From positions 1 through 64,000 of the forward strand of contig NZ_CAHOYM010000004.1 in NCBI RefSeq assembly GCF_903679515.1: a DNA stretch of 64,000 nucleotides, given 5' to 3'. A program made the translations under genes and the position numbers. The notes beneath the pieces are model-generated. The model was not told the DNA's origin. It saw only the letters and a list, made by a program, of their open reading frames with translations, and ran no database searches. The DNA comes from Bartonella gabonensis. Lineage in GTDB: Bacteria > Pseudomonadota > Alphaproteobacteria > Rhizobiales > Rhizobiaceae. Shown here one piece after another: positions 1 through 64,000 of this stretch. Positions within the stretch are counted from its first letter, which is position 1, and the number at the start of each line of letters is the position of its first letter.

Positions 1-259
1 TTTCCAACAAATCCAGAAATATGAAAAAAGCTTCAATCGTGTAAGCGCAGGGCGTTTACAAGAAATTGCCAACATACTGGAGGTTCCTATTACCTTTTTT
101 TATGCGGATATTGCCACACAAGAAGATAACCTCACAAAAGAAAATCATTCCCACCATGATCAAAAAACCTATAGCGAAAAAGAATACACCCTTTTGAAAA
201 ATTTTAGAGAACTCCACCCTAAAAAACAGAAAGCAATTTGGTGGCTAATTTCAGATTAA
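1..259 (+). CDS. Trp-type HTH (XRE/Cro) regulator, 3' part only
   Basis: The gene enters from the left edge, read in the frame starting at base 2. The visible 85 residues begin inside a lambda-repressor-type helix-turn-helix (FQQIQKYE), continue through a dimerisation-like segment (GRLQEIANILEVPITFFYAD) and end at TAA 257-259. The same layout is repeated in the two complete paralogues at 8014 and 12441, which follow Brt-type RNAs, so this is probably a third member of that family, with its RNA outside the window. Unlike those two, no frameshift is visible, but the N-terminal A-tract where they break lies off the edge. Such proteins bind DNA as dimers; the target here is unknown. Confidence 0.8.
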   Translation, partial: FQQIQKYEKSFNRVSAGRLQEIANILEVPITFFYADIATQEDNLTKENHSHHDQKTYSEKEYTLLKNFRELHPKKQKAIWWLISD

Positions 260-824
260 GCAAAAGCCACCCAAAAGCCCAAATTCCTCACTTGCTTCTT
301 ACAGATTCACGTCTTTACGCTTTTTCATCTTAAAAGAAAACAGCAAACGAAACTATTCTCCGCACCATTCTATAAACACTCCGATTTCTGATTTAGTGAA
401 CTCCCCTACTGATTATTTCATAGGGTTATCACTTTCTCTCAAAGAAGCGTGTTCTCCAGCCTGCCAATCCTGCCCTAAAATATTTCACCCCCCATTTTCA
501 CAAGCAGCCCCTTACCTTTTACATTGCCAAACAATCACCATCGCAAAAAGCAGTGTTTTTCGGTATGATAGAATAAACATTCTCAGCTCAAAATTTGCAA
601 TCAGTTTTGAAACTTAAAAGGCTTTGTAAAAGGCATTTTATGCCTTTCTCAATCCTTTTTGTATTCACCCATCAATCCTGCCTGTGACAAGAAAATGATT
701 TTAATGAATTCACACAAGAGTTCGAAATGAGAAAAACTTGACGTTATTCAAAGGCTGTCTTCAAGTTGAAGAATGCTATATTATCTTTATCAATCAAACT
801 GTTATATTTTCAATATACAACAGT
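260..824. other. gene-free stretch between HTH gene and ybgC
   Basis: About 560 bases with no convincing coding potential on either strand. A short inverted repeat (AAAAGGCATTTTATGCCTTT, 633-652) is visible but lacks a clear T-tract. In other Proteobacteria the tolQ gene usually follows ybgC here; instead there is decayed DNA and the regulator gene. Confidence 0.5.
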
Positions 825-1289
825 TTAACTAAGCATTTTTGCAAAAAGCTCTTTGGGTAGGCGTCGCGGTTTTGCCTCCTCATTAATCAGAGCAATTTCA
901 ACTTTCGCAGTTACCAAGGTGTTCGCCTCATGCCCAATAGATTGCTCCATAAAAAAGCGTGCCCCTTGGACATGATCAATCCTTGTTTTAACCACTAAAA
1001 GATTATCAATTTTAGCGGGTCGTAAAAAACTAATTTCCATATGACGCACAACAAAAAACAGTTTTTCTCCCTCACTCCCTGCGGCTAGCATCTTATTATT
1101 AAAACCGGTATCCCGTAAAAACTCTGAACGTCCCCGTTCAAAAAATTCTAGATAACGTGCATGATATACCACACCGGAAAAATCTGTATCAGCCACATAA
1201 ACGCGCACCTGAAAATTATGAAAAGCATTTTTATGACTGCTCTTGAAAGGCGTTACTCCTGTCATTAACTTCATGTCCCATAAAATCAT
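825..1289 (-). CDS. ybgC: YbgC-family acyl-CoA thioesterase
   Basis: Hotdog-fold thioesterase of 154 aa, close to the family length. The catalytic motif is visible near residue 33 (ADTDFSGVVYHARYLEFFERG), carrying the Asp and the VVYH segment typical of YbgC. The family hydrolyses short or medium acyl-CoA thioesters and is usually encoded at the head of the tol-pal cluster. Here it lies downstream of ruvB by 188 bases on the same strand, as in the order ruvC-ruvA-ruvB-ybgC, but the tol genes do not follow within the window. The start is uncertain: ATG codons also occur at 1274 and 1265 and none has a strong Shine-Dalgarno. Confidence 0.88.
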   Translation of the reverse strand: MILWDMKLMTGVTPFKSSHKNAFHNFQVRVYVADTDFSGVVYHARYLEFFERGRSEFLRDTGFNNKMLAAGSEGEKLFFVVRHMEISFLRPAKIDNLLVVKTRIDHVQGARFFMEQSIGHEANTLVTAKVEIALINEEAKPRRLPKELFAKMLS

Positions 1290-1477
1290 TTAAGATAGCA
1301 AATTGTTTATCAATCAAAAGATTGAACATATTTTTGTGTTGAAGTTGTGAAAAGAAAAAGAACAAAACTCTCCATCATTCTAAGCCTTTTCGGTCACAAC
1401 ACAAAGACAAAAAAACACCTCTTGCCCTTATAAGAGCATACGATCAATCATCCACACAGTTTCTTTAAAAAGATGCC

Positions 1478-2569
1478 TCAGTCATCTTCCTCATCCCATA
1501 AAGTTGTCTGAAGTGATGCATTGTCTTGAGCATCAGAAAGTTGCGTACGTTTTTGTATAGACGCTGAAGCAGGAGCGACAAGTCCTAAATGGCTCCAAGC
1601 CTTTTCGGTCAGAATGCGTCCACGAGCCGTTCTCTGAATAAAGCCTTGTTGGAGAAGATAGGGCTCAACGATATCTTCAATAGCATCACGGGGTTCTGAT
1701 AAGGCAGCAGCAATGGTTTCAATGCCCACCGGTCCTCCTAAAAAAATTTCCGCAATCAAGAGCAAATAGCGACGGTCCAGCGGATCAAGCCCAAGATGAT
1801 CCACCTCAAGGCGAAAAAGCGCTTCATCAGCGATTTTTCGGTCAATTTGTTTTGCTTGTTTTACCAACGCAAAATCACAAACGCGCCGTAAAAGGCGTCC
1901 GGCAATGCGCGGGGTCCCCCGTGCTCGGCGTGCAATTTCATGGGCGCCATCATCACTGATCTTAACAGCAAAAAGCCGCGCATTACGCTGCACAATATAT
2001 TCCAATTCCTCTATCGTATAAAAATTAAGACGAATGGGAATACCAAAACGGTCTCTAAGCGGTGTGGTTAAAAGCCCCAACCGTGTGGTTGCCGCCACCA
2101 ACGTAAATTTAGCCAAATCAATTTTAACCGAGCGCGCCGCCGGCCCTTCCCCAATGATCAAATCGAGCTGATAATCTTCCATGGCTGGATAAAGAATTTC
2201 TTCAATCGCTGGATTTAAGCGATGAATTTCATCGATAAACAAGACATCGCGTTCTTCCAAATTGGTCAAGAGAGCAGCCAAATCTCCTGCTTTAGCAATA
2301 ACCGGTCCTGAAGTAGAGCGAAAATTAACGCCCAATTCTTTTGCCATAATCTGTGAAAGCGTTGTTTTTCCCAAGCCCGGTGGTCCAACAAACAAAACGT
2401 GATCTAACGCTTCTTGCCGCGTTTTTGCAGCTTCAATAAATATTTTTAAATTAGCCCGTGCCGCTTCTTGCCCAATAAAGTCATCGAGAACTTGTGGTCT
2501 TAAGGAACGATCCGGATCGTTGGAAAGGGAGGCAGCCCCCAAAAGGCGTTGATCTTCATCTTTTTGCAT
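1478..2569 (-). CDS. ruvB: Holliday junction branch-migration ATPase RuvB
   Basis: Hexameric AAA+ motor that drives branch migration with RuvA. 363 aa, slightly longer than usual because of an acidic C-terminal tail. Visible motifs are FIGQ near residue 31, Walker [10 protein letters not shown] around 62-70, Walker B LFIDEIHR around 109-116, sensor-1 ATTR and the arginine-finger region LRDRFG, followed by the winged-helix C-terminal domain ([12 protein letters not shown]). It starts 13 bases after the ruvA stop and is probably cotranscribed with ruvC and ruvA. Confidence 0.98.
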
Positions 2570-2582
2570 TGTTACCTTTTAT

Positions 2583-3197
2583 TCAAGTAGGAGAAGAAAG
2601 TAATTTGAGACTATGGCGGATCAGCAGGGCAGAAGAAACAGTTTCGCCCTCAAGAGTATTCATTGCAAGAGCAAGAGCTTTGGCTGCTTGCTCACGTTCA
2701 AAGCCTAGTTTCATCAATGCGGAAAGTGCATCCTGCGCAAGCTGATTGGTCATCTCATTTTGTGGAACCGAAATAGTCTTGACCGCCTGTTCAAAGGGAA
2801 GTGTTTTACTTTTCAACTCACCCACAATTCTTTCACTGACTTTTTTCCCAACGCCAGGTGCTCGACTAATCATCGCCACATCATGTAAAGCAATGGCTTG
2901 TGCAAGTTCATCTGGCGATAAAGTCCCCAAGATTGCCAAAGCAACCTTAGCCCCTACGCCTGGAACATTTTGGAGCATACAAAACCACTCCTGTTCAGCT
3001 CTGGTTGCAAAACCAAAAAGGCGGATTGCCTCTTCCCGAACATGCGTTTCAATAAAGAGACTTAACGCCTCCCCAACAGAGGGCAAAGAAGAACGCAACC
3101 GATTTGAGATAAAAACAACATACCCCACCCCATGAACATCAAGAACAATATAATCCTCAAAGATATGTTCAAGCGTACCCTTTAATTTGCCAATCAT
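2583..3197 (-). CDS. ruvA: Holliday junction DNA-binding protein RuvA
   Basis: Tetrameric junction-binding partner of RuvB. 204 aa from ATG 3195-3197, which is preceded by GAGGG at 8 bases; a longer upstream reading frame exists but does not match the family N-terminus MIGKLKG. Domain I is an OB fold (residues 1-62), domain II contains two HhH motifs ([17 protein letters not shown] and [16 protein letters not shown]), and domain III is the C-terminal RuvB-contacting helix bundle ([20 protein letters not shown]). The gene lies 13 bases after ruvC. Confidence 0.97.
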
Positions 3198-3210
3198 AGT
3201 GTCGCCCTCA

Positions 3211-3717
3211 TCACATCGCCATCCTTGCCTGATCAATCCTCTTACGATGCATACTATGACAAAGAGCAAGAGCAAGGGCATCAGCCGCATCATTACTATC
3301 AAATTCAGCCCGTGGAAGTAAAACTTTTACCATCATATGAATTTGTTCTTTAGCCCCGTGTCCAACACCAATAACCGATTTTTTCACTTTATTGGGCGCA
3401 TATTCAAAAACAGGACAATTTGCCTGCGCAGGAACCAGCAGCGCAATCGCACGCGCTTGCCCAAGTTTTAAAGTTGCAGTAGCATCTTTATTGACAAACA
3501 CATGTTCCACCGCAGCTTCATGGGGCATAAATCGATGTACAACCTCTGAAAGACCTTTATGGATCTGACAGAGTCTGGAAGCTAAATCACACTGTACCTT
3601 AGAAGAAACCGTCCCTGCGGCAACAAACTGAAGACGATTACCCGCAACATCAATAACGCCCCATCCAGTATACCGTAATCCGGGATCAATGCCTATAATA
3701 CGAATCGTCTCTGCCAT
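3211..3717 (-). CDS. ruvC: crossover junction endodeoxyribonuclease RuvC
   Basis: Resolves Holliday junctions by paired nicking. 168 aa from ATG 3717; upstream in-frame codons exist but the family N-terminus [20 protein letters not shown] decides this start. The four acidic catalytic residues are present: D11 in IDPG, E71 in AVEHVF, and D143 and D146 in [10 protein letters not shown]. It is the first gene of the ruvCAB unit. The usual alphaproteobacterial upstream neighbour yebC is not found; instead there is a kilobase of non-coding DNA. Confidence 0.96.
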
Positions 3718-4784
3718 AACCCGCAGTTTATACACTTTTCCCCCTTTTGAATAAAGGCTCGCCCACAAAGAAAACAGCAGCAAAACATAAAACCCGTAAA
3801 AAGAAGGTCATGTGTCATGTATTTATACAGTATAACAGACGAACAAACAGTAGCTTTATGGAGCCCATAACTAAAAATCAAACAAAACCACACGCACACC
3901 TCAAAAGAAAGCAAAAGCACCCCATAAAAATTCCCCTTCTATCTCATCTTCCCCCTTCTATCTCATCTTTAATGTCATAACGATTAAATATCACAAGCAA
4001 ACAAAGAGAGGCACCGTACTTTGATAGATAAATGGTAAAAATACTCCTCTCCAGATAGCATAGTCTTTACGAGATACGTTATACCCTCCCCATGGATATG
4101 GACATACATAAACATTAAGAAGTGTTTTTTATCATGCCCATCACACCATAATAACATTGCATGAGAGAGCCACAACATAGGAACCTCCATAGGCCCCATA
4201 GCGCGAGCTATACCTCTCCTATCAAAACTTAAGAAAACTCAAAAACTAAAACAATGCATCATTATCATAAGAAAACGCATTAATTGACAAGAATAGCCTA
4301 ATATTCTTCATGTTAAATAAAAGGCGTGAAATATCGAAAGATTCTCTCACTCCAAATCTGTTTTATGTTGTATCCATCAAAACCATTCCCTTGCACACCA
4401 TAAGGAGAAGAGCCATGTGGTATGAAACTGTACAAGAAGACATGCTTCTGATGAACCATCTCAAATATCAAGAACTGTAACAACATGAGAGATTCGTAAA
4501 GTGTATGATTACTCTTTTATGAAGCGTAAAGATGGAAGTGCTCAATGATTTTGTATGATTGAGAGAGAACTTTATACACTTCATGATAGCTTTACCCTTA
4601 TATCATTCACGCACTGCCATCGCGAAAAGGGGGGTAACGAGCCTTAAGAGATATTTCTTTCAAACAAACGCGCAGATTGGCAACACCAGTATATTCCGTT
4701 TGAGACATTCGTTATAACACACGCTTTTCAGTTTTACTGGTTCTGATGACATTTCCCCTTCCTAAAAAGCCAAGGAAATACCCT
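3718..4784. other. long intergenic region, ruvC to rcdA-like
   Basis: About 1.07 kb without a supportable gene. It contains an 18-base direct repeat (around 3943-3970, unit CCCCTTCTATCTCATCTT) and, from about 4330, one copy of the dispersed degenerate repeat described separately. Short open frames on both strands lack ribosome binding sites and family resemblance. Confidence 0.6.
4330..4620. repeat. degenerate intergenic repeat, copy 1
   Basis: Copy of a dispersed repeat also seen near 33730, 43790, 47890, 49900 and 62030. The most recognisable block here is CATCTCAAATATCAAGAACT at 4457, followed by a run resembling ACATGAGAG...AAAGTGTATGATTA and then GAGAACTTTATACACTTC near 4565. The copies are too diverged for exact borders. 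Confidence 0.5.
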
Positions 4785-5303
4785 CTAAGAACGCCCAAAA
4801 GCTGTTTTCAGCAATTCGATTTGTTTTCCCACTGGATTTTCATCACTCAAGTCAGAAGAGGCTGCTGCTTCCCACCCTGCGCGCATATATTTTATGCGTG
4901 CTTCTAAACGCAATGAATGAGCAACAAATTGGCGGAAAATTTCTGGAAGTTCGTTCCAATAAGGGGTTTCAAGCTCCAATGTTGGAGTATGAAGAGAGAC
5001 CTTTACGATTTCTTTTTGTATTTGTTCTGATGACATTTCTCCCTCACGCTCTGCCCGAAGAAGAAGGAGTTGAGAAGCAATTTGCATAAGCCGTGTACTT
5101 AAATACATCGCCTCTTTTGCATAGACTGCAGAAATTTCTGCAGAAAGGGAACGTGCCATGACCTTCCCTTCTGAATCGATATAGGCTGCTGTTTTTTCAA
5201 TCAGCGCCATTGTCTCTTCATAAAGACGATTAAAAGCATTTTCAAAAGCATTATGCTCAATCATGATAATAGGTTCATCATAGGGACGTTTATGTACGCT
5301 CAC
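4785..5303 (-). CDS. RcdA-like DUF1465 protein
   Basis: DUF1465 family protein, the family of Caulobacter RcdA, an adaptor that helps ClpXP degrade cell-cycle regulators such as CtrA. Visible are FNRLYEETMALIEKTAAYID near the N-terminus and a helical core (YLSTRLMQIASQLLLLRAEREG), ending at about 172 aa, typical for the family. I place the start at GTG 5301-5303 because TTGGAG lies about 9 bases upstream; a TTG start at 5318 would include that sequence. Whether it works as an adaptor in this organism is inference. Confidence 0.82.
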   Translation of the reverse strand: MSVHKRPYDEPIIMIEHNAFENAFNRLYEETMALIEKTAAYIDSEGKVMARSLSAEISAVYAKEAMYLSTRLMQIASQLLLLRAEREGEMSSEQIQKEIVKVSLHTPTLELETPYWNELPEIFRQFVAHSLRLEARIKYMRAGWEAAASSDLSDENPVGKQIELLKTAFGRS

Positions 5304-5484
5304 GCTTTTATACTCCAAATATCAGCACAAAACCACACCACTCAACGAACAGAGTCTTAAAAAGTTTCTTTTGTTGCTGTACAGAATACTTTTTTAAATT
5401 GACTACCTCTTTTAAATTCTTTGTGCAATGCGCTTTTTATACTAAGGTTAACGCAGACAAACAAGCACCATGGGACCGTTTTTC

Positions 5485-6627
5485 TTATAAACAGATCAGC
5501 TTCCTTGAAACAGTCCCCTGCAAAGACCGCCGTTTTTCACAATAATAGGCGACTCCAAATTGCAGAGCGATACCCGCTATCATTAAGAGGCTATCGGAAA
5601 AAAACGTTCCTGTCACTATTGTTTTTACAATTTGTCCAAACATCGCAAAAATAGTCCCCGTTACAAAGACTGGTAGACTATGTTTTCCTAAGATTGCTAA
5701 AGGGTTGTTCTCTGAAACAGAAAACCATTTATTGACACACGGCAAGCATACAATAAGAAAGGATAATGCAAGAACATGGAGCAAACGTGGCAAGCTTAAA
5801 AAGGTTTTATTAAAGTTGAGCAATGGGGAAGACCAGCCCAACCACCCCAAAATGCCCCACCAATTTAAGCGAACCCATAACAGTGCCAACAAGAGATATC
5901 CTGCCGCACAAACCACCCCAAAAGACTGAAAAGCGACTGTTTTTCCTTGTTTAAGCGCTAAAGTGCTGGTCAAGCCTATGACAAATAAAATTTGCCAAGA
6001 CAAAGGGTTTAAAAACCACTTTCCCTCTATAGGATAGGAAGGGGGAGCAATTTTATAAAATCCGCAAGTAAGATAGAGTATAAACGAACCCAAAAGCAAC
6101 CACTTTGTCTGTTTACGCGCCAAATACAGGATAAAAGGTGCAAAAAACATCAAAACGATATAAAGTGGAAGAATATTATTATAGCCTAATTGATGCCCCA
6201 AACTTAAGGTGCTAAAAAATGCTGTGAGCGGCTGTGTAACAAAAAGCCCTACATTGTTCATCGCTAACAATTTTTCTGTTCTCCATAATAAGAAGGCTCC
6301 TAAAAATAAGCTTAACGTAACAAAACTAGTGAAAAGATATGCCCCATAGAGTTGCAAAGCCCTATACCAAAGTTTACGCACAATGAAAGAAAAAGACTTA
6401 TGCTGTAGCCGCGCATGAAAGCTTAAGCCCAGCGAAACACCTGAAAGCAAAACAAAAACTTCTGCAGAATCAGAAAAACCGAAATTTCTATGGGTTATAT
6501 GCTCATAGAGTGTTCCGGGAATATGGTTGATAAAAATCGTCAATAAGGCTAAAGAACGAAAAACATCAATGCGTGTATCACGATGAAAAGGCTGCGTATT
6601 ATGATCAATAACAGCTTGGTATTTCAT
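5485..6627 (-). CDS. opgC: OpgC-family membrane acyltransferase
   Basis: Polytopic inner-membrane protein of about 380 aa with roughly ten hydrophobic segments. The N-terminal signature RIDVFRSLALLTIFINHIPG (residues 17-36) and SAEVFVLLSGVSLGLSF are typical of OpgC/acyltransferase-3 relatives that succinylate periplasmic glucans. The start ATG 6625-6627 is preceded by GGGAG at 7 bases and is preferred to a TTG seven codons upstream. The gene stands alone, 181 bases beyond the RcdA-like gene, with that region open for a promoter. No other glucan synthesis gene is in the window, so the substrate is inferred from the family only. Confidence 0.85.
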   Translation of the reverse strand: MKYQAVIDHNTQPFHRDTRIDVFRSLALLTIFINHIPGTLYEHITHRNFGFSDSAEVFVLLSGVSLGLSFHARLQHKSFSFIVRKLWYRALQLYGAYLFTSFVTLSLFLGAFLLWRTEKLLAMNNVGLFVTQPLTAFFSTLSLGHQLGYNNILPLYIVLMFFAPFILYLARKQTKWLLLGSFILYLTCGFYKIAPPSYPIEGKWFLNPLSWQILFVIGLTSTLALKQGKTVAFQSFGVVCAAGYLLLALLWVRLNWWGILGWLGWSSPLLNFNKTFLSLPRLLHVLALSFLIVCLPCVNKWFSVSENNPLAILGKHSLPVFVTGTIFAMFGQIVKTIVTGTFFSDSLLMIAGIALQFGVAYYCEKRRSLQGTVSRKLICL

Positions 6628-6770
6628 AAATGGTCTCCCACACGACACAAAAACTTGAAGTTACATAAAAATGGTATTTACCCTTATTGCAAACAAGGTA
6701 GAATGAAACTTTAACTTTTAAGCATCATTTTTTTAAGAGTCATTATTTTTTTAAGAGACAGGGATAGGGC

Positions 6771-7433
6771 ATGACACAACAAAAAAATACACCGATTAAC
6801 TCCCCTCTTTTTCCTCAATTGGTTTTAACACTGGATGTTCGACGCAACACCCCGCACAGCTTTTTGCGTCCAATTTTGCAAACAAAGTCTTTTGCATGTG
6901 TCATCCTTTACGATTCTGAGAAGCAAAAAGATGATAGCTTTTTTTTACAACAACAGGCTCAAACCTACGCAAAAGATATTCAAAACAATGACGCCGCGCT
7001 TCTCATTGCTGATGACAACCGCATTGTGGGACGCATAAAGGCTGATGGCTTACACATAGAAGATGATCTTAGCGCTCTTGAAAGCTTTAAAAATCAGCAA
7101 AAGGAACAAAAAATCATCGGCTTTGGCAATCTACGTAATCGCCATAGTGCTATGATTGCCGCAGAAACAGGGGTTGATTATCTATTTTTTGGCAAATTAG
7201 GGGCTAATAAAAAACCCCATGCGCACCCCCGCAATATCCAGTTAGCCACATGGTGGTCAGAGATTATGGAAACCCCCGCCATTATTCAAGCAGGCAGCGA
7301 TTTTGCCACCTTTGATGAAGCCTTAAAGACGGGCTGTGAATTCATTGCCATAGAAGAAGTCATCTTTACCCATGACACCCCCTTATCTCTGCTTCAACTT
7401 TGCCACGAAAAATGTAAAAACATCCCCTTGTAA
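6771..7433 (+). CDS. ThiE/TenI-like protein, probably non-canonical
   Basis: 220 aa TIM-barrel protein of the thiamine phosphate synthase superfamily. Visible are the first strand (PQLVLTLDV), a central IIGFGNLRNRHSAMIAAETG and a phosphate-site-like GVDYLFFGKLGANKKPH around residue 140. In true ThiE that loop reads GPxFxTxTK; the T-x-T-K signature is absent, so thiamine phosphate synthase activity is doubtful. The genes thiE-like, Sel1-repeat, efp and suhB form a conserved rhizobial order that is interrupted here by accessory DNA. A decayed partial copy of its 3' end lies about 110 bases downstream. Confidence 0.75.
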   Translation: MTQQKNTPINSPLFPQLVLTLDVRRNTPHSFLRPILQTKSFACVILYDSEKQKDDSFFLQQQAQTYAKDIQNNDAALLIADDNRIVGRIKADGLHIEDDLSALESFKNQQKEQKIIGFGNLRNRHSAMIAAETGVDYLFFGKLGANKKPHAHPRNIQLATWWSEIMETPAIIQAGSDFATFDEALKTGCEFIAIEEVIFTHDTPLSLLQLCHEKCKNIPL

Positions 7434-7544
7434 AGCGCCTCCCTTTACAATTTTTCTTGTAAAGGAAAAAGCCTTTAGGATAACGTATACGCCCAAAACT
7501 ACATAGACGCCCCACCACTTCCCACAGACATACACATCCTGTAG

Positions 7545-7680
7545 ACACAAAAATTGCCCGCACCCTTCTTCAAACAGCAAGCGATTGTGCAAATTTTAAT
7601 AAAGAAACCGCCTGTGAATTCATTACCGTGAACGAAATCTTTTTACCCCTCTCAACAAACACGGGGGCTGATGTCATGAT
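7545..7680 (+). pseudogene. relic of the thiE-like gene 3' part
   Basis: Reading TAA-containing frames, this segment resembles bases 7272-7385 of the preceding gene: GCAAGCGATTGTGCAAATTT against GCAGCGATTTTGCCACCTTT, then the near-identical TGTGAATTCATT followed by similar sequence up to ATCTTT. At protein level SDCANFNKETACEFITVNEI matches SDFATFDEALKTGCEFIAIEEV. It is a non-functional tandem partial copy with no start codon of its own. Confidence 0.7.
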
Positions 7681-7703
7681 TTTGGTACTCGCTCCAAAAA
7701 GGT

Positions 7704-7726
7704 TGAGAGGCGCGAATAGCCTCTCA
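7704..7726. other. perfect 8-bp hairpin before Brt RNA
   Basis: TGAGAGGC, a 7-base loop and GCCTCTCA form a stem, followed by TTCAAAAAAC. The right arm and the following bases recur near 12160 ahead of the second RNA element, so it may mark the boundary of the duplicated unit or be a terminator for leftward transcription. Confidence 0.5.
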
Positions 7727-7800
7727 TTCAAAAAACAAATTTTGTCAGTCAAAAACTATTTTTATTGTAAATTTTCCGAAATTACTTTACACATTAAAAG

Positions 7801-8010
7801 GTGTCTTGGTCGTATACGCAACGACCAATAGGGATCTAAAAACCCGAAACCTAAACATGAATTTACCCCGCTTTGCGGGTATCCCGGAATTCCGGGCAAT
7901 TTTGTTATGTCCAAGTGCTTACCAGCACTAAAAGCAAAATGCTGATTTAGGTTCAGTGTTTTTAGACTCCCGGAATACTCATGCGAGGGCGCTCGCAACC
8001 GGCGGGAGGG
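7801..8010 (+). ncRNA. Brt-type regulatory RNA, copy A
   Basis: Structured leader-type RNA about 200 nt long directly ahead of a trp-type HTH gene, as known for the Bartonella regulatory transcript (Brt) family. Visible helices are TGGTCGT/ACGACCA (7807-7827), the palindrome CCCGGAATTCCGGG (7883-7896), AGTGCT/AGCACT near 7911-7927, a long-range AACCTAAA/TTTAGGTT (7848-7855 with 7946-7953) and GCGAG/CTCGC (7983-7996), which sits just ahead of the ribosome binding site. It is about 80 percent identical by eye to copy B at 12228. A candidate promoter is TTGTAA (7767) with TTTACA (7788). Exact ends are inferred. Confidence 0.8.
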
Positions 8011-8013
8011 AAA

Positions 8014-8384
8014 ATGCAATCTCAAAATCAAAATCTTAATATCGACCTTTTGGTCGGCAAAAAATTCGCTTGAGACGAAAATTGCTAAAAATGTCTCAAA
8101 CAACTCTAGGCCATGCTTTAGGCTTAAGTTTCCAACAAATCCCAAAATATGAAAACGGTTTAAATCGTGTAAGCGCGGGGCGTTTAATGGAAATTTCCGA
8201 TATTTTGAATGTTCCAATTTCCTTTTTTTATGCGGATATCGCCACCAAACAACAGCCTTCATATGATCATGATGAAGTCATCTCGAACGCAGAGGAATAC
8301 CAGTTGCTCAAAAGATTTAGAACGCTCACCACTGTAAAAAGAAAAGCCTTTTTACAGCTCATCACAGATGAGAATGCAAGCTAA
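8014..8384 (+). pseudogene. Trp-type HTH regulator with -1 frameshift, copy A
   Basis: The true start is ATG 8014, preceded by a strong GGCGGGAGGG. Translation runs MQSQNQNLNIDLLVGKKFA and stops at TGA 8071-8073. Shifting back one base at the A6 run (8059-8064) restores IRLRRKLLKMSQTTLGHALG and an XRE-type HTH of about 123 aa ending at 8384 (SFQQIPKYENGL, GRLMEISDILNVPISFFYAD). A TTG at 8070 opens the second frame but has no ribosome binding site. The second copy at 12441 has the same lesion, so either both descend from one broken gene or slippage on the A-run is part of expression. Confidence 0.75.
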
Positions 8385-8708
8385 AATCATGTGAGTACCA
8401 CAGGCTCTGTTTACCCTACAGGCTCTGTGCATCTGCATACATCATAAACATCCCCCAAAGAGCAGTGCTTGAAAATTTATTGGACAATCTGCAGGAGCAC
8501 CCCATACAATCATTTCACTTCATCTGTTAAGCATAAGCTTTAAATACCATGAAAGATGATGATCGTTATATTGTTAAACAAAAACTTGACGAGATACCGA
8601 CACGTGATAGCATAATAATAGAGAAGTTTCTTTTCTTAATCTTGTGCAAGAACTTTCTTAAGAAAAACGAGTCAGAAAAATTAAAAATGATAGAAGGGGG
8701 GAATGAAG

Positions 8709-9116
8709 ATGTTAAAATATTTATTTCTGTCACAACTTTTGTTAGCGGCTGGTTGCGCATCTTCAGGGAGTTATGTATCAAATTACGTTGATCAAAATCT
8801 TGTGGAGAAGGATATAGAGACAAGATTAATCGAAAAATATCTTGCTAACGGTGTCAAAAGATCTTTACCATTAAATCCAACCGTACTTCCCCTCTTATAA
8901 AATGATACAATAGACAGCTTTACGCCTTTATTTACTGATCTGTCGCGGCGAACTGGATAAAATGTGATTTATACAGATCACCCCCAAAAGCAGCAAAACA
9001 TGGGGGTGGGTTTGTTTTACTCACGAACACCAAGGATGATGGACGTATAATTTCTATGCTTCAGGAGGATTGGTCTGGAGAACCAAGTATTATCTACGCA
9101 TTTATCAGAATAAATA
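8709..9116 (+). pseudogene. TrbH-like lipoprotein gene, broken copy
   Basis: The first 64 codons give a lipoprotein N-terminus (MLKYLFLSQLLLAAGCASSG, lipobox AAGC) closely matching the intact copy at 11251, including YVSNYVDQNL. The frame then stops at TAA 8898-8900, where the intact copy reads on through LLIKKNDTADNFTPLF; a few bases are missing here. Homologous sequence continues past 8900 (CAAAAGCAGCAAAACATGGG at about 8988 is shared) to about 9116 with further stops. A purine-rich GGGGGG lies 9 bases before ATG 8709; ATG 8703 is an alternative. Confidence 0.75.
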
Positions 9117-9549
9117 AACCAGCTCTTTGCATATAGACATTCTCTCTATTTCAAACATAAAGACTTAGAAAGTTTTTGCAAAAAATAAAGAAATTTTCAC
9201 CTCATTTTAAAGGCTCTCACAAGTGCTCCTACACGCTCTCTTCTTCTCAATATTGCGCGTTCTTCATAAGTAATTCATTGCGTACTTTAAAAGTAGCCTC
9301 ATTATAGACGCTTTTTCATTGTAAGATGGGTAATTTATTAAAAGAAGATAGCCTCTCTAGGTCATTCTTTCATCATTGTTGTTTAAAATCGCACTGTTTA
9401 AAAAACTCTGGTTCTTATAACATTGATACACTTTTTATAAACCCACCTTAACTGCCATAAAAAATAAGAGCGCAATGGTGTCCTTATACGGCTTGTAATC
9501 ATGAAAAAAAAATGTGAAAATTCTGACCGGTAATGAGGAGGAGATATCG
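9117..9549. other. gap between TrbH-like relic and Sel1 gene
   Basis: About 430 bases without a gene. The first part (about 9125-9210) resembles the sequence after the intact TrbH-like gene (about 11665-11740), showing that the duplicated block extends beyond the coding part. The rest should hold the promoter of the Sel1-repeat gene. Confidence 0.5.
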
Positions 9550-10593
9550 ATGATCAAGAGAAGTGTTAAACTGCTTATCCTAGGAATGATGGGGCTTGCA
9601 AATTCTGTTGTAAATTCTGCTGGAAACACTGAAGAATCGACCAGTTTTGAAAACTCTTTCAATACGATTCAAGAATCTTCAAAGCCAGAAAAACCTTTTC
9701 ACCCCTTAAAAGCTGGAGACTATGACCAAGCTTATGACTATTACATCCAAGGCTATTATTTAAAAGCTTTTCAAGAAGCGCTCCGGCGTGCTGAAAAAAA
9801 TGATCCTTTTGCCCAAACGCTTCTTGCCCGAATTTATATGGAAGGATGCGCTGTTCCTGTTGACGGAGCGCGGGCTGCTTTATGGTTTGAACGCGCTGCA
9901 AAACAAGGGGAACCGCAAGCCCAACTCCGCTATGGACTTATGTTGTTTGATGGTCATTTTGTAAAACAAAATCAAGAACTTGGTGAAAAGTTTATTCAAA
10001 AATCTGTCAACGCAGGCGTCAAGGAGGCCTATTTTTATTATGGACAACTGCTTCTTTATAAAGCCTCACAAGAAAAACAAAATCTCCCTGGCGTCTCTTT
10101 CCAAAGCCGTGAAAATGAAGCCATCGAGCAAGCTTTAAAATGGCACTTAAAAGGGGCTGCCCTTGGAGATGCTGAAGCTGCTTTTGCGGCAGCAAAAATT
10201 CTTTCCTTAGGCACTTTAAATCGACCAAAAGATGATCATAATGCCCGCAAGCTTATGGAAATCGCGGCTCAAAACAATCACTTAAAAGCTCAACTTCATT
10301 TAGCACAATGGCTTATACAGGGCCGTGGAGGAGAACCAGATTTTGACCGTGCTTTTCATTTGCTGCTTCACAATGCCAACAACATGATCGCCCCCGCACA
10401 GATTTCTCTTGCAAGACTTTATCGAGACGGCATTGGAACAAAAGGCGATACAATCATGGCAGCAGCATGGTATATGCTTGCGAAAGAAGCAAAAATGCAA
10501 GCACCTGATCTTGAAACAATGCTCCAAGGTATGGACGATACACAACAAGAAGAGGCGCGCAAAGAAGCAATAAAGCTTCTTCCTGTTTTTTAA
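9550..10593 (+). CDS. exported Sel1-repeat (TPR-like) protein
   Basis: 347 aa from ATG 9550, chosen because GAGGAGG lies about 8 bases upstream. A signal peptide is seen at residues 1-25 (KLLILGMMGLANSVVNSAG). From about residue 60 the protein carries four or more Sel1-like alpha-helical repeats: FAQTLLARIYMEGCAVPVD, AQLRYGLMLFDGHFVK, KAQLHLAQWLIQGRGGEPD and AQISLARLYRDGIGTKGD. Such solenoids usually mediate protein-protein contacts in the envelope. In related genomes the gene lies between the thiE-like gene and efp; here accessory DNA flanks it on both sides. The partner is unknown. Confidence 0.88.
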   Translation: MIKRSVKLLILGMMGLANSVVNSAGNTEESTSFENSFNTIQESSKPEKPFHPLKAGDYDQAYDYYIQGYYLKAFQEALRRAEKNDPFAQTLLARIYMEGCAVPVDGARAALWFERAAKQGEPQAQLRYGLMLFDGHFVKQNQELGEKFIQKSVNAGVKEAYFYYGQLLLYKASQEKQNLPGVSFQSRENEAIEQALKWHLKGAALGDAEAAFAAAKILSLGTLNRPKDDHNARKLMEIAAQNNHLKAQLHLAQWLIQGRGGEPDFDRAFHLLLHNANNMIAPAQISLARLYRDGIGTKGDTIMAAAWYMLAKEAKMQAPDLETMLQGMDDTQQEEARKEAIKLLPVF

Positions 10594-10775
10594 AACGCCT
10601 TTAACAAACTTAAATTTTGCGGGGCACAAATTTCTTTCAGAAAGGCAGCATCAAAAGAATAAACAAAAGGGTGCTTTAAAACATGGAAGGGCAACACAAT
10701 AACAACGCCATACTCTAACGGCGCCATGCGGCTCTTTCGGCTCAAGCAGGCAAAAAATACCTGCTCTTGAAACAA
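10590..10775 (-). pseudogene. possible C-terminal gene relic, opposite Sel1 gene
   Basis: A 61-codon open frame on the minus strand abuts the Sel1 gene tail to tail. Its last 45 residues (for example YGVVIVLPFHVLKHPFVYSF) read like genuine protein rather than random translation, but there is no start with a ribosome binding site and the upstream region is closed. I do not recognise the family. It could equally be chance. Confidence 0.25.
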
Positions 10776-10785
10776 TGCCCCCCCT

Positions 10786-10816
10786 CCTCACATATTCACC
10801 ACCCATTCTTATAAAA
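10786..10816. repeat. 31-base repeat, copy 1
   Basis: CCTCACATATTCACC followed by ACCCATTCTTATAAAAA; nearly the same sequence recurs at 14491-14521. Both copies border the accessory segment between the Sel1 gene and efp, so they may be traces of its insertion or of a duplicated boundary. Confidence 0.5.
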
Positions 10817-11250
10817 ACATCACATGTGCAAAGTCTTATGCCTTACCACACAACATTTCAAACGATAGCATTTTACAACAAACAGCATAAGCACTTATTC
10901 ATATTTAAAAAAGGGAGCCTTCAAAAAGCAATGTTTGAAAATTTATTTGGTCGATCTAGAGCAACACCTAACACATCATTGTTATAATGGTGCCAGAAAA
11001 CGTCATCTTAACATACAAGCGCAAAAGATTGCTCTTTTATCGCACTCCCCAAAAGCAGCAGTTTATTTAAAATATATGCTGCAAGAAACACTTCAAACAG
11101 CCTTAAATTCAAGCTAGAACCATTATCCATTAATGAATTACCGATTGTTTGGAAATCGATATGTTGTTAGTGTAGTTATGAGCGAAGTTGTTCTTATTCC
11201 TAATATAGAAACTTCGCAGAAGAGGCTGACAATATTGGGGGAGAGTTAAG

Positions 11251-11661
11251 ATGTTAAAATATTTATTTCTGTCACCTATTATAGTGGTAGCTGGTTGCGC
11301 ATCTGTAGGCAATTATTCATCAAATTATGTTGATCAAAATCTTACGAAGCAAGAAGCAAAACTCGTCGCTAACAATTTTATGAGCGATATCAAACGATCT
11401 TTCCCACCAGCAACAACCACACTTCTTATAAAGAAAAATGATACAGCAGACAACTTTACCCCTTTATTTATCGATCTGTTGCAACGGAATGGATATCGCG
11501 TAATCTATACAGATCAACCTCAAAAGCAGCAAAACATGGGTGTGAATTTGATTTATAGAATAAGATTAAATAGTACAACTATAGTGTCTGTTTTTCAATA
11601 TAGTGTGGATGGAGAGCCACGTACTCATATAAGTACTCGTCCTAGATTAACCCGCCATTAA
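11251..11661 (+). CDS. TrbH-like conjugation lipoprotein
   Basis: 136 aa lipoprotein: hydrophobic N-terminus with lipobox VVAGC (Cys16), then NYVDQNLTKQEAKLVANNFM, SFPPATTTLLIK and DLLQRNGYRVIYTD, the layout of TrbH, a small lipoprotein of P-type conjugation systems that pairs with TrbG in the outer membrane. ATG 11251 has GGGGGAG at 6 bases. No other trb genes are present, so it is a stand-alone remnant of a conjugative element or a reused surface lipoprotein. A broken duplicate lies at 8709. The family call rests on motif pattern only. Confidence 0.6.
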   Translation: MLKYLFLSPIIVVAGCASVGNYSSNYVDQNLTKQEAKLVANNFMSDIKRSFPPATTTLLIKKNDTADNFTPLFIDLLQRNGYRVIYTDQPQKQQNMGVNLIYRIRLNSTTIVSVFQYSVDGEPRTHISTRPRLTRH

Positions 11662-12227
11662 TGTGAACATTCTCTATTTTCATACGTAAAAATTTAAAAG
11701 TTATTGCGAAAGACAAAGAGATTTTCACTTCAATAAAAAACTTGTTTTTTAGACAGAATGGATAAATTTTATTACATATTGTAACGATACAAAATAGTAT
11801 AAGTTATGGCTTTAAGATTTAAAGAAAGTAGAGTACTAGAAACAATGAAAAGTACTCTACACCCTAGCAAATTACTATGCGAAGATGTCAATGCAAAGCT
11901 TGGTTTATCTATGATTAAAGCACCTGAATAGCTCGCTATATCTCGTGTAGCATTTTCTAAAGTATCGATAAAAACCCTCATCACGACATAATTCATGAGC
12001 AAAAAAATTCATTGGCAAGAAAAAGCGCTGTATCATTTGCTGAACACTATCCAATAAAGCAAAACAAGCTAACCGCAACACTGTAAATATTATCCTCCGG
12101 ATATGGAAAGATCATAGGAACAAAAGAGCGCTGCCTTCTTTTCCATTACATAAAAAACACAGCGCCTCTCATTCAAAAAACTATTTTTTATTGCCAATTT
12201 CTTGAAATTACTTTATGAGTTAAAAGA
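11662..12227. other. intergenic region before second Brt RNA
   Basis: About 565 bases. The first part parallels the sequence after the broken TrbH-like copy. From about 12155 (GCCTCTCATTCAAAAAACTA) the sequence matches that upstream of copy A of the RNA, with a 22-base piece missing. No gene is supported in between. Confidence 0.5.
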
Positions 12228-12437
12228 TGTGTTGGTCGCATACGCAACGACCAAGAGGGTCTTGAAAGCCCGAAAATCTAAGCATGAATTTATCCCACTT
12301 TGTGGGTATCCCGGAATTCCGGGAGTTTTTGCTATGTCCAGGTGCGTTTTCGCACTAAAAGCAAAAAAAGCTGATTAGGTTTCAGTACTTTCAAGCTCCT
12401 GGAATACTTATGCGAGGGCGCTCGCAACCGGAGGGGG
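12228..12437 (+). ncRNA. Brt-type regulatory RNA, copy B
   Basis: Second copy of the structured RNA. TGGTCG/CGACCA, CCCGGAATTCCGGG (12310-12323) and GCGAG/CTCGC near 12413 are conserved. The long-range helix persists as AATCTAA with TTAGGTT through a U-G wobble. ATTCCGGGAG (12316-12325) can alternatively pair with CTCCTGGAAT (12396-12405) over ten positions. Differences from copy A fall mostly in loops or preserve pairing, which supports a selected RNA structure. It ends just before GGAGGGGGC, the ribosome binding site of the following gene. Confidence 0.8.
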
Positions 12438-12440
12438 CAA

Positions 12441-12804
12441 ATGCAATCTCAAAATATTAATATCGACCTTTTGATTGGCAAAAAATTCGCTTGAGACGAA
12501 AAATGCTAAAAATGTCTCAAACAACTCTAGGGCACGCTTTAGGCTTAAGTTTCCAACAAATCCAAAAATATGAAAACGGCTTAAATCATGTAAACGCGGG
12601 GCGGTTAATGGAAATTTCCGATATCCTCAATGTTCCGATTTCCTTTTTTTATGCCGATATCATCACAAAACAACAGCCTCCATATGATCATGATGAAGTC
12701 ATCTCGAACACAGAGGAATACTACTGCTCAAAAGATTTAGAACGCTCACCTCGATAAAATAAAGAGCCATTCTACAGCTCATCATGGACGAGAATGCAAG
12801 CTAA
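12441..12804 (+). pseudogene. Trp-type HTH regulator, copy B, two frameshifts
   Basis: ATG 12441 follows GGAGGGGGC by a few bases. The frame reads MQSQNINIDLLIGKKFA and stops at TGA 12492-12494 after the same A6 run as in copy A. The -1 frame continues with an XRE HTH (SFQQIQKYENGL, GRLMEISDILNVPISFFYAD). A further one-base loss near 12720 replaces the family C-terminus QLLKRFRTLTT with YCSKDLERSPR and an early stop. The original stop corresponds to TAA 12802-12804. It is therefore more decayed than copy A. Confidence 0.8.
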
Positions 12805-13113
12805 CTAGCAACACACCACACTCTATAACCCGAAACGCGCTATGGAGCCAACACGCGCTGTTCATCAACATTCCACTCTTTTCATCTGGTCAAAATGAAA
12901 ACTTTTAACATCATACACGCCCCCACAATCTCTATGCACTGCAACCACACCTATGGCTGCCTCTCCTTACCAGTGCTCTGTAATTTGAGACAATCTACAC
13001 TCAAAAAAATGAGGCTCAAAACCCAATATTTTATTGTGTATTAAACCCAAAAAAATAAAAAGAAGATATAGAAAAAAGCTCTTCCTATTTTATACAACAT
13101 TCAAAATTATTTT
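12805..13113. other. gap between trp copy B and RepL-like gene
   Basis: About 310 bases with no gene and no clear repeat; short CA-rich stretches only. Confidence 0.4.
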
Positions 13114-13677
13114 TTATTCATCATTTGAAAGATTGTCATAAGAAGCAGATAATTTTAGTTCATAGGTTCGTACGAATGCTACAGATTGATCACCTTTGAA
13201 GAAAAGTGCAGGATTAACCCAATACTGGTTACGCAATTTGGGTTTTAAAAAACCTTTAGCTATAAGTTCTTTTAAGCCATTGTGGAATGTTCTGTCAGTC
13301 ATATCAGACTTTTCACCATTTAAGCCACCATTAAGCCAAGATAAAGTAATGCTATCTGTTAATTGAGTAGATTGATATATTTGAAAAACCTCTATGAAAA
13401 TACGATATCCCGTACGGGTTAAGTTAAAAGTTTTTCGAAAATTTTCAATAAATGTTTCTACAAAGTATTTTTCATCCGTTTTTACAATCTCTTCAGCTTT
13501 TTCCTCAGCAATATGAGACAAATGTATGCGAACAACTTCATGTGTATTAGGATTGTTAAGTTCTTGGTGCTTAACATTTGTTATAACAGTTTTACCACAA
13601 ATGCGTATTTGATGTTTATTAAGAAATGGATTTTTTATAGGTGAGTATTCTAACTTTCGCAAATTAATATTGTTCAT
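13114..13677 (-). CDS. RepL-like plasmid replication initiator
   Basis: 187 aa from ATG 13677 (GGTGGA about 8 bases upstream); a GTG at 13716 would add 13 residues. The C-terminal half resembles RepL-type initiators, small winged-helix proteins of plasmids and phages: TGYRIFIEVFQIYQ, MTDRTFHNGLKELIAKGFLK, then NQYWVNPALFFKGDQSVAFV followed by RTYELK. The gene faces a broken paralogue across a 180-base region rich in inverted repeats. It lies in the accessory segment between the Sel1 gene and efp, so it is likely a trace of an integrated plasmid or phage. The family call is from motif memory. Confidence 0.6.
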   Translation of the reverse strand: MNNINLRKLEYSPIKNPFLNKHQIRICGKTVITNVKHQELNNPNTHEVVRIHLSHIAEEKAEEIVKTDEKYFVETFIENFRKTFNLTRTGYRIFIEVFQIYQSTQLTDSITLSWLNGGLNGEKSDMTDRTFHNGLKELIAKGFLKPKLRNQYWVNPALFFKGDQSVAFVRTYELKLSASYDNLSNDE

Positions 13678-13757
13678 TATAACTGTCCACCAAGAATTTT
13701 TAGGCAGCAATTTCACTCTTGTAACAAGCCATCAAATACAAAAGAAATAATTTTATA

Positions 13758-13785
13758 TTTTTTCTTCTTTTTAAAGAAGAAAAAA
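13758..13785. repeat. 28-base inverted repeat between RepL-like genes
   Basis: TTTTTTCTTCTTT, a two-base centre and AAAGAAGAAAAAA make a perfect 13-base inverted repeat. It lies in the divergent region between the intact and broken RepL-like genes. It could be an operator, part of a former replication origin or a terminator. TGACA/TGTCA (13788-13809) and ACAATTGT/ACAATT near 13839 are further short inverted repeats. Confidence 0.65.
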
Positions 13786-13856
13786 TTTGACATAACTTTC
13801 TTAAATGTCACATCTTATTAAAACTCACTACCAAACTGACAATTGTATTATTATAA

Positions 13857-14386
13857 ATGACAATTCATACATTAGCTACACAAAGAAAGCAAACCATCAG
13901 GTGTGCAAAAAATCCATTTGAACGACAAAAACCATTTGGGGATGAGCATCCTTCTATTAAGAAAGAATCCATACTAATAGAAAAATCACATTTATCCAGC
14001 AGATGAAAAAACCCTTCCTACGCTTCCGGAAGATCTTGAATTTAGACAATTTACAAAACAACGCATTTCTAACATCGGGCTATTTTACAAGCTTGGTTCA
14101 TCTGGTGTGAAGGTTTTTGAAATATTAGCGTGGATATTTCAAAATAAGACTATCTGTAAAGATCCCATACCTTTGAATTGTTTTGCGCAATTTTCTCAAC
14201 CAGGAAAAACACGCCCCTCAATAACATACATTGTCTTTATCATCATCAACATTTTCACGCGTCCTAGCAGAGCTAGAAGAAGCCAAGATAATTGCCAAAC
14301 ATATCCGCAAAGGTTGGTATTTTATCAATCCAAATTTTGTTTTTAATGGACAATATGTGATATTCTTACGCCACATGAATTCTTAA
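13857..14386 (+). pseudogene. RepL-like initiator gene, frameshifted
   Basis: Starts at ATG 13857 (MTIHTLATQRKQTIRCAKNP, then FERQKPFGDEHPS) and needs frame changes near 13975 and between about 14170 and 14250. The second frame reads LPEDLEFRQFTKQRISNIGL and GVKVFEILAWIFQNKTI; the third reads LAELEEAKIIAKHIRKGWYF, then INPNFVFNG, ending at TAA 14384-14386. The RKGWYFINPNFVFNG tract matches the NQYWVNPALFFKGD tract of the intact gene opposite. At least two indels make it non-functional. Confidence 0.7.
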
Positions 14387-14490
14387 AAAGAGTATAACAA
14401 AAATGTTGTTTCACACGGCTAACAACATTTTTTTCAACAGTATATGCCTCTTTTTTATGGAGCTCACTTTCATAAAACACTTAAGCTCTC

Positions 14491-14521
14491 CCTCACATAT
14501 TCACCCCCCATTCTTATAAAA
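14491..14521. repeat. 31-base repeat, copy 2
   Basis: CCTCACATATTCACC followed by CCCCATTCTTATAAAAA; partner of the copy at 10786-10816, on the efp side of the accessory segment. Confidence 0.5.
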
Positions 14522-14916
14522 AACACCTCATAATTTTACGGAATTTCTATCATCAGCCTTAATAATATTTGACGACACAACGGGATAAATTTCCCCCGAA
14601 TCCCCAAAATCTTAAAAAAACTTTGTGCAAATTTTTAAAAAGCTTGCGTCTTGGCGCTTTTTATGGTCTTGCAAAGAACTGAAAAGCAAGAATACATCAA
14701 GGTCCTTTTTGTACTTAAGCTTTTCGCTGCAAAGCCCATGAGAAAATCCATGGCAAGACAAATGAAAAGCACTTAAGAACCATGCAGAAGCAGCAAAGCG
14801 AACAAGAGGATTGGAGCCCAAAACAACACAAGAGCTCACAGTTAAAGGCAGCAAAGAAAAGTACCGTAAGGACAACAAGAGAGCTCTTTTTGCAGGAATA
14901 GATTTGGATAGAAACG
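14522..14916. other. efp upstream region
   Basis: About 395 bases. No gene is supported on the plus strand, and open frames on the minus strand are composition artefacts. It should contain the efp promoter, which I cannot place with confidence. Confidence 0.4.
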
Positions 14917-15492
14917 ATGAAAATTAATGGCAATGAAATTCGTCCAGGGAATGTGATTGAGCATCAAGGCAGCCTATGGGTTGCAGTGAAATGTAATGCT
15001 GTAAAGCCTGGAAAAGGTGGTGCATTTAACCAAGTTGAAATGAAGAATTTGCTTGATGGTACAAAACTCAATGAACGCTTTCGTGCCGCAGAAACAGTAG
15101 AACGCGTACGCCTTGAACAAAAAGATTTCACCTTTCTTTATCAACAAGGGGATGCTTTGGTCTTTATGGATTCAGAATCTTATGAACAATTGGAATTGCA
15201 AAAGGATTTTGTTGGTGAACGCGCTGCTTTCTTGCAAGATGGAATGACTGTCACCGTTGAACTTTATCAAGAAAAGCCTATTGGCATCTCACTTCCTGAT
15301 CAAGTTGCTGTCACGATTGTGGAAGCTGATCCAGCTCTCAAAGGACAAACAGTCACAGCTTCTTATAAACCAGCCATTCTTGAAAATGGCATTCGTATTC
15401 TTGTCCCCCCTTTTATGAATGCCGGTGAACGGATCATTGTCGATACCAACGAGTTGATTTATTTGCGTCGTGCAAATGAAAAAGATAAATAA
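14917..15492 (+). CDS. efp: translation elongation factor P
   Basis: Relieves ribosome stalling at consecutive prolines. 191 aa with the three-domain layout: KOW-like domain I from [22 protein letters not shown] domains II and III ending with the family C-terminal box [20 protein letters not shown]. The tip loop reads KPGKGGA with Lys33, the position modified in EpmA-type systems; no modification gene is in the window. suhB starts 12 bases downstream, so the two are probably cotranscribed. Confidence 0.97.
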
Positions 15493-15504
15493 AGGAATTA
15501 AAAG

Positions 15505-16296
15505 ATGGCCCATTCTGCGATCATGAATGTCATGGTGCAAGCTGCCATGAAAGCAGGGCGCTCGCTCGTGCGTGATTACGGTGAAGTACAAAATTTGCAA
15601 GTATCTTTAAAAGGGCCAGCCGATTACGTCAGCCAAGCAGATCGCAAAGCAGAAAAAATTATTTTCAATGAACTGAGCAAAGCACGCCCTAAATTTGGTT
15701 TTCTAATGGAAGAATCTGAGGAAATCGTTGGCGAAGATTCCCAACATCGTTTTATTGTCGACCCTTTAGATGGCACCACCAATTTCCTCCATGGCATTCC
15801 TTTTTTTGCTGTTTCCATTGCTTTAGAAAGCCAAGGAAAAATCGTTGCCGGTGTCATTTACAACCCCGTGAGTGATGAACTCTTTACCGCTGAACGTGGT
15901 GGTGGTGCTTTTTTTAATGACCGCCGCTGTCGTGTTTCTGCGCGGCGTAGATTAGAAGATTGTATCATAGCCACAGGCATGCCGCATTTTGGACGCCCAG
16001 GTCATGGAACCTATCTCATTGAACTGCGCAATATGATGATGAAAGTTGCTGGACTTCGCCGTTTTGGTGCAGCAGCCCTTGATTTAGCCTATGTCGCCGC
16101 AGGCCGAACCGATGGCTATTGGGAAGACAACCTGCAAATTTGGGATATGGCTGCTGGAATATTAATGGTTCGCGAAGCCGGTGGTTTTGTCACCGATAAA
16201 GAAGGTGGCGATGACATATTCCGCAAAAAAAATATCCTCGCCGGCAATGAACACATTCGTACCAAGCTAGAAAAAGTTCTCAAGAAAGGCATTTAA
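15505..16296 (+). CDS. suhB: inositol monophosphatase family protein
   Basis: Mg-dependent phosphatase of 263 aa. The metal-site motifs are complete: EESEE near residue 70, DPLDGTTNFLHG (residues 88-99) and WDMAAGILMVREAGG (213-227). AAAGGAATT lies about 9 bases before the ATG. It follows efp closely. Family members hydrolyse inositol-1-phosphate or related sugar phosphates, and SuhB also has rRNA transcription roles in some bacteria; the specific substrate here is not evident. Confidence 0.93.
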   Translation: MAHSAIMNVMVQAAMKAGRSLVRDYGEVQNLQVSLKGPADYVSQADRKAEKIIFNELSKARPKFGFLMEESEEIVGEDSQHRFIVDPLDGTTNFLHGIPFFAVSIALESQGKIVAGVIYNPVSDELFTAERGGGAFFNDRRCRVSARRRLEDCIIATGMPHFGRPGHGTYLIELRNMMMKVAGLRRFGAAALDLAYVAAGRTDGYWEDNLQIWDMAAGILMVREAGGFVTDKEGGDDIFRKKNILAGNEHIRTKLEKVLKKGI

Positions 16297-16867
16297 ACCT
16301 TACAGCCTTTCGAAAAGCCCTTTAAAACCTGCCCCCTCCTTAAAATTTTATAAAATCCGAAAAAAAGCAATGTGGAGGTAGGCTTTTCAACTTTCTTTAC
16401 AGACATAACAGAAAACAACGCATGAAACAGTGACAAAACACCATCACAACAATCAGTGCCCCCTATCCCCCTAAAGACGCAAGAACAGCTTAGCCAATAT
16501 TATAAACGCTATTTTTCCCAATTCCCCTACAAACAAACTAGAAAACAAAAAGCACCATCACAAACCGCTTCAAAAAACACCAACCATACCAAAAACAAGC
16601 CCCTCTACTCCTCTTAAGAGATCCCCCCCTACACAACAGCAAAAATCTTGGCTCTAAAAATCCCCCTCTTTTGTGAGAGCTGTCACATATACCTCTCAAG
16701 AACCCTCACCCCTACAGAGCAACAGAAACCTCAGCAAATTCATTGCACGCCCCCTTTATTCAACCATTATATTCCAGACAGTTTATGAAATGCGCACAAG
16801 ATTGATTGTAATGAAAATCTTTATTTTCGACAATCGCCTCTCGTAGTTTGATACTAAAAAGCTCTTT
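16297..16867. other. gene-free stretch after suhB
   Basis: About 570 bases, unusually C-rich on the plus strand with many short CCCC runs. No gene, repeat or terminator could be supported. Confidence 0.5.
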
Positions 16868-17254
16868 TTATTTATTAATAGCCTCTTCCAGTTTCTTTAG
16901 CTGCTCCTCACCAAAAATATATTGTAATTTATCTTTCGCATTTTCTATTTTTAGAAACATATCCCAATAAAACAATTGATCAAAACATTTCTCATTTGAT
17001 GATCTCATCCATTCTTTAGCACCTAATTTGTAAGCTTCTTCAAATGTTGGTATCTCTTCAGAAATGCTAAGGTCTTTTTTCTCTTCTTTATCATTCTCCC
17101 TACAAGTATTAATCGCATTTTTAACTGTATTAAAATCGCAACTCTTATCAAAGGCAAGATACCTCTCTTTCACCGTATTAATCAGCTTCTTATAGTAAAT
17201 AAAAGTTGTTATTGCTTTTCTATAAGCATTAGAAATACTATATAATAATGACAA
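16868..17254 (-). CDS. unrecognised protein, third part of a three-frame locus
   Basis: 128-codon frame, Lys/Glu-rich and probably helical (RENDKEEKKDLSISEEIPTF, FGEEQLKKLEEAINK). It overlaps the preceding frame by 17 bases and has no clear ribosome binding site. It is in the same frame as the first part at 17642-18232. Taken together the three frames look like one protein of about 450 aa interrupted by two indels, this being the C-terminus. Function unknown. Confidence 0.45.
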   Translation of the reverse strand: MSLLYSISNAYRKAITTFIYYKKLINTVKERYLAFDKSCDFNTVKNAINTCRENDKEEKKDLSISEEIPTFEEAYKLGAKEWMRSSNEKCFDQLFYWDMFLKIENAKDKLQYIFGEEQLKKLEEAINK

Positions 17255-17702
17255 AATGTAACTTTATATTATCTAATAACCAATCACCTTCATTGCGATG
17301 GGGACTTATTGTTTTCTGTATTTCTTCGCATTCTATAATCGTAGATATGTTGCCCTTATAACTATCCGTAGATTCCTGTTTTTCATTCTTCTCACTAGAG
17401 AATTCTTCTGATTGTTTTCGATTCCAATTAGCAATCATATTATCAACCACATACAAGTACCAATGAAAAAACAACATTGTAGGTTTATATTTTATTTCTT
17501 GCGTATAGGGCTTTACAGCCTCTTCAATAATTATCCCATTCTCTTCTATTAACTGTAATGTTTTCTGATAATTTTCCTTAAAATGACTAATATCTATACA
17601 ATACTTTACGCTGTTATTAATTTTTTCATAATGCTCTTCAGTCAGTTCTTCTTCAAGTGCCTCTTTGTACAATAAACGCAATTCTCTCCCCCTTGCGCAC
17701 AA
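17238..17702 (-). CDS. unrecognised protein, middle part of a three-frame locus
   Basis: 154-codon frame overlapping the first part by 61 bases. Its beginning (CARGRELRLLYKEALEEELT) continues naturally from the first part's ELKNICA in a different frame, with the switch near the CCCCC run at 17688-17692. It contains a charged helical region and a hydrophobic/aromatic patch (LFFHWYLYVVDNMIANW). No recognisable domain. It is either a separate coupled gene or the middle of one broken gene. Confidence 0.45.
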   Translation of the reverse strand: MCARGRELRLLYKEALEEELTEEHYEKINNSVKYCIDISHFKENYQKTLQLIEENGIIIEEAVKPYTQEIKYKPTMLFFHWYLYVVDNMIANWNRKQSEEFSSEKNEKQESTDSYKGNISTIIECEEIQKTISPHRNEGDWLLDNIKLHFVIII

Positions 17703-18232
17703 ATATTCTTGAGTTCCTTCTCATACAATGAATATATTTTTTCTTGCCCTTGCACACACATCCCCTTTACCAATGAAAGTCTATTGCCGCTGACTTTTAT
17801 TCCTGACCCAGTTTTTTCAATCCCTAATACATTCCTTTCCCATTGCCTTACTCCCTCATCCCATTGCTCAATCCATTCCTTGGATATTTTTTGCGTTTTT
17901 TCAAAAAGCCTTTGCTCCCCTTCTTCAATAATTTTTTGATGTATCTGACACTCTTGCTCTTTTTGCTCAAGTTGCTTAGTTAATTGCTTGTTACGATAAA
18001 TTTGGGCTACCAGTATTATACCTCCCACACAAAACACTATTCCCATTGCAAAGCCTAACAACACGTTCGTTGAGTATCCCCAAGACCGCAACCCACCTAT
18101 CACTATGGCAAATACAACCAATCCTATAAAAACAGATAGCTTCTTCCTCTCTTGGATGAACTTAATTATAGTTATTATGAAATCAATTCCTTCTATCGCG
18201 GCAATAATTCTGTCTATTATTTCTCCATACAT
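17642..18232 (-). CDS. unrecognised two-helix membrane protein with coiled coil
   Basis: 196 codons from ATG 18232, preceded by AAGAGGGGC, a strong ribosome binding site. Two transmembrane segments (LSVFIGLVVFAIVIGGL, residues 32-48, and VLLGFAMGIVFCVGGIILVA, 57-76) are followed by a coiled coil rich in Gln/Glu (QLTKQLEQKEQECQIHQKII). I do not recognise the family. The locus sits between suhB and the ABC exporter and is more AT-rich than its neighbours, suggesting acquisition. Two further frames follow directly. Confidence 0.6.
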   Translation of the reverse strand: MYGEIIDRIIAAIEGIDFIITIIKFIQERKKLSVFIGLVVFAIVIGGLRSWGYSTNVLLGFAMGIVFCVGGIILVAQIYRNKQLTKQLEQKEQECQIHQKIIEEGEQRLFEKTQKISKEWIEQWDEGVRQWERNVLGIEKTGSGIKVSGNRLSLVKGMCVQGQEKIYSLYEKELKNICAQGGENCVYCTKRHLKKN

Positions 18233-18377
18233 TATGCCCCTCTTTTTTAGCTAATCGTTTATGCAACCTTCTCGGAGATTGATGCACTTTAAAGAAAAGC
18301 CAGCCCTTAAACTTGATAAGCATGGCTTTAAAAAAGAGATATTAGCCTTAAAAGAACTGCCCTTGGATCAAGATCTC

Positions 18378-20168
18378 TTATTTGGGTGAAAATTGCAATT
18401 TGGCGAGATAAGCATAAATGCCATTTTTTTCCACAAGTTCGGCATGAGTTCCCTCTTCCACAATGGCTCCTTTATCCATCACAAGAATACGATCCGCTTT
18501 TAAAATTGTTGCCAAACGGTGAGCAATCACCAATGTTGTGCGGTTTTTCATGAGCCCTTCTAAGGCTTTTTGCACCAATTTTTCACTTTTTGCATCTAAA
18601 GCAGATGTCGCTTCATCCAGCAGTAACAGAGGAGCATTTCTTAAAATCGCCCGCGCAATACCAACGCGTTGCTTTTGCCCACCAGAAAGCATGATACCGC
18701 GTTCTCCTACTTGTGTATCCAAACCGTTTGGTAAAGCTTCAATAAATTCAAGGGCATTGGCTGCTTTAGCAGCAGCGATAATTTCCTCTTCCGTAATATT
18801 TTCAGTGCCAAAAGCAATATTATCACGCAATGTACCATCAAAAATGGCAACATCTTGAGAAACATAAGAGATTGCACCACGTAAATCTTGCAGAGTCAGA
18901 CGATTAATCTCCACACCATCAAGTCGGATTTTCCCCCTTGTTGGATCATAAAAACGAAGGATCAAAGAAAAAAGTGTACTTTTCCCAGCCCCTGAAGCAC
19001 CAACAAAAGCAACTGTTTCACCTTCTTTTATAGAAAAGGAAAACGCGTGTAAAATCTTCCTTTGAGCTCTAGAGGGATAGGTAAAATCAATCTTATCAAA
19101 AACAAGTTCGCCTCGAACAGGTTTTGCCAAAGAAACAGGATTTTTTGGTGCTAAAATCATGGGCTGTTCTTGCAACAATTCAGCCAATCGCTCAGCAGCG
19201 CCTGCTGCTTGGATTAATTCTGCTCCCAATTCTGATAATTGCGCAAAGGTTGAGGCGCCAAAAACGGCATAGAGAACAAATTGACCTAAAGTTCCCGCTG
19301 TCATGGTACCATTCAAAACATCTCGAGAGCCAATCCATAAAACAGCAACCACACTGCTAAACACAAGAAAAATTGCAAAGCCGGTAAAAAAGGAACGCAA
19401 GATCACAGAAGCACGCGCGGTTTGCAAAGCACGTTCAATCAACTGTGAAAAACGTGTTATAACAAGTTTTTCAGCAGTAAAAGCTTGCACCGTGCGAATA
19501 GCGCTAACCTGTTCGGTTGCCAAAGCATTAGCATCTGCAACACGGTCTTGTGCCGCGCGTGTACGTGTGCGAACCTTGCGCCCAAAAACCACTAAGGGAA
19601 TTGCCACAAAGGGAATAGCAAGTAGCACAAGAGCAGATAATTTGGCATTAGTGATAACCATCATGACGATTGCACCAATCACCACAATCAGATGACGCAA
19701 AGCTGTCGAGGCAGTTGAACCAACAGCTAGTTTTATTTGCGTTGTATCGGTAAGAAGCCTTGAAATAAGTTCACCAGAATGAGATTTATCAAAAAAAGCG
19801 GGCGAAAGTTTCATAATATGGATAAAAACATCACGCCGTAAATCAGCAACAATCCGTTCTCCCAAGGTGATAACACAATAATAACGGCAAGCCGAAGCAA
19901 GTGCGAGCAGCAAGGCTAAAGCGAATAAAATAAAAAAATAAAAATTGATATGCCCATGGCTTGACGTAGAAAAACCATGATCAAACATTTTGCCAATAGC
20001 AACAGGCAAAATCAATGTGACAAGAGCAGCAACAGTCAAAGCAACAAAGGCAAAAATAAACAACCAACGATAACGCACAAGATAAGGGCCAAAAGTTTTA
20101 AGCGAAGAGAATGAAGATTTTTTTACTGAAAATTTTGTAGATTGTTCTGAATGATTGAGAGGATTCAT
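18378..20168 (-). CDS. MsbA-type ABC exporter, fused TMD-NBD
   Basis: Half-transporter of about 596 aa from ATG 20168; an upstream ATG would add 21 residues that do not look like the family. The six-helix transmembrane domain occupies about residues 30-320. The ATPase domain has Walker A GASGAGKST, Q-loop ISYVSQDVAIFDGTL, signature LSGGQKQRVGIARAIL, Walker B LLLLDEATSALD and H-loop IAHRL. Homodimers export lipids or drugs; lipid A flipping is possible but not shown. It is divergent from rpmE with about 190 bases between, a common rhizobial arrangement. A small relic of a similar ATPase domain lies at 20848. Confidence 0.9.
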   Translation of the reverse strand: MNPLNHSEQSTKFSVKKSSFSSLKTFGPYLVRYRWLFIFAFVALTVAALVTLILPVAIGKMFDHGFSTSSHGHINFYFFILFALALLLALASACRYYCVITLGERIVADLRRDVFIHIMKLSPAFFDKSHSGELISRLLTDTTQIKLAVGSTASTALRHLIVVIGAIVMMVITNAKLSALVLLAIPFVAIPLVVFGRKVRTRTRAAQDRVADANALATEQVSAIRTVQAFTAEKLVITRFSQLIERALQTARASVILRSFFTGFAIFLVFSSVVAVLWIGSRDVLNGTMTAGTLGQFVLYAVFGASTFAQLSELGAELIQAAGAAERLAELLQEQPMILAPKNPVSLAKPVRGELVFDKIDFTYPSRAQRKILHAFSFSIKEGETVAFVGASGAGKSTLFSLILRFYDPTRGKIRLDGVEINRLTLQDLRGAISYVSQDVAIFDGTLRDNIAFGTENITEEEIIAAAKAANALEFIEALPNGLDTQVGERGIMLSGGQKQRVGIARAILRNAPLLLLDEATSALDAKSEKLVQKALEGLMKNRTTLVIAHRLATILKADRILVMDKGAIVEEGTHAELVEKNGIYAYLAKLQFSPK

Positions 20169-20358
20169 AAGGTTTCGCTCACTATATTTAGGTTGTCTAT
20201 AATACTTGATACAATGATGCATCTTGAACACTTGTTTTTTGATGCATGCTCAGTTATAGAAAGAGTACTTTAATCATTTTATCAAAAAGATAAAGGAAGC
20301 GCACTTAAAAAAATCGAACAAGTGTTCTTTCATTCTATAAACGCAAAAGGTTTGACGC

Positions 20359-20580
20359 ATGAAAGCGAATATTCATCCTAACTATCACAAAATTACCGTT
20401 GTTATGACGGATGGAACCCAATATACGACGCGCTCCACTTGGGGAAAAGAAGGGGATACTCTTAATCTCGATATTGATCCAAGAACGCATCCAGCATGGA
20501 CAGGTGGGTCCCAGACACTTGTAGACCGTGGCGGTCGCCTTTCTAAGTTCAAAAATCGTTTTGGCAATATTGGTATGTAA
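20359..20580 (+). CDS. rpmE: 50S ribosomal protein L31
   Basis: 73 aa. The start reads [20 protein letters not shown] and the C-terminus has the alphaproteobacterial L31 pattern ([20 protein letters not shown]). There is no zinc CxxC pair, so this is the C-minus form. AAAGG lies 8 bases before the ATG. A good terminator follows the stop, and a decayed partial copy of its 3' half lies just beyond that. Confidence 0.96.
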
Positions 20581-20623
20581 AAACCTCATTCTCATGGGAC
20601 ATAAAGATTTTAAACAAAACGAT

Positions 20624-20651
20624 TGCCTCATTAAGCAATGAGGCTTTTTTT
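20624..20651 (+). terminator. Rho-independent terminator of rpmE
   Basis: GCCTCATT, loop AAGC, AATGAGGC followed by seven T. It lies 44 bases after the rpmE stop. Confidence 0.9.
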
Positions 20652-20671
20652 GTACGGTAAAGCGTGCACTT

Positions 20672-20825
20672 TAAAGATTAATTCAAAAACGCATCCAACC
20701 AAAATAGATAAGTCTCAAACACTTATTAATCGTGATGGCTGCGTTTTTTCAGATTCAAAGAGCATTTTTGAAAGATCCACATAAGCCCCTTTTCATGAGA
20801 CACAAAGATTTCAAATAAAAGGATT
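20672..20825 (+). pseudogene. relic of rpmE 3' half and downstream flank
   Basis: AACGCATCCA, CAAACACTTATTAATCGTGATGG and the following bases parallel rpmE from its codon for residue 35 onward; beyond the stop, CATGAGACACAAAGATTTCA matches the parent's CATGGGACATAAAGATTTTA. The tandem copy thus covers the 3' end and its non-coding flank, offset by about 200 bases, and has no start codon. Confidence 0.75.
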
Positions 20826-20847
20826 TCCAACAGTTTATCTTTTTTGA

Positions 20848-20974
20848 ACTGAAAACACTCATAAAGAGGACATTCTTGCCGCTGCCAAAGCGGCTAATAC
20901 ACTTGAATTTATCCAAACTTTACCAGATGGCTTGGATACACAAGGAGGAGAATGTGGTACCATGCCTTATTAAA
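20848..20974 (+). pseudogene. relic of an ABC ATPase domain
   Basis: Translates as TENTHKEDILAAAKAANTLEF and then IQTLPDGLDTQGGECGTM, matching TENITEEEIIAAAKAANALE and FIEALPNGLDTQVGERGIM in the exporter at 18378. It lies on the opposite strand to that gene, without the flanking Walker motifs. It is a fragment of a second, lost exporter or an inverted partial copy. Confidence 0.75.
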
Positions 20975-21329
20975 GGAAAAATGACGCATTCATATTGCAC
21001 CTGCTATTTTTAAAAATTCCCCCTTCTTGTTGCAATAAAGATGCTTTCTCCTTTTTCCATTTAACACACGAAAACATACCATTTAAGCACCCTGAGAAGC
21101 TTTCTCTTTATATCATGATTTCATAAGCCGCGTGAAAAGGACAAAACAAGCTGTTTTTGTATCTTAAGATCCAAGATTTGTTATAGTCCCTTCATTAAAT
21201 GCAGCTCTAATGGCATGATGGAGAACGATTATTAATAATTTGAGAAGCTGCCCACCTCTCATTTTGATTTGTATGCAACCAAAGTACACTCTCTTTATTA
21301 AGGGAGAATAAGAACATACCCTGGAGGTG

Positions 21330-21545
21330 CTAAACGAAATAAGAGAGCATCGTACCCCCACCTAGCGACATGCAGCAAATATAAGAAATGCCTTCACTAA
21401 TTGCTAAAAGTAATGTGAACGATATAGCGGCTTCATCTGCTGTTGCTTCACGGCGTTGTAAAAAATATCCCCCAAAAAATAAAATGCACCCGATTCCACT
21501 CACCGCCCCAAAGACGCCTAATGCGGTATAAATCGGTCCACGCAT
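21330..21545 (-). CDS. possible small two-helix membrane protein
   Basis: About 71 codons with two hydrophobic segments (YTALGVFGAVSGIGCILFFG and AISFTLLLAISEGISYICC) joined by a charged loop QRREATADEA. The composition looks like real membrane protein, but no ribosome binding site supports the candidate start ATG near 21545 and the neighbourhood is decayed. It may be the remains of a longer gene. Unrecognised. Confidence 0.35.
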   Translation of the reverse strand: MRGPIYTALGVFGAVSGIGCILFFGGYFLQRREATADEAAISFTLLLAISEGISYICCMSLGGGTMLSYFV

Positions 21546-21559
21546 GTTGAGCAAGATAA

Positions 21560-22274
21560 AAAAATTATGAAAAAAACACTAAGAATATCCCAGTGAATAC
21601 CCCACGCACGATATGGCAAAATTTTCGCATCATAATTGCAGAAACGCTCTTTTCTGCATATCGATTTTTTTCTTCAGTGCTTGTATTCTTAGAAGATATG
21701 CTGTCCACAACTCCCCCCGATTTTTAAGCCAAAATGCTACAAAATTAGCTTTCTATAATGATATCATCACAAAATACAAGAAGAATTTATTCATTTTAAC
21801 GAAAAAAGAGGGGGTTTATTAAGGTACAAACCTATTTTCTTTCGCAAGGGTTATTCAACCCATTCGTCAATAAAAGACCACCCCACTTTGAAAAGAAAGC
21901 TATCCTGACGTACAAAAGCTTCATAAGCCGTATGTCTAATCCATAAAGAAATCACAACTCTCCAATCAACCCGCTTATCCACCTTTGAAACTGCACACAA
22001 ATGGATTCTGCTGATGACAAGCAACAACACACACTAAAATGCTGCGCATTTACAAATTTCCTTTAAAGCACCATCTCCCCTTCCTACAATCGCACCTCTC
22101 TCGCAATCTTATTTCTCGATACTATCCATAAAGACTTTTAAAATATCCAAGAAGAAAACTCTCTGAGAAAGCTTTCAAGCCCAAAACGCCCCCATCATTT
22201 TTATCATGATGAGGACTCCTCAATCACGCAGAAATATGCAAAATATCCTCGCATTTAGGCATAGAGCTTGTACT
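21560..22274. other. gene-free stretch before fbaB 3' end
   Basis: About 715 bases. No gene is supported. CATCAT/ATGATG near 22195-22212 is a weak hairpin without a T-tract. No resemblance to the dispersed intergenic repeat was seen. Confidence 0.5.
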
Positions 22275-23306
22275 TCAAGCGCTGACCTTCTCCCGCTCTT
22301 TTGTCCATTGTCCTAAAGCCGCAAGATGGTTCATCCGAGCACGATGACAAAATGCCTTTTGTGCAACAGCAATATTTTCATCGCGACCAGCCCATGCTTT
22401 TAAAGCAGCTGCTTGCAAAGCACGTCCATAGGAAAAGGTCAATTTCCAAGGCAATGCACCCAAAGAATTCATGGCCGATAAATGTGCCGTTGCTTCCTGA
22501 TCAGATTGTCCACCAGAAAGAAAAGCAATTCCTGGAACAGCGGAAGGTACAGTCTGTTTAAGCACACGGACAGTCTTTTCAGCCACTTCTTCAACAGAAG
22601 CCTGGCGCGCATCTTTTCCATCAATCACCATATTGGGCTTTAAAATCATCCCCTCTAAAACCACACGGGCCTCAAACAATTCTTTAAAAACAGTTGTCAA
22701 AACAGCGCGTGTCACCTCAAAGCAACGCGTAATGGAATGCTGGCACGACAGTCCATCCATCAGCACTTCCGGCTCAACAATCGGCACAATATTGAGTTCT
22801 TGACATAAAGCAGCGTAACGCGCAAGGGCTTGTGCATTTTGATTGATGGCACTTCTTGTTGGTAAAGTATCGGCATTAATAGCAATCACCGCCCGCCATT
22901 TAGCAAAACGTGCTCCCAAAACATAATAATCTTTTAACCGTTCACGAAGACCATCCAGCCCTTCGGTAATTGTCTCTTGGGGAAAAGCAGCCAAGGGTTT
23001 AGCACCCGTATCAACTTTAATTCCTGGAAAAGCACCAGCATCCCGAATAAGATCTGTCAACATTTGCCCTGTTGATGCTTTTTGTCGAATGGTTTCATCA
23101 AATAAAATGACCCCAGAGATAGCGTTTTCCATAGCGTCTTTTGCGCTAAAAAGCATTTCACGATAAGCACGACGCCGATCTTCATTGGATTCAACACCAA
23201 TGCTTGTAAAACGTTTGCCTATGGTTGCCGTACTTTCATCTGCTGCCAAAATACCTTTACCCACTTGGACAAGAGAAAGTGCAATATCTTCAAGCCGTTC
23301 AGTCAT
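22275..23306 (-). CDS. fbaB: class I fructose-bisphosphate aldolase
   Basis: 343 aa Schiff-base aldolase that splits fructose-1,6-bisphosphate into two triose phosphates. Family motifs are GKGILAADEST near residue 17, VDTGAKPLA, IVEPEVLMDG and GMILKPNMVIDG with the Schiff-base lysine, then FLSGGQSDQEATAHLSAMN. It is the last gene of the minus-strand run tkt, gap, pgk, fbaB, with 122 bases after pgk. No phosphofructokinase is in the window, so it may serve gluconeogenesis or the pentose phosphate route. Confidence 0.95.
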   Translation of the reverse strand: MTERLEDIALSLVQVGKGILAADESTATIGKRFTSIGVESNEDRRRAYREMLFSAKDAMENAISGVILFDETIRQKASTGQMLTDLIRDAGAFPGIKVDTGAKPLAAFPQETITEGLDGLRERLKDYYVLGARFAKWRAVIAINADTLPTRSAINQNAQALARYAALCQELNIVPIVEPEVLMDGLSCQHSITRCFEVTRAVLTTVFKELFEARVVLEGMILKPNMVIDGKDARQASVEEVAEKTVRVLKQTVPSAVPGIAFLSGGQSDQEATAHLSAMNSLGALPWKLTFSYGRALQAAALKAWAGRDENIAVAQKAFCHRARMNHLAALGQWTKEREKVSA

Positions 23307-23428
23307 AAAAAAAATTCCTCTTTATTTTCTCTATTTTGTCTTAAAATTTTCCAAAAATGCGTAATACGCTTAAACATATACCTTATGCAACGACACATAG
23401 CTTTAAAGCTGCTTTTTCAATAAGCCCT

Positions 23429-24622
23429 CTAAAGCTGCATAAGAGCAAGAATTCCAGGCAGAGCCTTTCCTTCCATCCATTCCAAAAAAGCCCCTCCTGC
23501 AGTTGAAAGATAAGTAAAATCGTTGGCAACACCAGCATGATTAAGGGCAAAAACCGTATCGCCTCCTCCGGCAATTGAAACCAACTTTCCCGTCAAACTG
23601 CGTTCTGCGGCATAGCGTGCAACGGCAATTGTTCCTTTATCAAAGGGAGGCATCTCAAAAACACCAAGGGGTCCATTCCACACAAGGGTTGCAGCCTTAT
23701 CTATCACGCTATTGATATAGGCAATAGAGCGCGATCCAATATCCAATATCATACCATCTTCAGGAATATCACCAATATCATAAAGACGATGCGGAGCATC
23801 TTTTTCAAAGCGAAATCCAACGACAGCATCCACAGGAAGCAGAAGCGTACAGTGACATTGTTGCGCTTTTTTAATGATTTTTTTTACCGTTTCCATCAAT
23901 GCGTGTTCACACAGTGATTTCCCCACTTGGATACCTTGCGCAGCTAAAAAGCTGTTGGCCATCCCCCCCCCAATCACTAAGGTATCGACTTTTTCCACCA
24001 AATGATTGAGAACAAAAAGCTTACTGGAAACTTTTGCTCCTCCCACCAGTGCGACCACAGGATGCGTTGGATTTCCCAGCCCTTTTTCTAAGGCCTGCAA
24101 CTCACCTTGCAGCGATCGCCCCGCATAAGAGGGCAACAAATGCGTTATTCCCTCCACCGAAGCATGAGCACGATGAGAAACCGAAAAAGCATCATTGACA
24201 TAAAGATCCCCATTATGGGCGAGAGCCTCAGCAAAAGAACAATCATTCTTTTCTTCACCGGCATAAAAACGAACATTTTCGAGCAATAAAATACCCCCGT
24301 TTTGCAATGCCTCCACCGCGTCCTGCACCGTAGCACCAATACAGTCAGGAGCAAAAGCAATGGGCTGTTTCATGATATTTTCCAGTACTGGCACAACAGG
24401 GTGGAGTGAAAATTCTGGCTCTACCTTTCCTTTCGGGCGTCCACAATGAGAAAGTAGAATAAGCTTAGCTCCCCGCTTTTGCAGCTCAACGAGTGTTTCT
24501 TTATGTCGTTGAAGACGCGTCTCGTCACAAACTTTGCCCAATGCCATAGGAACATTAAAATCCACACGCACAAGAACACGTTTGCCCAAAACATCAACAT
24601 CATCAAGCGTCCGAAACCCCAT
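23429..24622 (-). CDS. pgk: phosphoglycerate kinase
   Basis: 397 aa from ATG 24622, preceded by GAGGA at about 9 bases; in-frame codons further upstream would add 14 residues foreign to the family. It transfers phosphate from 1,3-bisphosphoglycerate to ADP. The N-terminal motif GKRVLVRVDFNVP, the hinge GGAKVSSK and the nucleotide loop near GGGDTVFAL are present. It lies about 385 bases after gap, so a promoter of its own is possible. Confidence 0.97.
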   Translation of the reverse strand: MGFRTLDDVDVLGKRVLVRVDFNVPMALGKVCDETRLQRHKETLVELQKRGAKLILLSHCGRPKGKVEPEFSLHPVVPVLENIMKQPIAFAPDCIGATVQDAVEALQNGGILLLENVRFYAGEEKNDCSFAEALAHNGDLYVNDAFSVSHRAHASVEGITHLLPSYAGRSLQGELQALEKGLGNPTHPVVALVGGAKVSSKLFVLNHLVEKVDTLVIGGGMANSFLAAQGIQVGKSLCEHALMETVKKIIKKAQQCHCTLLLPVDAVVGFRFEKDAPHRLYDIGDIPEDGMILDIGSRSIAYINSVIDKAATLVWNGPLGVFEMPPFDKGTIAVARYAAERSLTGKLVSIAGGGDTVFALNHAGVANDFTYLSTAGGAFLEWMEGKALPGILALMQL

Positions 24623-24978
24623 CACTGCTTCCTCTTCACTTCCCATTGTTGCAAACAAATGCATTGGCTCAATTTTACTTTCACTGATTTATTTCCACTA
24701 AATAAGCCCTTTTACTTTTATGCAAAAGAGTTTATATCTTTGGTTTTCTGATATTTTCTCAAACATTGTCTCGTTCAGATGTTACTTTTTCGAGTTTGAC
24801 TCTTTCTTGCGGCTTTTAAAAGCACATATTGCGCCGTATTTAAAAACACCATCATCTCTCAACAGTATCTTCTCTCTAGCATACAAAAACAACAATCTCT
24901 CTCGATTTATCAAAAGAATGCGCCTTAATTTGTACAAAAACGAAGCTTTTTCTTAATAAAACTTTTTCCTATAAAAAG
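24623..24978. other. intergenic region, gap to pgk
   Basis: About 355 bases upstream of pgk, AT-rich, with no coding signal; expected to contain the pgk promoter. Confidence 0.4.
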
Positions 24979-25000
24979 AGGACCCTAAGGTCCTTTTTTT
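24979..25000 (-). terminator. terminator after gap
   Basis: AGGACC, a four-base loop and GGTCCT, flanked by CTTTTT on the minus-strand side and seven T on the plus side, so it could act in both directions. It lies 8 bases beyond the gap stop. Confidence 0.85.
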
Positions 25001-25007
25001 ATAGTGT

Positions 25008-26015
25008 TTATATTGTCTTAGCAAAAGCCACAGCTGTGTCACTCATACGGTTAGAAAAGCCCCATTCATTATCATACCAGACCAGAACACGACAAAACTT
25101 ACCATCAATCACTTTGGTTTGATCATTGTGAAAAATCGCTGAATGCGGATTATGATTGAAATCACAACTCACAAGCTTTTCTTCCGTCGTGTCCAAAATG
25201 CCTTTTAGGGCACCTCGTGCAGCAGTTGCAATAGCGGTATTAATTTCTTCAATTGTTGTGGAACGCTTGGCATTAAATGTCAAATCAACCACAGAAACAT
25301 TAGGGGTTGGAACACGAATCGACACCCCATCAAGCAATCCCTTTAATTCCGGCAAGACCAATCCCACAGCTTTTGCCGCTCCTGTTGAGGTAGGAATCAT
25401 CGAAAGAGCAGCCGCACGGGCACGATAAAGGTCACGATGCATTGTATCCAACACAGGTTGATCTCCCGTATAAGAATGGATTGTCGTCATAAAACCCTTT
25501 TCAATACCTACCGTGTTGTGCAAAACTTGTGCAACGGGCGCCAAACAATTGGTTGTACAAGAAGCGTTTGAAACAATGCGATGCTCTTTGCTTAAAGACT
25601 GATGATTCACCCCGTAGACGACCGTAAGATCTGCACCCTCTGAGGGAGCGGAAACCAAAACACGCTTTGCCCCTGCATCCAAATGAGCCTTTGCTTTATC
25701 ACGCGCAGTAAAAATGCCCGTACATTCCAAAACGATACCGATATCCAGATCTTTCCAAGGCAATTGTGCTGGATCACGCTCTGCGTATACCTTTATTAAG
25801 CCACTCCCCACATCAATGGCATCCCCCACCACCTTAACTTCTCCAGGAAAACGCCCATGAACTGAATCATAGCGCAACAAATGGGCATTTGTTTCCACCG
25901 ATCCCAAATCATTAATTGCAACCACTTTAATATCTTTTCGTCCACTTTCCATAAGTGCCCGTAAAATATTGCGTCCAATACGACCAAACCCATTAATTGC
26001 AACACGAACCGTCAT
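25008..26015 (-). CDS. gap: glyceraldehyde-3-phosphate dehydrogenase
   Basis: 335 aa NAD-dependent enzyme. Rossmann motif INGFGRIGR (residues 7-15), active-site [12 protein letters not shown] with Cys153, STGAAKAVG and the C-terminal WYDNEWGFS are all present. It follows tkt by about 200 bases and is followed by a clear terminator, so tkt-gap can be one transcript separate from pgk. Confidence 0.98.
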
Positions 26016-26218
26016 TTCACATGTTTCCTTATCTCATTTTTAAAGCATAACATTTAAAACACAACAAATGGGCATTTTCTAATCCCAAACCATGAATTCC
26101 CAAGACGTCAATATCTCGATCAATAACTCATTTATCCACAATAATGCACAACATTATCCACAATGCTGCACAGAATGTGATGCCTTACAACCACTCCCAC
26201 TCATGAAAACACAAGCTG

Positions 26219-28225
26219 TCATTTTGTCTTTTCCTCTTCGATCTTTTCCAGCTCTCTTTCAACGGTAGCCACGACATTTTCCCAAGTAATACCGAAATGC
26301 GCATAAAGGGCATCAATTGTTCCACTTGCCCCAAAGCCCTCCATACCGATAAACACACCATCGCAGCCAATAAAACGGTCCCATCCTTGGGCAACAGCCG
26401 CTTCAATTGCAATTTTAATTGGCGCATCGCCAATAAGAGCCCGTTGATAGGAGGAAGACTGTTGAGAAAAGAGTTCAAAACAAGGCACAGAAACCACACG
26501 TGTTGGGATACCTTTTTCTTCTAAGACTTCATGTACTTTAACCGCAATTTGCAATTCTGAACCAGAAGCAAACAGTGTCACTTTTGCCTCATCACTGGCC
26601 GTTAACAATTCATAAGCACCAAGCATACAGAGATTTTCTTCTTCATACTCTTGACGCAGCAGCGGCAAATTTTGTCTGCTCAAAGCCAAGGTGGAAGGCG
26701 TCCCGCGTGCTTTCAAAGCCAATTGCCAACACTCGACTGTCTCCATAGCATCAGCAGGACGAAACACAAGATGATTAGGCATAGCGCGCAAGCAAGCCAA
26801 ATGTTCCACGGGTTGATGGGTCGGACCATCTTCCCCAAGCCCAATAGAATCATGGGTCATGACATAAACCACCCGCAACCCCATAAGAGAAGACAAACGC
26901 ATGGCAGGACGCATATAGTCAGAAAAGCATAAAAATGTTCCGCCATAAGGAATAAAGCCCCCGTGGAGAGCTATCCCATTCATGATAGCGCCCATAGCAT
27001 GTTCACGAATGCCATAATGGAGATAGCGCCCTGAAAAATCATCTGCCGAGATACTTTTCATCTGGCTGCTTTTTGTATTATTAGAGCCGGTCAAATCAGC
27101 AGAGCCACCAATGGTCTCTACAACAACCTCATTGATCACTTCCAAAGCCATTTCCGAAGCTTTACGCGTAGCAACCACAGGGCGCTCTTCAACAAGTTTT
27201 TGCTTATAAGCATCCACAGCGCCATCAAATCCACCCAACAGATCACCACGCATTAACCTTTCAAATTCCACCCGCTCTGAAACAGGAAGATCAGCCAATT
27301 TTTCTTCCCACTTTTGTCGCCTTTTAGCAGCATTAAGCCCTGCCAAGCGCCAACGATCGAGAATATCGGCTGGAATAACGAAAGGCTCCGCCTCCCACCC
27401 CAAGGTGATACGAGTCTCAGCAATTTCCCGTGTTCCTAAAGGGGATCCATGAACTTTATTGCTTCCCGCTTTATTGGGCGCACCAAAGCCTATCGTTGTT
27501 TTACAGGCAATCAGCGTTGGTTTATCAGAATTTTGTGCTGTTTCAATAGCTTGCGCAATGGCGGCTTGATCATGCCCATTCACTTTGAGTGTATTCCAAC
27601 CAGATGCTTTAAAACGGGCTATCTGATCTGTACTATCCGCAAGGGAAATTTCTCCATCGATAGAAATATTATTATCGTCCCACAACACAATAAGCTTATT
27701 GAGTTTCAAATGTCCAGCCAAGGAAAGTGCTTCTTGAGAAATACCTTCCATCAGGCATCCATCACCAACCAACGCATAAGTATAATGATGAATGAGATCA
27801 CCAAAACGGGCATTTTGTAAGCGCTCAGCAATTGCCATTCCCACGGCATTCGCCAACCCTTGTCCCAGAGGTCCCGTCGTTGTTTCAATTCCTGCCGCAT
27901 GCCCATATTCTGGATGCCCCGCAAGCTTTGCCCCTAATTGGCGAAAATTTTTGAGATCCTCAATACAGATATCTTCATAACCAGAAAGATACAACAGAGC
28001 ATAAAGCAACATAGATCCATGTCCTGCTGATAAGACAAAACGATCACGATTAGGCCAACGAGGTTTTTTAGGATCATGAGCGAGGAATTGTGTATAAAGA
28101 ACCGTAGCAATATCGGCTGCACCCATTGGCAAGCCCGGATGACCAGAATTTGCTTTTTCAATCGCATCAATAGCAAGAAAACGGATAGCATTGGCCATCT
28201 GATTTTGTTGGTGGGTATTTGTCAT
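26219..28225 (-). CDS. tkt: transketolase
   Basis: 668 aa thiamine diphosphate enzyme of the pentose phosphate pathway. Visible motifs are the N-terminal [13 protein letters not shown], the TPP motif [20 protein letters not shown] followed by DDNN, then the catalytic Glu region [15 protein letters not shown] and [19 protein letters not shown]. With the aldolase at 22275 and the transaldolase-family enzyme at 62680 it interconverts sugar phosphates. Upstream is a 340-base region shared divergently with the DUF4164 gene. Confidence 0.98.
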
Positions 28226-28564
28226 GAATGATCGACCATTTCGTTAAATACGTTATTCTATTGCTTTTTCCGTATTCTCTTAAAGTTCTTTAAGAAATAC
28301 TCTTTATTTAACCATCAGCGTGAAACTTTTTGTCACCACTTCAATAACATTAATAACACATTCCCCTCACGCATCCTGTATATCCCATGTCATTTATGCC
28401 AATATGAGCAAAAAATCCAGCTTTTAATTTATATCTCCCCCCTGCTTTGCTTGCTAAAATATCCTACATACTTAAAAATAAAAGAGACACACTATAAGAA
28501 TGTAAGTGATTCGTTTTTGCATAATGCGTTGATAAAGGATACAATTACCCAAAGGACAAAAGCA
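28226..28564. other. divergent region tkt / DUF4164
   Basis: About 340 bases between divergent genes, expected to hold both promoters. An open frame reaches back to 28451, but the ATG at 28565 with a purine-rich leader is the better start. No clear operator seen. Confidence 0.4.
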
Positions 28565-28840
28565 ATGAACCAAGAGACTACGGTTCTACAAGATGCTCTA
28601 GAGCACTTAGAAAAAGCACTTAGAACCTTAGAGATCACCATAATAAATCGCAACGCCATTATTGATAAAAATAACGAATGGGAAGAAGAAATTCAACGAA
28701 TGAATGCTGATCGCAGCCATCTTGCCCAAGCGCTTGACAAAGCTGAAGCCCAAATTGAACGCTTAGAATCTGTTAACAAAGAAGTTTCCAAACGTCTTAT
28801 TAAAGCAATGGAAACGATTCGTGTCGTCATTGATAGATAA
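28565..28840 (+). CDS. DUF4164 coiled-coil protein
   Basis: 91 aa, almost entirely one predicted coiled coil (LEHLEKALRTLEITIINRNA, LAQALDKAEAQIERLESVNK). DUF4164 genes sit just ahead of zapA in rhizobia, as here with 28 bases between. A role with ZapA in division-ring assembly is inference from position. ATG 28565 follows AAAGGAC. Confidence 0.8.
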   Translation: MNQETTVLQDALEHLEKALRTLEITIINRNAIIDKNNEWEEEIQRMNADRSHLAQALDKAEAQIERLESVNKEVSKRLIKAMETIRVVIDR

Positions 28841-28868
28841 AAGTTTAGATAGATAAAGGTTTGAATGT

Positions 28869-29246
28869 ATGGAAACAGTTTCCGTTACCATTGATGGTAA
28901 AAATTATCGTATGGCTTGTAATAAAGGACAAGAAAGTCATCTTATTGCGCTTGCAGCTCAATTAGATCAATATATCACCCATTTAAAGAAAAATTTTGGG
29001 GAAATTGGCGATCATCGTTTATCGGTTATGGCCGGCATAATGATTATCGATGAAATGGAAGAAATAAAACGAGAAAATAAAAAATTACGAGAAGACTACG
29101 ATGCACTTTTACGGCTCCACAATGAAAAGGACCGCACCATGGAACAAATTATGCGTGACACCACACAACGCATTGAAAAGCTCACTAATCAATTGCTCAA
29201 AGATGATCAAAACAGTAAAAACATTCAAGAACAGGAAGACTTCTAA
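28869..29246 (+). CDS. zapA: cell division protein ZapA
   Basis: 125 aa. N-terminal ZapA domain (METVSVTIDGKNYRMACNKG, LAAQLDQYI) followed by a long C-terminal coiled coil (EEIKRENKKLREDYDALLRL). ZapA bundles FtsZ filaments at the division site. It is probably cotranscribed with the DUF4164 gene. The gene for 5-formyltetrahydrofolate cyclo-ligase often found next is not seen. Confidence 0.9.
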   Translation: METVSVTIDGKNYRMACNKGQESHLIALAAQLDQYITHLKKNFGEIGDHRLSVMAGIMIIDEMEEIKRENKKLREDYDALLRLHNEKDRTMEQIMRDTTQRIEKLTNQLLKDDQNSKNIQEQEDF

Positions 29247-29960
29247 ACACACATCATCGCGCAATCAGCAAACCAATTTGACTGACCTTCTATGCCTCAT
29301 AGGATAAACATTCTTAAACTCATCACCCTATAACAGTCTGATTTCTTATCAAGAGGATTCCAGGGACTGATCACTCATGGCCCTCTAAAGAATTGACTTA
29401 AAGTTCGATCAAAAAGTCTTTTCGTGAATATTTTGCTGACACACAAATACTTTATACATCAAAGAGGCTGCCTTATATCAGCACGCTTCCAATGAGAGCT
29501 CTCACACAACAAATGAGCAAAACCAATATTCCAAAACCAATCTCATTGTAAAAAAATCATATCAATGATCGCTCCAAAACAACGCATAAAGCCAACTGCT
29601 TTTACATAAAAACAACACACCAAAAGCATATTTTTTTAAAACACATTTATCCGTCACTTTATTCTCATGCCATAGCAGCATGACTTTTGAGAACACATAA
29701 TTTTATTCAATTCTATTTGCAAAAATTTCATCCGTTCACAAAAGCTTAAAATGAGAAAAATTTTAAAGCTCTCATTCAAACAGCAAAAGAATAAATTCTC
29801 ATGATCAATGAATAGTCTGACTCGTAAGAGATCAATAAAGCGATCCGAAATATATCTAAAAATATGATATAAAAGAATTTTTCCCATTAAAGCCCCCACC
29901 GTAACGTAAGCCCCACATCTTCAAAACGAAAGACACCTCCCCAATTCAACAGACAAAATT
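29247..29960. other. gene-free stretch after zapA
   Basis: About 715 bases. In related bacteria 6S RNA lies near here, but I could not draw a convincing 6S fold. No gene is supported. The last part leads into a pyk relic. Confidence 0.45.
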
Positions 29961-29964
29961 ATAA

Positions 29965-30105
29965 TATCACCCCATCCCGCCCCAAACCCCGATGTTCAAA
30001 CATCGCACTGTTTCCACAAGGAAAGATCAAAGCAATAATCGGTCTATTGAGACGCTCACGAAAAACACGCACACTCATTGTTCCTAAAGCCTATGCAAAG
30101 ACATA
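29965..30105 (-). pseudogene. relic of a pyk segment
   Basis: CAAAGCAATAATCGGTCTAT, CGCTCACGA, AACACGCACAC and the surrounding bases parallel 30320-30445 inside the pyk region with an offset near 345. It lies just beyond the 3' end of pyk. It is a non-coding tandem fragment. Confidence 0.75.
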
Positions 30106-30130
30106 TGAAAAAAGACCATATGGCAACGGA

Positions 30131-31566
30131 TCAAATTCCCCTCGTTCCATCTTGAGAGACAGAAGCAATACGCAAAAGATTTGTTGCACCAGGCGTTCCA
30201 AGGGGAACACCGGCTGTCACAAGGAAGCGATCTCCCCCTTGGCAAAAGCCTTCCTGAAAGGCAATGGATGCTGCACGATCAACCATATCTTCTAAATTCT
30301 TCGCATCCTCAGCAACCACACAATGAAGCCCCCAAACGAGTGCCAAACGTCGTGCTGTTTCCACAATGGGCGATAAAGCAATAATCGGTCTATTGGGACG
30401 CTCACGAGAAACACGCACACCCGTTGTTCCTGAAGCCGTATAGGCAACGATAGCGGCGAGTGAAAGTGTTTCAGCAATCTGACGCGCTACAAGAGAAATT
30501 GCATCCGCCCCTGTTGATTTTGGTGCAGGATGTTGTGCTTCAACCTGAGCGGCATAAGTATGATCTTGTTCAATTTGCCGTGCAATTCGATCCATCATAA
30601 GTACAGCTTCCTCCAGATAACGACCAGAAGCAGATTCGGCCGACAACATCACCGCATCTGTTCCAGCATAAACCGCTGTAGCAACATCCGATACTTCTGC
30701 GCGCGTTGGCACAGGAGATGTGATCATTGATTCGAGCATTTGTGTCGCCACCACCACCGGTTTTCCGGCTAAACGACAAACTTTTATCAGCTCCATCTGA
30801 AGCGTAGGCACCCTTTCCAGAGGCATTTCCACACCAAGATCTCCCCGTGCGATCATAATACCATCAGAGACTTCAATTATCTTCTCTATATATTCCAAGG
30901 CTTGAGGCTTTTCGATTTTAGCCATCAAAGACACCTTGCTTTTTGTCAACCGGCGCACCGCTATAATATCTTCTGGACGCTAAATAAAAGAAAGGGCAAC
31001 CCAATCAACAGGCTGCTGTAACAGAGCCTGAAGATCAGCCTTATCTTTTGAGGTCATCGCATCAAAAGGCAAAATTGTATCCGGAAAACTCACCCCTTTT
31101 CGATCAGAAATACGGGTTCCTGCAACAACACGACATTGAACAAAATGATCATCACAAACTTCAGCGCGCAATTCCAATTTTCCCTCATCAATTAACAACC
31201 GATCCCCTGGCTTAATCGCCAAAAATACATCCTTATGAGGGAAAAAACACGCTGTGCATCACCAGCCACATCGCGATGATCTAACGTAAAGCTTTGCCCG
31301 ACACGCAAATCTTCTTAACTTTTGTCAAAACGACCAACACGCAGTTTTGGTCCCTGAAGATCCACTAAAATACCGATGGGCCGTTGAACGATTTTTTCAA
31401 CCTCCCGTATAGACTTGATCAAATCACCCATTGCGTCACAATCTGTATGACTCATATTAAGGCGAAAAACATCTGCTCCTGCCCTAAAAAGCTTCTCAAT
31501 CATTAAACGAGAAGAAGAAGAAGGACCAAGAGTCGCAATAATTTTTACTTTACGGGACCGTTTCAC
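30131..31566 (-). pseudogene. pyk: pyruvate kinase gene, inactivated
   Basis: The whole pyruvate kinase gene is recognisable: KVKIIATLGPSS at the start, GADVFRLNMSHTD, VDLQGPKLRVG, then DWVALSFI, AKIEKPQALE, GIMIARGDLGVEMPLERVP and VVVATQMLES. It is broken three times: TAA at 31315-31317 after GRFDKS, a frameshift near 31240, and TAG at 30980-30982 replacing the Gln of the conserved SF(I/V)QRP. Flanking sequence remains well conserved, so the loss looks recent. Start GTG overlaps the DUF1036 stop by 2 to 4 bases, an old operon. Confidence 0.93.
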
Positions 31567-32051
31567 GGTGGAGAATTTCCTGAAAGAGAGGGAACAACGG
31601 AATTATTAAACAACGAATCATCCGTCAACTGGATCATCCAACTAGTTTGGTTGCCGGTATCAATTTCTTTAAACTCAGCCTTTTGATATCCTCGAGGGAA
31701 ACAATCATGAACCCCTTGAATGGTAAATTGGCTATCTTGTACACACATGGTTACAGAGCCTGCCCAGCTTCCTTTTTTTTGTGCCCCCTCCGCGTAAAAA
31801 TAATAAAACCGCGAGGCAAGAGGTCCTTCGATTAAGGTTTTACATTCTGTCACGGGAACCACCCACCAGCCTTCGCTCACCCACCCTGAAAACGTACGAT
31901 ATCCAAGAGCAACCCCCACAGACTGTTGGGTTGTATTACACACCCTAAAGTCAGCTTTTGCATAAACAACAAGGGGAAACAAAAGCAAAACGCCCAAGAG
32001 AAAAACCTTTAATCCTTTCCTCAATGCCCAATATTGTTTTTTCAAAATCAC
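31563..32051 (-). CDS. exported DUF1036 protein
   Basis: 162 aa with a signal peptide (FLLGVLLLFPLVVYAKA, about residues 17-33) and the DUF1036 domain: ADFRVCNTTQQSVGVALGYR, then GWVSEGWWVVPVTEC and CVQDSQFTIQGVHDC. The four cysteines suggest disulfides in the periplasm. The gene directly precedes pyk in many rhizobia, with stop and start overlapping. Function of the family is not known. Confidence 0.87.
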   Translation of the reverse strand: MILKKQYWALRKGLKVFLLGVLLLFPLVVYAKADFRVCNTTQQSVGVALGYRTFSGWVSEGWWVVPVTECKTLIEGPLASRFYYFYAEGAQKKGSWAGSVTMCVQDSQFTIQGVHDCFPRGYQKAEFKEIDTGNQTSWMIQLTDDSLFNNSVVPSLSGNSPP

Positions 32052-32313
32052 AAGACTTCCTCTATAATGTTAATTCTCAAAACAAATCATACATCTCTTT
32101 TTTAAAAGCCTTTCAAGGCTAAAACACATATTTTTATATTTTTCTTTTTATAGCCCTTTTATCAATGCATATATTTTAAAAATTTTACAAAATATTTAAA
32201 GTCAATTTGTAAAAAAACTGTGTAGCTTGATTGATTTTTTATTTTTCAAGCTTTTGCAACAAAAATTCGTCGTCAAAAAAACAACTTGAAACATATAACC
32301 TGGAGAAAAACAA
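32052..32313. other. divergent region DUF1036 / DUF2312
   Basis: About 260 AT-rich bases between two divergent genes, expected to carry both promoters. No specific site identified. Confidence 0.35.
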
Positions 32314-32574
32314 ATGAATGATACAGTAACCGATCAAACCCACGCTATATCCGTCAACCAATTACGCTCTTTTATCGAACGGATTGAACGACTAGAAGAA
32401 GAAAAAAAAACCATTTCTGATGATATTAAAGATGTATACACAGAACTTAAAGGCTCTGGTTTTGATAGCAAAGCTGTTCGAAGCATTATACGCTTGCGTA
32501 AAAAAGAAGAGCATGAACGTATGGAAGAAGAAGCCATCATTGAGCTTTATAAAAATGCACTTGGAATGAGTTAA
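32314..32574 (+). CDS. DUF2312 (GapR-like) DNA-binding protein
   Basis: 86 aa. The sequence [40 protein letters not shown] and IIRLRKK is characteristic of DUF2312, the family of Caulobacter GapR, a nucleoid protein binding AT-rich overtwisted DNA. ATG 32314 has TGGAG at 8 bases. The gene is monocistronic by position. GapR identity is family-based. Confidence 0.88.
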
Positions 32575-33118
32575 CGCCAATGAAATTTTTCTTAAGAGAA
32601 TGGAAAATGGAAAAAACAAGTGAATACGCAAAAAGTCTGCCAACCGTGGGCAGTTTGTGCACAATAACAAAAAATTCATGTAACTTGTGACGAAACAACA
32701 GATCACAGGATGTATAAGATTGCAACAGCCCTCATCTTTGAAAGGATTCATGAAAAGCGCATTTTTAGTCTTATTCTTCAATGATTTTTATCCATATGGG
32801 CCCCCCTTTAAGCCAACTGCACTTGTGCATACTGTGCATACAAAGCAAGGTGTTTTGAACGCTTCACCTTAAAAATAGATGTGAAATAGAGAAAATCGTA
32901 CGGTATTCTGAGGACTCTTATTCAAATTGAAAATCAATGAATGTTGATAAATCAATTCACTATCTAGGCTAAAAAACATTTCAAAGGGGGCAGCAGCAGA
33001 AATTCGCTAAACAAGGGTCTGAGCTCTTTACAGAAGAGAGATGATGGATCCTTTGTCTTTTAGGATAATGAAGAATTCAGCTTATTGATACATCTGGTAA
33101 AAAGCCCCTAAAAGAATT
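32575..33118. other. gene-free stretch
   Basis: About 545 bases between DUF2312 and the acetyltransferase gene. No coding region, terminator or clear repeat is supported. Confidence 0.45.
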
Positions 33119-33685
33119 TTATTCAAATCTATTGATGTGCTCATAAAGCTCATTCATTCGAGAGGTTAGAATATGATCTCTCCATTTTCCCGAAATCATC
33201 AAATAATCTTTGGCATAGCCTTCTTTTTCAAAATGAAGGCGCTTTAATAAAAGTCCGCTTTTTATGTGATCAGGTCTATAATTTGCCATCACTCTATGCA
33301 AATGATAGACATGAAAGATATGGTGTATGAGAGCTGATAAACTCTCAAACATGAGACCTTTGCCTTGTTGTTTTTCATCCAAAGAAAAATCAAGATGGCA
33401 AGCTTGAAAAACACCACGAACCACATTGGTAAAATTCACCACCCCAATGAGTGTATTTTCATTTTTTAATCGTACAGCATATCGGTAGGCTTGTCCTTGT
33501 GCACTTTCAACCGCAAATGCATTGGCGCGTGTTTCCCAAGCTTTTAGGACGTGGTAATCAGCAGATCTTACAGGTTCAAAAGGACGCAGATGATCCGCAT
33601 TACGGAGATAATAAGAAGACAATGAAGCAACATCTTCTAAACCGATCAATGTAAAAATTGTTCGCTTTGTTTTAATTGCCATCAT
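33119..33685 (-). CDS. RimJ/RimL-type GNAT acetyltransferase
   Basis: 188 aa GNAT-fold protein. The RimJ-like core shows IGVVNFTNVVRGVFQACHLD, the acetyl-CoA loop QQGKGLMFESLSALIHHIF and the family region HRVMANYRPDHIKSGLLLKR followed by LHFEKEGYAKDY. Such enzymes acetylate N-termini of ribosomal proteins or small molecules. AGGAGGAG lies just ahead of tandem ATG codons at 33685 and 33682; the second has better spacing. Confidence 0.87.
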   Translation of the reverse strand: MMAIKTKRTIFTLIGLEDVASLSSYYLRNADHLRPFEPVRSADYHVLKAWETRANAFAVESAQGQAYRYAVRLKNENTLIGVVNFTNVVRGVFQACHLDFSLDEKQQGKGLMFESLSALIHHIFHVYHLHRVMANYRPDHIKSGLLLKRLHFEKEGYAKDYLMISGKWRDHILTSRMNELYEHINRFE

Positions 33686-33729
33686 TTTCTCCTCCTAGAA
33701 ATGTTATAATAATACGTTGATTTATCGTG

Positions 33730-34200
33730 ACATATCATCATTTTTAAACTTACATCATAACGTGGAATACAATAAGCTTTTCTCATCAAAATGCTTCTCA
33801 CGTTAGAATCAATGAGAATCACTTCTTGTTCCTTTATAAGCGGGAGTGGTTGGTAAGGGTATAAAGTAAAGACAACAGAATGCTTTTATGAATGCTCTCA
33901 AATGCCAAGGACTATAGCAACATTAAGAATGAGCAAAGTGCGTGATGAGACTGGCATGCTTCCATAGATGAAATTTTGAAAAAACGCACCGCAACAATAA
34001 TTTTTTCCTTATCAAGAATTGTGCAAAAAAGCCAAACATAAACAGTAAAGCTCGCTTCAAAAATCCATGAACCTGCACTATGACTTTGAGCCACAGTCAA
34101 AAGTGTGTTTTTAAAAAATCTACTCTCTATGAACTCAAGGATACTGTCGTCATTCTTCAATACACTCAAGCGCGCTCACCATAAAGCGATGATAGAATAC
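33730..34200. repeat. degenerate intergenic repeat, copy 2
   Basis: Copy of the dispersed repeat: GTTAGAATCAATGAGAATCA near 33801, GCGGGAGTGGTTGG, and CTCTCAAATGCCAAGGACTA at 33895 followed by GAGCAAAGTGCGTGATGAG. Order of blocks matches the copies near 4330, 43790 and 47890. No gene is present in the gap. Confidence 0.5.
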
Positions 34201-34236
34201 AAATCTCTTAAAATTGAGATAGAAAAATCTGAGACA

Positions 34237-36102
34237 TTAACGTGAACACGCTTCTATTTCTTCGCGTAAAATCTCAAGTTCTAGCCATTCTTCTTGCTTT
34301 TGTGTGCAAGTATTTTTCTTTTTTTCCAACGCTGTTGATAAACGCTCAAAACGCTCTTTATCCCTGCTATAAAGGGCTGGATCAGAGAGCTCTTGTTCAA
34401 TTTTTTTGATTTCATTTTGCAAAACAGCGATTTCTTCAGGCAATTTTTCCAATGCATAAACCTGCTTATAGGACAATTTGCCTCGTGTTCTTTTCACTCC
34501 TGCGCTATCCAAGCTAGGATCTGTGGATGAGGCATATTTTCCGCCCCCCCCTGCACAAGATTTTGAAGATGCTTTACGGTGCGATAATTCTATTTCTTTG
34601 CGTTGTAAGCGGAGAGCTTGCTTATTTTGCGCCATCATATCACTATAGCCGCCCGCATACAAAACCCAATGACCATCGCCCTCCGGTGCCAACATATGCG
34701 TTACAGTACGATCTAAAAAGTCTCTGTCATGGCTTACCAACAACACGGTTCCCGCAAAATCAGCAATAAACTCTTGCAACAAATCCAAAGTTTCCATATC
34801 CAAATCATTGGTCGGTTCATCAAGAATTAAAAAATTTGCAGAACGTGAAAGAAGACGCGCCAACATGAGACGTGCTCTTTCTCCCCCTGAAAATTCTTTA
34901 AGGGGGGTACGCATTTGTTCTGGCAAAAATAAAAAGTCTTTCATATAAGAAACCACATGCCGTTCCTGCCCATTGATCACGAGAGTATCGCTCCGCCCCC
35001 CTGTGAGATAATGCGCTAAAGTTTCTTCTTCATTGACAATACGTTGCTGATCAAGCAATGCCATAGACAGGTTATAGCCATGCCTGACTGTTCCACTATC
35101 CACAGCTTCTTTCCCAATCAATGCGGAAAGGAGTGTTGTCTTTCCGATACCATTGGGCCCTACCAAACCGATTCGATCACCCCGCTGAATGCGTAAAGAG
35201 AAATCTTTCACAATAACGCGCGCACCATAAGATTTTGAAATTTTTTTTGCTTCGAGCACCAATTGACCAGAATCATGACTTTTCGCAGCACTCAAAAGTG
35301 CACTTCCAGGCTGCCCTTTATAGCTTTGATGACGCTGTCTTAAGTTTTTTAATTCACCCAAGCGGCGTATATTACGCTTACGCCGTGCGCTCACGCCATA
35401 ACGCAACCATTGCTCTTCACGGGCAATTTGGCGCCCCAATTTATGCTGCTCGAGTGTTTCTTCTTCCAGCGCTTTATCACGCCAACTTTCAAATTCGGAA
35501 AAACGCTTTTCCAGTCTTTTTGTTGTGCCACGATCCAGCCATACCGTTGAACGCGTAACATTTTCTAAAAATCGCCGATCATGGGAAATCACCACAATCG
35601 CTGAACGCAAAGAAGATAAAACCCCTTCCAACCATTCAATGGTTGATAAATCAAGATGATTGGTTGGTTCATCTAAGAACAAAATATCGGGTTTTGCTGC
35701 AATGGCCCGTAACAATGAAACACGCCTCTTTTCACCCCCTGACAGGGTTTCTAATTTTTCCGCCCCTAAAAACCCTAAATTTGTGCGAAGCATATTGATC
35801 CACTGAACATCAGATGTCTCGTCCAGCCCTGCTTCCATATAAGCGTTAATATCTTCAAAACCTGAACAATCCGGATTTTGAGAGACATAACGAAGTGTTA
35901 CCCGAGGGTGGCGAAAAATTTCGCCACCATGAGGTTCTAATATTCCTGCGGCAATTTTTAACAGAGTCGATTTTCCACAACCATTACGCCCCACCAGCGC
36001 AATACGTGCTCCCTGCTCAACCGATAGACATGCTTGGTTGAGCAAAGGCGTTGTCCCCACATTTAAGAAAATGCGGTCAAGCCGCAGCAATGGCACCGCC
36101 AT
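34237..36102 (-). CDS. uup: ABC-F family ATPase, Uup-like
   Basis: Soluble duplicated ABC protein of about 621 aa. First domain: Walker A GRNGCGKST, signature LSGGEKRRVSLLRAI, Walker B ILFLDEPTNHLD. Second domain: GPNGIGKTT, FSGGERARLMLARLL, FLILDEPTNDLD. A C-terminal coiled coil (LEKLPEEIAVLQNEIKKIEQ) suits the Uup branch, which acts on ribosomes or branched DNA. The start ATG 36102 overlaps the preceding lipoprotein stop as TAATG, favouring coupled translation; a TTG seven codons upstream is less likely. Confidence 0.9.
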   Translation of the reverse strand: MAVPLLRLDRIFLNVGTTPLLNQACLSVEQGARIALVGRNGCGKSTLLKIAAGILEPHGGEIFRHPRVTLRYVSQNPDCSGFEDINAYMEAGLDETSDVQWINMLRTNLGFLGAEKLETLSGGEKRRVSLLRAIAAKPDILFLDEPTNHLDLSTIEWLEGVLSSLRSAIVVISHDRRFLENVTRSTVWLDRGTTKRLEKRFSEFESWRDKALEEETLEQHKLGRQIAREEQWLRYGVSARRKRNIRRLGELKNLRQRHQSYKGQPGSALLSAAKSHDSGQLVLEAKKISKSYGARVIVKDFSLRIQRGDRIGLVGPNGIGKTTLLSALIGKEAVDSGTVRHGYNLSMALLDQQRIVNEEETLAHYLTGGRSDTLVINGQERHVVSYMKDFLFLPEQMRTPLKEFSGGERARLMLARLLSRSANFLILDEPTNDLDMETLDLLQEFIADFAGTVLLVSHDRDFLDRTVTHMLAPEGDGHWVLYAGGYSDMMAQNKQALRLQRKEIELSHRKASSKSCAGGGGKYASSTDPSLDSAGVKRTRGKLSYKQVYALEKLPEEIAVLQNEIKKIEQELSDPALYSRDKERFERLSTALEKKKNTCTQKQEEWLELEILREEIEACSR

Positions 36103-36488
36103 TAACGAACGTGGCGCGGACAAGGTGCTTGATACATCATTCCTTTTCCATCACTGTAAGTACATAATTGTTTTACGGGGACTCTTTGGGCACAAGGTGC
36201 GTGGTAAACATGTCCTCTACGAGAGCGATATGTGCACAATTGTGATGCTTGTTTTTGTTGTCTTTTTTGATTTGCAGCCTCACCTGTTACTGTTCCAGCC
36301 AAAGCGCCAAATGCTGCACCGGTAAGCGCTGCTCCCGCGGTGCTTCCCCCAATAGCTGTTCCCGCCAAGGCACCGATTGCTGCTCCCCCAACACCGTACC
36401 GTGCAACACGTTCATCACTTGTCGTACAAGCCACCGAACTGAAACCAATCGCTGAAACGACGGCTACTTTTAAAATTGATTTTAACAT
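36102..36488 (-). CDS. glycine-zipper outer membrane lipoprotein
   Basis: 128 aa lipoprotein from ATG 36488 (GGAAAGGG about 8 bases upstream). Lipobox SSVAC (Cys21) is followed by a glycine zipper (GVGGAAIGALAGTAIGGSTA, then GAALTGAAFGALAGTVTG), similar to the 17-kDa antigen/SlyB group. Two short C-terminal repeats (QLCTYRSRRGHVYHAPC and QLCTYSDGKGMMYQAPC) are unusual. It overlaps the ABC-F start. Role in envelope stability is inferred. Confidence 0.8.
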   Translation of the reverse strand: MLKSILKVAVVSAIGFSSVACTTSDERVARYGVGGAAIGALAGTAIGGSTAGAALTGAAFGALAGTVTGEAANQKRQQKQASQLCTYRSRRGHVYHAPCAQRVPVKQLCTYSDGKGMMYQAPCPRHVR

Positions 36489-36591
36489 ATAAAACCCTTT
36501 CCTTCTCAAGATCAATACATAATATATCGTTTATGTCGGCCCTTAATCACTAAGCCCCCCCCTGCCTTATTCAAAATATATTGGAAGAGCT

Positions 36592-37227
36592 TTACGAAGT
36601 AGGCACAGACGCTAGCAATATAGCTTTTCCAGAACCTAAATGGCAAGAAAAGGTTCCACAAATACGGTTAGAAAGTGTTAAAGAAGAGCCAAACGGCACA
36701 TTTTTGTCACAAATTGGCCATTTTACCCCTTTAAGTGTTAAGCTTTGTAAATCGGAAAAACCGATAAGACTAAACAAACATCCTTCAGGCAAATCATATG
36801 GCATAAGTTTTGGCACAACCGGCCAACCTTCTTCCAAACCGCTTGTCAACAACACTGAAATGCCTTTCTCAGCCATCATCAACGCTTGCGTCATATGAGA
36901 AAGGCTATGATCACTTCGCTCCCCTCCTAAAGCCCCGCACAAAATCAGCTTTTTAGCACCATTTTGTAGCGCTTTTTCACAAGCCAAAGCACTATCTGTC
37001 ATATCTTTATCAGAGGGAAAAACCTCACGTGGAATATGGTTATATTCGTCTATCAGAGTCTGATCAGATGAATCGAAATCCCCTAACCACAACTCAGGCT
37101 TCACATTAAGCACGCCCGCATGACGCATACCACCATCCGCAGCAATCACCCGACTGTTCTGAATTTGATTAAGCAAACGATCAGTGATAAAAAGATCTCC
37201 GTTTAACAATATCGTAAATGTTGTCAT
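36592..37227 (-). CDS. thiN: thiamine pyrophosphokinase
   Basis: 211 aa. Converts thiamine to thiamine diphosphate. Motifs ADGGMRHAG, WLGDFDSSD, FPSDKDMTDSALACEKAL and GALGGERSDHSLSH are those of the TPK family, with the C-terminal binding domain SLIGFSDLQSLTLKGVKWP. It supplies the cofactor for transketolase, and together with the doubtful ThiE-like protein suggests reliance on imported thiamine. ATG 37227 lies in a 146-base region divergent from the M48 protease. Confidence 0.92.
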   Translation of the reverse strand: MTTFTILLNGDLFITDRLLNQIQNSRVIAADGGMRHAGVLNVKPELWLGDFDSSDQTLIDEYNHIPREVFPSDKDMTDSALACEKALQNGAKKLILCGALGGERSDHSLSHMTQALMMAEKGISVLLTSGLEEGWPVVPKLMPYDLPEGCLFSLIGFSDLQSLTLKGVKWPICDKNVPFGSSLTLSNRICGTFSCHLGSGKAILLASVPTS

Positions 37228-37373
37228 GCTCTATTTTGCCTTTCACAAAATCTTCTTCTCTCACATCCCCTTATCCATGAGAGTTATTTTTTATAAACAA
37301 TAACCGTGATATAGCCAAACGAATCCTTATCCCTAAAGCTGCTTTAAAAAACACAGACGATACAAAGATACAC

Positions 37374-38936
37374 ATGAAATTTGCCCAATTATACCGTACA
37401 AACAACTTGCCCCGCGATACAACAGACGCCATTTTTCAACGAAATTTTCTTTTTCGCTCTCTCCCTTATAAAGCAATTTTCATCAGTTTAATGCTTCTCC
37501 TTCCAGCTTGTCATACCCCCCTTTCTCAAAATGACAGGCTTTCTTCCAGTTCTTCTGAAACAATCAAACGTACCGACAATTACAATATCTATGTCACATT
37601 AAGCGCTCTGCAACACCCCCGTATTTTGCAAATGTATAATGGCGCCTATCATAATACAAAACTTGAATGCTTTTTAGCAAAAATTATCCAGAAACTAACC
37701 ATTGCATCTCACCATTCACATCAAAGCTATCGTATCACAATTTTAAACTCAGGAAGTGTCAATGCATTTGCGCTCCCCAATGGCTCGATTTACATTACCC
37801 GTGGTATGCTGGCACTCGCCAATGATTCTTCAGAAGTTGCCGCAATCTTAGCCCATGAAATGGCACATATCAGAGCCAATCATGGCATTTTACGCCTGCA
37901 AAAAGAAGCCCAATTGAAGATGAAAAATCATATGTCTCAACGTCTTTTTTCTTCTATGGGCAAACAACTTCACCATCCCATACACAACAAGCAACAACTC
38001 GCGCAATTTTCCCGCAATCAAGAGCTGGAAGCTGATTCCCTTGCTCTCGAAATGCTCCCAAAAGCAGGATATGATCCATTTGCTTTACCACGCTTTCTTC
38101 AAACAATGGAAGCTTATAGTGCTTTTCAGAATATTTCTGGCACCCCAAATGCTTCCTTAGACTTTCTAGCCTCTCACCCAACCACCCCCCAACGCATTCG
38201 ACTTGCGAGAGAAAAAGCCCGTAAAATCAGTAAACAAAACAGTGGAAAGATGGATCGTGATTCTTTTCTCAAAAACATTGATGGCATGACTTTTGGAGGA
38301 AACTTTTACACTGGGTTTGTACGAGGCAATGAATTTATTCATCCACAATGGCGCATCGTTTTTTCTGTTCCCAACAATTTTACAATAGAACACTCAGCAC
38401 AAACAGTTTGGGCCAGCGGACCCGATAAAATTGCCATTCGTTTTGATGCCATTCCCCACCCGGCGAGAATATCTGCAAGTGATTATTTAAAAAGCGGATG
38501 TATTATAGGGCTAGACCCATCATCTATCCGTCCCCTTACAATTCAAGGGCTCCCTCATCAAGGAAAGCTAGGCCCGAATTTACTTGGAGCGCAAGCCCAT
38601 GCAATCCATGAGCAATGGCAATTTGATGTGGTTGTCATTCTGTTTAATAATCATATTTTTCGTTTTCTAACGGCATCCCCCCATAATTCTCAAAATTTTG
38701 CAGAAATTGCCCAAAAAACGGTACAAAGCTTTCACCCTCTTTCAACTTTAGAGTTAAAAAAATTGAAACCCTTAAAAATCAGTGTTGTCCGCGTTAAACA
38801 AGGAGAAAATGTTGCAAATCTTGCCAATAAAATGCAACATACACCAGATAAAGAAAAACTCTTTCGTATTCTCAACGCCCTCTCACCAACTCAAACTTTA
38901 CGCGCCGGTACAAAAGTGAAAATTATCACCGAATAA
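37374..38936 (+). CDS. M48 metalloprotease lipoprotein with LysM-like tail
   Basis: 520 aa. Lipobox LLPAC (Cys46) suggests envelope anchoring after an unusually long N-terminus. The M48 zinc site H161EMAH165 (AAILAHEMAHIRANH) and the third-ligand helix NQELEADSLALEML are intact, followed by FLASHPTTPQRI, as in BepA/LoiP-type peptidases that check outer membrane proteins. The C-terminal 50 residues (VRVKQGENVANLANKM, RILNALSPTQTLRAGTKVKI) resemble a LysM module. It lies tail to tail with rpoH. Confidence 0.92.
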   Translation: MKFAQLYRTNNLPRDTTDAIFQRNFLFRSLPYKAIFISLMLLLPACHTPLSQNDRLSSSSSETIKRTDNYNIYVTLSALQHPRILQMYNGAYHNTKLECFLAKIIQKLTIASHHSHQSYRITILNSGSVNAFALPNGSIYITRGMLALANDSSEVAAILAHEMAHIRANHGILRLQKEAQLKMKNHMSQRLFSSMGKQLHHPIHNKQQLAQFSRNQELEADSLALEMLPKAGYDPFALPRFLQTMEAYSAFQNISGTPNASLDFLASHPTTPQRIRLAREKARKISKQNSGKMDRDSFLKNIDGMTFGGNFYTGFVRGNEFIHPQWRIVFSVPNNFTIEHSAQTVWASGPDKIAIRFDAIPHPARISASDYLKSGCIIGLDPSSIRPLTIQGLPHQGKLGPNLLGAQAHAIHEQWQFDVVVILFNNHIFRFLTASPHNSQNFAEIAQKTVQSFHPLSTLELKKLKPLKISVVRVKQGENVANLANKMQHTPDKEKLFRILNALSPTQTLRAGTKVKIITE

Positions 38937-38982
38937 GGCTCCTTTTTTATCTGCTGCAGTCTTGATTCTTTGTCTCACTTTA

Positions 38983-39110
38983 ATCACGCCCCACACCTCC
39001 CCGCGCACCTATCCCCCTCAAAAGCCTTTCTCAACTTATAATCATGAAGATCTTCTGAATGAACGTGTCAAGGAGAGCAAAACGCAATTTCTACACAGAC
39101 CTTCTTAAGC
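38983..39110 (-). pseudogene. relic of rpoH 3' end and flank
   Basis: CACCTCCCCGCGCACCTATC and the bases through CTTCTGAATGAAC and AAGGAGAGCAAAACGCAATT parallel 39214-39335, which covers the rpoH 3' end and its flank, with an offset near 230. It is a tandem partial copy without coding capacity. Confidence 0.85.
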
Positions 39111-39269
39111 GAACCGCACTCTCCAATCTTCCTCTGTGCATAAAGATGGCTCAATGTGGCCCACAAGGAAGCGTATTGCTTGATAAAGTGAGCTAACCCT
39201 CAACCCGAGCCTCATCACGCCCTACACCTCCCCGCGCACCTATCCCCCCCCTCAAAAGCCTTTCTCAGC

Positions 39270-40181
39270 TTATATATCATAAGCATCTTCTGAATGAACC
39301 GTAAGGAGAGCAGAACGCAATTTCTGCAAAGCCCGTGCTTCAATTTGGCGCACACGTTCTTTCGAAATTCCTAATTTTTCACCCAAAACTTCTAAAGTAG
39401 CCCCCTCTTCATTTAAGCGACGAAAGCGAATAATTTCCAACTCCCGTTCGTTGAGAATTTGCAACGCATCGTAAAGCCATTGCGTACGCCGTTGACCATC
39501 AATCACTTGCTCAATTAAAGCATCAGGAAGTGGATTCTCATCGACCAAAACATCCATCTTCGCAATGGGATTATCACTGTTTTCAGAAACAGAAACGCTC
39601 AAGGAATTATCCGAACTGGAAAAACGAAAATCCATTGTTTCAACATCGCGTACGGAAACACCGAGTTTTTCAGCGATTGTGCGAAAAATATCCTGTTTTG
39701 ACAAAGCGCTATCATCTTGCACCAGTTTTGCACGCAAACGCCGCAGATTAAAGAAAAGTGCTTTTTGAGAAGAACTGGTTCCTCCTCGAACGATTGACCA
39801 ATTTCGCAAAATATAATCTTGAATAGAAGCCCGTATCCACCATGTTGCATAGGTTGAAAAACGCACTTCCCGATCAGGTTCAAAACGAGCAGCAGCTTCC
39901 AACAGTCCTACATATCCTTCTTGTACCAAATCCCCTAAGGGCATTTTGAAACGTTTAAAGCGGTTCGCAATAGCAATCACCAAACGCATATGAGCTGCGG
40001 CAATTTGATGCATAGCCTCATCATCGCGTTTATCTTTCCACCGCAGAGCCAAATCATGCTCTTTTTGTCGTTCAAGATAAGGTGCTTGCATAGCAGAACG
40101 CATCATATTACGTCCTAAGCTTTTGTCTGCATCGCTATAATTTTTGCTGCTTTTATAAACAGCATTTGAAAGATTACCCAT
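39270..40181 (-). CDS. rpoH: RNA polymerase sigma-32 factor (RpoH)
   Basis: 303 aa heat-shock sigma factor. Region 2 reads RLVIAIANRFKRFKMPLGDL and FSTYATWWIRASIQDYILRN; the RpoH box QKALFFNLRRLR is intact; region 4 ends ERELEIIRFRRL and LGISKERVRQIEARALQKL. The neighbourhood with the M48 gene, helicase, fdxA and carD resembles that of rhizobial rpoH2, but the sequence alone does not decide RpoH1 or RpoH2. A 525-base region upstream should contain its promoter. Confidence 0.95.
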   Translation of the reverse strand: MGNLSNAVYKSSKNYSDADKSLGRNMMRSAMQAPYLERQKEHDLALRWKDKRDDEAMHQIAAAHMRLVIAIANRFKRFKMPLGDLVQEGYVGLLEAAARFEPDREVRFSTYATWWIRASIQDYILRNWSIVRGGTSSSQKALFFNLRRLRAKLVQDDSALSKQDIFRTIAEKLGVSVRDVETMDFRFSSSDNSLSVSVSENSDNPIAKMDVLVDENPLPDALIEQVIDGQRRTQWLYDALQILNERELEIIRFRRLNEEGATLEVLGEKLGISKERVRQIEARALQKLRSALLTVHSEDAYDI

Positions 40182-40705
40182 AATAACCCCTTGCGATTAA
40201 AATTATCAAAATTGATTTGGCAACGACATCATTGTTCTTCCTTAAAAGAACGCAAAAGTTGTTTTTTCTGATTATACTACTTTAACGCGTAATTTTATAA
40301 TCGCAATTGTTTTTTTAGTGTTATGGTAAAACTTTTTGTCATAAGACATAATTTCACCTGCAAAATGCCCTTACAATATACCTTCCAGCCTATGAAATGT
40401 TTGAAAAAAAACTTTCTCTTCACTTTTCATGACAAAACAGCAAAAAAAATAAAATGATTCAGACAAAACACATGCTGTTTTTTTGATGACGATTCCATTT
40501 CCTTTTGAATTTTAGAAAATCTATTTATGCTTTCAGCTTTACATTACAACCAATGAATGTAATCTACAAATATAAAATATCCTAACTGAATAAAAACTGA
40601 ATAAAAAAGAAGCATCTAAATTTTAAAGATGCAAAAAGAAACATCAAAAAACAACAAGAGTGATTGAAGCAAGCGCAACAAACGTGTTAAAGAAAGGGTA
40701 GCATT
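40182..40705. other. divergent region rpoH / helicase-like gene
   Basis: About 525 AT-rich bases with no trace of the missing helicase motor domain. Promoters for both directions are expected here; none could be assigned. Confidence 0.4.
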
Positions 40706-40756
40706 ATGGAGTTGTCGCAAAAGGCTTTTTACCAGTGTCGCACTGAGAAAGAATAA
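40706..40756 (+). CDS. 16-residue leader peptide coupled to next gene
   Basis: ATG 40706 follows AAAGAAAGGG by a few bases and encodes MELSQKAFYQCRTEKE with stop TAA 40754-40756. The stop overlaps the ATG of the helicase-like gene (TAATG). The arrangement suggests translational coupling, or a remnant of the lost N-terminus. There is no attenuator-like repeat of one amino acid. Confidence 0.4.
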   Translation: MELSQKAFYQCRTEKE

Positions 40757-42342
40757 TGATCATGGATAGCAAGATTGTTCAACAGAATGAGATTCTTCAG
40801 GATGATATTCTCATTGAAAAATACGGAAGGGGTAAATTTGAAGGTTTTCGTTTTTATGCCACCCCAAATAATACGGATCAAACAGTTGAAAAGCATTGCT
40901 CAATAGAGAATGAAAATTTGATTCTTGCGTTTTCCAAACGCGCAACACGTTTTTGTGCTTGTGAAAATGGCGATTTTACCCTCAGTTCTGATGGCATTGT
41001 GCGGTGGATTGGTCAACCTGTGGGACAACTTGTTGCGACAGAAGATTTTTTCAAACCCAAACTGATTGTTTTAGCAGACACACACCTCACAGGGGAATCC
41101 CGTGACAACGTCGTAAAGCGATTAGGGCGCTTTGTAACCTTTCATTTTGAAACGGCTTTAAAGCCTTTATTTGATTTGCGCAATGCCGATAATTTAACAG
41201 ATTCAACCAACAGTCTTGCCTTAAAACTGGTTAACTCTTTAGGGGTTTTACCCCGCCGCGAAGTTTTAGACCTTGTCAAAAACCTTGCGCAAGAATCACG
41301 TGCTGTGCTTCGGCGTTTAGGTGTGCGTTTTGGTGCTTTTCATATCTATGTTGCAGGCATGCTTAAACCGGCTCCGGTTCAAGCCATTACCCTTTTATGG
41401 AACCTTCAAAATGCGGGACAAGACCAAACGGGTTTGGGTGAAATTTTGACAGCGTTATCTGCTGGTCGAACCTCTTTGATTGTTGACCCTACCTATAACC
41501 GCCAATTTTATCAATTAGCTGGGTACCGAATCTTAGGACAACGTGCCGTACGCATTGACATTTTAGAACGTCTTGCCAATCTTATCCGCCCCACTCTTCA
41601 TTGGAAACAAGGAAGTGATCCAAAACCCGATGGCGCCTATGACGGCAAAAGTTTTTTTGTGACCCCAGCCATGATGTCCATTCTTGGGGCCAATGGCAAT
41701 GATATGGAAGAAATCCTCAAAGGACTTGGCTACCAATCATACAGCATAAGCAATACTGTTTTTGAACAAAATCTTCTTGCACACCAAAGCTCTTTTCCTG
41801 TCAAGGAGATAACACGAGAGGACCGACCAGCAGAATGTGTTGGCAGTCTATGGCAAACAATCAATATTTTAGAAACAACACAAAAAGAAAAAAAGATCTC
41901 ATCCTTGAATACTTTATTCTCTTGTACGGAAAAATATCCCCATAAAACCAATCGATTACCAACCGCTGAACCGGTTGGAAATTTTGCCAAACCCACTCCC
42001 GCTCTCGCGGAAGACAAAGTTATTTTATTATGGCATTATAGGCACCAATTTCACCACCACACACAAAAAAAACGTGATAAATCTGGACATAAGTGGAAAA
42101 ATAAACCGAAGAACGCTGTAAAAAAAGGGGACAATGCAAATGAAAACTCTCCTCAAGAATTATCCTCACAAACAAAACGTTCTCATAAGTTCCATAAATC
42201 CCAAGACAAGCGTATGAATTATAAACCTTTTCAAAAAGAAAAGCCTCTTAACCCTGATTCACCTTTTGCAAAATTAGCTGTGCTACGCGATCAACTCACC
42301 AATCATAAAAACACTCACATACTTTCCTCTAAAGAGCATTAA
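40756..42342 (+). CDS. helicase-related protein lacking motor domain
   Basis: 528 aa corresponding to the C-terminal half of the large rhizobial helicase (MgpS/SUV3-like) encoded ahead of fdxA. Recognisable are LILADTHLTGESRDNVVKRL-type sequence (here LIVLADTHLTGESRDNVVKR), ETALKPLFDLRNADNLT, VRFGAFHIYVAGMLKPAPVQ and the basic tail ending DSPFAKLAVLRDQL. The N-terminal ATPase half with Walker motifs is absent and no remains are visible upstream. The frame is intact over 528 codons, so the shortened protein is probably still made. The S4-domain gene usual before fdxA is also missing. Confidence 0.75.
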   Translation: MIMDSKIVQQNEILQDDILIEKYGRGKFEGFRFYATPNNTDQTVEKHCSIENENLILAFSKRATRFCACENGDFTLSSDGIVRWIGQPVGQLVATEDFFKPKLIVLADTHLTGESRDNVVKRLGRFVTFHFETALKPLFDLRNADNLTDSTNSLALKLVNSLGVLPRREVLDLVKNLAQESRAVLRRLGVRFGAFHIYVAGMLKPAPVQAITLLWNLQNAGQDQTGLGEILTALSAGRTSLIVDPTYNRQFYQLAGYRILGQRAVRIDILERLANLIRPTLHWKQGSDPKPDGAYDGKSFFVTPAMMSILGANGNDMEEILKGLGYQSYSISNTVFEQNLLAHQSSFPVKEITREDRPAECVGSLWQTINILETTQKEKKISSLNTLFSCTEKYPHKTNRLPTAEPVGNFAKPTPALAEDKVILLWHYRHQFHHHTQKKRDKSGHKWKNKPKNAVKKGDNANENSPQELSSQTKRSHKFHKSQDKRMNYKPFQKEKPLNPDSPFAKLAVLRDQLTNHKNTHILSSKEH

Positions 42343-42363
42343 AGTAACAAATGGAGTTTGATC

Positions 42364-42705
42364 TTGACCCACGTAGTAACCGACAACTGCATTCATTGCA
42401 AATATACGGATTGCGTTGAAGTTTGTCCTGTTGATTGTTTTTATGAAGGTGAAAATATGTTGGTCATTCACCCTGATGAATGCATCGATTGCGGTGTTTG
42501 TGTGCCAGAATGCCCAGCAGAAGCCATTATACCAGATACAGAACCAGGACTAGAACAGTGGTTAGAACTTAATCTTCATTATGCAAACAAATGGCCTAAT
42601 CTGACGACCCAAAAAGAGCCTCTTCCTCAAGCTAAAGAAATGGATGGTGTTCCAAACAAATTAGAAAAGTATTTTTCAGAAAATCCAGGAGGTGGAGAAG
42701 AGTAA
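42364..42705 (+). CDS. fdxA: 7Fe ferredoxin FdxA
   Basis: 113 aa. Cysteine pattern [15 protein letters not shown] and [12 protein letters not shown] fits a 3Fe-4S plus 4Fe-4S ferredoxin. A TTG at 42364 gives MTHVVTDNC, the family N-terminus, with GGAG 7 bases before it; a TTG at 42358 is too close to that site. Low-potential electron carrier. It follows the helicase-related gene by 21 bases and is conserved upstream of carD. Confidence 0.94.
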
Positions 42706-43007
42706 TGATATAATGTACAATGCTCTTCTTTAACAATTGAAAGACTTCTCTTGTAGAAATAAAAAAAACCTCAAGCGAAATGATTGATTCTTTTGAAGTT
42801 TGATGTTAATGTGTTCTAATATGATCATCTTTCTAAGTATTTTTCTTTGCTTTTTTTAGTAAAGCAATGTATTTTTTTTGGATTTAAAAGTACTCGGCTT
42901 TTATGCTCACTTAATTGGGACAATACTTGGTTAAAGAAAACTCAACCCTCAGGTTTATAACCTGTTTTCCGATGCATTTGTTGATCATAAGGGAGTAAAC
43001 TAAAATT

Positions 43008-43592
43008 ATGGCATCCCAACATGGAACGTCCCCCAAGACTAAAGAATTTGCAACCTCTGAATACATCGTCTACCCCACGCATGGTGTAGGACAAATTATA
43101 GCGATTGAAGATCAAGAAGTTGCAGGACATAAATTGAAACTTTTCGTCATTCATTTTGCGAAAGATAAAATGGATGTCAAAGTCCCCATTGCAAAAGCCC
43201 TTTCCGTTGGAATGCGTAAATTATCTGCTGGTGATTCCGTCGAACGTGCTTTAAAAGTCTTAAGTGGAAAAGCACGCGTTAAACGGACCATGTGGTCACG
43301 CCGTGCTCAAGAATATGATACTAAAATCAACTCAGGAGATCTTATTTGTATCGCTGAAGTGGTTCGTGATCTTTTTCGCTCTAACCTACAGCCCGAACAA
43401 TCCTACTCTGAGCGTCAACTTTATACTGCTGCTCTTGAAAGAATGGCTCGGGAAATTGCGGTTATTAATAGCCTTTCTGAAACAGAAGCGATTAATCTCA
43501 TCGAGATGCATCTCTCCAACAAGACGAAACGCGAATTTAAAACTGAGAGAGAAGAAACAGCTGAGAGTAGCAAAACTGTCTACGCTGCATAA
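43008..43592 (+). CDS. carD: CarD-family transcription regulator
   Basis: 194 aa. N-terminal CarD/CdnL RNA-polymerase-interacting domain (SEYIVYPTHGVGQIIAIEDQ, KLKLFVIHFAKDKMDVKVP) and helical C-terminal domain (MWSRRAQEYDTKINSGDLIC) that stabilise open complexes at weak promoters. ATG 43008 has GGGAG about 11 bases upstream. It lies 300 bases after fdxA, so a separate promoter is likely; a terminator follows. Confidence 0.95.
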   Translation: MASQHGTSPKTKEFATSEYIVYPTHGVGQIIAIEDQEVAGHKLKLFVIHFAKDKMDVKVPIAKALSVGMRKLSAGDSVERALKVLSGKARVKRTMWSRRAQEYDTKINSGDLICIAEVVRDLFRSNLQPEQSYSERQLYTAALERMAREIAVINSLSETEAINLIEMHLSNKTKREFKTEREETAESSKTVYAA

Positions 43593-43622
43593 TACACTCT
43601 TTCATAGCAACAGGATATTTTG

Positions 43623-43656
43623 ATAAAACCAGCTCTTTGCTGGTTTTATTTTTTTA
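43623..43656 (+). terminator. Rho-independent terminator of carD
   Basis: ATAAAACCAGC, loop TCTTT, GCTGGTTTTAT followed by a T-run, 30 bases after the stop. Confidence 0.9.
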
Positions 43657-43789
43657 TCATCCTCTGCACTCTCAAGGAGAAAGTTTCTTGAAGAACCAAT
43701 AAACACTCTAACTTTTTGACCAATTCCACCTACCAGCGCCTCATGCACATTAATTCATAGCGAGCTCATTGATTAATCATCATCATACA

Positions 43790-44350
43790 TCATTTTTTAA
43801 CTGAAATCATAAATCTGAATACAGGAAGATCCTCTCACATTACCCTCCTAAAATGGCTTTCTTAAATGTCATATGTAATTCAAAACATTGATTTATAAAG
43901 ATAATTTATCATTTTTTCATATTGTATTAAAACCCTGAATAGCGAAATATTTTTCCATTCTCAACCTCTTCCATGTTGGAATCAATTAAAACCCCTCATT
44001 TACTCGTTACAAGCGGGAAAGTCATGTGAGTAAAAACTTTACAAAAAAGACATGTCTCTTATGAGCCCTTTCAAGAGCTAAAGACTTTGCCCCCCAACGA
44101 GCTGACAAAATGTATGACAGTGTTGGCGTGCACTTTTATGAAATTTAAAGAGAGGAGAAATAAATTTTATATTATTTCATGAGGGTGTTACAGTTATACT
44201 CTTCACAAAGAACCGTTGCAAAATGCGCTTAAGAGCAGGTTGAAAGAAGCCCTTTTTAAAAAACGCGTGAACGTACAACACAAGTATATTTCATTTGGGG
44301 CATTTTATTTTACATGACGGTTATGATCTCATAAAAGAACAAGAAAAAAG
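43790..44350. repeat. degenerate intergenic repeat, copy 3
   Basis: Starts near ACATTGATTTATAAAGATAA (43887). It continues with TTGGAATCAATTAAAACCCC, GCGGGAAAGTCATGTGAGTA and AAAACTTTAC. Next comes CTTTCAAGAGCTAAAGACTT and TGTATGACAGTG, then TTTCATGAGGGTG. It shares this block order with copies near 47890, 33730 and 62030. No gene in this 1-kb gap is supported. Confidence 0.55.
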
Positions 44351-44576
44351 CATGAAATAAACCGTCATCTCCATTCTTTAAAAGACATTGCACACAAGCA
44401 ATTCTTTTATTGTCTCTCAAAAAAATAAGCCCCCCCTCCACAATAGAAACATGTTTCTATAGCAAAACATTATCCTCTATTTCAGGAAAAGCAGAAAATG
44501 CACGGCTCAAGAACACGCATTCACCAATAAATCAAAGGAAACTTACCAGCAGAGACAAAGAGCTAAAATGCTAAAG

Positions 44577-44690
44577 CCTTAATCCCTCAAATGGAATGTC
44601 CACGATACATTCCCGTTTTCAAATCAATGGCCCATTTTCAAATCAATGGCATGAGAGGCGACGCAATAGCACCTCAACAGCCACCTTAAA
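44577..44690 (-). pseudogene. relic of rpmF 3' end
   Basis: GTCCACGATACATTCCCGTT and TTCAAATCAATG match the 3' part of rpmF (from 44725) with a 126-base offset. Inside it TTTTCAAATCAATGGC occurs twice, a further local duplication. Non-coding. Confidence 0.85.
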
Positions 44691-44700
44691 GAGAAAATGC

Positions 44701-44880
44701 TCAGTCCTTAACCACTAAAACGGAACGTCCACGATACATTCCCGTTTTCAAATCAATGTGATGAGGGCGGCGCAATTCACCAGAATTTTTATCCTCGATA
44801 TAAGTCGGCGCCTTCAGAGCATCAGCCGAACGGCGCATGCCCCTCTTCGCTGGAGAGGTTTTTCGTTTAGGTACAGCCAT
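44701..44880 (-). CDS. rpmF: 50S ribosomal protein L32
   Basis: 59 aa from ATG 44880, where the family N-terminus [20 protein letters not shown] begins; GGAG lies about 7 bases upstream. The C-terminus [15 protein letters not shown] is typical of alphaproteobacterial L32, and the zinc-binding cysteines of other L32 forms are absent. It stands alone with a decayed copy of its 3' end just downstream. Confidence 0.96.
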
Positions 44881-45250
44881 AAAAAGACACTCCAAATCCA
44901 TTAAAACAGAAAAAGCAATGTCAAAAATGACAATGCTTTATTTAAAAACACCATAAAATTTGAAGATATTATACACGGATAAAAAAGAAGAGGCAATGTC
45001 AAAATGCTCCTCCTCTTAGCAAAAATGACCTTGCTTTTATCAAAAATGATATCACACGAACCAAATGAATAGCAAAAGTACCACAAATTTGTGGATTTTA
45101 TACACCAATGAAAACATTTTTATTCAATTTTTTATTTGGCTTTAAAAGGGATTTGCGCATACAGTAGAGATGCGCATAATAAAGAGAAATTGATTTTTAA
45201 TAAAAACCTAAGCCAATTGATGAAAGCAAGAAAAAACAAAGGAAGCAAGA
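44881..45250. other. divergent region rpmF / ispA
   Basis: About 370 bases between divergent genes. Two related segments (about 44918-44966 and 44995-45096) share AATGTCAAAA and ATTATACAC/TTTATACAC ends, so a local duplication of the rpmF promoter region is possible. No specific site assigned. Confidence 0.35.
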
Positions 45251-46153
45251 ATGCATGAATTTACCACCCTTCTTGCAAAACACGGACACACCGTTGAAAA
45301 ACGCCTAAGCAGACTTTTAAGTGATCAGATCCAAAATGGGGAAATTTCACGCCCTGAAAATTTAATCAAAGCCATGCGCTATGGGGTGCTAAACGGTGGA
45401 AAACGCCTGCGTCCTTTTTTTGTGATTCAAAGTGCGGCACTTTTTGATATCCCTGTAGAACATTCTCTTAATATTGCATGTGCCTTAGAATGTGTTCACT
45501 GTTATTCGCTCATTCATGATGATCTTCCCGCCATGGATAATGATATCCTCCGGCGCGGAAAACCCACCGTCCACATAGCATTTGATGAAGCAACAGCCAT
45601 TCTAGCCGGCAATGCTCTCTTGACATTTGCCTTTGAAATCATTGCTCATAAAGCCAATGCACTATCTGCGGACATCAGAATAAAATTGATCACAGCTCTT
45701 GCACAATCAGCCGGACTTGGTGGTATGCTAGGGGGACAAATGTTGGATCTTGAAGCTGAAAAAAAAACGCAAGAAAGTACTGACATCATCATACTACAAC
45801 GCATGAAAACAGCGGCCCTGATAAGCTTTGCTTGCCAAGCGGGTGCCATCATTGGCAATGCATCAGAAGAATTATCAACAAAGTTGTCGGCTTTTGGAAC
45901 CTATCTTGGTTTAGCCTTTCAATTAACCGATGATCTTCTTGATGTTACTGCCAACACGCAAACCCTAGGCAAAACAGCTGGGAAAGATGAAACGGCACAA
46001 AAGGCAACTTTTGTTCGCCTTTATGGCATTGAAGAAACCCAAAAAAAGCGAGATGCACTCATCACAAAAGCAGAAGCCCTCTTACACCCTTTTGGAGCCA
46101 AAGCACTCCCTCTCCAACAAGCTGCTCGCTTTAGTGCAACACGTCAAAATTAA
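45251..46153 (+). CDS. ispA: farnesyl/geranyl diphosphate synthase
   Basis: 300 aa trans-prenyltransferase. First aspartate-rich motif HDDLPAMDND near residue 90, GGKRLRPFF near 46, second motif LTDDLLDVT near 226, and GKTAGKDE. These make farnesyl diphosphate from IPP and DMAPP for quinones and undecaprenyl phosphate. AAGGAAG lies 7 bases before the ATG. The usual partner dxs is not adjacent. Confidence 0.93.
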   Translation: MHEFTTLLAKHGHTVEKRLSRLLSDQIQNGEISRPENLIKAMRYGVLNGGKRLRPFFVIQSAALFDIPVEHSLNIACALECVHCYSLIHDDLPAMDNDILRRGKPTVHIAFDEATAILAGNALLTFAFEIIAHKANALSADIRIKLITALAQSAGLGGMLGGQMLDLEAEKKTQESTDIIILQRMKTAALISFACQAGAIIGNASEELSTKLSAFGTYLGLAFQLTDDLLDVTANTQTLGKTAGKDETAQKATFVRLYGIEETQKKRDALITKAEALLHPFGAKALPLQQAARFSATRQN

Positions 46154-46329
46154 CGTCATCTGCCCTATTGTACATATCGTACATTATCATCTTTGTTAAG
46201 TGTTTAAGCGATTTTTTTAAAACCTTACCATTGGTCCCCTCATTCAATGCATGTGACAAGCCTTAAGAAGGGGTACATTAAAACAAGCGCATAAATTTAT
46301 AAAACACACATAATAATACGTTACTCTTC

Positions 46330-47486
46330 TCACTGAGCTTTTTTGAGAGTTTCTTCTAAAAAAAATACTGCCAACAAGTAAATCAATAAATAAAGAGCAA
46401 AAATATAAACGAGTGAGAAAAAGCCAAACCTATAGACCATAGATGCACTCATGTAAAAAAACACCAAGAGACTCAGTCTTCCAACAGTTGACAAGAAAGA
46501 CTCATATGTCGCGCGAAAATAATCGCTAATACAATCATGCAGAATAACTTCCACACGAAGATAGATATACTTAATGAGATAAGAAATCACACACACTAAA
46601 ATGACAGCAATTTCTTTTCTTAGTTAAAAGAAAGCCATTGTAAAAATCAGTGATGCTGAAAGAAACAGCAATAAAACAAAATTTATTTTCTCGCTTAGTT
46701 TTGTAAAGAAAAAACTAGCGAGGAGCTGAGAGAGTAATATCAACGAAAATGTCACACAAAGATCAAAATAAGTGACATGAATATGATGATCTTTAAAGAT
46801 CCACTGCCAATATTGCGAAAAGATATTGAAAAAAATCAATGAAAAATAAAAGCATAAAGAGATATAAAGAACTTTAACAAAAATAGAGACCATCTCTTTA
46901 GCTTCACAAATAAGAGAATTTGCCTGAACAGAATTTCTATGGCTTAGTTTTCTCTGTCCTTTAAGGTCATCAAGAAAAAACAAACCAAAGCATGTTGTCA
47001 TCAACATTATAAATACCGCGATATACCATATATATTGGCTAGAATAATCGGCAAAATAGGCGCCGATTAAACTAAAGACAAACATACCAATGTAATTATA
47101 TTGAGAACTTAATCCCAACACTTGTTTAGTCGATGTCACTTTTGCTTTTGCATATTGAACAAGTAAAGCATTATAAGCCCCCGCAATCAATGTCAGCGAT
47201 ACTGCATTAAAAGTTTCTGCCAAAAGAAAACCATAAAAGCTTGTAGAAAAGCCCATGAGAAACAGCCATGTGGCTGCAAAAGCCACCGCCAAAACGATGG
47301 GTATTTTATAACTTTTTCGATCGGCAAAATAATATCTGTAACCATCATAATAAAAGCCTGAAATGACTTAATAATCCCGATATCAATAAGCGTTAAGCCT
47401 TTTTCAAGCATATAAAAGACAATAAAAGCGCCTGTTAAAATTCTTATACCGTTAAATAAAAAGCCAAAGGCTAATATACTTGTCAT
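46330..47486 (-). pseudogene. MFS transporter gene, broken (MccC-like by context)
   Basis: Twelve-helix MFS transporter in pieces. The first piece starts at ATG 47486 (FGFLFNGIRILTGAFIVFYM, then LEKGLTLIDIGIIKSFQAF). A frameshift between 47193 and 47310 moves to a second frame (FSTSFYGFLLAETFNAVSL, FGLFFLDDLKGQRK). TAA at 46624-46626 then interrupts the frame, after which the last helices continue (YLIKYIYLRVEVILHD). It follows a ThiF/MccB-like relic on the same strand, the order of microcin C biosynthesis and export genes. Confidence 0.75.
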
Positions 47487-47546
47487 TCATTCCCCCAATA
47501 GCGCCAAAAAGGCACCTGTATACATCATTTATATCAATATAAAAGC

Positions 47547-47930
47547 TTACAATTTACGACAAATAGAACAATAACCGCTATAAGGATCTCCAGTCCTACC
47601 CATATCTGGAAAATGCCTAAAACTGCCGGAAGAATAAATAAATCATGTTTTTCTATAATTGAATATTTGTCAAAATTCGTTAAATATTTCAATGCTTCAA
47701 GCACCGCCAACGAGCCAGCAACAACATTTACGGGTCTATCAAAGTCTTCATATAATTTCACTTAATAGTCTTAATAAACTCAAATGCATCGATATCGATC
47801 ATAGGCTTCTGATAATATGCATAACAACTGATTTTTCTTGAGATCATAAGCGACCCAATAGCTTTCATCGTAGCCAAAACCGCGTATAACAACACTACAT
47901 TGATTTATAAAAAGTATTCATTGTTTTGCA
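47547..47930 (-). pseudogene. ThiF/MccB-like adenylating enzyme, C-terminal relic
   Basis: One frame reads EDFDRPVNVVAGSLAVLEAL and KYLTNFDKYSIIEKHDLFIL, typical of the C-terminal part of E1/ThiF/MccB enzymes; a shifted frame continues FPDMGRTGDPYSGYCSICRK to TAA 47547-47549, giving the terminal zinc CxxC. A stop lies at about 47762 between an upstream piece (IDAFEFIKTIK) and this one. The N-terminal two thirds, with the ATP-binding loop, are missing. Comparison with MccB is from memory of the family. Confidence 0.6.
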
Positions 47931-48230
47931 TATCGAATGAGCATCCTACCCCTCTCATAGATGCATCAATTAAAATCACTTAACTTTCCTATCACAAGCA
48001 CAGAAGTGTGCCTATGAGTAAAAATTTTACAAGTAAAGACTAAAATGCCTCTTATATACCATCTCAAATATTTAAAAAACTGTATGAGAACATGCCCAAG
48101 TGTGTGATACTTGCCGGCTTGCGCTCTTTTATTAAACTTAAAAGATGAAGGAAGCTCTATAATTTTTATACACTTCGCGAGAACTTTACCATTATACCAT
48201 TCATAAACGCTCTCAGGAAATAGCTCTCTT
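47890..48230. repeat. degenerate intergenic repeat, copy 4
   Basis: Begins near ACATTGATTTATAAAAAGTA (47907). It continues with ATCAATTAAAATCACTTAAC and ATGAGTAAAAATTTTACAAG. Next comes CATCTCAAATATTTAAAAAA followed by CTGTATGAGAACATG, then GCGAGAACTTTACCATTATA. It is one of the best preserved copies and abuts the MccB-like relic, which it may have truncated. Confidence 0.55.
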
Positions 48231-48271
48231 TAAAACAATGCACCCGCTGCCCTTCAACCCTGTGCAATTTT

Positions 48272-49513
48272 TTAACCTTGCCCAAAGCGTTGATGAATAT
48301 AATCACTCAAAAGCCCTTCAAATTCTTCCGCAATGTGATCACCACGCAAAGTTTTTACCTTTTGTCCCTCAATAAAAACAGGTGCCGCTGGACTTTCGCC
48401 CACTCCAGGCAATGAAATACCAATATCCGCATGTTTTGATTCTCCCGGTCCATTGACGATACAGCCCATCACAGCAACCTTTAAACTTTCAACCCCTGGA
48501 TATTTTTCACGCCAAATAGGCATATTTTTGTGTAAATCTGCTTCAATTTTTTGTGCCAATTGCTGAAACACTGTCGAGGTTGTGCGACCGCATCCAGGAC
48601 AAGCAGCAACAACAGGCAAAAATTGCTGAAACCCCATCACCTGCAAAAGTTCTTGCCCCACTTTTACTTCTCGTGTTCGGTCACCACCCGGTTCAGGCGT
48701 TAAAGAAATTCGTATCGTATCGCCAATCCCTTGCTGTAATAAAATGCCCAAAGCCACCGAAGAAGCCACAACCCCCTTCGTTCCCATCCCTGCTTCCGTT
48801 AATCCCAAATGAAGCGCATAATCACAACGCTCTGCCAAGGAGGTATAGACCGCAATAAGATCTTGAACATCACTCACTTTAGCAGAAAGAATAATTTTAT
48901 CACGCCCCAATCCAAGTTCTTCAGCGAAAACAGCCGAAAGCAAAGCCGACTGCACAACCGTTTCCCGCATCACTTCAACAACAGATAAGGGACTTTCTTG
49001 TCTCGCGTTTTCATTCATAAGCTGTGTCAACAATGCATTATCAAGAGAGCCCCAATTCACACCAATGCGAATAGCTTTCCCATATTGGCAAGCAATCTCG
49101 ATAATTTCTGCAAACTGGCGATCCTTCTTTGCACCAAAACCCACATTTCCAGGATTAATCCGATATTTTGCCAGTGCCTGTGCACAAGCAGAATGTTTTG
49201 ATAAAAGCTTATGACCAATATAATGAAAATCTCCTACCAATGGTACAAAAAAGCCCAATCGCTCCAATCGCTCACGTATTTTTGGTACAGCTGCCGCTGC
49301 TTCATCGCGATCAACCGTAATTCGAACCAATTGTGAACCAGCCTGCCAAAGAGCAGCCACTTGAGCAACAGTTGCATCAACATCAGCGGTATCTGTATTG
49401 GTCATTGACTGTACAACAATCGGGCTCTGCCCCCCAACCATCACATCACCAACAGCAACACCGACAGAGCGACGACGCTCAAGAGGTTTCGACAAAGAAT
49501 AAGTCGTGCTCAT
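48272..49513 (-). CDS. ispG: 4-hydroxy-3-methylbut-2-enyl diphosphate synthase
   Basis: 413 aa Fe-S enzyme of the MEP isoprenoid pathway. TIM-barrel start [20 protein letters not shown], the long [13 protein letters not shown] segment, and the iron-sulfur cysteines in [13 protein letters not shown] and [15 protein letters not shown] are present. ATG 49513 has GAGGA 5 bases upstream; a TTG one codon earlier is less likely. It works upstream of the ispA product. Confidence 0.96.
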
Positions 49514-50390
49514 CAAATCCTCAAATTTTTAAAACCTGCACTATAAATCATCATTTATATTGACCTCCTCTGCGCCTCAAAAGACGAAAATGACACATTG
49601 CTCACCAATTTTAACAGATTGCTTTAAGTTTCACCTGTCAACCCTTGTTGCCATTCAAGTTCATAAGTGAAATTCATTTCACAGATGCCCCAGATAAGTC
49701 CTACCGCTCCTGGTCAAGTTCATCCTTTTACACTTGGTTGCTTTAAAAAGAAACTGAAATCAGACAGGGACAAAACTGTATTTTTAAGTGGCATACTATA
49801 GCTTACATCAACGTCATCGAGGAACAATATTTTACAACACAACAGATAACGCTTATCAAAGCACCATTTTAAAAAATATTAAAAAAATATACAGAATATA
49901 CCACCCAATTCAGTCAACATATTAATTTATAATAATCTCTTTTTTACACATTTGAATAGAAAACCTAAACATCGTCAGCTTCTTTCATTTCAAATCTGTT
50001 CATCATTAATCAAAGCCATGTCCCTTACACACCTAAAAGTAACCATAGAGATAAAAAATAAAAATGCTTGAGAAACTCTCTCCAACAGCGCTCGCAACAC
50101 TTTGAAACAAGCATAAGAAAATGAAGCAACGAGCTTAATACCCCTCACGAGAAATTATTCTTTGCAGGGGATTTTACCTTATATCCTTCCCCCCATCATG
50201 AAATATAAGCGAGACTATTCAAAAATGCCTCATTAAACCCAAACGCTTAATTTTCATCTCATCCCCAAGCAACGTAACCCATCCAAGCCACACAATCAAT
50301 GCAACCTTTCAATTTTTAAGCCGTTATAGCAAAACGCCAAACACAATTCCAACTATCATGCAACAATTTAACACATGAAGGAGTCAACAG
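49514..50390. other. ispG upstream gap with repeat copy 5
   Basis: About 875 bases without a gene. From about 49900 to 50230 it carries a poorly preserved copy of the dispersed repeat (ATTTCAAATCTGTTCATCAT, TCACGAGAAATTATTCTTTG, GGGGATTTTACCTTATATCC). Confidence 0.4.
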
Positions 50391-50678
50391 ATGTGTCTAT
50401 TTTCAACCAATGCCAAAAATGCTAAAATTAAAAAACGCATTGCACAATTAAAAAGAGAGCTGGTCCCCATAAATCGTTGGAGTTCTCACAATGATAGCTT
50501 TGAAAACATTTCTGAGCTGTTTAACACGTGGAAACAAAAGGGACGTCACGCACTTTATTACCTGAACGAACATGTGACAGAATTAAAGAAAAAAGCGAAA
50601 GAAAACCCTAAAAAAACCTTCGCATTAGCAGCAGGATTAGTTTTAGCAAGCGTCTTACTCATACGCAAAAATTACTAA
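50391..50678 (+). CDS. small membrane-anchored protein, DUF883/ElaB-like
   Basis: 95 aa. A helical, charged N-terminal part (NAKIKKRIAQLKRELVPINR, LNEHVTELKKKAKENP) is followed by a single C-terminal membrane helix (FALAAGLVLASVLLIRKNY). This layout recalls the DUF883/YqjD group of C-tail-anchored inner-membrane proteins, some of which bind ribosomes; the similarity is structural only. ATG 50391 has AAGGAG about 9 bases upstream, and a strong terminator follows. Confidence 0.65.
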   Translation: MCLFSTNAKNAKIKKRIAQLKRELVPINRWSSHNDSFENISELFNTWKQKGRHALYYLNEHVTELKKKAKENPKKTFALAAGLVLASVLLIRKNY

Positions 50679-50696
50679 CACTAACAACTTTCCCCT

Positions 50697-50727
50697 TTAA
50701 TGCCCGTCTCAAAGCGGGCATTTTCTT
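50697..50727 (+). terminator. terminator after small membrane protein gene
   Basis: AATGCCCG, loop TCTCAAAG, CGGGCATT, then TTCTTAT, about 20 bases after the stop. Confidence 0.85.
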
Positions 50728-51135
50728 ATCGTGAATTAAACACAATACTTGATACCCTCCCCCTCACTTTAGGCTCCCCAAAGGATCAATTTTCCCCCAT
50801 CAATCTATCATTCAGCTTTTTATCGAGCAGGATCATCCACGCATGCGCTTCACATCACCGCACCTTAAAGAATAGTGTTGTGAGAAACGACAGACAAGCT
50901 TTTACGTATTCCATCTATCCTCGCCCCCCTTGACTGAGTTATTTCAAAAAAAATGGAATTGATTAAAGAGACATGCGCTTTAATGTTCTTTAGAACATTA
51001 CTTTACACCACGACAAATAAGAACTTGAAGAGCTTTAAAAGATAGATCATCATAAACCAAACGAAATCTTCTAAAGTGAACACCCACTTACTATAAGAAA
51101 ATAGTATAAACATTAAATTGAAAATACCCAAAATT
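50728..51135. other. gene-free gap
   Basis: About 410 bases between convergent genes. TTAATGTTCTTTAGAACATTAC near 50981 contains the short palindrome AATGTTCTTTAGAACATT. Nothing else is supported. Confidence 0.4.
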
Positions 51136-52143
51136 TTATCCTCCAGAATCAACCCGCTGCGAAGTATCCACATACGTAACCACAGACATCCCAGGAATGA
51201 GTTTTTCAGTCCCTTCCTGACCAGGATCTAAAGCAATCCGTACTGAAATACGTTGCGCAATTTTAATAAAATTACCAATTGTTGTATCCGTTTTTAACAA
51301 TGAAAACTCTGAACCTGTGGCTGGAGCAAAACGAACCACACGCCCTGTTAACTTTTTGTTGTTCAATGCATCAACAGAAAAAACAACCGGTTGTCCCACA
51401 CGCATCTGAGAAAGTTGCGTTTCTTTATAATTAGCAATAATCCAAATATCATCAGAAATCACGGAAACCAATTGCGTCCCCGGCATAACATATTGCCCAA
51501 CCCTAGCGCCAACCAATCCAACATAGCCTGTTCGAGGCGATAAAATCTTTGTATGATTGAGATTAAGTTTTGCCAACTCAACTCCCACCTTTGCTCCCGA
51601 AACTTCTGATTGTAAACTTTGCCGTTCAAGATTTAATTGTTTTTGCAATTGCCGTTTTGTTTCCAGTGCGGCCAAGAGTTGTGAAAGAGGACGAGAAACA
51701 GAACTTGCCGCATCACCAAAGCCTAACTTTTTACTATCAGGAACAACATTGGAGAATGCTCGTGAACGAGCCAATTCGACTTCTGCTGTATTAATTTCGC
51801 CCTGCAAAAGCTGTGCTTGCAATTCAATACTGGCTAATTTTGCATTTTTTGAATCGAGAACAGCCTGTGCCCGTGCAAGCTGCTGACGAAAAAGAGAATC
51901 ATCAAGTTCAAAGAGCAGCATCCCCTTTTCAACACGTTGATAATCTTGCACATAAATTCGCCCAATCACCCCAGAGATCTGTGAACTAACGAGGGTAACG
52001 TCGCCCTTAATGAAAGCATTATCCGTTATTTGAATGTTGCTCACAAAAGGAGGAAGTCTCCAAGCCCACAAAATCAGCAAAACACCCGTAATACCTGACA
52101 GGAATGCAACAATTGTAGCCTTTGATCGTAATGCTTTTATCAT
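51136..52143 (-). CDS. HlyD/EmrA-family membrane fusion protein
   Basis: 335 aa periplasmic adaptor. N-terminal membrane anchor (IVAFLSGITGVLLILWAW, residues 11-28), biotinyl-lipoyl half-motifs (VSSQISGVIGRIYVQDYQRV and LSPRTGYVGLVGARVGQYV) around a coiled-coil hairpin (residues 80-180), then a beta-barrel domain. It follows an MFS permease by 24 bases, the reverse of the emrA-emrB order, and should join it to an outer membrane channel for efflux. Substrate unknown. Confidence 0.9.
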   Translation of the reverse strand: MIKALRSKATIVAFLSGITGVLLILWAWRLPPFVSNIQITDNAFIKGDVTLVSSQISGVIGRIYVQDYQRVEKGMLLFELDDSLFRQQLARAQAVLDSKNAKLASIELQAQLLQGEINTAEVELARSRAFSNVVPDSKKLGFGDAASSVSRPLSQLLAALETKRQLQKQLNLERQSLQSEVSGAKVGVELAKLNLNHTKILSPRTGYVGLVGARVGQYVMPGTQLVSVISDDIWIIANYKETQLSQMRVGQPVVFSVDALNNKKLTGRVVRFAPATGSEFSLLKTDTTIGNFIKIAQRISVRIALDPGQEGTEKLIPGMSVVTYVDTSQRVDSGG

Positions 52144-52167
52144 TTTTTGCGCCCCTCTTCCATGATA

Positions 52168-53799
52168 TCACTCTTTTTCTAATGCACGCACAGAGCATGA
52201 TTTAACAACCATTGTTACAAAAAAAATGACGAATACAACCATTGAAATATAAAAATAAAGCCGAAAAACGTCATCATAAGCAAAAATATTTGCTGTTAAC
52301 TTAAATTTTTCTATCAACAGAGAAGTCATCTGATCATTTCCCAAGCCATGAGAAACAGAAGCACCATGAGAAGACGAAAATAAAGTATTCATCTCAGCAG
52401 AAATAAGCGGATCAGTTACAACAATATTTTGTGTTAAGGACTCAAAATTCTTATGGGCAAAATAAAACTGTAGGCTGCCAAAAAAAGCCGATCCCATCAA
52501 TCTCCCTGTAACTTGTGTTAGCAAAAAAACAGCAATAAAACTCAAAACATACCGCGGCCCTCGCTGACCAGCGATCACAAACCCTTTAAAAAGAACAGGA
52601 GGCAAAAAAAGAGCATAACTAAAACTCACCAATCCTTGGCTCAACATCATGTCTTGTGGACGCGTTAAGTGGTTTACACGACTGTCTAAATAAGCTCCAA
52701 GCGCCAAACAACCCAAAGATAACAAATAAAAATAATCCTCACGCCCTGCCCGTAAAAAAGACACACAAACAGCTCCCCCTAACAGAATTCCCAATATCAC
52801 CGCAAAATACATGGGCGCCATCTCACGATTGAGCAAACCAAAAAGATTAAAAAAACCGAAGGGTAAATTGGATCGCTCCAACAAGAAAACATGAAAAATC
52901 AACAAAATAAAAACAGATTGGATCATTTCTTTACTGAAAATCCAACGCAAATCAATCAATGGTTTTTCTCTATTAAGCTCAATCATAATAGCAAGTGCCA
53001 AAGAAAAAATAGCAAGTGCAAGTCCCCAACCAATCCATGGTGCTTCATACCACCAATACAATATGCCAACAGACATAATTACAGCATTAAGACCAAGACC
53101 AAGAGCAATCAAACCATAGCTTATCCAATCTAACTTTTGAATAACCTTGCTGCGAACAACAGGCGTAAGGGGCAAAGTATAGATACAGACCAAACTGATG
53201 AGAACCAACCCCATTTCCAAAGCAGAAAGACTAGAAAAACCATTATTTTCCAGCAAATCAGGAGAAATCAAACGAGATAAAGGTGCAGCTAAAGCCGCAT
53301 TCATATAATTCAAACTAAGACCAACAGTAAACTTCTTTGCTGGCGCAAAAGCCTCCATCATATAAAGCAATGCAAGCGAAGCCAAAGGCGCAGCAGCAAT
53401 CCCAGCAAAAAAGCGAATAATCAGCGCAGAACGCAAATCGGTCACAAAAAGCTGCAAGGCACAAACCAAAACGAAGCCAAGAATTGATAGTTCAGCAAAA
53501 GCACGCAACCCAAATTGATAGCGGATTTTGATCAACATAATCGCCACACTTACATTTGGTGCCATATAGGCTGCGACCAACCATGTCGTCTCAGCCAAAG
53601 TTGCGTGAAAATCACCGATCAGATGGACAATATTAGACTGAACAATATTAGCCCCTAAGCCATAAGCCCATTGCAAAATAAAAGAAGCAAAAATATAAAC
53701 AAAACATTTCGGCAAAGGTCCCGCGAAAACACGACCAGGATGAGGAAAAGGTTTTCCGCCCCTTTTGGCAAACACAACCGTACTTTTTTTTCCGCTCAT
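52168..53799 (-). CDS. EmrB-type (DHA2) MFS permease
   Basis: 543 aa with about 14 hydrophobic helices, the DHA2 drug:proton antiporter layout. The first helix region FASFILQWAYGLGANIVQSN and AETTWLVAAYMAPNVSVAIM correspond to the family motif zone (usually T.W...Y.L). It begins 23 bases after the atpC stop on the same strand and is followed by the HlyD-type gene, so it may be read partly from the atp operon. The substrate cannot be deduced. Confidence 0.88.
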   Translation of the reverse strand: MSGKKSTVVFAKRGGKPFPHPGRVFAGPLPKCFVYIFASFILQWAYGLGANIVQSNIVHLIGDFHATLAETTWLVAAYMAPNVSVAIMLIKIRYQFGLRAFAELSILGFVLVCALQLFVTDLRSALIIRFFAGIAAAPLASLALLYMMEAFAPAKKFTVGLSLNYMNAALAAPLSRLISPDLLENNGFSSLSALEMGLVLISLVCIYTLPLTPVVRSKVIQKLDWISYGLIALGLGLNAVIMSVGILYWWYEAPWIGWGLALAIFSLALAIMIELNREKPLIDLRWIFSKEMIQSVFILLIFHVFLLERSNLPFGFFNLFGLLNREMAPMYFAVILGILLGGAVCVSFLRAGREDYFYLLSLGCLALGAYLDSRVNHLTRPQDMMLSQGLVSFSYALFLPPVLFKGFVIAGQRGPRYVLSFIAVFLLTQVTGRLMGSAFFGSLQFYFAHKNFESLTQNIVVTDPLISAEMNTLFSSSHGASVSHGLGNDQMTSLLIEKFKLTANIFAYDDVFRLYFYISMVVFVIFFVTMVVKSCSVRALEKE

Positions 53800-53822
53800 G
53801 TCACCTTATCCTGTATACCCTT

Positions 53823-54260
53823 CTACGCTTTTATCATCATAGAACCATCAGCTGACAATTGCTGGAAAAAAGCTTCAATTTTAGGACTTTTTGCATCACC
53901 CATTCCCCCCTCTAATGTCGCTTGAACCTGCAAAATCTGCTGTTCTAATACATCAAAAGAAAGATGCTCAACAGCCACAACATGCTCTACCAATAAAGAG
54001 CATCCCGAAAAGGTAATATTTGCAACACCACCGCAAACAACAAAGAGCTTTTCCCCCGCAGAGGTACGAACACGAACACTCCCCAATACAATGCTTGCCA
54101 CCAATGGTGCATGCTGTGCCATAACTGTCAAAGCACCAGAAACTGAAGGAAGAACAACAGACACAACCTGCTCTGAAAACACAATCTTTTCAGGCGATAC
54201 AAGCTCAAACAAAAAATGCTCTTCTCTATTGTTTTCCACAAAAGTCTCCACAATACTCAA
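53823..54260 (-). CDS. atpC: ATP synthase epsilon subunit
   Basis: 145 aa. N-terminal beta-sandwich (FELVSPEKIVFSEQVVSVVL, VMAQHAPLVASIVLGSVRV) followed by a short helical C-terminus. It belongs to the central rotor stalk. Last gene of atpHAGDC, 91 bases after atpD. Confidence 0.95.
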   Translation of the reverse strand: MSIVETFVENNREEHFLFELVSPEKIVFSEQVVSVVLPSVSGALTVMAQHAPLVASIVLGSVRVRTSAGEKLFVVCGGVANITFSGCSLLVEHVVAVEHLSFDVLEQQILQVQATLEGGMGDAKSPKIEAFFQQLSADGSMMIKA

Positions 54261-54351
54261 TAGAAGGACTCTCCGTCCTCCTTAATAACTTATCTTTTTC
54301 AACAACTTGCCCTTTTTTAACGACAAATATTCATGACAGATTTCTCCTGAA

Positions 54352-55965
<1,614 letters not shown>

Positions 55966-55978
55966 TTACCTTTTCCAT

Positions 55979-56890
55979 TTAAAGCGCTTCAGCGCCCGCA
56001 ATAATTTCGATCAATTCTGTGGTAATTTGTGCCTGACGTTGACGATTATAAGCCACCGTCAATTTATTAATCATTTCGCCCGCATTGCGCGATGCATTAT
56101 CCATAGCTGTCATCTTTGCGCCCATTTCACCAGCAACATTTTCGAGTAAAGCCCGAAAGATTTGCACTGAAAGATTGCGTGGCACAAGCGCCTCTAAAAG
56201 AGAAGCAGCATCAGGTTCGTATTCATAAACAGTTGTTTGTGAAGCTTTTCTCGGCTCTGTTTGCTCACCAATATCTATTGTCTCAACAGTTGCTTTTGGA
56301 GCCCCCATAGGGATTAAGCCAAAAGCTGTTGGGCGCTGATTAATCACGGAAACAAATTCAGAATAAAACAGCGTACAGACATCAAAAACGCCTTCATTGA
56401 ACAAATCAACAATGCGTTGACTAATCATCACCGCCTCTGCAAAACCAATTCGCTTTACAGCATGTAAATCAATGTGATCAATCATCAAATTTTTGTAATC
56501 ACGCGATAAAATATCCGCACCCTTTTTGCCTACAGTGATAATTTTCACAATTTTACCGGCTGCCAACAGTGCTTTAATATGCTCACGGGCACGACGAATG
56601 ATTTGCACATTAAAAGCACCACATAAACCGCGTTCAGCAGTACAGACCACCAAGAGATGCACATCATCGCGCCCCGTACCACGCATGAGAGCCGGTGCAT
56701 CAACACCATCCACATCAGCAGCAACACTGGTTAAAATATCAGCCATCCTCTTTGCATAAGGGCGTGCTGATTGTGCCACCTCTTGCGCACGATGCAACCG
56801 CGCTGCTGCAACCATCTGCATAGCTTTGGTAATTTTCTGTGTTGCTTTAACCGAAGCTATACGGTCTCTAAGATCCTTTAGTGAGGCCAT
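55979..56890 (-). CDS. atpG: ATP synthase gamma subunit
   Basis: 303 aa rotor shaft of F1. N-terminal helix [20 protein letters not shown], central [15 protein letters not shown] and C-terminal helix [20 protein letters not shown], then [11 protein letters not shown], the two long helices that form the coiled coil. It lies 20 bases after atpA. Confidence 0.98.
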
Positions 56891-56910
56891 CCAAGCATTC
56901 CATCAATTCA

Positions 56911-58446
56911 TCACGAAAAATTTTTCGCATAAGTGTTAAGAACAGTTATCAACTTATCTTTTAGCTCATCTGTTAATTGCTTTTGCTCAGCAATTGCTTT
57001 TAAGAGATCTTGATAATCACTCCGCAAAAGCACCAAAAGCCCTTGCTCAAACCGTGCAACATCAGAAACCGCTAGAGCATCAAGATAGCCATTCACACCC
57101 GCGAAAATAACCACCACCTGCTCTTCTGTTTTGAGTGGAGAAAATTGTGGCTGCTTTAAGAGCTCTGTCAAGCGTGCTCCTCGATTCAATAGCCGCTGGG
57201 TTGATGCATCCAAATCAGAGCCAAACTGCGCAAAAGCCGCCATTTCACGATATTGGGCCAACTCACCTTTAATCGAGCCAGCAACTTGCTTCATTGCCTT
57301 AATTTGTGCTGCCGAACCAACGCGCGAAACAGAAAGACCAACATTCACAGCAGGACGAATACCCTGATAAAACAAATTTGTTTCCAAGAAAATTTGCCCA
57401 TCCGTAATCGAAATCACATTTGTAGGAATATAAGCCGAAACGTCATTAGCTTGTGTTTCAATGACCGGCAAAGCTGTCAACGACCCTGATCCATTTTCCG
57501 CATTCAACTTTGCAGCGCGTTCTAAAAGACGCGAATGCAGATAGAAAACATCTCCTGGATAAGCCTCACGCCCTGGTGGACGACGAAGCAAAAGAGACAT
57601 TTGACGATAAGCCACCGCTTGTTTTGACAGATCATCATAACCGATCAAAGCATGTTGCCCATTATCACGGAAATATTCACCCATCGCGCACCCAGCAAGA
57701 GGTGCAATAAATTGCAGCGGTGCTGGATCAGAAGCAGTCGCCGCAACAATAATAGAATATTCTAGTGCCCCGCGTTCTTCTAAAATTTTAACGAATTGTG
57801 CCACCGTCGAACGTTTTTGACCGATAGCCACATAAATACAATAAACTTTATCTTGCTCTCGTCCAGCCCCTTTTTCATGAAAAGGTTTTTGGTTTAAAAA
57901 TGTATCGAGCAAAATTGCTGTTTTTCCTGTTTGGCGATCACCAATCACCAATTCACGCTGTCCGCGTCCAATGGGGATAAGCGCATCAATTGCTTTTAAT
58001 CCGGTCGACATGGGTTCATGCACAGACTGACGCGGAATAATCCCTGGCGCCTTAACATCAACACGACGACGTTCTGTTTCCTTAAGAGGTCCCTTACCAT
58101 CTATAGGATTTCCAAGTGCATCGACCACACGCCCAAGCAAAGCGGGCCCCACAGGAACATCTACAATAGCGCCCAATCGCTTTACACAATCGCCTTCACG
58201 AATATCGCGATCTGAGCCAAAAATGACCACACCGACATTATCAACTTCCAAATTGAGTGCCATACCACGCACACCATTTGGAAAAGCAACCATTTCCCCA
58301 GCTTGAACATTATCCAAACCATAAACGCGAGCAATACCATCCCCCACAGAGAGAACCCAACCAATTTCTGAAACCTCAGCCTTTTGGTCAAAGTTTTTGA
58401 TTTGCTCTTTTAGAATTTTTGAAATTTCAGATGGTCTAATATCCAT
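56911..58446 (-). CDS. atpA: ATP synthase alpha subunit
   Basis: 511 aa nucleotide-binding, non-catalytic F1 subunit. N-terminal [20 protein letters not shown], Walker A GDRQTGKT near residue 170, and [19 protein letters not shown]. Its ATG overlaps the end of atpH by 11 bases, so translation of the two is likely coupled. Confidence 0.98.
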
Positions 58447-59029
58447 CAGCTGACCTCTTTTTCAATGCAAGCTTAAGCGAAGACAATTTTGTTAGAAGAG
58501 ACGTATCAATTTGAGACGCCCCGATACGAACGATTAATCCCCCAAGAATTTTTGGATCCACAATGATGTGTAGTAAAACTTTTCCCCCAACGACACCTTC
58601 CAAAGTCTCACACAACTCTTGTTTTTGTTGAGAACTTAAGGGACGCGCAGAAATAATTTGCGCAGTAACTTGCCCACGAGCGCGTGCAACACAACGCTGA
58701 AAAGCATGTAAAATACCAAATACGGCACCAAGCCTACGATTTGCTGCAATAACGCGTAAAAAATTACTAACAACCTGCCCTGCTTCTTTATCAGCAAATT
58801 TTATGTTTTCACAAACAGATTGCACCACCTTAATGTGCTCTTTAACTGAAAAGAATGGACTGAGCACGAAGTGTTTTAAATCCTCATTTTGCTCTAAAAC
58901 AAGCAAAAAATCTTCCACTGCCTTTTCAATCTTTTCAACGTTTCCTGCTTCTTGAACGCAACTAAAAAGCGCTTGCGCATAGCGTTGATCTACCAACGGC
59001 AGCGGTAAGAGAGAAAATGAACCTGACAC
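58436..59029 (-). CDS. atpH: ATP synthase delta subunit
   Basis: 197 aa stator subunit linking F1 to the b subunits. N-terminal helical domain ([20 protein letters not shown]) and C-terminal motif [20 protein letters not shown] followed by [10 protein letters not shown]. First gene of the F1 operon; Fo genes are elsewhere, as usual in alphaproteobacteria. Stop TAG 58436-58438 lies within atpA. Confidence 0.96.
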
Positions 59030-59491
59030 GAAATACCGCCTCTTTCCCTTGAGCGACTCTCTGATAGTTATCAGATGATAATGAAACAGACATTCTTAAT
59101 TTTAAGAATCTTTTTCTTAAAACCTCGAACAAAAACCTTTCGGTTTCTAGCATAGACATAGCCGACTCGCAACACCACAAATCGCTGCTTTTTAAAAATT
59201 TTAAGAAAATATTCAAAATATTTTTAAAAAGGATTTTTTTTAGATCCGCAGGCTGATATCATGGTTTTTTATGCCTCTTTATTGACATTCTGTGAAAAAA
59301 TTCACGCTCTTTAATTTTGCTTCAAACGCTCTTGCCTCCTCCAAAAACGATTCTTCTTTAAAGATCACTCCTCTTATCCCCACAAAAGCTGTAGCGAAAA
59401 GCGACCACGACCACAAAAGTCTGTTATTTCAAACGGATAAGCAAGAAAGAATAATGAGTATACGCCTTAAAATTAAGGAAAAAATTGATTT
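59030..59491. other. region between atpH and priA
   Basis: About 460 bases, expected to contain the atp operon promoter. Upstream ORFs on either strand lack support. A T-rich/A-rich segment (59190-59240) precedes the operon. No site assigned. Confidence 0.4.
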
Positions 59492-61687
59492 TTAAAAAAA
59501 GCTTTGCGGATCAATATCAATTTGAACTCGAACGGAACTGGGCATTTTGGGGCTATTGCTCAGCATTGCACGTATAAACCCTTGTATATCAAAAGAGCGT
59601 TGACCTTGCAGTAAAAGCCGAAAACGATAACGCCCCCGAACCAGAGCCAAAGGTGCCTCTGCCGGTCCCATAACCGAGATATTTTTTTCCCGTGGCGCTG
59701 CTTGACGGAGTGCCCGCGCATAATATTCTGCGGCTTGGCGTTGTTGTGCAGACACAATCAAAGAGGCAAGACGCCCATAGGGAGGCAAATGATAATGCTG
59801 ACGTGTTGCAATTTCCCGTGTGTAAAAATCTTCTGGTTGGCATGAAAGTAAGGCTTTTATGACTGGATGATCTGGTTGATAGGTTTGCAATAATCCTAAA
59901 CTTTCCAATCCCACCCGCCCTGCTCTTCCAGTCACTTGAGAAAGCAGCTGGAAGGTATGTTCACTCGCGCGTAAATCACCATTGGCAAGACCAAGATCAG
60001 CATCAATAACCCCCACCAAAGAGAGTTTTGGAAAATGATGTCCTTTAGCGACCAACTGTGTCCCAATAATAATATCCACATCGCCATTGGCAATGGCTTG
60101 CAATTCGCTTCGCAACTGCCCAATTCCCCCTTTGAGATCCGTTGAAAGAATCAATGATCGCACTTGGGGAAAAAGCCTTTGTGTTTCTTCTGCAATTCTT
60201 TCCACACCTGGTCCACAAGCCGCGAGATGGTCTAATGTTCCACATTCAGGACAGGCTTCTGGAAGGGGTTGATGATAGCCACAATGATGACATTTCAATT
60301 GCCCTTGCGCACGATGTTCTACCAACCAACTTGAACAATCGGTACAATGAAAACGATGTCCGCACACTCGACATAAAGTTAAAGGTGCATAACCACGCCG
60401 ATTAAGAAAAAGCAGCGCCTGCTCACCTTTCTCAAGCGTTTGTTTTAAAGCCCTTTCAAGAGAAAAGGAAATAAATCGCCCCTTTTGCACCCCTCCTTGA
60501 CGCATATCAATGACCTGCAACTGTGGAAGAGCAACTTCTTTAAAACGGGAGGGTAAATGCACCTTTTGATAACGCCCTTTTAAAACATTGGCTTGACTTT
60601 CAATCGATGGTGTAGCTGAGGATAAAATAACAGGAAAATGCTCAAAAGAGCCCCGTGCAACGGCCATATCACGCGCATGATAAAAAATGCGCTCTTCTTG
60701 TTTATAAGCACTATCATGCTCTTCATCGACAACAATCAAGCCCAGCTCATGAAAAGGAAGAAAAAGTGCTGAACGAGCACCCGCAACAACACGCACCCGC
60801 CCTTCTGCAACTTGCCGCCAAACACGTTCTCTACGACGCGGTGTCAAATCAGAATGCCATTCTGCTGCCGCAGCGCCAAAGCGTGCATAAAAACGATCTA
60901 AAAACTGCTGTGTTAAAGCAATTTCCGGCAATAAAATTAAAACTTGGCTACCCCCTTTGAAAGCTTGAGCAACCGCTTCAAAATAAACTTCTGTCTTTCC
61001 AGAGCCTGTCACACCATCCAGCAAAAAAACTTGAAACTGAGAAGATAAAACACCTTCCCGCAATAGTGTTGCTACTTCACTCTGTGCACCCTGCAACTGA
61101 GGAGGACAAAAATCAGGATCAGGCAACCCCACAAGATCAGGAGCAGGAACCTTAACATCTTCAAAAATTCCTAGCGCTTTTAAGCCTTCAATTACAGAAA
61201 CAGAAGTTCCAGCCGCATGTGCAAGACCAGTACGTGTCCAAATCTCACCATCGCGCACCAATTCCAAAACCCGTGAGCGCGCTGGTGTGAGACGTTCCAC
61301 CTCTCCCCCACAATAGCGCAATCCCAGCATCTGCGCTTCCGGCTCTAACGCAGCCGGTACAGACAAAACCAATCGTGCAACAAGACCAAAAGACGTCATT
61401 GTATAACGACTAACAAAATGCAAAAATGTAATCATTTCTGGCTTTAATGGAGGGCAATCAAAAACATGTAAAAGAAAGCGTAATTTTTCACGTGCCACCG
61501 AAGCAGTTCCGTGCCTATCTTTTGTCTTCTCTCCAACATCCACAACAAAACCGCAAAGCTCACGCCCCATCACCGGAACCCGAACAAAAGAACCAATTTC
61601 TACCTCCATAGAAGACGGAACTTTATAACTATAAGCATGAGCAACAGGAAGAGGAACCAATACAGAGACAACCTTTTCCTCTACCAT
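59492..61687 (-). CDS. priA: primosomal replication restart helicase PriA
   Basis: 731 aa from ATG 61687 (VEEKVVSVLVPLPVAHAYSY); a GTG at 61723 would add 12 residues but has poorly spaced purines. N-terminal 3'-end-binding domain, then helicase Walker A DGVTGSGKTEVYFEAVA, motif II VVDEEHDSAYKQEE, zinc-binding cysteines CRVCGHRFHCTDC, CHHCGYH and CPECG, and motifs V-VI (IIGTQLVAKGHHFP, QVTGRAGR). It reloads DnaB at stalled forks. It is transcribed toward atpH but separated by 460 bases. Confidence 0.97.
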   Translation of the reverse strand: MVEEKVVSVLVPLPVAHAYSYKVPSSMEVEIGSFVRVPVMGRELCGFVVDVGEKTKDRHGTASVAREKLRFLLHVFDCPPLKPEMITFLHFVSRYTMTSFGLVARLVLSVPAALEPEAQMLGLRYCGGEVERLTPARSRVLELVRDGEIWTRTGLAHAAGTSVSVIEGLKALGIFEDVKVPAPDLVGLPDPDFCPPQLQGAQSEVATLLREGVLSSQFQVFLLDGVTGSGKTEVYFEAVAQAFKGGSQVLILLPEIALTQQFLDRFYARFGAAAAEWHSDLTPRRRERVWRQVAEGRVRVVAGARSALFLPFHELGLIVVDEEHDSAYKQEERIFYHARDMAVARGSFEHFPVILSSATPSIESQANVLKGRYQKVHLPSRFKEVALPQLQVIDMRQGGVQKGRFISFSLERALKQTLEKGEQALLFLNRRGYAPLTLCRVCGHRFHCTDCSSWLVEHRAQGQLKCHHCGYHQPLPEACPECGTLDHLAACGPGVERIAEETQRLFPQVRSLILSTDLKGGIGQLRSELQAIANGDVDIIIGTQLVAKGHHFPKLSLVGVIDADLGLANGDLRASEHTFQLLSQVTGRAGRVGLESLGLLQTYQPDHPVIKALLSCQPEDFYTREIATRQHYHLPPYGRLASLIVSAQQRQAAEYYARALRQAAPREKNISVMGPAEAPLALVRGRYRFRLLLQGQRSFDIQGFIRAMLSNSPKMPSSVRVQIDIDPQSFF

Positions 61688-62679
61688 GTTTGAATTCGCC
61701 TTTTTAACCAATATATAATCCACCCCCTCTTAATTATCTAAGATCACGTATCTAAGATCATCCTACGATTATCTTGAGCACCAACAGGTCTACCTCTTAT
61801 CTTCAAACACTCTTATAAAATTCATCGCGGGATTGAAATCACTCTCCCTTTCACAAAACTTTTCTCCCAAAAATTCTTTTTCATACGCATTCCATCTCTA
61901 AAACACCAACAATCAAAACACCGTCATCTTCTATAACAAAAAAATAGTACCATTCTTCTGTGCATATAAAATCCATCACCACTAAGCATTCAACACGATA
62001 GCGTAACTGTACCCCTTAACAAAGCTCTCCCATAAATGTGACTTCATGCCCAACATACACATTTTTATTTTCTTTCCACATCATATCTCGACTTATTATC
62101 AATAGTTTGATTTATAAAGATAAATTATTTTTGCATCTGGTAATAAAAACACTCAATATAAGATTTTTTGGCATTATAAATAAATGCTTTGAACATAGAC
62201 AAAACTTCATGTGTAAAACGCATACCTTCTTCAATGGTGTTTTATGCCACAAAAATCCATTCACTGATACGCAACAAGCCAAATGAAATGTAACCTTCGT
62301 GAGAAAAAGAGACATCTCATGAAAATTCTCAAATATCAAGAGTAATGCCGCATGAAAAATCAGCAAAGTATTTGATAATGCTAATCTATTGCCATAAGTA
62401 CAAAGTTATCGCTATGCAAAGATGCCAATACGCTAAAAATGTTAGTGCGCAATGAATCATCCCACGCCTTATGACAAGCAACACCATAGAAAGAGGCAGG
62501 GAAACAACACAAGACCTTTCTCTACAAAAAGTGGGGGCATAATACACCGTAGCATTCCTAATTTTCATAGGGATATTCATTCTTGCTCTTGCTTTTGCAG
62601 TCAACAATAGCGCATAACGAAAAACAAGTGACAGAATGAAAAGCTTTGAATAAAAAAGCTAAAGAAGAAGAGGTTAGAG
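61688..62679. other. gap priA to fsa
   Basis: About 990 bases with no gene. It holds one copy of the dispersed repeat (listed separately) and probably the divergent promoters of priA and the aldolase gene. Confidence 0.45.
62030..62400. repeat. degenerate intergenic repeat, copy 6
   Basis: Contains TTTGATTTATAAAGATAAAT (62107), TTTTTGCATCTGGTAATAAAA, then ATTCTCAAATATCAAGAGTA (62323) and CAGCAAAGTATTTGATAATG. The blocks and their order match the copies at 43790 and 47890. Confidence 0.5.
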
Positions 62680-63333
62680 ATGAAATTTTTTGTGGACAGC
62701 GCCAATATTGAAGACATACGAGAATTACAGAATTTAAGCCTTGTTGATGGTGTAACCACCAATCCCTCTCTTATCCTAAAATCAGGACGCAATATTCTTG
62801 AAGTGACAAAAGAAATTTGTTCCCTCGTTAGCGGTCCTGTTTCTGCTGAAGTTGCAGCAACAGAATTTGAAAACATCATGAAAGAAGCAGCTGTTTTAGC
62901 AAAGATTGCTAACAACATTTGTATCAAGCTTCCTTTAACACTGGATGGATTAAAAGCCTGTAAAGCTCTGACAGCCGAAGGACTAAAAACAAATCTCACA
63001 CTTTGTTTTTCTGCCAATCAAGCCTTACTTGCTGCCAAAGCAGGCGCAACATTTGTTTCGCCTTTTATTGGGAGGCTCGATGATTGCGGACTAAATGGAA
63101 GTGAACTGCTTCATGAAATTCGCACAATTTATGATAACTATAACTTTAAAACACAAATCTTAGCCGCTTCAATCCGCACCGTTAATCATATCAAAGAAGC
63201 AGCCTTAAGCGGTGCTGACGTTGCCACAGTTCCACCCGCAATCTTAAAAGCCTTGGTCAAACACCCTCTCACCGATAAAGGATTGCACATATTTCTCAAC
63301 GATTGGCAAAAAACAGGACAAAATATTGCTTAA
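62680..63333 (+). CDS. tal: transaldolase-family protein (fructose-6-phosphate aldolase type)
   Basis: 217 aa short transaldolase. [30 protein letters not shown], the Schiff-base segment [11 protein letters not shown] with Lys83, [18 protein letters not shown] and [11 protein letters not shown] are present. This short form includes both fructose-6-phosphate aldolases and true transaldolases (TalC/MipB); with transketolase present, transaldolase activity is plausible. ATG 62680 follows GAAGAAGAGG. Its stop overlaps the lptE stop tail to tail. Confidence 0.9.
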
Positions 63334-63944
63334 TGTCTAAGATTTTTATTGGAAAGATCTTTTGAAAGTAACAAAAAAATCTGCTCAGCCAGCTCTTCTG
63401 CCACACGCTTTTTCGCATTTTCTTCTGCTTGCAACGTTGCATATTCTTGACGAAGTCGTTCAAAAGATGCATTCATTATTGCTGTTCCTTTTGCAACAGG
63501 CATATTCTTCATATCCTTTAAGGTATAGGAAGCTCTGCTCATAACAGTTCCAACAGAGGATCGTCCCCTTCTCTTTTTCTCAAGATCAACCTCTATCTGC
63601 ATCGATTCTCTTGTAACGACAGAGATCTGCAATGCCAATCGATAAGCCGGTAGAGAAGGTTTACCACCATTTCCATACAACAAAAACAGCAGATGATTAC
63701 GCACCATTTGTCCAAAACGATCCGCAGGCTCTTCTACAACAATAGAACCAAGCTTTGCTAAAAGCCCCAAAGAAACTTCCCCAGAAATAGAATCCTGCTG
63801 AGCAATACCCCCCCCATAAAAAGCAGAATTCATTGCCTTTGAACTCTGCGATTCTTGACGATAAAGCGGTTCAATTTTACACCCATACAACAGTGTGAAG
63901 ACACCCGCTAAAACGACAAGCAGAAAACTTTTAAAGAACGACAT
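63330..63944 (-). CDS. lptE: LPS assembly lipoprotein LptE
   Basis: 204 aa. Signal peptide with lipobox LLYGC (Cys22), then [37 protein letters not shown] and the C-terminal [21 protein letters not shown], as in rhizobial LptE. It plugs the LptD barrel during LPS insertion. Its ATG lies inside the end of leuS, the conserved leuS-lptE arrangement; holA often follows but here the convergent aldolase gene does. Confidence 0.87.
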
Positions 63945-64000
63945 TCACAATCCTTTTTGGAACAATAATGATTTTTTTCATGGGCTTTTCACCCAGCTGC
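63931..64000 (-). CDS. leuS: leucyl-tRNA synthetase, C-terminal end
   Basis: The last 22 codons before TAA 63931-63933 read [20 protein letters not shown] and one more residue, the typical LeuS C-terminus (K-IIVVP-RIVNIV). The gene runs off the right edge. It overlaps the lptE start by 14 bases. Confidence 0.85.
   Translation of the reverse strand, partial: QLGEKPMKKIIIVPKRIVNVVL

Follow-up and report, generated by a model that had tools for sequence, protein, structure and literature searches.

The closest described system is the Brt1-9/trp1-9 family of Bartonella henselae Houston-1, in which an RNA of about 200 nt lies directly before an XRE-type HTH gene, in many copies, and which is restricted to the genus Bartonella (PMC5387305). 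One of the HTH genes there, trp8, is a known pseudogene (PMC5387305). Deleting the 3' end of brt1 increases trp1, a brt1-gfp reporter goes up at low heme, and Trp1 binds the badA promoter (PMC8070961). Brt1 reportedly ranks with the most abundant B. henselae RNAs and has been tied to adhesin expression and biofilm. The window analysed here, a stretch of 64,000 nucleotides of Bartonella gabonensis, carries two modules of the same layout, and in contrast to Houston-1, both of its trp frames are broken. The modules and their neighbours are as follows.

1..259, + strand: C-terminal portion of a Trp-like HTH protein, truncated at the contig boundary; 58% identical to an intact Trp over residues 38-118
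7801..8010, + strand: Brt RNA copy 1 (trp leader); covariance model R1 match 7801-8014, 246.9 bits; minimum free energy -73 kcal/mol, z -4.18
8004..8010, + strand: ribosome-binding site GGGAGGG of copy 1, from the sequence; ATG at 8014
8014..8384, + strand: trp copy 1, broken; ATG frame of 19 codons, its TGA (8071-8073) overlapping a TTG; 104-aa HTH frame at 8070-8384
9514..10593, + strand: Sel1-repeat gene (sel1), conserved neighbour between the two Brt/trp modules
12227..12437, + strand: Brt RNA copy 2; R1 match 12227-12443, 240.8 bits; z -3.02
12430-12437, + strand: ribosome-binding site GGAGGGGG of copy 2, from the sequence; ATG at 12441
12441..12804, + strand: trp copy 2, broken; ATG frame of 17 codons; internal TTG frame at 12491-12757, then a further frame break

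The first-pass annotation had described two segments of about 210 nt with conserved helices and strong ribosome-binding sites before HTH genes, and the RNA part of that description is borne out. Both segments are more stable than their shuffles (none of 200 as good for copy 1, 2 of 200 for copy 2), and both match R1 strongly, a model built from 114 leaders that include the two window copies. About 97% of the pairs examined are kept in both. With RNA ends that are predicted, each leader is followed directly by an XRE-type HTH gene with its ribosome-binding site, and the model matches and the positions of the ribosome-binding site and ATG agree with a structured RNA of about 194-203 nt placed 10-18 nt 5' of trp. 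Rfam gave no match above gathering score in the window, and a search of a phage collection gave none either. Membership in the published Brt/trp family (PMC5387305), as the annotation had proposed, is supported by the shared layout and size and by the distribution. Under strict filters, Brt was found in 40 of 61 genomes of the genus sample, in up to 34 copies, and in none of the 197 non-Bartonella genomes among the 199 of an order sample. A single Brt was found on the B. grahamii plasmid pBGR3, in agreement with the count of "26 and one plasmid" in PMC5387305.

The HTH part fared less well. Overall, the original observation is upheld for the most part, though not in full, and its interpretation is partly supported. 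HTH_3-type coding sequence does follow the leaders (E 2e-10 for copy 1, 1.1e-11 for copy 2), but both frames are broken, which the annotation had overlooked. In each, a change in the length of an A-run (8059-8064 in copy 1, 12480-12485 in copy 2) interrupts the HTH frame, so the well-initiated frames stop after 19 and 17 codons, respectively. The HTH domain is found only in the internal TTG frames, and copy 2 has its second break close to the gene end. Thus, neither encodes the intact small protein with a Cro/C1 HTH domain that characterises the trp family. Of the Brt-linked trp genes in this genome, eight are uncut by a contig end, and seven of these are broken. The idea that all are broken was rejected, as the copy on contig C30 (L006), read from a GTG start, looks intact. 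A third HTH tail had also been noted at 1-259. It is HTH-family coding sequence, but since base 1 of the window is the end of contig C4, a tail and a cut-off gene are indistinguishable there.

What the broken frames mean can be read in several ways. It is highly unlikely that they are assembly errors in A-runs. Several of the breaks in this genome do sit in A-runs, judged by eye, but 88 A/T runs of at least 6 are unbroken inside the 32 long open frames of the window (a count biased by taking open frames only), the copy on contig C33 has an in-frame stop, and the break in the C26 copy falls, by eye, outside an A-run; the unbroken runs led us to reject assembly error as the main cause. The chances are about even that the window modules are dead relics in which leaders and trp genes are both decaying. 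Both window frames and most of the readable linked copies are broken, as this would have it, but the leaders retain nearly all their pairs, and because the stop and a TTG start overlap, the HTH domain could putatively still be made by reinitiation. Since the leaders survive while their trp genes are broken, those in the window are probably RNA-only copies or relics. With leaders that persist although most of the readable linked trp genes are broken, this genome offers a natural test case.

Brt also resembles orphan riboswitch candidates, or translational leaders with a masked ribosome-binding site, in having competing helices, one of them with a segment complementary to that site, and a gene directly downstream. 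The elements, located in copy 1, are as follows.

7835-7842 with 7959-7966 (span 7835..7966), + strand: long-range helix Hi; covarying columns 37-46/186-193; both-sided changes in 6 of 8 pairs
7848-7855 with 7946-7953 (span 7848..7953), + strand: long-range helix Hii; covarying columns 55-64/173-180; both-sided changes in 7 of 8 pairs
7883..7896, + strand: P4 hairpin and T-run, terminator-like, mid-Brt
7890-7898 with 7967-7975 (span 7890..7975), + strand: alternative helix Pb; 98.1% of cells paired in 114 sequences
7983..7996, + strand: 3' hairpin P7, just 5' of the ribosome-binding site; 90.9% of cells paired, no both-sided change

The alignment of 114 leaders was drawn from 176 BLAST pieces by keeping distinct, near-full leaders with enough flank (115, then 114) and excluding short or truncated copies; one genome may occur under two locus identifiers, unmerged. 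Records named as B. tribocorum and B. grahamii contributed to it, as did pBGR3. Hi and Hii emerged from an unguided scan of column pairs, and 13 of their 16 pairs have both-sided changes, counted on the same alignment. Their strands vary between copies yet mostly match their own partner (91.8% of cells for Hi, 86.3% for Hii). Over the whole counted structure of 57 pairs, including Pb and P6, there are 442 compensated cells against a shuffle mean of 163, and none of 500 shuffles is as high, a significance that the shuffles overstate because the sequences are related. The alternative pairings are kept in the same sequences, with P2 paired in 94.4%, P6 in 95.9% and Pb in 98.1% of cells, and Pb and P6 are nearly invariant. 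A plain RNAalifold consensus picked Pb and missed Hi and Hii. Pb excludes P4 and crosses both long-range helices; window copy 1 has lost its two outer Pb pairs. In P8, the helix masking the ribosome-binding site, only one of seven pairs has a both-sided change, in one sequence. Compensatory change in Hi and Hii together with conserved pairings that exclude them is the mark of a two-fold RNA. These mutually exclusive folds are conserved and linked to the downstream gene, as expected of a riboswitch. The two long-range helices and the mutually exclusive pairings are new relative to the sections of PMC5387305 and PMC8070961 considered here; in those of PMC5387305, the two-fold architecture, divergent homologues and a tie to the sel1 locus are absent. 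The model based on covariation names the Brt helices to test.

Three deep-branching Bartonella genomes have a divergent Brt homologue 5' of an HTH gene; the three sequences are near-identical and count as one event. P6 and Pb are kept there with other letters, though these helices lay outside the model that found the homologue, and two Pb pairs that are invariant in the 114 sequences differ on both sides, by eye. When a Brt-like leader was sought at nine HTH orthologues of deep-branching Bartonella and at four further loci, the best E was 0.29. Among the literature matches listed, no paper dealt with the structure of Brt or with its occurrence in insect-associated Bartonella.

Pairing depends on the state of the linked trp gene. 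The fraction of broken pairs is 0.032 where trp is intact (68 rows), 0.092 where it is broken (24) and 0.113 where there is none (22). A frame was classed as intact if open for at least 100 aa with Trp similarity, which puts two frames of 97 and 99 aa among the broken ones; the counts retain a row without trp (L049) that runs into masked bases and a broken row (L024:150-363) that runs into the locus end. Within loci, the Wilcoxon p is 0.0008; in a sign test, only 14 of 19 loci agree (p 0.06). The intact trp genes have a median dN/dS of 0.23. That pairing is best kept where the linked trp is intact favours a cis-acting leader, and its loss after trp loss is independent evidence for such a role.

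We consider it fairly probable that the window segments are Brt leaders of trp mRNAs with two mutually exclusive conserved folds, shifted by a signal and controlling Trp. The leader would be the 5' untranslated part of the trp mRNA, made from a presumed upstream promoter of its own. Fold A would be a long rod made up of Hi and Hii and enclosing P4. In fold B, the strands used by Hi and Hii would instead be the loops of two local hairpins, P2 and P6, and Pb would join one strand of P4 to a segment able to pair with the ribosome-binding site. The balance between the folds, and hence the making of Trp, may be shifted by a signal (heme in the publications), whichever of the two folds is the permissive one. 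The ligand role is putative, as the heme response is that of the brt1-gfp reporter and not direct binding (PMC8070961). Trp itself would be a DNA-binding protein like a phage repressor. The intact Trp of a relative (L056) is a Cro/C1-type HTH protein, as are P22 C2 and DicA; it matches P22 C2 at E 2e-4 and the DicA subfamily at 40 bits, below the cut-off of 101. The reported target of B. henselae Trp differs from that of phage repressors in being badA. When Trp is not made, the trp mRNA may decay and the stable leader persist as the abundant Brt RNA. An opening of the ribosome-binding site by fold B was our first idea and is unsupported, because the site is mostly closed with either fold enforced: over 68 intact copies, its open probability is 0.31 with fold A and 0.19 with fold B (one of the 114 rows was unscorable). 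In this, Brt differs from the orphan riboswitch candidates and masked translational leaders, as the computed opening does not differ in the expected way. Two published results were counted against a switch: trp transcription is unaffected by temperature and pH (PMC8070961), and an antisense experiment was interpreted as trans action (PMC5387305).

Two other readings place the control elsewhere. It is possible, if rather doubtful, that Brt is a transcription attenuator, whose 3' hairpin stops RNA polymerase before trp and whose antiterminator fold lets it pass. The scarcity of trp mRNA beside abundant Brt and the rise of trp1 mRNA on removal of the 3' end (PMC5387305, PMC8070961) would fit, as would the terminator-like P4 with its T-run. 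Against this, the 3' hairpin P7/P8 lacks a following T-run, the inferred Brt 3' ends are about 100 nt downstream of P4, and better translation would likewise raise trp mRNA. A mainly trans-acting small RNA that pairs with other mRNAs such as badA, its location before trp being secondary, is unlikely. The very high level of Brt1, the rise of badA on antisense knock-down (PMC5387305), an unpublished pull-down mentioned in PMC8070961 and the 22 of 114 rows in which Brt stands without trp all speak for it; the decay of pairing once the linked trp is lost speaks against it, as does the variation of the Hi and Hii strands between copies, unlike a fixed targeting seed. Returning to the leader with two folds, we propose more tentatively, as something short of probable, that Brt forms a class of bistable regulatory RNA so far undescribed. 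Its reciprocal hairpins P2 and P6 would have loops that zip into Hi and Hii, and a strand exchange from P4 to Pb would provide the coupling to the segment opposite the ribosome-binding site of a gene for an HTH repressor. The class would be present in a deep branch of the genus, being old or transferred there, would occur on plasmids, often beside parA, and would have been amplified into arrays, at a single site of the chromosome, in species associated with rodents.

That the genome had specially expanded the family at this locus, as the first-pass annotation supposed, is rejected. Brt/trp lies between the same thiE, sel1 and efp genes in all 14 named records, and the locus is a conserved site of the family. 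These records have 2 to 8 Brt, full or partial, between thiE and efp, so the two window modules are at the lower limit. The same annotation placed the modules in accessory DNA splitting thiE, sel1 and efp. TrbH-like and RepL-like genes of plasmid type agree with that, but in the 14 records it is normal to find Brt/trp here. Across 36 genomes, partly of the same species and overlapping the named records (e.g., G035, L055), at least 28 have Brt within 3 kb of sel1 and eight have it beyond, the 28 being a lower bound because one Brt match per genome was hand-picked among the matches listed.

The two modules of the window are members of a known family. According to Tu et al. (PMC5387305), Bartonella henselae carries nine Brt RNAs of 194–203 nt, each 10–18 nt 5′ of an XRE-type trp gene, and Brt is reported from Bartonella only. 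The layout in the window is the same as published there, and the first-pass annotation was correct to call Brt RNAs before trp HTH genes. In a review (PMC8070961; original work, Okaro 2020) it is reported that brt1 lacking its 3′ end leads to elevated trp1, a reporter downstream of brt1 rises as heme falls, trp transcription is unaffected by temperature and pH, and Trp1 binds the badA promoter. The features concerned are as follows.

Features of the window and of related loci
7801–8010, plus strand: Brt RNA copy 1, RNA-like segment
7883–7903 and 12309–12330, plus strand: P4 hairpin and T-run in mid-Brt, intrinsic-terminator-like
8703–8900, plus strand: TrbH-type conjugation lipoprotein, broken, plasmid relic
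11251–11661, plus strand: TrbH-type conjugation lipoprotein, plasmid relic
12227–12437, plus strand: Brt RNA copy 2, RNA-like segment
13114–13716, minus strand: RepL-type plasmid replication protein, 43–57% identity to plasmid proteins of Bartonella and Paracoccus
1501–1732 of loci L112–L114: very divergent Brt-like leader, R1 match, three deep-branching Bartonella genomes

The repeat blocks forming both segments and the HTH sequence behind them are 80–91% alike, and both segments fold better than shuffles. An Rfam search of the window gave no matches. We built a covariance model (R1) from an alignment (A1) of 114 related leaders. It finds 12 copies in the genome holding the window (1.97 Mb, 121 contigs; the window covers contig C4 from base 1 to 64000), with the two window copies top-scoring, although those two scores are not independent because both copies sit inside the model. 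On contig C26, a Brt copy in locus L008 (bases 24141–24395) reaches the contig end, like the third HTH tail of the window (1–259), which ends at the contig edge; both assembly breaks are probably caused by repeats.

The leaders preserve the pairing of two mutually exclusive folds. An unguided search over every column pair in A1 gave high ranks to the long-range helices of fold A, Hi (7835–7842 with 7959–7966) and Hii (7848–7855 with 7946–7953); the two top-ranked pairs, like many further down, do not correspond to base pairs, an effect that shared ancestry would produce. Counting Hi, Hii, P1, P3, P5, P6, P7 and Pb on the same alignment that served for discovery, 94.1% of 6400 cells are paired (slid controls, 32–49%), 27 of 57 pairs show changes on both sides, and cells with such changes number 442 against 163 in shuffles. 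Compensated pairs make up 6/8 of Hi and 7/8 of Hii. The helices of fold B, which exclude Hi and Hii, are kept in the same 114 leaders (P2 94.4%, P6 95.9%, Pb 98.1%): the loops of hairpins P2 and P6 are strands of Hi and Hii, and one strand is common to Pb and P4, the hairpin inside fold A (93.8% paired). By ViennaRNA, fold B is favoured by 2.7 (sd 8.6) kcal/mol in copies with an intact trp, the folds lying within 5 kcal/mol of each other in 29 of 68; in solo copies, fold B is favoured by 17.8, a wider gap.

The idea that fold B opens the ribosome-binding site is not supported, computed openness being 0.31 in fold A and 0.19 in fold B. Of the 68 intact-trp copies, none is more open by over 0.2 in fold B, and 21 are so in fold A. 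Neither window copy has a T-run 3′ of the 3′ hairpin, and the sense-strand terminator-like element inside Brt is P4, mid-RNA, in both. The T-run after P4 is also one strand of the P5 helix.

Among the 114 leaders, 68 precede an intact trp, 24 a broken one and 22 none. Intact relatives mostly run 118–125 codons, counted from the start that follows the ribosome-binding site, and a median dN/dS of 0.23 (66 genes, 1255 pairs) indicates that purifying selection acts on them. In the same frame, the window copies stop after 19 (copy 1) and 17 codons (copy 2) because of an A-run of different length, and copy 2 has a second frame break close to the gene end. In copy 1, the early stop overlaps, within the TTGA at 8070–8073, a TTG opening the remainder of the HTH domain, so reinitiation might be possible. 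Further broken linked copies lie on C13 (two), C33, C26 (the first) and C16 (adjoining a Brt remnant), and the one on C30 looks intact; seven of eight readable linked copies in this genome are broken. Solo Brt copies at L016, L044, L051 and L057 retain a ribosome-binding site and an ATG, which opens a seven-codon frame (MQTNKLN or MQINKLN) recurrent between genomes.

Broken pairs make up a fraction of 0.032 in leaders with an intact trp, 0.092 with a broken one and 0.113 without. After scaling to the divergence of unpaired positions, the excess amounts to 2.1-fold, and none of 5000 label shuffles, which ignore kinship, is as high. In the least diverged class the fractions do not differ, at 0.030 for 14 leaders with an intact trp and 0.028 for 6 with a broken one. 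Nineteen loci hold both intact and non-intact copies, and at 14 of them the pairing is poorer in the non-intact ones (p 0.06 by sign test, 0.0008 by Wilcoxon test). This loss of pairing with loss of trp speaks for a leader whose job is tied to the downstream gene, to which a role in trans may be added.

R1 also matches one place each in three genomes that gave no BLAST match (G006, G008, G041; 47–48 bits, E 5e-13 to 1e-12), which branch deeply, as their Sel1 identity of 61–62% to that of the window implies. These leaders are followed directly by a G-rich ribosome-binding site and then by an HTH_3 gene; a nearby gene is predicted to be thioredoxin-like by its WCGPC motif. P1, P2, Hi, Hii, P4, Pb and P6 can all be written in other letters, with Pb as GACCGGGGG with CCCCCGGTC and P6 as GCTA with TAGC, and P2, P6 and Pb are absent from the R1 structure that found the leaders. 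Because 11 of 200 plain shuffles of the full leader also yield a stretch of 9 without mismatch, the weight comes from the matching position and not the length, and the three leaders, being nearly identical, count as one event. A search at nine HTH orthologues of other deep-branching genomes detected no Brt-like leader. The literature searched, largely open-access papers, gave no description of the two folds, of their link to an intact trp or of the deep homologues.

Each of the 14 named Bartonella records that a search with the Sel1 protein found carries Brt and trp sequence between thiE and efp, to one side of sel1 or to both, and the full or partial Brt there number 2 to 8. In at least 28 of 36 genus-sample genomes, a set overlapping the named records, the distance from a Brt to sel1 is no more than 3 kb. 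The site is thus a conserved chromosomal one, and the two Brt of the window do not bear out the proposal that the family has expanded here. A segment of the thiE-like gene recurs downstream of it (7329–7371 and 7607–7649), and several relatives have similar thiE remnants.

The module also occurs on plasmids, once on each of five from Bartonella (L058–L062). On four of these the annotation places a ParA-family gene no more than 0.5 kb from trp, which suggests a plasmid role for the module; the fifth, pBHa, has no such annotation in the stretch examined. The RepL-type gene of the window (14.7 bits to Pfam RepL, below the cut-off) is a chromosomal plasmid relic. Relatives of both the RepL and the TrbH proteins are present on at least three of the five plasmids, among the matches listed.
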